DNA of 45,044 nucleotides. It comes from Phycisphaerales bacterium (GTDB taxonomy: Bacteria > Planctomycetota > Phycisphaerae > Phycisphaerales > SM1A02). The notes beneath the pieces were generated by a model that saw only the letters and a list, made by a program, of their open reading frames with translations, had not been told where the DNA came from and searched no databases. The number at the start of each line of letters is the position of its first letter. The stretch's first letter is position 1. The stretch lies in NCBI GenBank assembly GCA_020345805.1, contig CP070772.1:3547703-3592746 (forward strand), written 5' to 3'. Shown here piece by piece: positions 1 through 45,044 of the stretch. The position numbers and the translations under genes are program-made.

Positions 1-2
1 GG

Positions 3-725
3 CCCAACACGGTGCTCAACACCATCGTCGCCGAGTCGCTGGATTACGTGGCAAGTGAACTGGAGAAACGGGTGGGCAAGAAGCCCGGGGCGCAGAAGCT
101 CCAGGACACGGTCAAGGCGCTGCTCAAGGAGCTGGTGAGCAAGCACCGGCGGATCGTCTTCGACGGGGACAATTATTCGGCCAAGTGGCGTGAGGAAGCC
201 GAGCACCGCGGGCTGCCGATTCTCGATTCCGCCGCCGAGGCGCTTCCGGTTCTGAAGTCAAAGAAGGCGCTGGACCTGTTCAGGAAATACAAGGTTCTGT
301 CCAATCGGGAACTGAAGGCGCGGGTGGAGGTCTTCCTGGAGATCTACAACACCCTGGTGGCGATCGAGGCCCGGACCATGATCTCCATGCTCAACACCCA
401 CGTTCTCCCCGCTTCGCTTCGTTTCCAGACGGAGCTGGCCCAGACGGTCGCGGCAACCCAGGCCACCGGGCTCACCTGCGACGAAACGGTGGACCAGCTC
501 GAGACGCTCATCTCGATGGTGCAGCAGTTGCGTGAAGCGACCGAGGCTCTTGCCGAAGCCGGCTCCGATGCCCCCGGCGATCTGGAACGGCACGCCCGGC
601 ACATGCGGGAGGCGGTGATACCCGCGATGGACCGGGCCCGGCAGGTCTCCGACCGCCTGGAAGCGATCATCCCCGCCGACCTGTGGTCGCTTCCAACCTA
701 CGAGGAGATGCTGCTGGCGAACTGA
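3..725 (+). CDS. glnN: Type III glutamine synthetase, C-terminal part (5' end outside window)
   Basis: The frame is already open at the window edge, giving about 240 residues before a TGA. The product matches the C-terminal third of type III (GlnN) glutamine synthetase, which makes glutamine from glutamate, ammonia and ATP in the cytoplasm. Recognisable pieces are N-T-I-V-A-E-S-L-D-Y at the start, K-H-R-R-I-V-F-D-G-D-N-Y-S, the R-G-L-P-x-L linker and E-A-R-T-M-I-S-M followed by L-P-A-S-L-R. These belong to the long C-terminal extension that separates type III from type I enzymes. The GTG at 12 is internal, not a start. The catalytic beta-grasp and ATP-binding core lie upstream of the window, so completeness cannot be judged. 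The next gene starts 180 bases downstream behind its own promoter-like sequence. Confidence 0.9.
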   Translation, partial: PNTVLNTIVAESLDYVASELEKRVGKKPGAQKLQDTVKALLKELVSKHRRIVFDGDNYSAKWREEAEHRGLPILDSAAEALPVLKSKKALDLFRKYKVLSNRELKARVEVFLEIYNTLVAIEARTMISMLNTHVLPASLRFQTELAQTVAATQATGLTCDETVDQLETLISMVQQLREATEALAEAGSDAPGDLERHARHMREAVIPAMDRARQVSDRLEAIIPADLWSLPTYEEMLLAN

Positions 726-789
726 CCCCGATTTCGCCGGAAAGATCGGACCCGCAGGAGGCCAAAAGCCGCCCCCGCTCCCGCTTATC

Positions 790-819
790 TTGCCACACCG
801 CCCTCTCCGGGCGGATAAT
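790..819 (+). promoter_or_regulatory. Candidate sigma-70-type promoter for the signalling operon
   Basis: TTGCCA (790-795) and GATAAT (814-819) are separated by 18 bases, just upstream of the REC/FAH-like gene. Transcription would start near 826 and leave a leader of about 80 bases before the ATG at 905. This was judged by eye only. Confidence 0.4.
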
Positions 820-904
820 TCGACGTTGGTATGCACACGGTTCACTGTCAGCCACGGCAGCGTCAGGCCATCGCCGGTGTCTGTTAACCGCCGGGAGCGC
901 GGTG

Positions 905-2163
905 ATGCGGATTATTCGATTCCTCGATCCTGAAGGGCGGGTGCTGCTCGGCGAAGACCACCGCGAGGGGCGGGCGGCGGTTCTCATCGAGCCGCAGGCG
1001 ATTCTGGGCGTCGATCCGGTGGGGGCCACTCTCGCGCTGCTGCGCGGCAAACGGGTCCTGGTGGCCGATGACGACGAGAACATGCGATTGATCATCGCCA
1101 CGGTGCTGGACAGCATCGGCTGCGATTGCAGGATCGCCGCCGACGGCGCCGAGGCGATGGACGCCATCGAGAACGACAAGCTCGACCTGGTCGTGTCCGA
1201 CATCCGAATGCCGCATCACGACGGTTACGAGATCTTCTCCGCCTCCCGCCGGCTTCATCCGGACATCCCGGTGCTTCTCGTGACGGGTTTTGGATACGAC
1301 CCCACCCATACGCTGGTCCGCACTACGAGCGAGGGCCACTCGACGGTTCTGTACAAGCCGTTCAGCCCGCAACAACTTCGCGAAGCGGTGTGCCAGGCGG
1401 TCCATGAGACGATCCGACCCTCCAGAGGGTTCCTTCCCACGAACCACGTCGGGAAAGTCAACCGCATCCTGCCGCCGCTGGAACCGGGCCGGGTCGTCAT
1501 GACGAACGTAGGTCCGCAGACGGCCGGCGAGACCGATTCGGGCAGTGGGCCGGACCGGCTGAAGGTCATGATCGAGCCGGCGGGGACGGTCTGCGGCCCC
1601 GACCAGGCCATCTCCGTTCGTTCCGCCGGCACCGGGGACACCGAGGTGGAGAGCCGGGCGGAACTGGCCATCGTGATCGGAGCGGAGGCAGAGCAGGCTG
1701 ACTACGCCGTGGCCCTTGACCACGTTCTGGGAGTCTCCGCCGCCAACCGTCTGACGATCAGACGAGCCGACGGGTCGGCCGGGGCGGAGAGTGGCGCATC
1801 CGATTCGGTGTTCTGCGGTCTGGGCCCGGCCCTGCTCACGCCGGACGAGCTGCAGCCGGGCGAGCGGGTCACGATCGCGACCCTGGTTGACGGTGTCCGG
1901 GTCAAAACGGCGCACATCGACGATCTGCCACTGGCCCTGACGAAACTGGTCGCCCAGTTGAGCCGCCAGACGGTGCTGGAACCGGGCATGACCGTACTCG
2001 CCGCCGCCGCCCTTGAAGTCGAGGCATCCGACCGCGAACCGATCATGCTCCGGGACGGGCAGTCGGTGACCGTGGAGGTCGGCGGCATCGGGGCGCTGAC
2101 ATCCAGGATTGAAGTCGACCCCGACCCGTCCCCGGCGGACCGCACCTGCGACGAAACAGACGC

Positions 2164-2167
<4 letters not shown>
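905..2167 (+). CDS. Response-regulator receiver inserted in a degenerate fumarylacetoacetate hydrolase-like fold
   Basis: A 420-residue protein from ATG 905; the frame is open further upstream, but that part runs into the glutamine synthetase gene and looks non-coding. Residues 1-45 (M-R-I-I-R-F-L-D) resemble the small N-terminal domain of FAH-family enzymes. Residues about 48-165 are a complete receiver: acidic A-D-D-D-E near 53-56, phospho-acceptor Asp99 (V-S-D-I-R-M-P) and Lys151 (Y-K-P-F). Residues about 205-410 resemble the FAH catalytic domain ([24 protein letters not shown]). In an ungapped reading of the motifs, the first metal-binding Glu is Arg251, Glu253 is kept, and the later metal-binding Asp is Arg282. 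The T-G-T-P-A-G substrate loop is lost. It is therefore probably a non-enzymatic sensor or scaffold. It overlaps the hybrid kinase by four bases (ATGA), so it is a likely phosphotransfer partner. Confidence 0.8.
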
Positions 2168-5582
<3,415 letters not shown>

Positions 5583-5586
<4 letters not shown>

Positions 5587-6188
5587 GAGTTCTCATCGCC
5601 GAAGATGCCGCAGTCTCCCGCCGCGTGCTCGAGGCGACCTTGCGCAAATCCGACTACGAGGTCCTGACCACCTGCGACGGGACTGAAGCGTGGGAGGCGT
5701 TGGAGAAGCCTGATGCCCCGCGCCTGCTCATCCTGGACTGGATGATGCCGGGCATGGCCGGCCCGGAGATCTGCGCGGCCCTGCGAAAACGCGAAGATGG
5801 CGATTCCTTCTACATCATCCTCCTGACCGCCAAGACTCAGAAGCAGGACATCGTGGAGGGCCTCAAGGCCGGGGCCGATGACTACCTGACCAAGCCGTTC
5901 CACCGCGACGAACTCCTCGCCCGCCTCAGCGCCGGAAGAAGGATCATCGAGCTTCAGCAGCGCCTGGCGGTCAGAATCGGCGAGCTGGAGCAGGCTCTGG
6001 CCGAGGTCAAGCAGCTCAGCGGCCTGCTCCCGATTTGCGCCTATTGCAAGCGGATCCGGGGGGGCGAGGACTACTGGCAGGCGGTGGAGGAGTACATTAC
6101 CAGCCACAGCCACGCCCAGTTCAGCCACGGGGTCTGCCCGGAGTGCTACGAGAAGCACGTCCGGCCGGAACTGGACCAGCTCCAGTGA
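5583..6188 (+). CDS. Response regulator with C-terminal Cys4 ribbon-like domain
   Basis: A 201-residue protein with a GTG start overlapping the kinase stop. Residues 1-120 are a receiver with acidic E-D near 7-8, the phospho-acceptor in L-D-W-M-M-P and Lys in L-T-K-P-F. A short coiled segment (R-I-I-E-L-Q-Q-R-L) follows. The C-terminal module has [14 protein letters not shown]-x-x-V-E-E-Y-I and S-H-G-V-C-P-E-C-Y, giving two CxxC pairs that probably bind zinc. This tail is common behind receivers and PAS domains in diverse bacteria, and its function is not established. There is no DNA-binding domain, so output is probably by protein contact. It is probably the terminal acceptor, or an alternative one, for the upstream HPt domain. 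Confidence 0.9.
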
Positions 6189-6266
6189 CCGCGCTCTTGC
6201 CGCTCTCCCGACCGGCTCGTGGCGGGGAATCGAAAGGCCGCTGGCAAACCGCAGACCGCCCGAGGA

Positions 6267-6296
6267 TTGGAGTCGGGCCGATGTTTGTGCTACTGT
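6267..6296 (+). promoter_or_regulatory. Candidate promoter for trigger factor
   Basis: TTGGAG (6267-6272) and TACTGT (6291-6296) are 18 bases apart, 53 bases upstream of the tig ATG. Match quality is moderate. Confidence 0.3.
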
Positions 6297-6348
6297 GTCC
6301 GGTTCGCCCTGAACCCCCAGGGGCCGATGAGCAACGGGAATCCGAACC

Positions 6349-7794
6349 ATGGCTGAAGCGACCGTCAACGACGTAAAGATCGAAGACGCCGGGCCCGCGC
6401 GCAAGCGCCTGACCATCACCATTCCGGTCGAAACCATCGCCGAGAAGATCGACGACTCGCTGGCGACTCTGATGGCCAAGACCGCCTTGCCCGGGTTCCG
6501 CAAAGGCCGGGCCCCCAGGCATCTGCTGGAGCGCCGCTTCGGCGAGGCCGTCCGCGCTGAGACCAAGAACCAGCTCATGGCCGACGCCTACGCCAGTGCG
6601 ATCGAAGAGCACGAGATCAAGCCCGTGGGAGAGCCGGAACCGGTCGAGCCCATGGACGAGCTGGAAATCGAACCCGGTCAGCCTCTGACGTTCTCCCTGC
6701 ACGTCGAGGTGGTGCCGGAGTTCGAGGTGCCGCCCCTCGACAGCGTTGAGATCAAGAAGCCGATCCTCGAGATCGAAGATGAACACATCGAGGCGGAGAA
6801 GAAGCGTCAGTGCCGCGAGTTGGGCGAGCCGTCGGAAATCGAGCAGGATTTCCAGGGCGGCGATCGCCTCCTCGGATACGCCACCGTCAGCAAGGAAGAC
6901 GACGAGGAACCGTTCTTCCGCAGCGATGAAGTGGTAATCACCTTCCCGGAAGAAGAGGATGAAGGCAAAGGCCAGGTGCTCGGCCTCCTCATCGATGATC
7001 TGGCCGCTCTGCTCAAGGACCGGAAGGTCGGCGATCAGCTCACCATCAAGACCTCCGGCCCGGAACATCACGAACGTGAAGACATCCGGGGCAAGAAGCT
7101 GACCATCGAGTTCGAGATCCGCGGCGCCCAGCGCATCACGCCTGCAACGATCGAGGAAGTGATACGCCACTATGACATGGCCAGCGAGGAGATTCTCCGC
7201 GAACAGGTCAAACTCGCCCTCGAGCAGCGTCGCGACGAGGAACAGGCCACCGCCATGCGCGAGCAGGTCTTTGAGTACCTTCTCGAACACGTGGACTTCG
7301 AGCTGCCCGAGAAACTCTCCGCGGCCCAGGTCGAGCGGTCCCTGGAGCGCCATCGGCTGGAAATGCTCTACCGCGGCATGACCCCGGACGAGGTGGAGAA
7401 GCGCCTCGCCGAGATTCGCGGCGAGTCCGAATACCGGGCCCTGGGCCGGCTGAAGCTGAGCTTCATTCTTCACAAGCTCGCCCAGGAGTTCACGGTCGAA
7501 GTCTCGGATCAGGAGATCAACGGTCGCATCGCCGCCATCGCCGCCCAGCGGGGCGTGCGCCCCGATCAGCTCCGGGCCGAGCTGGTCCAGAGCGATCGCC
7601 TGAACCAGGTCGCCATTCAGCTCCGCGAGCACAAGACCGCCGATCGGATTGTCCAGCAGGCGAAAGTCACGGACATCTCCGCCGACGAGTGGCGGAAGAT
7701 GGTCGAAGCCAAGGCCGCGGAGAAGCCCGCCAAGAGCGGGAAAAAGAAATCGAAGAAGAGCAAGACCGACAAGCCGCAGGCCGAGGAATCCTGA
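6349..7794 (+). CDS. tig: Trigger factor (ribosome-associated chaperone)
   Basis: A 481-residue chaperone that binds the ribosome exit tunnel. The N-terminal ribosome-binding domain carries the signature G-F-R-K-G-R-A-P (about residues 50-57). The central region (about 175-265) aligns by position to the FKBP-like PPIase domain but is poor in its usual hallmarks and rich in acidic residues, so prolyl isomerase activity is doubtful. The C-terminal helical substrate cradle follows (D-Q-E-I-N-G-R, then L-R-E-H-K-T-A-D). The last 40 residues are a Lys/Glu-rich tail that is probably disordered. Trigger factor is often followed by clpP and clpX; here a small SHOCT-like gene and clpX follow with no clpP between. 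Confidence 0.95.
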   Translation: MAEATVNDVKIEDAGPARKRLTITIPVETIAEKIDDSLATLMAKTALPGFRKGRAPRHLLERRFGEAVRAETKNQLMADAYASAIEEHEIKPVGEPEPVEPMDELEIEPGQPLTFSLHVEVVPEFEVPPLDSVEIKKPILEIEDEHIEAEKKRQCRELGEPSEIEQDFQGGDRLLGYATVSKEDDEEPFFRSDEVVITFPEEEDEGKGQVLGLLIDDLAALLKDRKVGDQLTIKTSGPEHHEREDIRGKKLTIEFEIRGAQRITPATIEEVIRHYDMASEEILREQVKLALEQRRDEEQATAMREQVFEYLLEHVDFELPEKLSAAQVERSLERHRLEMLYRGMTPDEVEKRLAEIRGESEYRALGRLKLSFILHKLAQEFTVEVSDQEINGRIAAIAAQRGVRPDQLRAELVQSDRLNQVAIQLREHKTADRIVQQAKVTDISADEWRKMVEAKAAEKPAKSGKKKSKKSKTDKPQAEES

Positions 7795-7851
7795 GCAGGC
7801 CGACCTTGCCGTTTAGAGATCGGCCGGCTTCACAGATCGAGGGCCCGGAGC

Positions 7852-8172
7852 ATGACATTCCCGATTCTCCCGCTGACGACCGGCGCCAGGGGCGGGCAGT
7901 TGTCGGACCTTTTCCTGCCCCTGGTTCTGCTGCTGGCGGTGGTTGCGATCGGAACTGTGGTCATCCATTTGGTGCGGAGATCGACAAGCCGGGACGAGGA
8001 CAGCCCGACGGAGGGTTTCACCCTGCATGATTTGAGGACCATGCACGAGGCGGGAGACCTCACCGATGAAGAATTCGAGCGGGCCAGGGCCGCCCTGATC
8101 GGGCGGGTCACCGCCGGAGCCGATGAGGAGCCGGACCGGGAGGAGGAGCCCGGGGCTGAAGAACCCACCTGA
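7852..8172 (+). CDS. Small membrane protein with SHOCT-like C-terminal motif
   Basis: A 106-residue protein. One strong hydrophobic segment (about residues 19-41, L-F-L-P-L-V-L-L-L-A-V-V-A-I) is followed by R-R-S and a cytosolic stretch. L-H-D-L-R-T-M-H-E-A-G-D-L-T-D-E-E-F (about 57-74) followed by A-R-A-A-L-I-G-R resembles the SHOCT pattern of a short helical hairpin (L-x-x-L-x-x-G-x-I-T-x-E-E-F). The tail is acidic. No enzymatic function is suggested; SHOCT-like tails are thought to mediate oligomerisation. It lies 57 bases after tig and 197 before clpX, where clpP is often found. Confidence 0.75.
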   Translation: MTFPILPLTTGARGGQLSDLFLPLVLLLAVVAIGTVVIHLVRRSTSRDEDSPTEGFTLHDLRTMHEAGDLTDEEFERARAALIGRVTAGADEEPDREEEPGAEEPT

Positions 8173-8369
8173 CCCTCACAGATCGAACAGCCGGCACGAT
8201 TCCTTCGTCTTGCCAGGCATGAGGGACTAACACCCCCGCAGAAGGCCTCCAACGCCTCAGAATCGGCAGGGCAGCTTTAGACCCCGGTTGGGCAACCCGA
8301 TACACTACGAACAGATGTGCTGATTCGTGAAGGTTGCGCGCCCACGGATGGCCCTAACCAGAGGCAGAT

Positions 8370-9800
8370 ATGAGCGATTCGTACGACTCTGAGCTGATAC
8401 CGGTACCTGAGCCGGTCAATATGTCGGGACCCGGTAGCGGCAAAGACGGAGCCTCCGGAGAGACCGGCGGCGGCGGTTTTAACGGCGGCGGAGGAGGAGG
8501 CCCCGGCGGAAGCGGGGGCAGTGACGGCGGCGATGGGGGATTCCGAGGTCGCCGCATCACCACCTGCTCTTTCTGCGGCAAGACCTCCCGCGAGGTCGGG
8601 CCCATGGTCGAGGGGCCCAACGATATCTACATCTGCTCAAACTGCACCGACCTCTGTCAGAACATCTTCCGCCAGGAGCGGAGGCGCGTGGCCAGCGCCC
8701 GGCCGCTGTTCTCCGCCATCCCCGCCCCGCGGGAGATCCGGGAGTTTCTTGATCAGTACGTGATCGGTCAGGATCACGCCAAGAAGGCGCTCTCCGTCGC
8801 CGTGCACAACCACTACAAGCGCCTCAGCCAGATCGAAAACGAGGACAACTCCGTCGAGCTGGACAAGTCCAACGTCCTGCTTCTCGGACCTACCGGAACC
8901 GGCAAGACGCTTCTGGCCAAGACCCTGGCCCGCGTGCTCAACGTGCCCTTCGCCATCGGTGACGCCACCACGCTCACCGAGGCCGGCTACGTGGGCGAAG
9001 ACGTCGAGAACCTCCTGCTCAAGCTCCTGCAGGCCGCCGACTACGACCTGGAGGGAGCGCAGCGCGGCATCATCTACATTGACGAGATCGACAAAATCGG
9101 CAAGACCACGCAGAACGTCTCCATCACCCGCGATGTCTCCGGCGAGGGCGTTCAGCAGTCGCTGCTCAAGATGCTGGAAGGTGCCGTGGCCAACGTTCCC
9201 CCCCAGGGCGGGCGCAAGCACCCCGAGCAGCAGTACATCCAGATGGACACCAGCCACATCCTGTTCATCTGCGGCGGGTCGTTCGCCGGACTCGAAGACA
9301 TCATCCGCCGGCGCCTCGGCCGGCAGCGCATCGGCTTCACCACCAAGCCCACGGGAGTGGAAACCGAGGAGAAGGAGACCGCCCAGATTCTCGAGCAGGT
9401 CACTCCGGAGGACATCCTCCAGTTCGGCCTGATCCCCGAGCTGGTGGGCCGGCTGCCCATCATCACCCCGCTCATGCCCCTGGCCCGCGAGGCGATGGTG
9501 CAGATCCTCACCGAGCCCAAGAACGCCGTCATCAAACAGTACCAGCGTCTCTTCTCCCTGGAGAGCGCCACGCTGGAGTTCACCGACGACGCCCTGGAAG
9601 AGTTCGCGGACATGGCCATGGCGCGCAAGACCGGGGCCCGTGCCCTGAGGGCCGTCCTCGATGAGTTCATGCTCGACATGATGTACGAGCTGCCGGACCT
9701 GGACTGCAGGGGCGTGACCTATGTCATCGACGCCGATGCCGTGAAGAACAAGGCCTCACTGGCCGAGCTGCCCCAGCGGAAGGCCAAGGAATCCGCCTGA
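8370..9800 (+). CDS. clpX: ATP-dependent Clp protease ATPase subunit ClpX
   Basis: A 476-residue AAA+ unfoldase that feeds substrates to ClpP. The N-terminal zinc domain has Cys66, Cys69, Cys89 and Cys92. Walker A is G-P-T-G-T-G-K-T (173-180), pore loop 1 is G-Y-V-G (206-209), Walker B is I-Y-I-D-E-I-D with Asp238/Glu239, and the RKH loop (G-G-R-K-H-P) is intact. The ClpP-docking loop I-G-F (321-323) is present, so a ClpP partner should exist elsewhere in the genome. Ahead of the zinc domain is an unusual 60-residue Gly-rich segment (about residues 28-57) that most ClpX proteins lack. The ATG follows a plausible AGAGGCAG ribosome site. Confidence 0.97.
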
Positions 9801-9975
9801 GACTGTCTGCCCTCCGGCCGGTGTGAGGCAGTTCCTAATAACCGGGCCGACCCGCTTTGCCGAAAGGTCTGTTCCGGCGGCCCCTTGACCGTCAAGGCGG
9901 CACGCTCGCTGCCCCACGCTCCCCACCGCCCGATCGCCGCGCTGGCGTCGATTTCATCTTTGCCCCTCGCCGCAC

Positions 9976-10003
9976 TTGTCATTCGCGGCCTGCACCCTAA
10001 ACT
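9976..10003 (+). promoter_or_regulatory. Candidate promoter for rpmB
   Basis: TTGTCA (9976-9981), a 16-base spacer and TAAACT (9998-10003). The start site would fall near 10010, giving a leader of about 60 bases. The same TTGTCA-16-TA layout recurs before the candidate small RNA at 24175. Confidence 0.45.
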
Positions 10004-10070
10004 ACGGGGCTCCGAAATCCGCCCCCCCACGCTCCCACTGCCCCCATCGAGGTTTTCCGAGGTTCGCATC

Positions 10071-10349
10071 ATGCCCCGTGTCTGCCACTACACCGGCGTC
10101 CGCACCAAGGTCGGCAACAAGATCCGCTACCGCGGCCGAGCCAAGTACCTGGGCGGTATCGGCAAGAAGGTCACGAGCTGCACCAAGCGGACCTTCCGGT
10201 CCAATCTCCAGACGGTCACGGCCGTCGTCAACGGCCGACCCAAGCGGATCAAGGCCTCGACCAAGGCCATCCGGCAGGGCCTGGTGGTCAAGCCGCTGAA
10301 GCGGAAATACGGCTACACCCGTCAGCAGAAACTCGCCCAGGAGGGCTGA
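10071..10349 (+). CDS. rpmB: 50S ribosomal protein L28
   Basis: A 92-residue basic protein of the large ribosomal subunit. It starts M-P-R-V-C-H-Y-T-G and shows the L28 pattern: a short glycine/lysine core, C-T-K-R-T-F-R-x-N-L-Q and a T-V-x-V-V-N-G-R-x-K-R-I-K-A-S segment. An upstream extension of the frame (from 9885) is rejected because the family begins at this ATG and a promoter-like sequence lies between. It stands alone here; L28 is often next to rpmG, which is not in this interval. Confidence 0.9.
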   Translation: MPRVCHYTGVRTKVGNKIRYRGRAKYLGGIGKKVTSCTKRTFRSNLQTVTAVVNGRPKRIKASTKAIRQGLVVKPLKRKYGYTRQQKLAQEG

Positions 10350-10922
10350 CGTCCACTTTCAACCTCAACCCGGCTCCCCGCCGGCGGCCTGCCCGTGCGG
10401 TCGGGCTCGCGCCGTGGTTACCGGTCGTGGCCCGGGGCGACGTCGGCGATGGGATGCAGAGGGGGCAGGCTCGCAACATGTGCTCTGACAGGTGCTTGCG
10501 CGCATGACCCAAAACAGGCCGCTTATCGTGGATATGAGGGTCTTAATGTTTATGCGGTTTTTTCCGGGCTATTATTTGACCTTCGCCGTACTCGGCGTAC
10601 GGTTGAAATCGGATCTGGTCGCACTCGTAATCAAGGGGATCTTGAGCCGGTTGTCCCAATATGTTGGGTCTCCTCCGCCGGCGATGCCCAAGCACTGACA
10701 TTGTGCGACTCGACCGCTTTTGTTGAACCCAAAGGTGCACTCTCTGCAGCCGAATCAGACCGCTGGGATGGGACTGTTCTTCACACGGGAAGCACGGTGC
10801 CACGTTCCGGCCTGCAGGTCTGAGTCTGCATCCGTGTTGCGCCACCCGCCGCGCCGCGATCGCTGTGGGTGAACCATTGGCAACGGGCTCATTCGTTGAG
10901 CAGGAAAAGGAATTCGCCATCC
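10350..10922. other. Non-coding stretch between rpmB and dnaG, atypical composition
   Basis: About 570 bases without a convincing gene. The part from about 10500 to 10760 is clearly richer in A+T than its neighbours. Plus-strand frames of 142 and 68 residues are open here, but their residues look random and neither has a good ribosome site. Short inverted pieces exist (for example CGCCGTA...TACGG near 10585). It could hold a small RNA or the dnaG leader; no known RNA family was recognised. A purine-rich AGGAAAAGGA at 10902-10911 serves dnaG. Confidence 0.4.
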
Positions 10923-12857
10923 GTGTCCAGTTGGGGCAGCCAGAGCGACCGGGAACGCGTGCTTGAAGCGACCGACCTGATCCAACTGATCGGCGAGCAC
11001 GTTGCGCTGAGGCCCAAAGGCCGCGAGCACGTAGGCCTGTGCCCCTTCCACGATGATTCCCGGCCGTCCCTGCACGTGGTCACCCACAAGGGCAACGCCT
11101 TTTACAAGTGTTTCGCCTGCGGGGCCGCCGGCAGCGCATTCGACTTCGTGATGGCCTACCACAAGAAGGACTTCGCTGAGGCCCTCCGTTTTCTGGCGGA
11201 TCGCGCCGGGATCACCCTCACCCCCAGAGCACAGGCCTCCGCCAGGGGAAGCGGAGTCAGCCGTGCCGACATCCGCCAGGCCAACGCAATCGCCCTGGAT
11301 TTCTTCCGGGCGGTGCTGGCTGCCGAAGGCACCGGAGCGCCGTATCGCAAGTTGCTCGAGGAGCGCGGCATCAGCGTCGAGACGATCGAGGCGTTCAAAC
11401 TGGGGGCCGCTCCGGACGCCTGGGACAGCCTTCTCAAGCGGATCGGCAACCGGGGCATGGGCCGGGAGGCGTTCCTCGCCGCCGGCCTGCTCAAGCGCAA
11501 GGAAGGCGAGGATCGCTGCTACGACGCGTTTCGCAATCGCCTGATCTTCCCCATCTGCGACGAAACGGGCGCTCCCATCGCTTTCGGCGGGCGCAAGGTC
11601 GCCGCCGACGATGAGCCGAAGTATCTCAACAGCGCCGAAAGCGCGGTGTTCGACAAGTCCGCCACGCTCTTCGGCCTGCACCTGGCCAAGAGAGCGATTA
11701 TTGACGCCGGGCAGGCGATCGTCACCGAGGGCTACACCGACGTCATCGGCTGCCATCAGGCGGGGATTGCCAATGTCGTGGGCACGCTGGGGACCGCCCT
11801 GACGCCCCGGCACGCCCAGTACCTGAGCCGCCTGTGCGACACCGTGGTTCTCGTCTTTGACGGTGATGAGGCCGGCCAACGGGCCGCGGACCGCGCCTTG
11901 GCCGTCTTCTTCCAGGCCCCGGTCGATGTGAAGATATGCACCCTTCCCCCTGGTCTGGATCCCGATGACCTGCTCAGGCTGCCCGACGGGCGGAGCCGGC
12001 TGCTGGAGCATGTGGGCGCCGCCGAAGACGCCCTCGTGTTCAGGATCAATCGCTTCCAGCGCGAGTTTGAGGCAATCGAGAGCATCTCCGGAAGACAGAA
12101 GCATGCCGAGCGCTTTCTCCAGGAACTGGCCGCACTGCAGTTCGGTTCCCTGCAGGGCATCCGGAAGCGCCATGCCATTGCCCTGCTTTCCAGCCGCCTG
12201 GGCCTGACCATCGGCGAGATCGAGACGATGCTGGCGCGGTATCGGCCGCGGAGAGCGCCTGCCCAAGGGGCCTCGTCCGCCCCCGCCGCCCCCGGCGACG
12301 AGGCGGTGCAACCGCCGGCGGCCTCTGAGATCGCTCACGAAATCTGGGAACGCCCGGCGGGCACCACCCGGGCCCGGCGGCTGGCCGAGCGCGATCTGCT
12401 TTCGATTCTGATCCACGAGCCATCGCTCGGCCTGGAGCCGGTGCTGCTGTCGGACGGGACAGTGCATCCCCGGCCGCTTGCGCCGGGCGATTTCGCGGAT
12501 CCGATAACCCGGCGGATCGCGGATTTCGTCCTGGCTCGCCTCGGCGCGGGCGAAACGTTCAACATGCAATCCCTGCTGGAAGCGTGCCCCGAGCCGGCCG
12601 TGCGAAGCGAAGCGGGCGACCTCTACTTCGCGGGAGGGCGCATCTGCAGCGATGAACCGGACGGCCCCCCTGCGGCTCTCGCCCGGGCCGTCGAGACTCT
12701 CAGCAACTGTGTCAAGCGGGAGAAGTATCAAAGATCGGTTTCCACCTGCACTCCCGAAGCCCTGGACCATGAGGAGCAGATCCGGGCGGTGCAGGAAGCC
12801 ATTGAACGGAGGCGTGAGCAGCGCGATCTCAGCGACGCGATCGCGCACAACGTCTGA
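10923..12857 (+). CDS. dnaG: DNA primase DnaG
   Basis: A 644-residue replication primase. The GTG at 10923 was chosen because AGGAAAAGGA lies 11 bases upstream and the family starts shortly before the D-R-E-R-V-L-E-A-T-D helix; an earlier in-frame GTG at 10869 would add 18 residues without a better site. The N-terminal CHC2 zinc finger has Cys40, His43, Cys63 and Cys66. The RNA polymerase-like core includes R-N-R-L-I-F-P and F-G-G-R. TOPRIM motifs are E-G-Y-T-D-V (Glu269) and D-G-D-E-A-G (Asp313). The C-terminal 200 residues are the divergent helicase-binding part. It precedes rpoD by 78 bases, the macromolecular-synthesis arrangement, but without rpsU in front. Confidence 0.95.
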   Translation: MSSWGSQSDRERVLEATDLIQLIGEHVALRPKGREHVGLCPFHDDSRPSLHVVTHKGNAFYKCFACGAAGSAFDFVMAYHKKDFAEALRFLADRAGITLTPRAQASARGSGVSRADIRQANAIALDFFRAVLAAEGTGAPYRKLLEERGISVETIEAFKLGAAPDAWDSLLKRIGNRGMGREAFLAAGLLKRKEGEDRCYDAFRNRLIFPICDETGAPIAFGGRKVAADDEPKYLNSAESAVFDKSATLFGLHLAKRAIIDAGQAIVTEGYTDVIGCHQAGIANVVGTLGTALTPRHAQYLSRLCDTVVLVFDGDEAGQRAADRALAVFFQAPVDVKICTLPPGLDPDDLLRLPDGRSRLLEHVGAAEDALVFRINRFQREFEAIESISGRQKHAERFLQELAALQFGSLQGIRKRHAIALLSSRLGLTIGEIETMLARYRPRRAPAQGASSAPAAPGDEAVQPPAASEIAHEIWERPAGTTRARRLAERDLLSILIHEPSLGLEPVLLSDGTVHPRPLAPGDFADPITRRIADFVLARLGAGETFNMQSLLEACPEPAVRSEAGDLYFAGGRICSDEPDGPPAALARAVETLSNCVKREKYQRSVSTCTPEALDHEEQIRAVQEAIERRREQRDLSDAIAHNV

Positions 12858-12935
12858 GCTGATGAGTTGTCGGAAAGGCCGGCCCCGAAGGCCGCCCCAC
12901 CGACTTGGTCTTGAAGCCTTACGGAGCAACTCCAA

Positions 12936-14750
12936 GTGAACGCAGTCCTCCCCGAGATGCATCCCACGCTACGCGAGCTGCTGGAACTGAGCGCTCGCCG
13001 GAAATGGATGAGCTACGAAGAGCTCAACACCACCTTGCCGGATGAAATGGTCGATCCGGAGAAGATCGACGAATTGCTCGTCCTTGTCGAGCAGTTGGGC
13101 GTGGACCTGATCGATCAGCGGATGGTGCGGACGAAGAGACAGGCGACGTTCCAGGCGCCGTTGCAGACAAACCTGAAGTTCAAGCGCGACGACCCACGCA
13201 AAGCCGGCCGCCCGGTCAGCATCGAACTGGAAGAAGAGGGCGAGGAGGAGCAGCCGGAAGCCGAGCTTGATCCCCTCGTGGAGCAGCCGCCGGAGGATCT
13301 TCTGGACGACGCGGACACGGAGGCCGTAATCCAGGAGGCCATCGCCGAATCCGGCTCCAAGCGCATCGACGATCCGATCCGCATGTACCTGACCCAGATG
13401 GGCACCATCCCTCTGCTCACCCGCGAAGAGGAGATCCGCCTGGCGAAGAAGATCGAGGCGACCCGCATGATCTTCCGCCGCCGCGTGCTCGAATCGGACT
13501 ACTCCGCCGGCCAGGCCGTCGAGGTGCTGGAGCAGGTCCATGCCGGCAACCTGCCCTTCGATCGCACCATGCGCATCTCCACCGCCGAGGACAACGCCAA
13601 GGACAAAATCGCCTTCCGCATCCCTTACAACGTGGCGACGGTTCGGCGCCTCCTCGGGCTGAATCAACTGGCCTGGGCTAAGCTGGACCACGACGATCTG
13701 CCGGAAGACGTGCAGCAGCAGATCAAGGGGGAGGTCAATCGGCGGCGGCGGAAGATCGCCACTCTCCTGGAGGAATGCTGTCTCCGCACCGCCAAGATCC
13801 AGCCCCTCCTCCGCAAGCTCCAGTCCATCGACAAGAAGATCCGCCAGCTTCAACGCGAGTTGGGGCGGGCCGAGCGGTATCCCAACCGCTACGACCCGGA
13901 AGACATCTACGTCATGCAGGAGGAACTCGACGGGCTGCGCGGCCTGGTGCTGGAGCAACCCGAGGACCTGCGCCGGCGCGTGCAGGAGATCCTCCGCGTC
14001 TTCAACGAATACGAGCAGGCCAAACGCGATCTCTCCGGCGGCAACCTCCGCCTCGTCGTCTCCATCGCCAAGAAGTACCGCAACCGCGGCCTGCCCTTCC
14101 TCGACATCATCCAGGAAGGCAATACCGGCCTCATGCGGGCCGTGGACAAGTACGAATACAAGCGCGGCTACAAGTTCTCCACTTACGCCACCTGGTGGAT
14201 CCGCCAGGCCATCACCCGGGCCATCGCCGACCACGCCCGGACCATCCGCGTGCCCGTGCACATGATCGAAACCATGAGCAAGCTGCGGACGATCCAGAAG
14301 CATCTGCTGCAGATCATGGGCCGCGAACCCACCATCGAGGAGATCGCCGAACGGGCAGCGATGAGCATCGAGGAGACCCGCCGGGTGATGAAGATCTCCC
14401 GCCACCCCATCAGCCTCGATCGGCCGGTGGGTGAAAGCGAGGATTCCCACTTCGGCGACTTCATCGAGGACGAGCGGCAGGAATCGCCCAGCGAAACCGC
14501 CACCAGCGACATGCTCCGCCAGCGCATCAACGATGTGCTCAAGACCCTCACCTACCGCGAGCGGGAGATTCTCAAGCTCCGCTACGGCATCGGCGACGGA
14601 TACACCTACACCCTCGAAGAGGTCGGCCGCATCTTCAAGGTCACCCGCGAGCGCGTCCGCCAGGTGGAGAGCAAGGCGATCCGCAAGCTCCAGCACCCGG
14701 TCCGACGCAGACGCCTCACCAACTTCCTCGCGGGGCAGACGGAGGAGTAA
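12936..14750 (+). CDS. rpoD: Primary sigma factor RpoD (sigma-70/SigA)
   Basis: A 604-residue housekeeping sigma factor. The GTG start has GGAG 9 bases upstream. Region 1.1-like residues lie at 8-65, then an acidic linker (E-E-E-G-E-E-E), and region 1.2 at about 147-180 ([11 protein letters not shown]). A long non-conserved region of about 190 residues follows. Region 2 has [19 protein letters not shown] and the -10 recognition helix [10 protein letters not shown]. Regions 3 and 4 follow, with R-Y-G-I-G-D-G and the -35 helix-turn-helix [18 protein letters not shown]. The full domain set marks it as group 1. The gene ends in a strong hairpin terminator. Confidence 0.97.
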
Positions 14751-14799
14751 GGCAGGCCGGCACGATAGCGGCAGGTTCTGCAGACATCCGGAATCAAAC

Positions 14800-14823
14800 A
14801 ACCGCGGGCGCGAGCCCGCGGTT
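14800..14823 (+). terminator. Hairpin terminator after rpoD
   Basis: AACCGCGGGC pairs perfectly with GCCCGCGGTT around a GCGA loop, 50 bases past the rpoD stop. The T-rich tail is short (GCCTTAA). Confidence 0.75.
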
Positions 14824-15022
14824 GCCTTAACTGATGCGCTGCCGTCCCCACTTTCGCCCCTCGGGCACTCGTCCCCCGTCAACCACACGGCCCCCAGTCG
14901 GCAAGAACCTCGAAGATGTCGTCGATGTCGGCCATGGCTTGCCCCACCTACGGTCGCCGATGATTCACATCGAATGTATGGAAAGACATCAAGATGCCAA
15001 CGATCCAGCGGACCGATCGGTC

Positions 15023-15056
15023 GGAAAAACGGCCCCGCCGGTTGGGCGAGGCCGTT
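15023..15056 (-). terminator. Rho-independent terminator for the dockerin-tailed cluster
   Basis: Read on the minus strand, AACGGCCTCGCC pairs with GGCGGGGCCGTT (12 pairs, one G-U) around CAACC, and the pairing runs straight into a TTTTT tract. It lies about 50 bases past the stop at 15104 and is the cleanest terminator in the window. Confidence 0.85.
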
Positions 15057-15103
15057 GTATGAAAATGTGATGAAAATACGCGTGGTTCTGCCTGCTCAGA
15101 CCC

Positions 15104-15871
15104 TCACGGGCAGGGCCCCCAGTTACCGAGCACTTCAAACACATCGTCGATGTCCACCAAGCCGTCATCGTTGATGTCCTCGGGGCAGTCATCGCAGGTG
15201 CCCCATGCGGCGAGCACGTCGAACAGGTCGTCAATGTCCACGAAGCCGCTTTCGTTGACGTCGGCCGGGCAGGGTGAAGCGAGATCCACGCGAAACGCGC
15301 TGGCCGTTTCGTCGCCGATCGGCAGCCAGTCCTCGCCTTCGCGGCGAAGCGTGTGCGGGCAGGTCAGGTAGGGATCCTCGTTCATGCACCAGCCGCACCA
15401 GGTCGTCTCGCCCCCGATGGCCCACAGCCAGTAAGACGCACCCTTCTCGAGGTACGAAGTTCCGTTGCCCTCGAGGTGAATGGGAGGATTCCACTGCGAC
15501 CACGATTCGAATTCCGTGATCGTCCATTCCTCCATCACATCCTCCGGCAGGGGCGGCGAGTCGCCGTGCCGTTCGACCAGGCGCAGGGTAACCTCGTCGT
15601 ACCCGGCATCGATGGGCACGTACCACATGGCGACCCAGATGTCGGACAGGAATCCGTCGGCGGTGGAGGTGAAGCCCATGGCCTGCTCCACGCCGTACTG
15701 TGCCGCGACATTCTCCCCCGCCACCGTCCAGCCCAGACCCCAGTTGTAATTCCATCCGTCGTGGTCGGCTCCGAAGTTGTTGTATACGGTGACGGAGGCA
15801 TCCGCGGCGGCGGCAAGCGCCGCCGCCGTCACTGCGGCGCCGGTGATCGCGAGTAGTTTCTGTCTCAACAT
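15104..15871 (-). CDS. Secreted choice-of-anchor-type protein with dockerin-like tail (copy A)
   Basis: A 255-residue exported protein. The ATG at 15871 follows GGAGGATCAGAG; the longer open frame to 16342 is a shadow of copy B. The signal peptide is M-L-R-Q-K-L-L-A-I-T-G followed by an Ala-rich core, cut near A-D-A-S. The body (T-V-Y-N-N-F-G, W-T-V-A-G, A-M-G-F-T-S-T-A-D-G-F-L-S-D-I, V-T-L-R-L-V) resembles the beta-sandwich called choice-of-anchor R in database usage. The last 60 residues are two dockerin-like calcium loops (D-V-N-E-S-G-F-V-D-I-D-D-L and D-I-N-D-D-G-L-V-D-I-D-D-V) framed by C-P and W-G-P-C-P. It probably sits at the cell surface. It is the most divergent of the three tandem paralogues; its ligand is unknown. 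Confidence 0.85.
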   Translation of the reverse strand: MLRQKLLAITGAAVTAAALAAAADASVTVYNNFGADHDGWNYNWGLGWTVAGENVAAQYGVEQAMGFTSTADGFLSDIWVAMWYVPIDAGYDEVTLRLVERHGDSPPLPEDVMEEWTITEFESWSQWNPPIHLEGNGTSYLEKGASYWLWAIGGETTWCGWCMNEDPYLTCPHTLRREGEDWLPIGDETASAFRVDLASPCPADVNESGFVDIDDLFDVLAAWGTCDDCPEDINDDGLVDIDDVFEVLGNWGPCP

Positions 15872-15918
15872 CTCTGATCCTCCAGCATCTTGAGGTCTCT
15901 CACCCCTCGGCCGGGCGC

Positions 15919-16689
15919 TCAGGGGCACGGCCCCCAGTTGCCGAGCACTTCGAACACATCGTCGATGTTCACCATTTCGTCGTCGTTGATGTCCTCGGGG
16001 CAGTCTTCGCATGCTCCCCACGCGGACAGCACGTCGAACAGGTCGTCGATATCCACGACACCGCTGCCGTTCACGTCCGCCGGGCAGGGCGAAGCGACAT
16101 CCACCCGGAACGCACTGGCCGTCTCCTGATAGATATGCCCCCAGTCCTGACCTTCTATGCGCAGAGTGTGCGGGCAAAGCAGGTTGAAATCCTCGTTCAT
16201 GCACCAGCCGCACCAGGTGACTTCCCCTCCGACGGCCCACAGCCAGTAGCGCTTGTTTTCCTCCAGGAACGAGGTACCGCTGCCCTCGAGGTGTATGGGT
16301 GGATTCCACTGGTCCCAGGTTTCGAACTCCGTGATCCTCCATTCCTCCATGATATCCTCGGGCGCCGGGGGCACATTGCCCGGCTGCCGGTGGGCCAGGT
16401 ACAGGGTCACCACGTCAAACCCGGGATCCTTGGGCACGTAGAACATGGCGACCCAGATGTCGGATACGAACCCGTCGGCGGTGGAGGTGAACCCCATGGC
16501 CTGCTCCACGCCGAACTGGCCCTGCACGTACTCCCCGGCCACCGTCCAGCCCAGGTTGTAATAGTAGTTCCAACCGTCGTGGTCGGCTCCGAAGTTGTTG
16601 TACACGGTGATGGAAGCATCTGAGCGACATGCAATGATCGCGCTCAGCAACACGGTACCGACAATGACCGATTTTCGACATTCATGCAT
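15919..16689 (-). CDS. Secreted choice-of-anchor-type protein with dockerin-like tail (copy B)
   Basis: A 256-residue paralogue of copies A and C. It has a signal peptide (M-H-E-C-R-K-S-V-I-V-G core), the N-N-F-G-A-D-H-D-G-W sandwich domain, a Trp/Cys-rich W-C-G-W-C-M-N-E-D stretch and the paired dockerin-like tail. In the second calcium loop the conserved Gly is Glu (D-I-N-D-D-E-M-V-N-I-D-D), so that loop may bind calcium less well. The segment N-E-D-F-N-L-L-C-P-H-T-L-R-I-E-G-Q differs from A and C, which share another version, a sign of exchange between copies. The ribosome site GGAGGATCAGTC lies directly before the start region. It is 47 bases upstream of copy A and likely cotranscribed. 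Confidence 0.87.
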   Translation of the reverse strand: MHECRKSVIVGTVLLSAIIACRSDASITVYNNFGADHDGWNYYYNLGWTVAGEYVQGQFGVEQAMGFTSTADGFVSDIWVAMFYVPKDPGFDVVTLYLAHRQPGNVPPAPEDIMEEWRITEFETWDQWNPPIHLEGSGTSFLEENKRYWLWAVGGEVTWCGWCMNEDFNLLCPHTLRIEGQDWGHIYQETASAFRVDVASPCPADVNGSGVVDIDDLFDVLSAWGACEDCPEDINDDEMVNIDDVFEVLGNWGPCP

Positions 16690-16737
16690 GACTGATCCTC
16701 CAGCAGTCTCTTCCGCCCGGACGATCCTTACTCAATC

Positions 16738-16755
16738 GTGCCGACCGTTCGGCAC
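16738..16755 (-). terminator. Intercistronic hairpin after copy C
   Basis: GTGCCGA pairs with TCGGCAC around a 4-base loop just past the copy C stop. There is no T tract, so it may be an mRNA-stabilising or weak-attenuation hairpin rather than a terminator. A related hairpin is at 17582-17601. Confidence 0.4.
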
Positions 16756-16763
16756 ACTCTATG

Positions 16764-17534
16764 TCATGGACACGGGCCCCAGTTGCCGAGCACTTCGAAC
16801 ACATCGTCGATGTTTACCATTCCGTCATCGTTGATGTCCTCGGGGCAGGCATCGCAGGTTCCCCACACGGCCAGCACGTCGAACAGGTCGTCGATATCCA
16901 CGATACCGCTGCCGTTCACGTCCGCCGGGCAGGGCAATGCGACATCCACGCGGAACGCGCTGGCGGTCGCCGGATAGATTTGCGTCCAGTCCTCACCTTC
17001 CCGGCGAAGAGTGTGCGGGCAGGTCAGGTAGGGATCCTCGTTCATACACCATCCGCACCAGGTAAATTCACCTCCGACGGCCCACAGCCAGTAGTGCTTG
17101 TTCTCCTCCAAAAACGACGTGCCGCTGCCCTCAAGGTGTATGGGGGGATTCCACTGGTCCCAGGTTTCGAACTCCGTGATTCTCCATTCCTCCATCACAT
17201 CCTCGGGCGCCGGCGGCACATTGCCCGGCTGCCTGTGAGCCAGGTACAGGGTGACAATGTCAAACCCGGGATCCTTGGGCACGTAGAACATGGCGACCCA
17301 GATGTCGGATACGAACCCGTCGGCGGTGGAGGTGAACCCCATGGCCTGCTCCACGCCGTACTGGCTCTGCACGTACTCCCCGGCCACCGTCCAGCCCAGG
17401 TTGTATTGGTAGTTCCAGCCGTCGTGGTCGGCTCCGAAGTTGTTGTAGACGGTGATGGAAGCATCTGAGCGATACGCGCTGATCACGCTCAGCAGGATAG
17501 AGCCAAAAATGAGCGACTTTCGACATGTAAACAT
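16764..17534 (-). CDS. Secreted choice-of-anchor-type protein with dockerin-like tail (copy C)
   Basis: A 256-residue protein, very similar to copy B over its whole length. The signal peptide is M-F-T-C-R-K-S-L-I-F-G-S-I-L-L-S, with cleavage likely after S-D-A. The sandwich body is followed by C-P-A-D-V-N-G-S-G-I-V-D-I-D-D-L-F and C-P-E-D-I-N-D-D-G-M-V-N-I-D-D-V-F, ending N-W-G-P-C-P. Both calcium loops keep their Asp/Asn ligands. Four cysteines in the body plus those in the tail suggest disulphides after export. The GGAGGATCAGTC ribosome site precedes ATG 17534. It is first of the three tandem copies in transcription order. Confidence 0.87.
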   Translation of the reverse strand: MFTCRKSLIFGSILLSVISAYRSDASITVYNNFGADHDGWNYQYNLGWTVAGEYVQSQYGVEQAMGFTSTADGFVSDIWVAMFYVPKDPGFDIVTLYLAHRQPGNVPPAPEDVMEEWRITEFETWDQWNPPIHLEGSGTSFLEENKHYWLWAVGGEFTWCGWCMNEDPYLTCPHTLRREGEDWTQIYPATASAFRVDVALPCPADVNGSGIVDIDDLFDVLAVWGTCDACPEDINDDGMVNIDDVFEVLGNWGPCP

Positions 17535-17581
17535 GACTGATCCTCCAGCAGTCTGCTTCGCCCGGAAGATCGTTATTCAAT

Positions 17582-17601
17582 GGTGCCGACCATTCAGCAC
17601 C
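17582..17601 (-). terminator. Intercistronic hairpin after the DUF362 gene
   Basis: GGTGCCGA and TCAGCACC pair with one mismatch around four bases, seven bases past the stop at 17608. It is the counterpart of the hairpin at 16738. It lacks a T tract. Confidence 0.35.
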
Positions 17602-17607
17602 TTCTGC

Positions 17608-19371
17608 TTAAAGACACGGTCCCCAGTCGGCGAGCACTTCGAAGATGTCGTCGATGTCCACCACGCCGTCGTAGTTCACATCCTCGGGACATTCGTCGCA
17701 TGGCCCCCAAGCGGCGAGCACCGCAAACACGTCATCGATATCCACTACGCCGTCGTTATTGGCATCGGCGAGGCACTCGCACTCATCGGGGATGCCGTTC
17801 TCGTTTATGTCCTCGCTGAGACCTTGGGCGATCGCGCAGACGTCCCCGATCCCGTCCTCATCGCAATCTTCCTGATCCGCGTTGGCGTCGTAAGGACAGT
17901 TGTCCTCATCGTCCGGCACACCGTCCTGGTCCAGATCGCCCCCGCCGCTCCAGGTGATCACGTCGATCAGGTCCGAGTCGTTGGTTGCGTCGTAGCCGGC
18001 GGCGAGAATCCAGTTCATGGAGTTGTCCAGATACTCGCGGAACTCGCTGCTGGGATCATCCGGGTCGGCGCTGGGATACGGCCAGGGCGGCGAATAGCCG
18101 TTGTCCAGAAAGGCGGGGATGAGGATGTACTTGACGGCCCAGATGTCGGCGGCCACGGGATCGAGGCTCGCGACCAGCTCGTCCCGCCGCGTCGCCCCGT
18201 CATAGCCGGTCTGGGGGCCGGAATACGGATTGGCGTTGATCCAGATGCAGTCCAGAATATTCAGATCCGCCAGTTGAATCTCCCCGAGAAGCGCGCCGAG
18301 GATTCCGTACCTGATCGCGCTGTGCGAGTTGGTGCTGAGCTCGCGGGTGACCACGCCCATGTAGTCCTTCACGCAGGCCGTCGCACCGTAAGTGGCGTGG
18401 TGGGACTTGAGCACCGGCACGTTGATGAACTTCAGCTTCGCGCGGTCGTAGGTCTCGCTGTCCGGATCCCAGATGCCGTATTTGAGGCTGATGTAAGTGT
18501 CCGAGTCGGCCTGGAATTTCGGGTACGAAATGCGCCCGTGCAGTTGCGGATCGTAGTCATACACCACGTAGCCGTCGGTCGTGTTGCCCTCGGAGTATTC
18601 GTTGACGGAGGTGAAACGGATCACCGTCCAGTCGAAGTGGGAGATGTTGTAGCCCAGGCCCTGAAACGCCAACACGACATCGTGAGGCGAGAGCCCGTGG
18701 TCTTCGGCGTTGTTCAGGGACCGGTCGAAGTTCTGCACCGAGTTGAACTGGGCGTTCTCGCACACCACGATCTCGCCCGCGAACGTATCGGGATGATCGA
18801 CGATGCGCCGGATCAGCCCGCTGAGCACGTCCACGTTGGTCCCGCCCCGCTCAGGCCACTGGTAGTTGATCTTGATGACCACCACGTCGTCGGCGGCGAT
18901 GAGCCCCTCCGGGCCGGACTCCATCGACTCGGTCGCGGACCGGTAGAACTTCAGCCCTTCATGGCCCATGAGAGTGACCAGATAATCCAGGCCGACGAAG
19001 CGATCGCCCACCGGGGCCTGGGGGCAATCGATCATGTGATAGATCTGCGCGCGGTAGTCCTGACGGGGCATGTACCACGGGATCATCACGTTCTCGGGGC
19101 GAGGCGGATAACTCCAGATGAAGCCGTATGGGCCGGCCTCGACAGGTGCGGTTGAGAAGGGACAGGAACCGCCCCCGTCATGCTCCATCATCTCCGGCGT
19201 GCGGCCCACGACGGCGGGCGCACGGTGCATCCGACCCGCCTGATGGGCCATCCCCGGATGATCAGGGGGAGCGCCGCCGGCGCTGACGGCCGCAAACGCA
19301 CCCAGCGTCGCCAGGACAATGCCAAAGCCCGCCGCACTCAATCGCAGTTCTGTGCTTCGCGGATGCCGCAT
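17608..19371 (-). CDS. Secreted DUF362-family protein with thrombospondin-3-like and dockerin-like tail
   Basis: A 587-residue exported protein. ATG 19371 has AGGAGG ahead of it. An N-terminal hydrophobic segment (A-A-G-F-G-I-V-L-A-T-L-G-A-F) serves as signal peptide. The middle matches DUF362: V-V-V-I-K-I-N-Y-Q near 165, E-I-V-V-C-E-N-A-Q near 200, and K-F-I-N-V-P-V-L-K-S-H-H followed by C-V-K-D-Y-M-G near 315-340. DUF362 has no settled function, and the family is often linked to iron-sulphur or nucleotide chemistry in the cytoplasm, so an exported form is notable. The C-terminus has D-L-D-Q-D-G-V-P-D-D-E-D-N-C-P-type calcium repeats (about 470-525) and then two dockerin-like loops. It is cotranscribed, by spacing, with the tandem copies downstream. 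Confidence 0.85.
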   Translation of the reverse strand: MRHPRSTELRLSAAGFGIVLATLGAFAAVSAGGAPPDHPGMAHQAGRMHRAPAVVGRTPEMMEHDGGGSCPFSTAPVEAGPYGFIWSYPPRPENVMIPWYMPRQDYRAQIYHMIDCPQAPVGDRFVGLDYLVTLMGHEGLKFYRSATESMESGPEGLIAADDVVVIKINYQWPERGGTNVDVLSGLIRRIVDHPDTFAGEIVVCENAQFNSVQNFDRSLNNAEDHGLSPHDVVLAFQGLGYNISHFDWTVIRFTSVNEYSEGNTTDGYVVYDYDPQLHGRISYPKFQADSDTYISLKYGIWDPDSETYDRAKLKFINVPVLKSHHATYGATACVKDYMGVVTRELSTNSHSAIRYGILGALLGEIQLADLNILDCIWINANPYSGPQTGYDGATRRDELVASLDPVAADIWAVKYILIPAFLDNGYSPPWPYPSADPDDPSSEFREYLDNSMNWILAAGYDATNDSDLIDVITWSGGGDLDQDGVPDDEDNCPYDANADQEDCDEDGIGDVCAIAQGLSEDINENGIPDECECLADANNDGVVDIDDVFAVLAAWGPCDECPEDVNYDGVVDIDDIFEVLADWGPCL

Positions 19372-19577
19372 GGTCTTGCCTCCTCTTGGGCACCGGAGTG
19401 CCGCTTTCGCCCGCCTGCCCCGCCCCCCCCAATGTCAGCCCGCAGATAACGGGCCGACATCACCGGCACCTCCACCATACCGCGCCGATACAGCGAACAG
19501 AAACAAAATCCGGCAAATCACCCGCACTGCTCCAGCTCGACGCCGTCCCGCGCGAACCTGCCTGAAGACTCCGCAGT

Positions 19578-21098
19578 TCACGGGCACGGCCCCCAGTCCG
19601 CCAGGACCGCGAAGATGTCGTCGATGTCCACCACGCCATCGTTGTTGATGTCCTCGGGGCAGTCCTCACACGGACCCCACATGCCCAGAACCTGGAACAG
19701 GTCATCAATGTCCACCACGGAATCGGCGTTCACATCCGCGGGGCATCCGCTGACGAGGAGGATGGAATAGATGTCGCCGCCGCGCCCCTGCTCGTTGGCG
19801 TGGACGGTCTTGCCGCAGGCGGACAGGTACACCGTGCCGTCGGGAGCCTCGGCGATATCCACGTCGAACATCGAGCCCGGAGTGTCCAGGGTAAACACGG
19901 GAGTCGGGCCATCGTGTTCGAAAACGTGCACCTCGGGGTTCGTGTTCACCTGATCGCCCAACGAAGCAGCGGCGACGTAGCCGCCGTCAGCGGTCAGCGC
20001 CATATCGTAAACGATATCCTGATAATCGCCGGCCCCGTAAACGTAGTCATACGTCCAGAGCGGCTGCGAAGACGGCAGCTCGTGCAGCTCGACGCGGTTC
20101 TGCCGGAAGCCGCTGATGTACCACGCCGAGACCAGCGTTCCGGCATCCGCGGAGATGGTGCACTGCCTGAGATAGTACCCGGGCACGGTACGGGCGAAGA
20201 GCGGGCTGTAGGCGCTGCCGTCCCATTGCCGCACGTACAGTTTCAGCCAGCCGTAGGCAAGGTACTGGCCGTCGCCGGAAATGGTGATTGGATCGCTGGA
20301 GGCATCAGAGTCGAAGCGGTACCGCAGCGTCCCGGCATCGCAGTCCACAATCGAGATCTCCAGTCCCGCGATGAACGCCACATATCTGCCGTCCGGGGTG
20401 ATCGAGAGGTTCCGTCCGAACGTCCCGGGACCGGCATCGATGATCCCCAACGGAGTGGAAGAGTCCGGGCCGAAGTAGTAGAGCCGCCCCAGCCCTCGCC
20501 CGTCCTCTGCGGTGACCAGCACCGCGATGATTGTGCCGTCCGCCGAGACCGCCACCGCGCGGTGGGAAGCGGGGGCGGAATGGCCGATCACGTACGACCA
20601 GTCCGGAGTTCCCGACGCCGCGTGCCACTTGTAAACCGTGACGTTCAGGTCGTCGTAATCAATGGCGGCGAACACGTCCGCGTCGCGGGAAGCGGCGACT
20701 TCGAACTGAGTCCCGGGCATCGTCCAGGTCGGTGTCCCGTCCCCCTCCAGCGCAATGAGCTGCGCTTCCATGGGAGGATTGAGCCAGGTTCCCGTTATCA
20801 GGCTGGACTGGGGAATCGAGATCCCCGCCGTGGTGTAGATCGCCTCTTCCAGGTAGTTATGCCAGAGGATTTCACCGTCTCTTGGCCCGGTCCATGCCGG
20901 TATGGCACTCCGCGGATCTGCCGATCGAGGCCTGGCCGGCCCCGTCCGTTCGATTACGCGCACGCCGTCTGCATCGTGGCGCACAACGGTGGCGACATCT
21001 TCGGCACGAACCGACCGCTCTGCCAGAACCGAAAGGCTCACGAGCGCAACCATCGCCCCGCCCAGGTGAACTTCGTTCAGATACCGTATTCGCAGCAT
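19578..21098 (-). CDS. Secreted beta-propeller protein with dockerin-like tail
   Basis: A 506-residue protein. The ATG at 21098 (M-L-R-I-R-Y-L-N) was chosen over a GTG 18 bases upstream because AAAGGAGACAGGAAA sits directly before it. The N-terminal hydrophobic stretch (M-V-A-L-V-S-L-S-V-L-A) is a signal peptide. The body repeats blade-like units with D-G-x-Y-V-A-F/A and S-x-D-G-T (V-A-V-S-A-D-G-T, S-I-T-P-D-G-R-Y-V-A-F, T-I-S-G-D-G-Q-Y-L-A-Y, A-L-T-A-D-G-G-Y-V-A-A), typical of WD40/PQQ-like propellers. The tail is C-P-A-D-V-N-A-D-S-V-V-D-I-D-D-L and C-P-E-D-I-N-N-D-G-V-V-D-I-D-D-I. A surface binding role is inferred; no catalytic motif is evident. Confidence 0.85.
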   Translation of the reverse strand: MLRIRYLNEVHLGGAMVALVSLSVLAERSVRAEDVATVVRHDADGVRVIERTGPARPRSADPRSAIPAWTGPRDGEILWHNYLEEAIYTTAGISIPQSSLITGTWLNPPMEAQLIALEGDGTPTWTMPGTQFEVAASRDADVFAAIDYDDLNVTVYKWHAASGTPDWSYVIGHSAPASHRAVAVSADGTIIAVLVTAEDGRGLGRLYYFGPDSSTPLGIIDAGPGTFGRNLSITPDGRYVAFIAGLEISIVDCDAGTLRYRFDSDASSDPITISGDGQYLAYGWLKLYVRQWDGSAYSPLFARTVPGYYLRQCTISADAGTLVSAWYISGFRQNRVELHELPSSQPLWTYDYVYGAGDYQDIVYDMALTADGGYVAAASLGDQVNTNPEVHVFEHDGPTPVFTLDTPGSMFDVDIAEAPDGTVYLSACGKTVHANEQGRGGDIYSILLVSGCPADVNADSVVDIDDLFQVLGMWGPCEDCPEDINNDGVVDIDDIFAVLADWGPCP

Positions 21099-21265
21099 TT
21101 TCCTGTCTCCTTTCACGCGCCGTCCCTTGCGGGGTGGTCCCCTCCCGGCGGATCACCAGAGGCGGGCTATCACTGATGACAAACTCCATTATGACCCGCC
21201 CGATCGCCTCCTCCAAGAGTCCGGTGCGGAAACGCCTCGCATTTCACCCGGTGAACGGAGGTGAA

Positions 21266-21295
21266 AGCAGCCGCGGACTCTCGTCCGCGGCTGCT
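21266..21295 (-). terminator. Strong hairpin terminator after the subtilisin gene
   Basis: AGCAGCCGCGGAC and GTCCGCGGCTGCT form 13 perfect pairs around a 4-base loop, 54 bases past the stop at 21349. The minus-strand tail begins TTTC, so the T tract is short. The symmetry would also serve the plus strand. Confidence 0.65.
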
Positions 21296-21348
21296 CCTCG
21301 TTCACAGATTCCTCATCGTTACTGCGCCGTTCAGCACAAGATGCTGCG

Positions 21349-23829
21349 TCAGCACGGCCCCCACGCGGCGAGGACGGCAAAGACGTCATCGATGTCCACG
21401 ATTCCGTCACCGTTGACGTCATAGGTGCCCGCCCCCTCGCCCCAGTGTCCGAGAATCTCAAACAGATCATCGATATCGACCACGCCGTCGAGATTCACGT
21501 CCTCCGGGCACTCCGGCTCGTCACAGTAATAAGCCTTGATCTGAACGCCGTCCACGCCCGCCTCCACCACCGATCCGTCGTTGAGGTCGGAGGCCACGAA
21601 GCGGATTCGGAACTGGTCGTTGACGGTGATGCCGGGAATGTCGGCGAGAAGGAACTCCTTGTGGTACCAGCCGCCGCTTACTTCCGATCCGCCCGGGCCG
21701 ACCGTCTCCAGGTTCACCCAGGTTGCTCCCGCGTCATCGGAAACATCCACGTAGAAGATGTCGTTATAGGGATCGTTGCCGAAGGAGTTGGAGTACCAGC
21801 GGTAGTAGCTGATGATCCCGTCCTGCAGCGTGGCGTCCATGACGGGCGAAATGAGGGTGGTGGTTCCGTCGTCGATGTCGTTGTCGCCGTCGGCGAGCCC
21901 GGTGACGTAACACTGCCCGGAGCCGTCGGCATCGGAAGGCGGATCACCGCGGTCGCCGCCGCCCTGAGGTATGCCGCGCTCCCAGGTGCCGGTGGTCAGG
22001 CCGCCGCTGTCCTCGACCGTCCAACCCTGATCGGTCTCGAAGTCATCCTGGAAGTCGTAGGCGATCCCACTGTACGCCGTGCCGTGATAGGTGTAATCTG
22101 GCGCGGTGTAGGGGTTGTACACGATGTCGTTGTCCATCGTCTCGGCGCTGAAGTAGTAATAGACGATCGCGCCGCAGTCGAAGGCCGGGAAGACCGCGTC
22201 GTAAACGTTCGGCTCCACCTCGTCCATGGCCACTTCGGTGTATTCGGTGCCGGTTCCGTAATAGAACTTTCCGCTGCCCGGCTTGGGCTCAACCGACTCA
22301 CCGGAAACCACCACGCGGATCGTCTCGCCCCCGTTGGGGTTGATGAACTCGGGTCTGCCGTTGGGGAAGTCGAAGGTGAGGTTCACGCTGCTCAGGGCCA
22401 GCAGCACCGCCTCGTAGGCGTCGATCATGCCCCAGCCGTAGTCGTTGTCCTCGCCCGGGATGCCGAGGTCATAGGCGGTGTCGTAGATGATCTGCTTGAT
22501 CTGCTCGACGCTCAGATCCGGGTTCGCCTGGCGCATGAGTGCCACCACGCCGTTGACGTGGGGCGAGGCCATCGAGGTGCCGCTGTAGTAGGAATAGCCC
22601 CCGCCGGGGACCGAAGAACGCACGTCCACGCCGGGAGCGGCGATGTCCGGCTTGGTAGCGGCCGTGTTGTCGGGAGTGCAGTAGGTCGGGCCGCGCGAGG
22701 AGAAAGAAGCGATCGGCCAGGACGGGTTGTTGGCATCGACCGCTGCCACCGCGCAGGTGCGGTAGTCATCGGTGGCGCGGTCGGCCGGCCGTCGCAGGCC
22801 GCTGGTGCCCTCGTTGCCGGCGGAGAAGAGGATCACGATCCCCGCCGCCTCGCAGTTGTCCAGATAGACCCAGAATGTCTGGTCGCAGGGCGGATAGCCG
22901 TGAACCGTCATCAGTCCCCAGGAGTTGGAGCACACCGCCGGCACGTCCCAATTGCTGGAGGGATCCTCGTTGGGATCGAGCAGCCACTGGAAAGAGAGGA
23001 TCGCGTCGGCGACGGTCTGGGAGATGCTCACTCGGTCGATCACCGCGCAGTGAATCCACTGCGCACCCGGGGCCACGCCGATCTCATCGCCGGGGGGGCC
23101 GCCGCACACGCTGCCCATGGTGTGCGTGCCGTGCGACCCGCTGTCGAACGGGAAAGTCTGATTTGTGACCGGATCAAAGAAGGCCCACTCGGGGTTGTCG
23201 GCGTATCGCGGATCGGCCACGCCGCGCCACCGGCTGGCGAGGGCCGGATGGTTGCCGTCCACGCCGGTGTCCAACGTTGAGGTGAGCACGCCCTCGCCGG
23301 TGAACCCCATGGCCCACACTTCCGGGGCGCGAACCGCCTCCACGCCGATCTCGACTGCGCGATCTCCGGGCCCGTCCTTGTGACTGGAAGCGACCGGCTC
23401 GATCAACTCGATGGGATAGTTGAAGTAAACCGTCGCCACGTCATTGCGGGCGGCGATGGCCCGTATCGTCTCCGGCGTGCCGTCGACGCGGATGATGTTG
23501 CCCACCCAGTACGCCTGATAGTCACTGATGGCACCGGCGGCTTTGAGCCTGGCCAGCTCCGCTGTGATTTCGACCTGCGTGACCGCCGCCAGGTCCTGCA
23601 GCGAGCGCACGACTTCCTCGTGACGCAGGCGTAGCGTGGCCCGCTCGGCATCCATCCTTCGGGTAATGCCCTCGACATCGAGCTGGTGGTCAACGTACAC
23701 CAGCGTCGAGACCGTCTCCTCGGCGGCCGTCTGCTGGAGAATCGCTTCAAGCCCCGAATCCACCTGTCCCGCTATTGCCGGCCCGCTCGCCGCCAACACC
23801 GCCACGCAAGCAGTAGACAGTCGCCTCAT
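21349..23829 (-). CDS. Secreted subtilisin-like (S8) protease with dockerin-like tail
   Basis: An 826-residue exported serine protease. ATG 23829 follows GGAAGGAGAAATCTG; the frame is open to 24153 but that part looks non-coding. It has a signal peptide (M-R-R-L-S-T-A-C-V-A-V-L-A-A) and a prodomain-like region with an I9-like feel (about 25-150). The catalytic triad is Asp187 (T-L-D-T-G-V-D-G), His233 (G-S-H-G-T-H-T-M-G) and Ser419 (G-T-S-M-A-S-P-H); the oxyanion Asn region is C-S-N-S-W-G. After the protease come beta-rich domains with a jelly-roll-like D-F-E-T-D-Q-G-W-T-V segment (about 600-760). The dockerin-like pair closes the protein, but here the C-x-x-C spacer is replaced by G-E-G-A-G-T-Y-D and the final Pro is missing. 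It probably degrades extracellular protein. Confidence 0.92.
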   Translation of the reverse strand: MRRLSTACVAVLAASGPAIAGQVDSGLEAILQQTAAEETVSTLVYVDHQLDVEGITRRMDAERATLRLRHEEVVRSLQDLAAVTQVEITAELARLKAAGAISDYQAYWVGNIIRVDGTPETIRAIAARNDVATVYFNYPIELIEPVASSHKDGPGDRAVEIGVEAVRAPEVWAMGFTGEGVLTSTLDTGVDGNHPALASRWRGVADPRYADNPEWAFFDPVTNQTFPFDSGSHGTHTMGSVCGGPPGDEIGVAPGAQWIHCAVIDRVSISQTVADAILSFQWLLDPNEDPSSNWDVPAVCSNSWGLMTVHGYPPCDQTFWVYLDNCEAAGIVILFSAGNEGTSGLRRPADRATDDYRTCAVAAVDANNPSWPIASFSSRGPTYCTPDNTAATKPDIAAPGVDVRSSVPGGGYSYYSGTSMASPHVNGVVALMRQANPDLSVEQIKQIIYDTAYDLGIPGEDNDYGWGMIDAYEAVLLALSSVNLTFDFPNGRPEFINPNGGETIRVVVSGESVEPKPGSGKFYYGTGTEYTEVAMDEVEPNVYDAVFPAFDCGAIVYYYFSAETMDNDIVYNPYTAPDYTYHGTAYSGIAYDFQDDFETDQGWTVEDSGGLTTGTWERGIPQGGGDRGDPPSDADGSGQCYVTGLADGDNDIDDGTTTLISPVMDATLQDGIISYYRWYSNSFGNDPYNDIFYVDVSDDAGATWVNLETVGPGGSEVSGGWYHKEFLLADIPGITVNDQFRIRFVASDLNDGSVVEAGVDGVQIKAYYCDEPECPEDVNLDGVVDIDDLFEILGHWGEGAGTYDVNGDGIVDIDDVFAVLAAWGPC

Positions 23830-24174
23830 CAGATTTCTCCTTCCTGTCTTGCTGTTGATCAGAGTGCTCTTTCTGTGGGTGCGTCCGGACCGCTTCATCA
23901 TGGGCGCACCACAACCCCGATACCTCTTCCGGCATCCTGTGTTCTCCACCAATCTACGGCGGCGGGCACCGGCAAGCAACGAGCTTCTGCAAATAGGTGA
24001 TGGCTCCCGGGCTGGTCGCGTCCCCCACCGGGCCGGAGAGTGATAAAAATGCCGTTCCAGAGCTCGGGCGTACAACCGCCTGGCAGAGCTGCCTGACGGC
24101 CCCAGGGCCGCCCCGATACCCCGACAGAACCCTTTCCCGGCGATAATTCCCAACGCCCTGGCGGGATTAACCTC
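23830..24174. other. Non-coding region upstream of the subtilisin gene
   Basis: About 345 bases without a convincing gene; the open frame that overlaps it belongs to the unused N-terminal extension of the subtilisin. It should hold that gene's promoter, but no clear minus-strand -35/-10 pair was found. Confidence 0.4.
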
Positions 24175-24202
24175 TTGTCAAGGGCTGAGGATCTGGTATT
24201 CT
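24175..24202 (+). promoter_or_regulatory. Candidate promoter for a plus-strand small RNA
   Basis: TTGTCA (24175-24180), a 16-base spacer and TATTCT (24197-24202), in the same layout as the rpmB promoter candidate. No plus-strand gene follows for 1.7 kb. Confidence 0.4.
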
Positions 24203-24208
24203 CTCACC

Positions 24209-24363
24209 GTCGTTGCGGAGCGGGTGATCCGTTGAGAAAGGCCCGGTTCCTGCATTCGCAAAGGAGGACGGGAAGAAGAAACAGCCGCGAGGAACCCTCA
24301 GCGCAACGTGCAACCTGATCCTGGGGCGCGGCGTAACACGTCCGCGTCCCGGCTGTTTTTTTT
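24209..24363 (+). ncRNA. Candidate structured small RNA with intrinsic terminator
   Basis: An orphan transcription unit between minus-strand genes. Downstream of the promoter candidate, AAACAGCC (24279-24286) pairs with GGCTGTTT (24351-24358), enclosing small hairpins GAGG-AAC-CCTC (24289-24299), GCGC-AAC-GTGC (24301-24311) and GGGGCGCGG/CCGCGTCCC (24323-24350, one G-U). The outer helix runs into eight T residues (24356-24363). A purine-rich AAAGGAGGA at 24260 is present but no ATG follows. It was compared by eye with SRP, SAM, SAH, glycine and c-di-GMP RNA motifs without a match. Size about 155 bases. The end is well supported; the start is inferred. Confidence 0.4.
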
Positions 24364-24457
24364 GATCGCCTCGTGACGGGCGGGAAGCGGTGAGGGCTGT
24401 TCTCCTCACAACTTCTCGGCCGGCAGATGGTGCGCTATACGTGACACGCGTTCGGTC

Positions 24458-25582
24458 TTACGGGCACGGCCCCCACGCGCCGAGAACGTCAAACACGTCG
24501 TCGATGTCCACGAGCCCGTCGTTGTTCACGTCTTCCGGACACTCATCGCAGGTCCCCCACGCGCCCAACACGTCGAACAGGTCGTCGATGTCGACCATGC
24601 CGGTCCCGTTGACATCGGCCGGACACATCCCGATGCCCGCCAGATCGATCAGGCTCGCCATGCTGCCGCGGATGGTGTGAATCGCGAAATCCCAGTCGTA
24701 GTCGGGATTGTACATGGTGTCGGTGGCGTGGTGATAGTCATCGTTGGAGCCGCCCCAGATCTCCCAGGGGGAGTTCTCGATCAGACCCACCGCGTCGTAG
24801 CCGTACTGCCAGAAGCCCCACTGATCGGAGACGAAGCCGTCATCGTTCCAGACCTCGAAATCAATGGGCGTATAGGTGGCGAACTTGTCGGCGAGATTCT
24901 GGGCGATCCACTGTGATGCGTCGTTGCCGCCGATGTCCAGGTCGTAATCGGGATCCGGCTCCTGATTGTCCCAGCCGGGATGGAGGAACATGTCGAGATT
25001 GATGGCGGCCACGATGTTCTCACCCGCGTAGTAGGATGCGGCGGCGTAGGCCGAGCTGCCCACCATCCACTGCTCTTCACCGGAAAAGGCGATGAAGCGG
25101 ACGGTGCCTTCAAATTCATACTGAGAAAGGATGCGTGCGGCGAGGATCGCCGCCGCGGTCCCGCTGGCGTTGTCATCGCAGCCCGGGGCGTCATCCTGGT
25201 TGGATCCGTTGTAGGTGTCGTAGTGCCCGCAGTAGATGTAAATGTCCTCCGGGCGGGTGGTGCCAACGATCTCGCCGATCACGTTCGGGCCGTAGGAGGC
25301 GTCGTAGGTGTGAAACGACGCGTCGAGGCCGAAGGAGCTGAACATGTCGTGGATCCACTGGCCAGCGATGTGGATGTCCGTGCCGAACGAGTAGCGGTTC
25401 GTCAGGTAGTGCGGCGGATCGCCGGGAACCGGATCGACCCCCGTCAGCACCCGCAGGTAATCGTGGAACTCATCGAGCGTGACCTGGTTGATGACATCCT
25501 CGAACCCGCGGCCCCGCCCATCGGCGGGAAGGGCAGCGCACAGGACAAGACCGGCCGACACACAAAGAATCGCAACACGCAT
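24458..25582 (-). CDS. Secreted M28-family zinc aminopeptidase-like peptidase with dockerin-like tail
   Basis: A 374-residue exported metallopeptidase. The signal peptide is M-R-V-A-I-L-C-V-S-A-G-L-V-L. Family M28 zinc ligands are visible: His120 (C-G-H-Y-D-T-Y), bridging Asp136 (G-C-D-D-N-A-S-G), the Glu169/Glu170 pair (F-S-G-E-E-Q; general base then ligand), Asp197 (I-N-L-D-M) and a C-terminal His in D-Y-H-H-A-T-D-T. All expected residues are kept, so it should be an active aminopeptidase or carboxypeptidase-like enzyme. The last 60 residues are the dockerin-like pair ending A-W-G-P-C-P. It would act downstream of the subtilisin encoded next door, trimming peptides to amino acids outside the cytoplasm (inference). 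Confidence 0.92.
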   Translation of the reverse strand: MRVAILCVSAGLVLCAALPADGRGRGFEDVINQVTLDEFHDYLRVLTGVDPVPGDPPHYLTNRYSFGTDIHIAGQWIHDMFSSFGLDASFHTYDASYGPNVIGEIVGTTRPEDIYIYCGHYDTYNGSNQDDAPGCDDNASGTAAAILAARILSQYEFEGTVRFIAFSGEEQWMVGSSAYAAASYYAGENIVAAINLDMFLHPGWDNQEPDPDYDLDIGGNDASQWIAQNLADKFATYTPIDFEVWNDDGFVSDQWGFWQYGYDAVGLIENSPWEIWGGSNDDYHHATDTMYNPDYDWDFAIHTIRGSMASLIDLAGIGMCPADVNGTGMVDIDDLFDVLGAWGTCDECPEDVNNDGLVDIDDVFDVLGAWGPCP

Positions 25583-25941
25583 TTATCGCTCCTTTTTCCC
25601 ACCCTCCGGCGCCTTCGGCATTCGCCTCAGCCGCTCCAGCCTCCGGCGGGACACAACCACACATTTCGGGCGGGCCGACGACACAACCCCGCCTCCTCTA
25701 TCACCAGCATAACAGCCCCGCAGGCCCTGCGGAACCACCTTGTTGGCGTAAACAGATTCGTGCAGGAAGCCCGCCGGTTCCCCGGAGTCCGCTTCCGCGG
25801 CCTTCAACCGCGTGATTATCGCTCCGTGCCCCGCCTGTCCGCAGAGAAGTCCATCCGAGCCGGCCGAGGAAGCAGCCGCGGAATGGACAAACCACCGCCC
25901 GTCGCGTGCAATACGCGGGATTTCTGAGGAAAGGACAGGCC
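25583..25941. other. Divergent intergenic region between M28 peptidase and STAS protein
   Basis: About 360 bases between divergently transcribed genes. GGAGCGATAAATG supplies the peptidase ribosome site on the minus strand, and GAGGAAAGGA at 25926 the STAS ribosome site. No clear promoter pair, repeat or extra gene was seen; a 138-residue minus frame here has no plausible start site. Confidence 0.5.
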
Positions 25942-26349
25942 GTGAGCGAAACACAGAAACCACCGCCCCACGGGATTCAACCGCCGGTCGAACCCGCACG
26001 AGGTCCGCGTTTCTCCTCCAGATTGCGGGATGGCGTTCACGTGATCACTCTCGCCCCGTCCGAGATGCTCGACGCCCACTACATCGAGAAGCTCGGCGAC
26101 GAGATCTATCACCATGTCAAGACCATCGAAGCCCCGCGCCTGGTGATCGACCTGGAGAACGTGCGGCACATGTCATCGGCGGCCCTCGGCATGCTCATCG
26201 CCCTGAAGAAGGTCACCGACAGGCAGGGCGGCAGGATCTGCCTCGCCAACGTGCGCGACGATCTCGTTCAGGTCTTCAAGCTCACCAAGCTGCATAAGGT
26301 GCTCAAGATTCACGGCAGTATCGACAAGGCCGTGAAAAGCTTGACCTGA
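25942..26349 (+). CDS. STAS-domain anti-sigma factor antagonist
   Basis: A 135-residue protein of the SpoIIAA/RsbV type. GTG 25942 is chosen because GAGGAAAGGA lies 6-7 bases ahead; a further 12 codons upstream are open but lack a site. A Pro-rich N-terminus (residues 5-22) precedes the STAS fold: V-H-V-I-T-L-A-P near 32-39, L-V-I-D-L-E-N-V-R-H-M-S-S-A-A-L-G-M-L near 67-85, G-G-R-I-C-L-A-N-V near 96. The phosphorylatable Ser of this family lies in the S-S pair at 78-79. Such proteins bind and release anti-sigma kinases; no kinase or sigma partner lies next to it, so the partner is encoded elsewhere. Confidence 0.9.
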   Translation: MSETQKPPPHGIQPPVEPARGPRFSSRLRDGVHVITLAPSEMLDAHYIEKLGDEIYHHVKTIEAPRLVIDLENVRHMSSAALGMLIALKKVTDRQGGRICLANVRDDLVQVFKLTKLHKVLKIHGSIDKAVKSLT

Positions 26350-26378
26350 TCTCCCAGTAGCAGCGGCCCTCAGGAAAA

Positions 26379-26450
26379 GCGGGCGACCGGACTCGAACCG
26401 GCAACATTCAGCTTGGAAGGCTGACGCTCTACCAATTGAGCTACGCCCGC
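26379..26450 (-). tRNA. tRNA-Gly (anticodon TCC)
   Basis: Minus-strand cloverleaf of 72 bases. Acceptor GCGGGCG/CGCCCGC; D arm GCTC...GAGC; anticodon stem TCAGC/GCTGA around CTTCCAA, giving anticodon TCC; T arm GCCGG/CCGGT with TTCGAGT. All stems pair. CCA is not encoded. A broken relative lies at 28059-28107. Confidence 0.95.
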
Positions 26451-26520
26451 CGAGGGTGACGGCAGAGTAGAGCCTTGCCCGGTGCGCGGCAACGGGCGAG
26501 GGGCAAAAAGTCGTCTCGCC
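26451..26520 (-). repeat. tRNA 5' flank, diverged copy at 28108-28175
   Basis: The sequence immediately upstream of the tRNA (minus sense) shares GGCAGAG-AGAGCCT, GCGGCAA-GGGCG and GGGCAAAAA blocks in the same order with 28108-28175. It marks one end of an old duplicated segment. Confidence 0.6.
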
Positions 26521-26558
26521 CCCGCCGGCCGGGCGTTGAGGGCCCCGGATCGGAGCCG

Positions 26559-26631
26559 GCCCATCACGGGTCTTGCCAATTACTTTTTACCAAGACCCGT
26601 GAAAAAATCGCGCACATTGCCCCACGGTCCA
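26559..26631. repeat. Hairpin repeat, copy 1
   Basis: GCCCAT, then CACGGGTCTTG (26565-26575) pairing perfectly with CAAGACCCGTG (26591-26601) over a 15-base AT-rich loop, then AAAAAATCGCG and CCACGGTCCA. The same order of blocks recurs at 27765-27840. On the plus strand it is followed by A not T, so it is not a plus-strand terminator. Confidence 0.65.
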
Positions 26632-26785
26632 GGCGATCGGGGCCGCGCAGAACATCGATCCTCCCGGTGGGGCCGGACGTGCTGAGGCGCTGTGTCATCG
26701 CGCAGGTTCACTGGTGACCAGGATTCAGCTCCGCCCCTCACCATCCACCTGGATCAGGAATGGGCACAAGCGCAGTGTGCCAAAG
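26632..26785. other. Short non-coding stretch between hairpin repeat and PEP-CTERM terminator
   Basis: Together with the flanking repeats this completes a gene-free interval of about 400 bases between the tRNA and the PEP-CTERM gene. Nothing further was recognised in it. Confidence 0.4.
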
Positions 26786-26817
26786 CAAACCACCCCGCAG
26801 CCAGGCCGCGGGGTGGT
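26786..26817 (-). terminator. Terminator for the PEP-CTERM gene
   Basis: On the minus strand ACCACCCCGC pairs perfectly with GCGGGGTGGT around nine bases and is followed by TTTG, 35 bases past the stop at 26852. Confidence 0.65.
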
Positions 26818-26851
26818 CGAACGTTCCGGTTCGTATCGTGTCCACAACGAC

Positions 26852-27406
26852 TCAGCGACGACGGCGCCGCGTGGCCAGACCTGCGATGCCGAAAAACGCG
26901 AGCGCGCCGGGCGCAGGAACAATCTGAATCGTGACGGTGTCGACAGCATTGCCGTTGACCAACGTATTCACGTATACGCCGGGAATCATTCCCAATGATG
27001 CAAATGTTGCATTGAACTTGGTGCTGCTTCCTGAAAGTGGGTCGCCGGACATGTAACCGATAGGAACACCGATGGCAGGATCGCTGAACATCGCAACCCG
27101 ATCACCAGAGGTGACGTCCCACGTCTGGAAGTCGCCGGAGCCAAAAACACCTGTCCAACTGCCGACCGCATAATAATCCGATTGCTGATCACCATTGGTC
27201 ATCAATGCACCGGCTGGCCAGAAAAATGGTGTGGTATTGCTGGCAACGCCTTGATATCCAAATGTCGCATCCAGATCCAATGATCCGGTCACGGTCATTT
27301 CGACATCGCTTCCGACTTCCTCAACGTAGAACAGAATGCCCGCGTCGGCAGTACCGGCACCTGTCAATGAAACCAACAAACAGCACGATACCAAAGTCTT
27401 CTTCAT
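26852..27406 (-). CDS. Exported protein with PEP-CTERM-like sorting signal
   Basis: A 184-residue protein. ATG 27406 follows AGGAGGATCAC. It has a signal peptide (M-K-K-T-L-V-S-C-C-L-L-V-S-L) with cleavage likely after T-A-D-A. The middle (about 25-160) is a beta-rich, low-charge domain without a recognised family. The C-terminus is V-P-A-P-G-A-L-A-F-F-G-I-A-G-L-A followed by T-R-R-R-R-R: the three parts of a PEP-CTERM signal (motif, hydrophobic helix, basic tail), with P-A-P-G in place of P-E-P, a variant common in planctomycete-like genomes. It should be processed by an exosortase, which is not in this window. The gene is poorer in G+C than its neighbours and lies between hairpin repeats, so it may be acquired. 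Confidence 0.88.
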   Translation of the reverse strand: MKKTLVSCCLLVSLTGAGTADAGILFYVEEVGSDVEMTVTGSLDLDATFGYQGVASNTTPFFWPAGALMTNGDQQSDYYAVGSWTGVFGSGDFQTWDVTSGDRVAMFSDPAIGVPIGYMSGDPLSGSSTKFNATFASLGMIPGVYVNTLVNGNAVDTVTIQIVPAPGALAFFGIAGLATRRRRR

Positions 27407-27764
27407 GTGATCCTCCTAATGTTCTGTGCTCCGGAATCTCTCACAGTACCCTCGACCTGCAGATGCCGAGGGACTAAGCCACGCTCAGAATACCTGGAGC
27501 CTCGTTCTGGTGCAAGAAGGTAATGGCCGATTCTCCACGCCAGAATGGACGCCTCCTACTCGGAAGGCGATTGCAGCGGACTGTTCGGTTATTGTACGGG
27601 TCCCAGGATGGGGATTGAGGGCCCAGGGCGGCCGATCCGGGCCTCCCAGGCGTCGTTCAGGGCCGGTTTCCGCGCACGGCGGGCGACGTTGGCCCGTGTG
27701 GCCAAAGGGGCGCCGGTTGGCAGGAACGGGCGTCCAGGTGCCTGCCGCAGCCAATCCAGCCCCA
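27407..27764. other. Non-coding region upstream of the PEP-CTERM gene
   Basis: About 360 bases with no convincing gene. It should contain the PEP-CTERM promoter on the minus strand. Open frames here (for example 27426-27791 plus) are low-complexity Arg/Pro-rich shadows. Confidence 0.4.
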
Positions 27765-27840
27765 GCCCATGACGGGTTTACCCCAAATTAAAAATGGTCA
27801 AAACCCGTGAGAAAACGCGGCGGGGGAACGCCACGGTCCA
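27765..27840. repeat. Hairpin repeat, copy 2
   Basis: GCCCAT, ACGGGTTT (27772-27779) pairing with AAACCCGT (27801-27808) over a 21-base AT-rich loop, then GAGAAAACGCG and CCACGGTCCA. It is homologous in layout and flanks to copy 1 at 26559-26631. Confidence 0.65.
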
Positions 27841-27855
27841 CGCCGCGGGCCGCGG

Positions 27856-28058
27856 TCAGAAAATCACTCCCCCCCGTGATTCACCGGTTGCCGCCCTCAC
27901 CATCGCCACGATGCCGGCCTTGACTGGCCCGGGCAGGCTCGGCCACGCGTCAACCAACCGGCGCAGATCGCCGTCTACCGCGCCGCTACTTTCGGGGCTG
28001 CTGGCGGGGGTCGCTGAAGCGCCGTCGCAAGTCTTTGATAGGTCGTTGCTTCTGTCGG
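27856..28058 (-). pseudogene. Fragment resembling the C-terminal tail of a tyrosine recombinase/integrase
   Basis: A minus-strand frame of about 67 codons fused upstream to the broken tRNA and ending in a TGA at 27856. It reads L-R-R-L-V-D-A-W-P-S-L-P-G-P-V-K-A-G-I-V-A-M-V-R-A-A near the end, a helical tail I associate with integrase-type proteins of planctomycete-like genomes. No catalytic R-H-R-Y residues remain and no start is evident, so it is a relic if the match is right. The assignment rests on recall of the tail motif only. Confidence 0.35.
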
Positions 28059-28107
28059 GGGTCGCCCGATTCGAAGGCTGACGCTCCACCAATTGAGCCA
28101 CGCCTGC
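28059..28107 (-). pseudogene. Broken tRNA-Gly copy with internal deletion
   Basis: On the minus strand GCAGGCGTGGCTCAATTGG and GGAGCGTCAGCC match the acceptor 5' strand, D arm and anticodon 5' stem of the intact tRNA-Gly with a few changes. It then jumps to TTCGAAT, as if 21 bases between two GAA repeats (3' anticodon stem, variable loop, half the T arm) were deleted. It cannot fold into a cloverleaf. Confidence 0.65.
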
Positions 28108-28175
28108 TACGACCGTCGGCAGAGCAGAGCCTCCCCCCTGCCGCGGCAATGGGCGGAGGGCAAAAACTCGCCCTC
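28108..28175 (-). repeat. Diverged copy of the tRNA-Gly 5' flank
   Basis: Counterpart of 26451-26520, directly abutting the broken tRNA. It shares ordered blocks GGCAGAG, AGAGCCT, GCGGCAA and GGGCAAAAA. Confidence 0.6.
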
Positions 28176-28255
28176 GGGCTGACGACGACACCTCCCAAGC
28201 GGTATCCTCTCAGGTCTGAACGAGGGCAGCTCGTATTCGGTTGCAGGAGGATGCG

Positions 28256-29008
28256 GTGCGCGTCGGTCTGTTCATCACCTGCCTCACGGACACGTACTAT
28301 CCCCGGGTGGGAGCCGCCGTGGTCGCGGTCCTCAGGCACCTGGGCTGCGAGGTTCGCTTCCCGACCGAGCAGACCTGCTGCGGCCAGCCCGCGTTCAACA
28401 ATGGACTCCTCGACGAGGCCCGGCCGTTGGTGGCGAACCTCGCCGGCGTCTTCCGTGATGATGAGTACGTGGTCAGCCCCAGCGCTTCCTGCGCGGCGAT
28501 GATCGGCGAGCACGGCCCGGAACTGTTCTCAGCCGGAAGTGAGCCGCGGCGGCTCATTGATGATCTGGCCTCGCGAATGTTCGACTTCACCTCCTTCCTC
28601 TGCAACGTCCTTAAGGCCGACCCGGCACCGTGGATCGATGGTTTGAAGCTTGACAACGCCGCCTTCCACTACTCCTGCCATTCACGACCCTTCGTTTCGC
28701 CGGAGACGGCGGTGGAGCGGATCGATCGACTGCTGGGCGGCCGGGTGACGCCGCTGGAGCGCTTCGACCAGTGCTGCGGGTTCGGCGGGATGTTCGCCAT
28801 GGAGTATCCGCAGATCTCCGGGGCGATGGTCGAGGACAAAGTCCAGTGCATTGAAGCATCCGGCGCGAAGACCATCATCTGCGACGAGGCCGGCTGCCGG
28901 ATGAACATCGAAGGCGCCCTGCACCGGAAGGGCATGGATGTGCGGGTTGTGCATACCGCCGAAGTGATCGCCGAAGCGCTCGGCCTGTCATTGCCGGAGG
29001 GAACATGA
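28256..29008 (+). CDS. lutA: L-lactate utilisation protein LutA (CCG-domain iron-sulphur subunit)
   Basis: A 250-residue cytoplasmic subunit of the LutABC L-lactate dehydrogenase complex. GTG 28256 has AGGAGGA at 28244-28250. Two cysteine-rich CCG-type motifs are visible: F-P-T-E-Q-T-C-C-G-Q-P-A near 38-49 and F-D-Q-C-C-G-F-G-G near 171-179, each with a preceding single Cys (F-I-T-C-L, Y-S-C-H-S-R), which bind an iron-sulphur cluster in heterodisulphide-reductase-like proteins. C-D-E-A-G-C-R-M-N-I follows near 209. It overlaps lutB by four bases (ATGA), so coupled translation is likely. Confidence 0.95.
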   Translation: MRVGLFITCLTDTYYPRVGAAVVAVLRHLGCEVRFPTEQTCCGQPAFNNGLLDEARPLVANLAGVFRDDEYVVSPSASCAAMIGEHGPELFSAGSEPRRLIDDLASRMFDFTSFLCNVLKADPAPWIDGLKLDNAAFHYSCHSRPFVSPETAVERIDRLLGGRVTPLERFDQCCGFGGMFAMEYPQISGAMVEDKVQCIEASGAKTIICDEAGCRMNIEGALHRKGMDVRVVHTAEVIAEALGLSLPEGT

Positions 29009-30414
29009 CTCAGTCCTCGGCGTTCAAGCAGCGCATCGCCGAGGCGATCGCCGATGATCGGCTCCACCGGGCGGTCCTCAGCGCGACGGTAGAACGGGAT
29101 GATTTGCGCAGAGCGGAGTGGGCCCGCCTGACCGATGTCCAGGGGCTGCGCGAGCTCGCCCGGCGGATCAAGGACCACACGCTCGATAATCTCGATCGGT
29201 ATCTCGATCAACTGATCACGAGTTTTGAGCGTTTGGGGATCCATGTTCATTTCGCCTCCACCGCCGAAGAGGCCCGCGCGGCAACGATCGATATTGCACG
29301 TGAGCACGATTGCCTCCACATCGTCAAGAGCAAATCGATGCTCACCGAGGAGATCCACCTCAATGAAGCGCTGGAGCAAGCGGGCCTGGAGGTGATCGAG
29401 ACCGATCTCGGCGAATACCTGCTGCAGCTCGATGACGACCGGCCCAGCCATATCACCTGCCCGGCGGTGCACAAGGACGTCGCAGCCTGCGCCCAGACGT
29501 TCACGGAAAAGCTCGGCACGCCTTACACCGAAGACCCCCCCACTCTGGTCAAGATCGCCCGCAAGGCGCTGCGTGATGCGTTCCGGGAGGCGGACATGGC
29601 CATCACCGGTGCGAACTTCGCCGTCGCCGAGTCCGGCACGATCGTCCTGATCATGAACGAAGGCAACGGGCGGTTCTGCGTGCACCATCCCCGCGTGCAC
29701 GTGGCGATGATGGGGATCGAGAAGATCGTCCCCACTCTGAATGATCTGTCCGTGATGTTGAAACTGCTGGCGCGGAGCGCGACCGCCCAGCGCATGAACA
29801 TCGACACGCACCTGATAACCGGCCCGAAGCGTGACGATGATCCCGACGGTCCGGAGCACATGCACGTGATCATCGTCGATGCAGGACGATCGGCGATCCT
29901 GGCCGGTCGATATCGCGAGGTTCTGCGGTGCATCCGCTGCGGGGCGTGTCTCAATGCCTGCCCGGTCTATCGCACAGTCGGCGGCCACGCCTACGGCGGA
30001 ACCTACCCCGGCCCCATCGGCAAGCTTATCGCCGGTCTGCTCAGCAACTATGACCACGGCGTGGAGCTGCCCGCGGCATCCAGCCTCTGCGGGGCGTGCC
30101 TCGACGCCTGCCCGGTGAAGATCGACATCCCGAGAATGCTGCTGAACATGCGGGCCGATGCGATCGGCCGGTCGTGGGAGAATCGCGCCAAGTCGCGCCT
30201 GCTGCGCCGGGCGATGTGGGCGATGCGGTCGCCGCTTCGTTATGAATGGGGGCAGCGACTGATCAGAACGCTGATGCGCATGAAGGCAGGCCGTGACGGG
30301 TGGTTGAGACGCGGGTTCGGGCCGGGAAGGGACTGGACCGCCGCCCAGCGCGATATGAAGGCGCCGGCGAGGCGATCGTTTCGCGACCTGTGGAAGAAGG
30401 GGGAAATCCGATGA
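29005..30414 (+). CDS. lutB: L-lactate utilisation protein LutB (LUD domain and two 4Fe-4S clusters)
   Basis: A 469-residue protein. The N-terminal 300 residues form the LUD domain: S-K-S-M-L-T-E-E-I near 110, E-T-D-L-G-E-Y-L near 133, S-H-I-T-C-P-A-V-H-K near 150, A-I-T-G-A-N-F-A-V-A-E-S-G-T near 200. Two ferredoxin-type motifs follow, C-I-R-C-G-A-C-L-N-A-C-P and C-G-A-C-L-D-A-C-P, that carry electrons from lactate oxidation. The basic C-terminal tail (W-E-N-R-A-K-S) is typical. Length is normal for LutB. Both ends overlap neighbouring lut genes by ATGA, so the three subunits are made together. Confidence 0.96.
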   Translation: MTQSSAFKQRIAEAIADDRLHRAVLSATVERDDLRRAEWARLTDVQGLRELARRIKDHTLDNLDRYLDQLITSFERLGIHVHFASTAEEARAATIDIAREHDCLHIVKSKSMLTEEIHLNEALEQAGLEVIETDLGEYLLQLDDDRPSHITCPAVHKDVAACAQTFTEKLGTPYTEDPPTLVKIARKALRDAFREADMAITGANFAVAESGTIVLIMNEGNGRFCVHHPRVHVAMMGIEKIVPTLNDLSVMLKLLARSATAQRMNIDTHLITGPKRDDDPDGPEHMHVIIVDAGRSAILAGRYREVLRCIRCGACLNACPVYRTVGGHAYGGTYPGPIGKLIAGLLSNYDHGVELPAASSLCGACLDACPVKIDIPRMLLNMRADAIGRSWENRAKSRLLRRAMWAMRSPLRYEWGQRLIRTLMRMKAGRDGWLRRGFGPGRDWTAAQRDMKAPARRSFRDLWKKGEIR

Positions 30415-31052
30415 AGCCTCACGCGGATCCATCGCCGAAGGTGCTCGCGGATGTCGCCGCCGCAGTGCGCAATCGCCAGGGTCACGAACGGCCGCACCTG
30501 GATGAAGCCGTCATTCGCAGTGTCATCGAAGGCTCGCTCGTCGATCGCTTCATTGAGGAGGCGCAGTTTGCCGGCATGACTACGTCGCGATGCCCCGATG
30601 GCGAATTGGTCCCGCATCTGGACGGATTGCTGAACGAACACGCTGGCGATGGTCCGGTCCTCCTGGAGCCGGCGCTCGCCGCCACGATGCCGGAGATTGC
30701 CGCGGCCCGCAGCTTTCTTACCACGCCGAATGAAGATGAGTTGTACTCGGCGATCGCCGGCGTAGTCAGCGCTGAATACGGCGTTGCCGAGACCGGCAGC
30801 CTCGTGCGATTCTCAGCGCCCGACCGGCCTCGCGGCTTCGCCCTCCTGCCCCCTTACGTCGTTTTCGTTCTCCGTGAGGGTGCCATTCTGCCGGACCTTC
30901 TCGACTGGCTGAAGATGCAGGACTCAACCGGCATGCCCTCGGAAGCGGTCCTCGTCACCGGTCCGTCCAAGACCGCCGACATCGGCATGAAGCTCGTAAC
31001 CGGCATCCACGGCCCGGGCGAGGTTCACGTGATCATCGTTGGCGACGGCTAG
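30411..31052 (+). CDS. lutC: L-lactate utilisation protein LutC (LUD domain)
   Basis: A 213-residue protein from ATG 30411, overlapping the lutB stop; the open frame further upstream runs inside lutB. It has the LutC core A-E-Y-G-V-A-E-T-G-S-L-V near 122-133, L-L-P-P-Y-V-V-F-V-L near 148, T-G-P-S-K-T-A-D-I near 183-191 and H-G-P-G-E-V-H-V-I at the end. It completes the LutABC set that oxidises L-lactate to pyruvate. No lactate permease or LutR-type regulator is adjacent, so uptake and control lie elsewhere. Confidence 0.94.
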   Translation: MKPHADPSPKVLADVAAAVRNRQGHERPHLDEAVIRSVIEGSLVDRFIEEAQFAGMTTSRCPDGELVPHLDGLLNEHAGDGPVLLEPALAATMPEIAAARSFLTTPNEDELYSAIAGVVSAEYGVAETGSLVRFSAPDRPRGFALLPPYVVFVLREGAILPDLLDWLKMQDSTGMPSEAVLVTGPSKTADIGMKLVTGIHGPGEVHVIIVGDG

Positions 31053-31109
31053 GACACCCGAGTGCGTCTGGTAACCCTGTTGCGACGAAACAGAGGTCCC
31101 GGGGACTTC

Positions 31110-32513
31110 TCACGGGCATGGGCCCCACCAGTTCAGGATGATGAACAGATCATCCACGTCAGCCACGCAATCCTCGTTCAGATCAGCCGGGCAGGATGGC
31201 GGACACGGATCCGGGCAGGGGCCCCAATTCCCGAGCAGGGCGAAGACATCGTCGATGTTCACTTTGCCGTCATCTGTCAGATCACCGGGGCAGGGCATGC
31301 CGGGCCGGCTTGCCACGGCGAGATAGGTGCGCCTCTTCCACGGTTCGTTGGTATCGTGCCCCGCGTTGTACGCCAGGACGTACCGGTTGTATTCCTCGTC
31401 AACGGCGAGCGTCGGCGTGCGCTGGAAGCCGGTGGCCGGCACGCCGTTCTCGTGCTCGCCCGCCACGATGATCGGGTTGTCCGGGTGACCTATCCAGGTG
31501 TCGCCCCAGTCCGGCGACCAGTAGTAGGCAATCCGCCCGCCCTTGGGATAGTTCTGGTTGGAGACGGTGAGCACCATGTGAACGCCGTCGGCCCGCACGT
31601 CGCCCGTGCAATGCGCCTGCCAGGCGCCGCGGAAGCTGAAGCCGTCGGGGGGCGGAAGCGTCCACTGATAAGCGGGATTTTCCGGATCTGACGGATCCCA
31701 GGTGGGAATCTCGTTCTTCACGAAGTCGGTCTTGCCGTCGAGACTGTCGGCATAGGAGATTCGCCAGTTCCAGTAGGAGCCGACGGCCCCGTGCAACCCT
31801 CGATAGAAGAGTCGCACCATGCCGTTCTCACCGAGGTGTGGGACCCACACCGCGGTCGGCTCGGACAGCCCGCCCTTGATGACGCCGTTGTTGTTCCAGC
31901 CTTCCTCCCACCAGAGCTCTGCGATGAGCGTGTTCTCATACGTCTGCTCGAACGGAGTTCCGATGGCGGGAGGGTTCCAACTGGTCGCCACTTGAATCGC
32001 CCCCTCCCAACCCGGCAGTCCGACCCACTCGGGATGGTCATCCCTGGTTCCGGGGCGCACGGTGTTGTAGAGAAGGTGCTCGCCCGTCAGCGGGTGATGC
32101 AGGTAGCCGGGCGTGTCGGTGTGCTCCCAGGCGGGGCCGGGATTCGGGCCGCCCGGTTGGGCCAGCGGCGTGTACTTTATCTTGGTGACCGGATCGTATC
32201 CCAACGCCCAATCGTCCAGCACCTCCTCCTCATGGATACGCTCGGTCATGTAGGTTGCGTGATAGCTGTGATACAGCAGCTTGAGCAGCCCGTCCTGTAT
32301 GAAGATGAACTCCTCGCCCACGATGCCGCCCCAATCCCCGTAGAGGTGCGTCTGATACTCGGGATCGTCCGGATGGGGGGCGGTGATGTACCCGATGGGA
32401 ACGAAGTCGGGCCATTCGCCGAGCGGACCGTCCGAATCATCAACCGGCGCGGCCGTCGCCAGACCCAGAAAGCCTCCTGCCGCCACAACTGTCAGAAATA
32501 TGCCCCTGTCCAT
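31110..32513 (-). CDS. Secreted five-bladed-propeller-like protein with dockerin-like tail
   Basis: A 467-residue exported protein. ATG 32513 follows GGGAGCGTTCGAA. It has a signal peptide (F-L-T-V-V-A-A-G-G-F-L-G-L-A) and then a body rich in W-x-x-P and D-G/D-W motifs (I-S-Y-A-D-S-L-D-G-K-T-D-F, A-Y-Y-W-S-P-D-W-G-D-T-W-I-G), reminiscent of GH43/sialidase-type propellers; the S-x-D-x-G-x-T-W box near 345 resembles an Asp-box. No catalytic set can be assigned. The C-terminus has G-D-L-T-D-D-G-K-V-N-I-D-D-V-F and A-D-L-N-E-D-C-V-A-D-V-D-D-L-F, a variant of the island's dockerin pair in which the second loop has Cys for Gly. It is the eighth dockerin-tailed protein, separated from the others by about 6 kb. 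Confidence 0.82.
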   Translation of the reverse strand: MDRGIFLTVVAAGGFLGLATAAPVDDSDGPLGEWPDFVPIGYITAPHPDDPEYQTHLYGDWGGIVGEEFIFIQDGLLKLLYHSYHATYMTERIHEEEVLDDWALGYDPVTKIKYTPLAQPGGPNPGPAWEHTDTPGYLHHPLTGEHLLYNTVRPGTRDDHPEWVGLPGWEGAIQVATSWNPPAIGTPFEQTYENTLIAELWWEEGWNNNGVIKGGLSEPTAVWVPHLGENGMVRLFYRGLHGAVGSYWNWRISYADSLDGKTDFVKNEIPTWDPSDPENPAYQWTLPPPDGFSFRGAWQAHCTGDVRADGVHMVLTVSNQNYPKGGRIAYYWSPDWGDTWIGHPDNPIIVAGEHENGVPATGFQRTPTLAVDEEYNRYVLAYNAGHDTNEPWKRRTYLAVASRPGMPCPGDLTDDGKVNIDDVFALLGNWGPCPDPCPPSCPADLNEDCVADVDDLFIILNWWGPCP

Positions 32514-32753
32514 TTCGAACGCTCCCGTCCGGAATTCCCCAAACGCCGGCGCAAGGACCCACAGCCGAACCGGCTCTACACAAGTGTAACGCGCCGTCCT
32601 CAGACCCCAAGCCCCAATCTCCCGACCGGCGGTTAGATTGCCCGGGGCCGGGCCTGGCGAAAGATTTCGGCGAGAGACGAGCGCTCGCTTCGAGAATACC
32701 CGTCAATTGCGTGCCAGGAAAACCGCGTTCAGATCGAATCGGACCGCGTTGGA

Positions 32754-33797
32754 TCAGGCCGCGGCAGCGAGTTGGAACATCTCTCCGATCATGTCGGGAA
32801 TGGTTCGCGTGATCGACCAGTTCGGATAATGACTGCGGAACTTCGAGAGGTTGGTGATGTAGCAGATGTGATCGCCCCGTCGCGGTTCATCGTGATATGT
32901 CCAGTCGATCTTCCTGCCCGTCCTCTGCTCGATCAGGTCGATGCACTCGAGTACCGAAGCGCTGTTTTCTCGCCCGCCGCCCAGGTTGTAGACTTCCCCG
33001 CAGCGCGGATTCTGATAGAAGGCATCAAAGGCGCTGATGACATCGGCGCAATGGATCTGGTCGCGGACCTGCTTGCCTTTGTAGCCGAACACGGTATATG
33101 GCCAACCGGACCGGGCGACCTTGATCAGGTAGGAAAGGAAGCCGTGCAGTTCCACGCCGGCGTGCTGAGGGCCGGTCAGGCAGCCGCCCCGGAACACGCC
33201 GACCTTCAGGTCGAAGTACCGGCCGTACTCCTGAGCGAGCAGATCAGCCGCGGCCTTCGAAGCTCCGAAGAGGCTGTGCAACGACTGGTCGATCCCGAAG
33301 TCCTCGGCGATCCCGTTGCGATCCAGGGGATCCTCATAGTCGTAGCGAGTCTCCAGTTCCACCAGCGGAAGGCGATTGGGGCCGTCCCCGTAGACCTTGT
33401 TGGTGCTCATGTGGATGAACACCGCTTCCGGGCAATGCCGGCGCGTCGCTTCCAGCAGATTGAGCGTGCCCACCGCGTTGGTGTCGAAATCGTCGAAGGG
33501 CAGGCTTGCCGCCAGGTCAGGCGAAGGCTGGGCCGCGCAATGGATGATCAGGTCGAACCGGCTGGAGCTGAACAGGTCGAGAACGCCTTCGCGGAATCGG
33601 ATGTCCAGATCGTAGTGGACGAAGTCGGGGGCGATCGACTGCACCCGCCGAAGGTTGGCGGTGGTGTCGCCCTCGGGGCCGAAGAACCGCTTGCGCTGAT
33701 TGTTGTCGATGCCGTGCACGGTCGCGCCGCGGCCGGCATAGTGAATGGCCGCTTCCGAGCCGATGAGGCCGCTGCTTCCGGTGATCAGGACGTTCAT
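32754..33797 (-). CDS. NAD-dependent nucleotide-sugar epimerase (CDP-paratose 2-epimerase-like)
   Basis: A 347-residue extended short-chain dehydrogenase. Rossmann motif G-S-S-G-L-I-G (7-13) binds NAD; H-C-A-A-Q-P-S near 87 and S-T-N-K-V-Y-G-D near 131 are typical of sugar epimerases. E-D-F-G-I-D-Q-S-L-H-S-L-F-G-A-S-K near 165-181 places Phe where the catalytic YxxxK Tyr is expected. F-R-G-G-C-L-T-G-P near 203 and K-Q-V-R-D-Q-I-H near 242 match the CDP-paratose/tyvelose epimerase-like subfamily, which I recall as also having S-L-F-G-A-S-K. Exact substrate is uncertain; surface polysaccharide synthesis is likely. It is convergent to nothing and divergent from the ABC exporter downstream. Confidence 0.88.
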   Translation of the reverse strand: MNVLITGSSGLIGSEAAIHYAGRGATVHGIDNNQRKRFFGPEGDTTANLRRVQSIAPDFVHYDLDIRFREGVLDLFSSSRFDLIIHCAAQPSPDLAASLPFDDFDTNAVGTLNLLEATRRHCPEAVFIHMSTNKVYGDGPNRLPLVELETRYDYEDPLDRNGIAEDFGIDQSLHSLFGASKAAADLLAQEYGRYFDLKVGVFRGGCLTGPQHAGVELHGFLSYLIKVARSGWPYTVFGYKGKQVRDQIHCADVISAFDAFYQNPRCGEVYNLGGGRENSASVLECIDLIEQRTGRKIDWTYHDEPRRGDHICYITNLSKFRSHYPNWSITRTIPDMIGEMFQLAAAA

Positions 33798-33988
33798 GCC
33801 GTTCCTCCCTTGCTGGTCAGGGGGAAGATGAATGCAAAGCGCCGCTGCCCGTCGAGGGCCGGCAGGATCGACATCGACCGGTTGCGGACCCGACCTGAGT
33901 CCGAAAACGTGAAACGTCCGCTAATTCGGCCGCCCGCCTCCACCCGCCTCGCGGCCGGCGGGGCCGGGCCCTTTCGCTTCACCGGCGT

Positions 33989-35122
33989 ATGATCCGCTAT
34001 ATGGCCTATCGCCCCCAGACCAGCCATCAGCGCTATGAGCAGTACAAGCGCGACCTGAAAGCCCACCGCACGGAGGGGACCCGCCGCACCGCCGCAGCAC
34101 ATGCCAAGGCCAAGCCGCGGGAGCGGCAGCGGTCGTTTCTCCAGCTTTTCGCCGCTTTCATCGGTCTCATTCGCGGTCATCGCCGGGCGGTGGCTCTCTC
34201 GCTGGCCACCGTAACCGTCGCCTCCGGGCTGAGGCTCTTCCCGCCGGCCGCGACCGGATTCGTGCTGGACTACGTCCTGGTCCCGGGCGAGAGGCCGCCG
34301 CCCGTGGCCTTGGCCGATCTGCTCGGACCCACACCCGACCGGCGTGTCCTGCTGGCCGTGGTCGCCGTCAGCCTGGTGGTGGCCGCGGTGCTCTCCATCG
34401 GCATCGGAACCTGGGGGCGATACATCAACACCATCACCACCAAGCGGGTGCAGTCGCGGGTTCGCAAGCGGGTCTTCGAGCACGCGGTCCGGCTCCCCCT
34501 GCACCGCGTCTATCAGCTCAAGTCCGGCGGGGTGGCGAGCATTCTGCGCGAGGACGCCGGGGCGGTGGCGGAGCTGCTCTTCAGCATGCTCTACAACCCC
34601 TGGCGGGCGGTGATCCAACTACTCGGCACTCTCGTCATTCTCGCGGTCATCGACTGGCGGCTTCTGGTGGGATCGCTGGTGATTATTCCCGTGGCGTATC
34701 TGACCCATCATGCGTGGATCTCGCGCATCCGGCCTTTGTGGCGGGACATCCGCGCGGCCCGGCAACAGGTGGACAGCCACGCCACGGAAGCGTTCGGGGG
34801 GATGCGGGTGGTGCGCGGTTTCGGACGGCAGCGCACCGAGGCCGGCCGCTTCATTCGCAACAGCCATCTCATGATCCGCCAGGAATTGCTGGCCTGGTGC
34901 TGGTCGCGGACGATCGACTTGGCCTGGTCGGTCCTGCTTCCGCTCGCTTCGGCAGTGCTGCTGTGGTACGGCGGGGGACGGATCCTGCAGGACGCCGCGG
35001 CGGTCACGGCGGGCGAGATGACCGCCCAACAGGCGCTGACGGTCGGCGACCTCGTGATGTTCCTGTTCTATCTCGCCCTGCTGCTGGAGCCGCTGGCCAC
35101 CCTGGCCATGAGCACCACCTAA
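33989..35122 (+). CDS. ABC exporter permease half, ended by an in-frame TAA
   Basis: 377 codons encoding the transmembrane part of an ABC-type exporter. After a basic N-terminus (about residues 1-50) come hydrophobic helices (A-L-S-L-A-T-V-T-V-A near 72, V-L-L-A-V-V-A-V-S-L-V-V-A near 121, L-L-G-T-L-V-I-L-A-V-I near 211, V-L-L-P-L-A-S-A-V-L-L-W-Y near 315, L-V-M-F-L-F-Y-L-A-L-L near 353). The TAA at 35120-35122 cuts it just before the linker to the ATPase; the same frame continues straight into the nucleotide-binding domain at 35153. A CAA to TAA change would explain it. Start may be ATG 33989 or 34001; neither has a clear ribosome site. As read it lacks an ATPase. Confidence 0.8.
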   Translation: MIRYMAYRPQTSHQRYEQYKRDLKAHRTEGTRRTAAAHAKAKPRERQRSFLQLFAAFIGLIRGHRRAVALSLATVTVASGLRLFPPAATGFVLDYVLVPGERPPPVALADLLGPTPDRRVLLAVVAVSLVVAAVLSIGIGTWGRYINTITTKRVQSRVRKRVFEHAVRLPLHRVYQLKSGGVASILREDAGAVAELLFSMLYNPWRAVIQLLGTLVILAVIDWRLLVGSLVIIPVAYLTHHAWISRIRPLWRDIRAARQQVDSHATEAFGGMRVVRGFGRQRTEAGRFIRNSHLMIRQELLAWCWSRTIDLAWSVLLPLASAVLLWYGGGRILQDAAAVTAGEMTAQQALTVGDLVMFLFYLALLLEPLATLAMSTT

Positions 35123-35152
35123 TTTCAGAACAGCCTCGCCGGGCTCGACCGC

Positions 35153-36034
35153 GTGTTGGACCTGCTGGCGGAAAGGAAGGAGTTCGAGGAGACGCCGGGA
35201 AGGATCGTGATCCACCCCTCCCGCACGGAGGGCCGCGTTTCGTTGCACGATGTCAGCTTCACTTATCCGGGAACCTCCACGCCCGTGCTGGAGGGAATCT
35301 CGCTTCGGGCCGAGCCGGGCAAGACCATCGCCCTGGTCGGCCCCAGCGGGGCCGGGAAGACCACCCTGTGCAATCTCATCGCTCGCTTTCACGATCCCAC
35401 CGAAGGAGCGATCGAGCTGGACGGCATCGATCTGCGCGAGATCGACGTGCAGAGCTATCGGCAACTGCTGGGGGTAGTGGAGCAGGACATCTTCCTGTTC
35501 GACGGCACGATCGCCGAGAACATCGCCTACGGCCGGCGCGGGGCGACCCGCGAAGATCTGGTTCACGCCGCCCGCCTTGCCCACGCCTCTGAGTTCATCG
35601 ACCGGCTTGAGAAAGGTTACGACACGATAATCGGCGAGCGCGGCGTGCGCCTCAGCGGCGGCCAGCGCCAGCGGGTCGCGGTGGCCCGTGCACTTCTCGC
35701 CGACCCGCGCATACTCATCCTCGATGAGGCAACCAGCAATCTGGACACGGAAAGCGAACGGCTCATTCAGGCCAGTTTGCGCCGATTGCTGGTGGGGCGA
35801 ACGAGCTTCGTGATCGCCCACCGCCTCAGCACCATCACCGACGCCGACCTCATCATCGTCCTGGAGGATGGTCGTATCATCGAGCAGGGCACGCACGCGG
35901 AGCTGATTCGGGAAAGCGGCCGGTATCAGGAGATGGTGAGGATGCAGTTGTGCCCGACCGACTCACCATTGCCCGCACCTGAGATCACCACAGACGATGA
36001 AGACCCCCTGGAGCACGCTCGGCGGAACATATAG
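35153..36034 (+). CDS. ABC exporter nucleotide-binding half (same frame, downstream of the TAA)
   Basis: About 293 residues if read from GTG 35153. It contains the whole ATPase: Walker A G-P-S-G-A-G-K-T-T, Q-loop V-V-E-Q-D-I-F-L-F-D, signature L-S-G-G-Q-R-Q-R, Walker B I-L-I-L-D-E-A-T-S, D-loop N-L-D-T and H-loop A-H-R-L-S-T-I. All motifs are intact. There is no ribosome site ahead of the GTG and only 30 bases separate it from the TAA, so independent initiation is doubtful; it is most naturally the second half of the exporter gene 33989-36034, separated by one stop codon. It ends 57 bases before the convergent ABC-secretin gene. Confidence 0.8.
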   Translation: MLDLLAERKEFEETPGRIVIHPSRTEGRVSLHDVSFTYPGTSTPVLEGISLRAEPGKTIALVGPSGAGKTTLCNLIARFHDPTEGAIELDGIDLREIDVQSYRQLLGVVEQDIFLFDGTIAENIAYGRRGATREDLVHAARLAHASEFIDRLEKGYDTIIGERGVRLSGGQRQRVAVARALLADPRILILDEATSNLDTESERLIQASLRRLLVGRTSFVIAHRLSTITDADLIIVLEDGRIIEQGTHAELIRESGRYQEMVRMQLCPTDSPLPAPEITTDDEDPLEHARRNI

Positions 36035-36091
36035 GCCGGGCGTCCGCTGCCTGTGAATCTCAGTCCGGCGCGAATCCTCGAGCAGACAGAT

Positions 36092-38938
36092 TCAGATGGC
36101 CGGACCTTGCGGGTTTGCCGCGGGCTCGACGGCCGGCGGGGGTGTCTCCTGCATCGCGCCGTTGTCGTCGGTGGCGGAGGCCGGCATCATTTCCCGAAGC
36201 GTGGCGTCCAGCTCAGTCAGGCGATCCTCGATCTCCTGGACGGCGGCGGCGTAATAGTGCTCGGTGTGGAAGAAATATCGCGCCACGTCCGCGTCGATAA
36301 CGTGCGCCTGCTGCACCTTGATGTCGGGCATCAGCAGCACGCCGCCCACGGAAAAGTTGCGGAGCAGGAGCTGCGACTGGCCGCCGTTGAGGAGCACGAT
36401 GCGCTTCAGCGCGATGGCCCGGCGGAGGCGGATCATGTCACCGTCGCTGTGCAGGAGGATCGTGAAGCGCTGCCGGCCGTCCTCCAGCGGCTGGTTCATC
36501 TCCCACAGAAGCTCTCCCCAGGCCACGCGGTCCGGACAGTCGACAATCGTAAGTTCGGGAATCGGCTCGCTGGCCAGGCGATTCGGATCCATCGAGTCGC
36601 GATCGTAATGGAAGGTGATGGCCAGGGCCTTGCCCTTGTTGTTGTTGAAGAAGGCCTGGTACTTGATGCCGTGGCCGAGCTTGGCCATGGTGCGCTCGAG
36701 GAACTGCACGTCGTATCCGCCGACCTGCTGGCTCTCGAAGAAAATGAGGCGGTTGGGGCCGATCTTCCGGTCCACCTCGAGGCGCTTGACGACCTCGTAG
36801 ATCATGCGGGTGACCAGCATCTCCTCGCCGGGAATATGGTCGCCGGCGAAAGCGCTGAACGGCTCGGTCTCGGCCAGCCGGAAGTTGCGCTCGATGGCCT
36901 GCCGGGCCAGGTCCCGGTACGCGTTCAGGCGGCGGTTCTCCAGCAGGAAGGTCAGGTCATACACGTCCTCGGTGCGGATGCGGTAGGAATCGCGGAACAG
37001 CTCGTTGCCGAAGCTGTCGAAGGCATCCTCATCCTTGGGCAGCGAGCGGGCGATGTACTGATCTTCGGGCAGGACATAAGGGGTGAGAACGATGATAACT
37101 TCGCGTTTCGTCGTCTCGACCTTCTCGGCCCGGAAGAGGGCGCCCAGCAGAGGAATGTCGCCGAGCAAGGGGATCTTGTCCTGGGTGCTGGTGCGTTCGC
37201 GGCTGACCAGGCCGCCCACGATGAACGGCGTGTTGTTACGGATGCGGGCATAGGTCTGCACGCGGCGGGTGCTGACGGTGGGGGCGGTAGCAACGATGTC
37301 CCCCTGGTTGTCCCGCAATTCCAGGGCCGCTCCCGCCACTTCGGCGGAAACGACCGTGTCGATCAGCATGCTCACCTCGCTGCCTTCTTCGTTGATGCGC
37401 GGCCGGATGTTCAGAAGGATGCCGGTGGGGAGGTACTGGAAATTAAACACAATACGGTTGGACCCCAACGTGCCCTCGGTGCTGGTGGCGATGGGTATGT
37501 CCGTGCCGACGCGGATCGTCGATTGACGATTGTTGAGCGTGAGTATGCTCGGACGGGCCAGGATCTCCGCCTTGCCGTCACGGATCAGGGCCCGGATGCG
37601 CCCGGTCCAGGGCGGCTGGAAGTCCCGGGTGAACACCCGCCAGAAGTCCAGGTCGGTGCTCTCGAAGAAGAGCGTGTCTTCGACGCCCCCGGCCTCGGAG
37701 GAACCGGCGCGGAAAGTGATGGGCCCGGACTGCAATTCCCACTCGATTCCCAGATCCTTCAGCCCGTCCTCGCTGATCTCCAGGACCATCCCCTCGATGA
37801 AGATCTGCCGGGCCGGTCGATCGATATAATCATCGAGCAGCTTCCGCACCCGGCTGAACTGCTCCGGATGAGCCGGGTGAAACATCACCAGCAGTTGGCT
37901 CATGGGCGAGGCGATGGTGTTTTCGGGCAGGGCAGCGGCCACGCTCGGCGTGAGCGAGAGTCCGAACGTTCCCCCTGCAGCCGTTCCCTGCCCGATCAGG
38001 CCGGCCTCTTCCTTTTTCGGATCCGGCAACTTCACCGCCAGTGGAAGCTGGGCGAAGTCCACGGCCTGGGGGACGGCATTGGCGTCGCTGATCGTAGTCA
38101 CCCCCAGGCTCTTCAACGCCGCCAGGGCGTTGGTGGCATCGGTGTAGCTCAGTTGAATGAGCTTTGATTCCAGGTCCCGCGGGGTCAGGCCGGCCCGCAT
38201 CTCGTTCAGCGATGCCACCAGCGGCTGAAGCGCCGCGCCGACCGCATCCAGATCGGCGTTCGCGGCCACGTTTTCACCGGCGATCGTCAGACCCTGCAAC
38301 CAGAGCTGCGGCGGCTGCGACAGGTAGGAGCGATATCCGAAGCGCAGGATTGACCTGCCCGACTCATCGCTGCGCCAGATCACCCGCAGGGGCACCACCC
38401 CGCGCGGCGGAGGGGGAAGAGTGTCGGCCAGCGCCACCCCCCCATGGACATAGCCGTTCTCCGCACCCAGCTTCAACACCAGCCGATCGATCAGCTCAGT
38501 CAGCTCGGTGTCGCTGAGCTTGGGCAGGTCGAGCAGGCGTGAGGAGTTGGGGGGACTGTGGGTAATCGCGTACTCGCCGACGACATCCAGCACAGGCGGT
38601 GCCTCAGCAGCCACCGGCTCCTGCTCGGCGCTTGGCGCCGGCGCTTCCTCCGACTGCACCGGGACACCGGGCAGCGACCCGGCGGGCGGCTCGAGGGTAA
38701 GAGCATCCAGCGCCTCGGCCAGTTGAACAAGACGATCCGGATCCTCCTCCTCCAGAAACACTCCCTGGCTGATGCGGGGATCTTCCAGCTCCAGGGAATG
38801 TTCGACCCTGCTGGAACGGAGGCAGCCGCCGAGCAAGAGCAGGGAGCAGGCGAGAACGGCCAATCCGGTCGCCCTGCTTACCCGCGACTTGGATTCTGCA
38901 TCTTCGGCGGGCTTGAACTCCGTCGAGGAGGCGGGCAT
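36092..38938 (-). other. Secretin module of the ABC-secretin frame, with possible internal start
   Basis: If translated on its own from ATG 38938 it would be a 948-residue outer-membrane secretin lipoprotein: 35-residue leader with R-A-T-G-L-A-V-L-A-C-S-L-L-L-L-G-G-C, a Pro/Glu-rich linker (E-E-A-P-A-P-S-A-E-Q-E-P), N-type periplasmic domains (about 200-400), the secretin pore, and a C-terminal part ending in A-A-A-V-Q-E-I-E-D-R-L-T-E-L. Secretins form multimeric pores of type II/IV systems. An AGGCGA seven bases before the ATG is only a weak ribosome site. Confidence 0.6.
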
Positions 38939-40849
38939 TCGGTCGCCTGCGGCCGAACCGGCAAGATCCGGATCGCCGACGAGCACTTCGCGCCGGGGGC
39001 TGTCGCGCCGGCTCAAAGGCGAACTGCTGGAGGTCATCAGCCCCGTGAACTGCTCCGGCGGGCCGTCATAAGCGAGCCGGCCGGCCTCGATGGAAATCAC
39101 CCGGTCGGCAAATCCGAGCAACTCGGCATCGTGAGTAACCATGATGATTGTCCGTCCTTCCATCATCTCGAGGATCTTGTTGATGATCTCGTACGCCGCA
39201 CCGGCGTCGATGGAGGCCGTGGCTTCATCAAGGATCAGTATTCGTGGGTCCTTGATCAGGGCCCGGGCGAGAGTGAGTCTTTGCTTCTCCCCTCGCGACA
39301 ATTCGCCCCCCGAGGCGCCAAGGCGGGTGTAGTAACCATCCGGAAGGCGTTCGATGAATTCGTGCGCCCCGGTGATCTTGCACGCTTCGACCACCTCCGC
39401 CAGGGTCGCCTCGGACCTGGCGTAGCGCAGGTTCTCCTCAACCGAAGCGTCGAAAAGGAAGACCTCCTGGAACACCACTCCGAAGAGGCCCCGCAGATCG
39501 GGCAGCGGTACCGAGGCCACGTGCCGATCGTCGATCAGCACCTTGCCCGAGGTGGGATCGTTGAATCTCGGCAGCAGGCTGATGAGCGTGCTCTTGCCCG
39601 AGCCGCTGGGGCCGGTGATGACCACCCGCTCACCGGGGTTGATCTCGAGATCGACGTGGTTCAGCACCCCCAGCCCGTCCTCGTAGGAGAAACAGACATC
39701 CTGGAATCGGAGCCGGCCCTGCAGCTCCGTCAGCTCGATCGTCGTCGCCCCGGACACCGTCAGTTCGTCCACCGGCTCCTGGAGCATCTCGAAGACGCGG
39801 TCCACGCTGGCCCCGGCCTTGGAGAGGTGCCCCAGCCCGCTGATGACCTCCAGCACCGCCGGGTAGAGCATCTTCACGTAGATGAAGAACATCAGGAACA
39901 CGCCCGGCTTCATCTGGCCCCGGCCCACTTCCCAGGCCCCGTAGCCCAGGAGGGCCACCGTGCCCAGCCCCACGAGAAGGTCGGCGGCAACCTTCTGGAT
40001 GAAGTGGTAGCGCTGGCTGCGGATCTGGCTCTGCCGGCTGGCGTCGATGGCTCGCCTGAACTCCAGTGATTCCCGCTCCTCGCCCGAGAAGCCCTTGACC
40101 ACCTCCGCCCCGAGGAATTTCTCGACCACGTTGCCGTGGGCGACCGCGAGGTTCTCCTGGGCCTCCGAGTGGCTGCGGCGGATCCGCACTCGGAATACCC
40201 GATACACCAGGAAGTGCAGCGGCAGCAGGAAGGTGCTCGCCAAGGCCAGGCGCCAGTTGACCACATACAGAATCACCACCAACACCTGGAACTCCAGCAG
40301 GTAGCGCAGGAACGTCGGCAGCTTCTCCTGAATGAACGTCTGAATCTTGAACGAATCGTCCATCAGCCGGGAGCTGATCTTCCCCGGCTGGTGGGAACGG
40401 TAGAACCTGAGGCTCAATTGCTGAAGGTGCTCGAACAGCCGTTTGCGCAGATTGAAGCAGAGGTCCTCGCTGACCCCCAGCGAAACCATGCGGCTGGAAT
40501 AGAACAGGGCGTTGCGGGCGACATAGATCACCCCCAGACCGGGCAGGATCAGCCAGAGCAGGCCCCAGTTCCCGCCGCCGCCGGCCGTCTCACCGGCCGC
40601 GACCTCCCCCGGGTTCGAGGCGCCCGGGTCGGCCCCGTCGGCCGGGGAAGTCGCCTCGATCGCGGCGCTCGTGGCCGGCATGAACACGTCGTCGATGAGC
40701 AACTTCAGGGCGAACGGCTGAGCCATGTCCACCAGGGTCAGCAGGCACAGCAGCATGAGCGTCAAGGCTAGACGGAGGGTGTATGGGCGAAGGAGCCGGG
40801 CGAACCGAACCCCGGGCGACTCGCGCTGCATGACTGGCTGCTGGCTCAT
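36092..40849 (-). CDS. ABC exporter fused in frame to a lipoprotein-type secretin
   Basis: A single frame of 1585 codons from ATG 40849. Residues about 1-600 are a complete ABC exporter: TM helices (L-T-L-M-L-L-C-L-L-T-L-V near 25, L-W-L-I-L-P-G-L-G-V-I near 98, V-L-V-V-I-L-Y-V-V-N near 195), Walker A G-P-S-G-S-G-K-S-T near 413, a signature written L-S-R-G-E-K-Q-R near 516, Walker B I-L-I-L-D-E-A-T-A. With no stop, a linker leads to a lipoprotein signal-like segment ending L-L-L-L-G-G-C (Cys676) and then a secretin: R-P-A-R-Q-I-F-I-E-G-M-V-L, A-R-P-S-I-L-T-L-N-N, I-P-L-L-G-D-I-P-L-L-G-A-L-F-R near 1226-1240, plus a 230-residue C-terminal extension. Either a real fusion or two genes where the secretin starts inside (ATG 38938 or 39037, both with weak ribosome sites). 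ATG 41185 is rejected because it lies at the promoter. Confidence 0.8.
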   Translation of the reverse strand: MSQQPVMQRESPGVRFARLLRPYTLRLALTLMLLCLLTLVDMAQPFALKLLIDDVFMPATSAAIEATSPADGADPGASNPGEVAAGETAGGGGNWGLLWLILPGLGVIYVARNALFYSSRMVSLGVSEDLCFNLRKRLFEHLQQLSLRFYRSHQPGKISSRLMDDSFKIQTFIQEKLPTFLRYLLEFQVLVVILYVVNWRLALASTFLLPLHFLVYRVFRVRIRRSHSEAQENLAVAHGNVVEKFLGAEVVKGFSGEERESLEFRRAIDASRQSQIRSQRYHFIQKVAADLLVGLGTVALLGYGAWEVGRGQMKPGVFLMFFIYVKMLYPAVLEVISGLGHLSKAGASVDRVFEMLQEPVDELTVSGATTIELTELQGRLRFQDVCFSYEDGLGVLNHVDLEINPGERVVITGPSGSGKSTLISLLPRFNDPTSGKVLIDDRHVASVPLPDLRGLFGVVFQEVFLFDASVEENLRYARSEATLAEVVEACKITGAHEFIERLPDGYYTRLGASGGELSRGEKQRLTLARALIKDPRILILDEATASIDAGAAYEIINKILEMMEGRTIIMVTHDAELLGFADRVISIEAGRLAYDGPPEQFTGLMTSSSSPLSRRDSPRREVLVGDPDLAGSAAGDRMPASSTEFKPAEDAESKSRVSRATGLAVLACSLLLLGGCLRSSRVEHSLELEDPRISQGVFLEEEDPDRLVQLAEALDALTLEPPAGSLPGVPVQSEEAPAPSAEQEPVAAEAPPVLDVVGEYAITHSPPNSSRLLDLPKLSDTELTELIDRLVLKLGAENGYVHGGVALADTLPPPPRGVVPLRVIWRSDESGRSILRFGYRSYLSQPPQLWLQGLTIAGENVAANADLDAVGAALQPLVASLNEMRAGLTPRDLESKLIQLSYTDATNALAALKSLGVTTISDANAVPQAVDFAQLPLAVKLPDPKKEEAGLIGQGTAAGGTFGLSLTPSVAAALPENTIASPMSQLLVMFHPAHPEQFSRVRKLLDDYIDRPARQIFIEGMVLEISEDGLKDLGIEWELQSGPITFRAGSSEAGGVEDTLFFESTDLDFWRVFTRDFQPPWTGRIRALIRDGKAEILARPSILTLNNRQSTIRVGTDIPIATSTEGTLGSNRIVFNFQYLPTGILLNIRPRINEEGSEVSMLIDTVVSAEVAGAALELRDNQGDIVATAPTVSTRRVQTYARIRNNTPFIVGGLVSRERTSTQDKIPLLGDIPLLGALFRAEKVETTKREVIIVLTPYVLPEDQYIARSLPKDEDAFDSFGNELFRDSYRIRTEDVYDLTFLLENRRLNAYRDLARQAIERNFRLAETEPFSAFAGDHIPGEEMLVTRMIYEVVKRLEVDRKIGPNRLIFFESQQVGGYDVQFLERTMAKLGHGIKYQAFFNNNKGKALAITFHYDRDSMDPNRLASEPIPELTIVDCPDRVAWGELLWEMNQPLEDGRQRFTILLHSDGDMIRLRRAIALKRIVLLNGGQSQLLLRNFSVGGVLLMPDIKVQQAHVIDADVARYFFHTEHYYAAAVQEIEDRLTELDATLREMMPASATDDNGAMQETPPPAVEPAANPQGPAI

Positions 40850-41174
40850 CTTACCTGTTCGCACCTTCCCCGCTCCGCCGCCGGTACTGCCCGACCCGCC
40901 GCTTCGTATCAATTGCGCCGAGACAGGCACCTCCTCCTCGGCAGCCGGCCGGAACCACGTACCATGGTATCGTGCGGGGTTCTGACAATCATCGGCATGG
41001 CGGATCTGTTCCGTCCAGGTTCCGCCGACCGCCTCCAGCCCCCTCTTACCCTCAGGCCAGCCATCCGTTCCACGAACCGGCCGAAGGAAGCCGACCCCCG
41101 GCAGTGCCCGGCATTCCCCGGCAACCGGCTCAGATACCTTCAAAGGCCCTCGAGCGAGGGAGAATCCAACCGCC

Positions 41175-41202
41175 AGAATAGCCATAACATACTGATAGTT
41201 AA
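41175..41202 (-). promoter_or_regulatory. Candidate promoter for the ABC-secretin gene
   Basis: On the minus strand TTAACT and TATTCT are separated by 16 bases in the only AT-rich spot of this region. The start site near 41168 would give a leader of about 320 bases to ATG 40849, and would exclude the frame's earlier ATG at 41185. Confidence 0.45.
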
Positions 41203-41206
41203 TTGT

Positions 41207-42760
41207 TTATGGCCGCGACCGCACCGCCGCCCCTACTTCCGCTCGGTCGCTGACAAACACCGCCCCCTCTCCATCCATCAGGGGAAAAAGATACCGAACA
41301 CCACCCGGCAGGCGGAGGCTATCCAGCGTGATGAGCTTCGGCACCGCGGAGGTCCGAGAATCCGACCCCGGCCTCGCGACTCGCAATGCCGTCACTCCGC
41401 CGTCGTGCCCGAGCCAGATGTCGCCTCCCACGCTCGCCACGCAATGGAAGCGCCGACCGCTCGGATCGCGGTAGCGAACCTCGCCCTCTTCGGTGCGGAT
41501 CACCGCCGATGCCTGATCCTCGCTGAACGTCACCACTCCCGCCCAGGTCACGGCGGCCGTCGCCGGCTTCCATGCCTCCGGATTCGATCCGGCCTCTGCC
41601 GGCTGGTCAATTGGCCGGATCGACCCGGTCGCCATCTCGTACTGCCAGAAACCGTCCCCGCACTCGACCAGCACGTAGCGGCCGTCACAGATCGCCCGGA
41701 GCAGACGCCCCGGTTCCCGATGCAGATGCACGGTGGTCCCTCCCGCCCCTCGCTCGTCATCCTGCAGGCGATAGATCGCCCGGCCGAATGTCCCCGCCAC
41801 CGCCAGATAGTTGTCCTCCAACCCGTCCACATCCCGAGCGCCCCGGATGTCGATCGTGGCGCGAATGCCCAGTCGACCACCCGTAATCGTGTATGCCGTG
41901 ACCCGCTCTTCCGTGACGATCCAGATTCGCCCGTGGAAGAAGCGCACTGCATTGACCACGCCGTGTACGGTGACCGTCAGGTGCGAGGTGTCGCACTCCC
42001 GAACGCCCGGCGTCATGAGTCCGACCGCTGCTGTCGATTGCCCCTGTCTCACAAACAGCAACACCCCTCCGCTCAACTCCGCACGATCATTCAATCCCGG
42101 CAGAGCCTCCGGCGGCATTGCCTGGAGGTCTGTGGCGGTTCCCAGGTACCGCCCATCGGCGACCGCATGGACCCGCCGCCCCACAGTGGTGATCAGGCCC
42201 TCTCCTCCCGTCACCACCCGCCCGGCCTCGCCTTCGCAGGCGTACACCCGCTGGCCGTCATCCACCCGCACCACACCGCCCTTACCCGACACATAGACCC
42301 GGCCTTCGACCACGCTGAGCTGTCGCGGTTCAATCCCCATGTCCTCGTTCGACACCCGTCGCACGACCCGTGGCTCGTCGTTCGCCGGCACCGCCACCTC
42401 GATCACCGCGTCTTCGCCGAGGACGATCCACGCACGATCGCCGACCAGCGCCATGTCCACGGCGGATCCTGTGCGGCCAAACTCCCCCAGCTTCACATCA
42501 TGAACCAGCCGACCATCACGGCGGTCGAGAACGAGCAGCCGGCAGCCGAAGGTCTGATACCAGCGATCATCGGCCACGATGGTGCGTTCGTGCACTCCCC
42601 CGACATGGTGGACAACACGAAGCGTCGGTGCGGCTCTCTCCGCCAGAGCGATGGGCACTGACGAGCGGCAGCCGCTCCCCAGCAGCAGGCAGATCGGTCC
42701 AACCGTCGCCGCCATCGCCGCGATCTTCGACCCAGTGCCCGAGCCAAGCCCCTTGACCAT
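41207..42760 (-). CDS. Beta-propeller lipoprotein of unknown function
   Basis: A 517-residue protein. The N-terminus has a hydrophobic stretch ending L-L-L-G-S-G-C (Cys31), a lipobox, so it is probably lipid-anchored. The rest is repeated beta-strand units with D-G-R-L/V, V-G-D-R-A-W-I, V-E-G-R-V-Y-V-S-G, D-G-R-Y-L-G-T, F-H-G-R-I-W-I-V, D-G-R-Y-V-L-V and V-G-G-D-I-W-L-G, typical of 6-8-bladed propellers. No catalytic motif or dockerin tail is present. ATG 42760 is used; the ATG at 42776 is out of frame. Its stop lies 5 bases from the promoter candidate of the ABC-secretin gene, so the two may be transcribed together partly by read-through. Confidence 0.8.
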   Translation of the reverse strand: MVKGLGSGTGSKIAAMAATVGPICLLLGSGCRSSVPIALAERAAPTLRVVHHVGGVHERTIVADDRWYQTFGCRLLVLDRRDGRLVHDVKLGEFGRTGSAVDMALVGDRAWIVLGEDAVIEVAVPANDEPRVVRRVSNEDMGIEPRQLSVVEGRVYVSGKGGVVRVDDGQRVYACEGEAGRVVTGGEGLITTVGRRVHAVADGRYLGTATDLQAMPPEALPGLNDRAELSGGVLLFVRQGQSTAAVGLMTPGVRECDTSHLTVTVHGVVNAVRFFHGRIWIVTEERVTAYTITGGRLGIRATIDIRGARDVDGLEDNYLAVAGTFGRAIYRLQDDERGAGGTTVHLHREPGRLLRAICDGRYVLVECGDGFWQYEMATGSIRPIDQPAEAGSNPEAWKPATAAVTWAGVVTFSEDQASAVIRTEEGEVRYRDPSGRRFHCVASVGGDIWLGHDGGVTALRVARPGSDSRTSAVPKLITLDSLRLPGGVRYLFPLMDGEGAVFVSDRAEVGAAVRSRP

Positions 42761-42805
42761 GCCGGTACGGTACCATCCTTACTCCTGAGATATCCTCCCG
42801 CCCAT

Positions 42806-43117
42806 ATGACGGATCGAATCCTCCAACTGAAAAAGCTGCTGGAAGCGGATCCCGACGATTCGTTCTGTCTCTACGGGCTGGCCTTCGAGTACGAGAAGGC
42901 TGGCGAGCACGAGACGGCCATCGAGTACTTTGACCGGGCGCTGGCCGCGGACCCGGATTACTGCTACGCCTACTACCACAAGGCAAGGTCGCAGAAGGCG
43001 ATGGGCGACGGCGCCGGGGCGGTCGCGACCCTCCGGGCCGGTCTGACCCGGGCCGAGGCCATCGGCGATGCCAAGGCGGCCTCGGAAATCACCACGTTCC
43101 TCAACACGCTGAGCTGA
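42806..43117 (+). CDS. Small TPR-repeat protein
   Basis: A 103-residue cytoplasmic protein. Two to three helix pairs fit the TPR pattern: L-Y-G-L-A-F-E-Y-E-K-A-G-E-H-E-T-A-I-E-Y-F (about 22-42), A-L-A-A-D-P-D-Y-C-Y-A-Y-Y-H-K-A-R (about 45-61), and a third, shorter helix pair after. It probably mediates protein contacts; the partner is unknown. It starts 45 bases from the divergent lipoprotein gene and is separated from recX by 4 bases, so the two are likely cotranscribed. Confidence 0.85.
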   Translation: MTDRILQLKKLLEADPDDSFCLYGLAFEYEKAGEHETAIEYFDRALAADPDYCYAYYHKARSQKAMGDGAGAVATLRAGLTRAEAIGDAKAASEITTFLNTLS

Positions 43118-43121
43118 CCCC

Positions 43122-43808
43122 ATGACCGGCTTGCTGTTTCAAGACATTCCCGCCGGGGCGACAATCAGCGACATCGAGCCGCTGGCTTCGGACCCGAATA
43201 TCCGGCGCATCAAGGTCGATGGGAAGGTGGCCGCACGCCTCCGGGCCGGCGATGTCGCCGCCCTGGATCTCGCGGTGGGGCAAGCCTGGACCGACACGCT
43301 GGCCCGCGCGGTGAAGTCCGCTCTGGCCACGAACAAGGCCAGAAAGGCGGCCCTGAGCATCCTCGGGCGACGCGGCTACGCCCGCGCCGAACTCCTCGAG
43401 CGGCTGGTCAGGAAAGGCCACGATCGGACTTCCGCTCGCCTCGTGGCTGATGAGATGGTGGCCGACGGCTGGATCGACGAGGAGGAATACGCCAGATCCA
43501 TCGCCCGCGGGATCCTGAGCCGCAAGCCCGCCGGGCACCGCCTGCTCATCCAGAAGATGCTCACCCGGCGGATCGAACCGGAGCTGGCCGAACGCATCGC
43601 GCAGGAGGCTCTGCGGGACGTTGATCTGACCGAGGCCGCGGCCGCGCTGGCCCGCCGCCGTCTGGAAACGATGACGGGCCTGCCCCCTGCCGCCGTTCGG
43701 CGCCGCCTGTCGGGACTGTTGGCCCGCCGGGGCTTCGACCGCGAAGTAATACAGGCGGCCATAAGCGGATTGGAGATCGTCTTCGACGGCGACCCGCCCG
43801 TCGATTAG
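43122..43808 (+). CDS. recX: RecA regulatory protein RecX
   Basis: A 228-residue protein that limits RecA filament growth. The family pattern is visible: A-L-S-I-L-G-R-R-G-Y-A-R-A-E-L-L-E-R-L near 85-103, then A-D-E-M-V-A-D-G-W-I-D-E-E-E-Y-A-R near 119-135, then paired helical repeats (A-G-H-R-L-L-I-Q-K-M-L near 147, A-A-V-R-R-R-L-S-G-L-L-A-R-R-G-F near 195). The first 70 residues (D-I-P-A-G-A-T-I-S) are an N-terminal extension not found in short RecX proteins. recA is not in the window, so the usual recA-recX pairing is broken here. Confidence 0.9.
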   Translation: MTGLLFQDIPAGATISDIEPLASDPNIRRIKVDGKVAARLRAGDVAALDLAVGQAWTDTLARAVKSALATNKARKAALSILGRRGYARAELLERLVRKGHDRTSARLVADEMVADGWIDEEEYARSIARGILSRKPAGHRLLIQKMLTRRIEPELAERIAQEALRDVDLTEAAAALARRRLETMTGLPPAAVRRRLSGLLARRGFDREVIQAAISGLEIVFDGDPPVD

Positions 43809-43878
43809 CCTTTGGGCGTCACCGGCGAGGCCGGCAGCCCGATTCATCTGCTTGTCCACCTGAAGGGCGATCGCCAAC

Positions 43879-44817
43879 GTGCTGAAGTATCGACTCATCA
43901 CCGGCCCGATCCTGATCGCCTTCCTGCTGGGCGTGATTCTGCTGGACAGCTATCTGGACACGATCAGGTTGAGCGGCTTCTGGACCGAGCTGTTCAGCAT
44001 CAAGGCCCATCCCGACCAGCTCCCCAAGGGTTTGGCGCTGTTTGTTCTCGGGCTGGTGGTCGCCCCCCTTGCGGCCCTAGAGCTCTGCGCGATCTTCCAG
44101 GCCAACAACATCATGACCCGGCCGTGGCTCACCGCGGCTGCGGCGATGCTGGGACTGATCCTCAGCTACAGCATCCCGATGGCCACGGAGGCGATCGACG
44201 CCATCTCGCTCGTCTCCACGGGGATGATCGTGGTGTTCGTGGCGTCCCTGCTCACGTTCAGCCGGCACCGTAACGTTCAGGGGGTGGTGGCCGCAGCCGG
44301 CGCGGTAGTGTTTGCGATGGTGTACCTGGGCCTGATGCTTGGCTTCCTGCTCGCCCTCCGCCGCGAGCACAGTGCCTGGTGGATCGTGGGAGTCATCTGC
44401 ATCACCAAGACCTGCGACAGCGGCGCCTTCTTCACCGGCCGGGCGATCGGAAGACACAAGATGGTGCCGTGGCTCAGCCCGGGTAAGACTTGGGAGGGGC
44501 TGGCAGGCGGGGTGATTTCCGCCGTCGCCGCCGGCATCCTCCTGGCACTGGCAAGCGGCTGGTTGCCGCAGAGGCCCCCCGATCAGCCGACCGACGTGGT
44601 GACGATCTGGGTGGGGGCTGTGTGCGGGGTGGTCTTTGCCGTCGTCGGTCAGCTCGGTGATCTCGCCATGAGCCTGCTGAAGCGCGGGGCGGGCATCAAG
44701 GATTCCTCCCACATCCTCCCCGGCCTGGGCGGTGTGCTCGACGTGCTCGACTCCCCGTTGATGGTCGCGCCGGTGGCATACTGGCTGCTGACGCTGACCA
44801 GCCCCTCGCCGATCTGA
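43879..44817 (+). CDS. cdsA: Phosphatidate cytidylyltransferase CdsA
   Basis: A 312-residue inner-membrane enzyme that makes CDP-diacylglycerol from phosphatidate and CTP. GTG start at 43879 with weak GAAGGGCGA ahead. About eight hydrophobic helices. The CDS family signature near the C-terminus reads S-L-L-K-R-G-A-G-I-K-D-S-S-H-I-L-P-G-L-G-G. The S-x-x-K-R-x4-K-D-S core is kept, but the usual His in H-G-G is Leu and the Arg of D-R-x-D-S is Val (V-L-D-V-L-D-S). Activity is therefore likely but not certain. It lies 70 bases after recX. Confidence 0.9.
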   Translation: MLKYRLITGPILIAFLLGVILLDSYLDTIRLSGFWTELFSIKAHPDQLPKGLALFVLGLVVAPLAALELCAIFQANNIMTRPWLTAAAAMLGLILSYSIPMATEAIDAISLVSTGMIVVFVASLLTFSRHRNVQGVVAAAGAVVFAMVYLGLMLGFLLALRREHSAWWIVGVICITKTCDSGAFFTGRAIGRHKMVPWLSPGKTWEGLAGGVISAVAAGILLALASGWLPQRPPDQPTDVVTIWVGAVCGVVFAVVGQLGDLAMSLLKRGAGIKDSSHILPGLGGVLDVLDSPLMVAPVAYWLLTLTSPSPI

Positions 44818-44900
44818 CGGGGGGGCGGCCCGCCCCTGTGGCTCGATGCCGCGGTGCCTCAGGCTGAGGAGGGGCTCTCGCGTTCTCGATGCGGAGCAGG

Positions 44901-44906
44901 TATAAT
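44901..44906 (+). promoter_or_regulatory. TATAAT -10 element ahead of the last gene
   Basis: A perfect TATAAT 28 bases before the ATG at 44934. No good -35 sequence is seen at 16-18 bases upstream, so strength cannot be judged. Confidence 0.35.
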
Positions 44907-44933
44907 CATCCGATTCTGCCCCCGGAGATGCGA

Positions 44934-45044
44934 ATGAGTCTTATGGAAAGCCTGCTCAACCTCGATCGGGTCGATTCCCAGGTCCGAGGCCTTCGCAAAC
45001 GATTGGATACAGCCCGGCAATACCTCGAAGCCCAGGCCAAGCTC
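44934..45044 (+). CDS. Start of a coiled-coil, probably zinc-ribbon, protein (3' end outside window)
   Basis: The first 37 codons of a gene that continues past the window. ATG 44934 has GGAG at 44925. The N-terminus [20 protein letters not shown] and then [10 protein letters not shown] looks like the amphipathic coiled-coil start of the bacterial C4-type zinc-ribbon (zf-RING_7-like) proteins. Only the start is visible, so the assignment is tentative. Confidence 0.6.

Follow-up and report, generated by a model that had tools for sequence, protein, structure and literature searches.

Secretins, which assemble into rings of about 12-15 subunits, are known from pili, type II and type III secretion and phages, and ABC half-transporters dimerise. 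A single bacterial gene for two membrane proteins is known from FbcH of Bradyrhizobium, a cytochrome b/c1 polyprotein whose internal signal is cut after translation. Type I secretion systems combine an ABC transporter with a membrane-fusion protein and a TolC-type factor (PMC4793230), and the accessible part of a review on tripartite exporters mentions no fusion between a secretin and an ABC protein (PMC8277102). We found no description of an ABC-secretin fusion or of Phycisphaerae secretins in the literature searched, mostly outside subscription papers. Such a fusion is encoded in the window analyzed here, a stretch of 45,044 nucleotides from a Phycisphaerales bacterium (contig CP070772.1) whose genome is a single MAG assembled into one contig (3.94 Mb, 80% complete).

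A frame free of stops covers positions 36092-41185 of the minus strand, and its probable start, the ATG at 40849, leaves 1,585 codons followed by a stop codon, according to the open reading frames of the window (Table 1). A sequence-only reading of this DNA had located an exporter and a lipoprotein secretin within this one frame, and both its coordinates and its assignment agree with the Pfam matches and motifs. The encoded modules are, in order, an ABC exporter (residues 1-600), a linker of about 55 residues, an internal lipoprotein signal whose lipobox LGGC (residues 673-676) ends at Cys676, a secretin, and a C-terminal domain of about 280 residues. All three Pfam matches (ABC_membrane, ABC_tran and Secretin) lie well over their cut-offs.

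Table 1. Features of the fused gene, in positions of the window.
Feature	Position	Strand	Evidence
Whole fused gene (1,585 codons and a stop), from the ABC exporter via linker, internal signal and secretin to the C-terminal domain	36092..40849	-	Frame shared by 42 genomes
ABC transporter transmembrane domain, residues 29-326	39872..40765	-	Pfam PF00664, E 5e-36
ABC nucleotide-binding domain (NBD), residues 396-545	39215..39664	-	Pfam PF00005, E 4e-31
Walker A	39590-39613	-	Motif, within NBD
Signature LSRGEKQR	39278-39301	-	Motif, within NBD
Walker B	39221-39241	-	Motif, within NBD
H-loop	39128-39139	-	Motif, just beyond NBD match
Linker, hydrophilic, unconserved, residues 601-655; holds weak internal ATGs 39037 and 38938	38885..39049	-	No stop in 43 linkers, dN/dS, start-site energies
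Internal lipoprotein signal: hydrophobic stretch and lipobox LGGC, Cys676 at 38822-38824	38822..38872	-	Clade conservation of Cys
Secretin periplasmic domains, about residues 770-1015	37805..38542	-	AlphaFold model of residues 676-1585
Secretin pore domain, residues 1087-1260	37070..37591	-	Pfam PF00263, E 2e-40; fold match
Conserved C-terminal domain, about residues 1288-1565	36155..36988	-	Alignment and model, mean pLDDT 85

Two other genes of the window deserve mention. A second ABC exporter gene (33989-36034, plus strand) is convergent with the fused gene, and an in-frame TAA (35120-35122) separates its transmembrane and ATPase parts, which may reflect a broken gene, a sequence error or two polypeptides. 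Further away, 31110-32513 (minus strand) encodes a protein that looks secreted and carries dockerin-like repeats at its C-terminus, a type often met in Planctomycetota.

The exporter is an ABCB-type half transporter, with a transmembrane domain (TMD) and an NBD whose Walker A (GPSGSGKS, residues 413-420), signature (517-524), Walker B (ILILDEA, 537-543) and H-loop (VTHD, 571-574) are intact. Its best named models are MsbA-related, with P-glycoprotein also among the best named matches, yet it stays below the cut-off of every NCBIfam model among the matches listed, and with 314.5 bits against an equivalog cut-off of 602 it does not qualify as the MsbA lipid A flippase (TIGR02203). Relatives in the PDB are P-glycoprotein, Sav1866 and MsbA. 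The signature, which had been called unusual, was read correctly but is a trait of the family, most orthologues carrying LSRGEKQR, LSRGERQR or LSHGQKQR. The second half contains both the PF00263 domain and the secretin fold, and matches GspD, InvG and PilQ by sequence as well as by fold (Foldseek E to 1e-16; VIA Z 12.8); its score of 179 bits against the GspD equivalog model (cut-off 351) does not place it with the GspD of type II secretion. In the AlphaFold model of residues 676-1585, about 90 residues following Cys676 are predicted to be disordered, after which come the periplasmic domains, the pore domain and the C-terminal domain. The latter is conserved across Planctomycetota and Verrucomicrobiota and predicted with high confidence; it has no match in Pfam and none in the PDB by Foldseek at E<=0.001 (best VIA Z 3.6), which does not show a new fold. 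A giant secretin is also found in genome G000 (C1:1485820-1500243, or L188:1821-16244, minus strand), where an open frame of 4,808 residues holds 46 Secretin_N stretches followed by one Secretin domain, a stack that could form a very long periplasmic channel.

Homologues were searched in 100 relatives and then in 400 genomes of the order (Phycisphaerales-type Planctomycetota), 70 of which have the secretin. Having fetched the loci and tested the frame, we found ABC and secretin joined in a single open frame in 42 genomes, which represent 21 genera and 6 families of the order (13 of the 42 belong to one genus, and most genomes appear to be MAGs), as well as in one record labelled Verrucomicrobia (L046), which brings the fused linkers to 43. 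Seventeen genomes (genera g91, g107 and g83) have two adjacent genes instead, ABC first, and in G078 the adjacent pair is reversed, with the secretin first. The comparison of orthologues proposed beforehand thus gives a mixed picture, in which the stop is not lost in this genome only. G075 is counted as fused despite a frame break in the NBD of its ABC half, located at query residue 350 (L123, about 9261-9263 in reading orientation), which may be an assembly indel or mark a broken copy. G021, with two ABC copies, one of them cut by the contig end, and no secretin seen, was left out. Flags of one TGA or TAA in G063, G097, G265 and G373 turned out not to be breaks of the joint, both modules lying in one uninterrupted frame in each.

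On the midpoint-rooted secretin tree, the fused state takes 6 changes against 20 in shuffles and the split state 2 against 15. Because most members of either deep branch of the order are fused on this tree, the fused state looks old within the order, and the two splits look secondary. The pair itself seems older than its fusion, because ABC and secretin are adjacent and separate genes in three genomes of another order of the same class (f105), and a relative of the ABC comes after the secretin in G670, from the same phylum. Pairwise distances of the ABC and of the secretin are correlated (r = 0.91; 0 of 999 permutations as high). The secretin also occurs without the ABC in g54, G187 and f115, and can therefore work without it.

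Not one of the 1,854 codons in the 43 fused linkers is an in-frame stop. Base composition predicts 52.6, and the remaining two frames contain 111 between them. Between close relatives, dN/dS of the linker is about 0.03-0.55, a constraint weaker than that of the domains. The linker is therefore translated, and the translation through the joint as one chain, as first proposed, holds over the order. As there is no stop in the frame, every ABC chain runs on into the secretin; read from the sequence, the fused chain must be made. A missed stop or an assembly error, which had been raised as a possibility and which an origin in one 80% complete MAG could make plausible, can practically be dismissed: the same frame recurs in 42 genomes whose assemblies are separate and whose sequences have diverged, which rules out such an error as well as a stop lost in this genome alone. 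A different possibility is that the secretin is mainly made from a start within the linker (38938 or 39037), with the fused product as a by-product. Split relatives begin their secretin at the same place, and they provide a natural control for the start site, defined as an ATG 3-40 codons before the signal. All 17 have an ATG in this interval and 16 of them a ribosome-site energy <= -5 kcal/mol (median -6.4), whereas only 28 of the 43 fused sequences have any ATG there and 6 reach this energy (median -1.5; Mann-Whitney p 2e-8, for genomes that are related and so not independent). The fused genomes are at background level, 16% of in-frame ATGs anywhere in coding sequence reaching -5. Moreover, 5 of 22 fused genera have neither ATG nor GTG in the interval, neither ATG, GTG nor TTG occurs within 60 codons in G020 and G106, and no internal start consistent across fused genomes was found. 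The two candidates in our window score -3.4 (38938) and -5.8 kcal/mol (39037), in keeping with the earlier judgement that neither is a good site. Genus g19 (L124, L125, L136-L146) keeps a Met right before the signal, within a conserved MKHP motif 7-13 codons upstream and with mostly weak ribosome sites; this Met may be a relic, or may serve as a start independent of a ribosome site. Since without a stop all ABC chains would continue into the secretin anyway, we regard a main supply from internal initiation as improbable, and the comparison of split and fused ribosome sites disfavours an internal start as the sole source of secretin.

At the joint, all 43 fused sequences have a hydrophobic stretch and, after it, a motif for processing. 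All 25 sequences of the window's clade place a Cys behind this internal stretch, and 23 of them show the lipobox pattern, while only 1 of 106 ABC transmembrane windows used as control matches this pattern. The sister clade has a site of signal-peptidase-I type in 18 of 18 sequences and a lipobox in none. Many of these sites are textbook-like (ALA-Q, AFA-Q, AWA-D); they are weaker evidence than the lipobox because control transmembrane windows match the loose pattern too, roughly a third to a half of them (26/85). All signals were judged by pattern match. Position +2 after the Cys is never Asp, which is consistent with sorting to the outer membrane, and the source genome encodes LspA. Two complete kinds of signal, one per clade, amount to a switch that is expected if cleavage is under selection, but not if the joint is a mere tether. 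The fused genes combine what a polyprotein calls for, one translated frame that lacks a consistent internal start and, at the level of motifs, a cleavable internal signal. Cleavage may be inefficient for a signal so deep inside a chain.

Around some 50 orthologous loci, no gene is conserved besides the ABC-secretin pair, and neither a membrane-fusion protein nor pseudopilins were found as conserved operon partners. The components expected next to a type II secretin (GspE/F, pseudopilins) are not among conserved neighbours of the orthologues, and the nearest T2SSE match among those listed for G000 lies about 65 kb from the fused gene. Likewise, no conserved membrane-fusion protein gene sits beside the ABC gene, as type I secretion would have it; OEP proteins are encoded elsewhere in the source genome, and the channel partner in the fusion is the secretin. 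Among Verrucomicrobiota, 8 of 8 relatives of the fused secretin (L048-L055) directly follow a gene for an MscS-type channel, and those placed in the tree nest inside Phycisphaerales sequences, so that the same pore appears paired with another inner-membrane transport protein. The MscS-family channel of L048 looks to carry a cyclic-nucleotide-binding-like region (named by eye). Gene context, from which we also infer that ABC and secretin are coupled in transport, suggests an inner-membrane exporter for which the secretin provides the way out through the outer membrane.

Taken as a whole, the fused gene is probably that of a polyprotein, which would be cut into a dedicated ABC exporter and a secretin by signal peptidase II (or I). 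One precursor of about 170 kDa would be made, the ABC half inserting in the inner membrane, the linker staying cytoplasmic, and the internal signal inserting with its end outside. Cys676 would be lipidated and signal peptidase II would cut (signal peptidase I in the sister clade), releasing a lipoprotein secretin that would reach the outer membrane and form a ring pore. The ABC half would remain an inner-membrane exporter, most likely delivering its substrate to the periplasm, from where it would exit via the secretin. Joining would thereby give equal synthesis and co-targeting, the working parts being two proteins as in the split relatives. Against this pairing, there is no obvious benefit in making as much exporter as ring subunit, and the lineages named above lost the ABC and kept the secretin.

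The sequence-only reading had instead pictured a permanent, uncut chain, in which an inner-membrane ATPase would be tethered to an outer-membrane pore as a one-protein conduit through both membranes. The frame is indeed kept over an order, the disordered residues after Cys676 could span the periplasm, and an internal signal can serve as an uncleaved anchor. Yet a lipobox Cys or a signal-peptidase-I-type site is kept in 43 of 43 sequences, 17 split relatives have the same two proteins, and each of the 12-15 subunits of a ring would have to carry a half-transporter, which is sterically odd, so we consider this conduit highly improbable. It is because a permanent 1:1 tether is awkward and the signal switches between clades that we favour a polyprotein cut by signal peptidase. 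Such a polyprotein might also supply a secretin to pili or a type II system, with an unrelated ABC and the joining as a mere expression device. GspE-type ATPases are encoded elsewhere in all 28 genomes checked, for which reason we dropped the absence of GspE from small fused genomes as an argument against a type II role, and some lineages have the secretin alone. However, the T2SS or pilus clusters in these genomes come with secretins of their own, lying within about 6-11 kb of GspE-type ATPases in G000, G018 and G186, where the fused secretin does not, and nothing but the ABC-secretin pair is conserved, even where it is split or reversed; service to pili or type II secretion is thus rather unlikely. 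More tentatively than the cleavage itself, we propose that the pair could be a dedicated two-membrane exporter, in which ABC and secretin replace the ABC-MFP-TolC arrangement, separated by signal peptidase or partly still joined.

If true, this would add an export route with a secretin at the service of an ABC exporter, and would give a clear example, of old origin, of a membrane polyprotein in bacteria that is processed at a lipoprotein signal within the chain. Because relatives occur in fused, split and reversed form, what the joining of two genes does can be tested directly. Compared with described systems, both the domains and the logic of processing are known, but we found no description of their combination. 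With MsbA and other ABCB exporters, the fused protein shares the TMD-NBD half-transporter layout, and differs by its LSRGEKQR signature and the attached secretin. It has the secretin domain and fold in common with GspD and PilQ of type II secretion and type IV pili, but carries in addition the C-terminal domain of about 280 residues, and no assembly ATPase, pseudopilin or platform protein is conserved near its gene. As in type I secretion, an ABC exporter would work with an outer-membrane channel; here, however, the channel is a secretin in one frame with the exporter, and no membrane-fusion protein is conserved at the locus. The closest likeness in processing is FbcH, also two membrane proteins from one gene with an internal signal before the second, yet FbcH yields respiratory proteins by a signal of the signal peptidase I type, whereas the fused gene encodes a transport pair with a lipoprotein signal, replaced by a signal peptidase I site in the sister clade.
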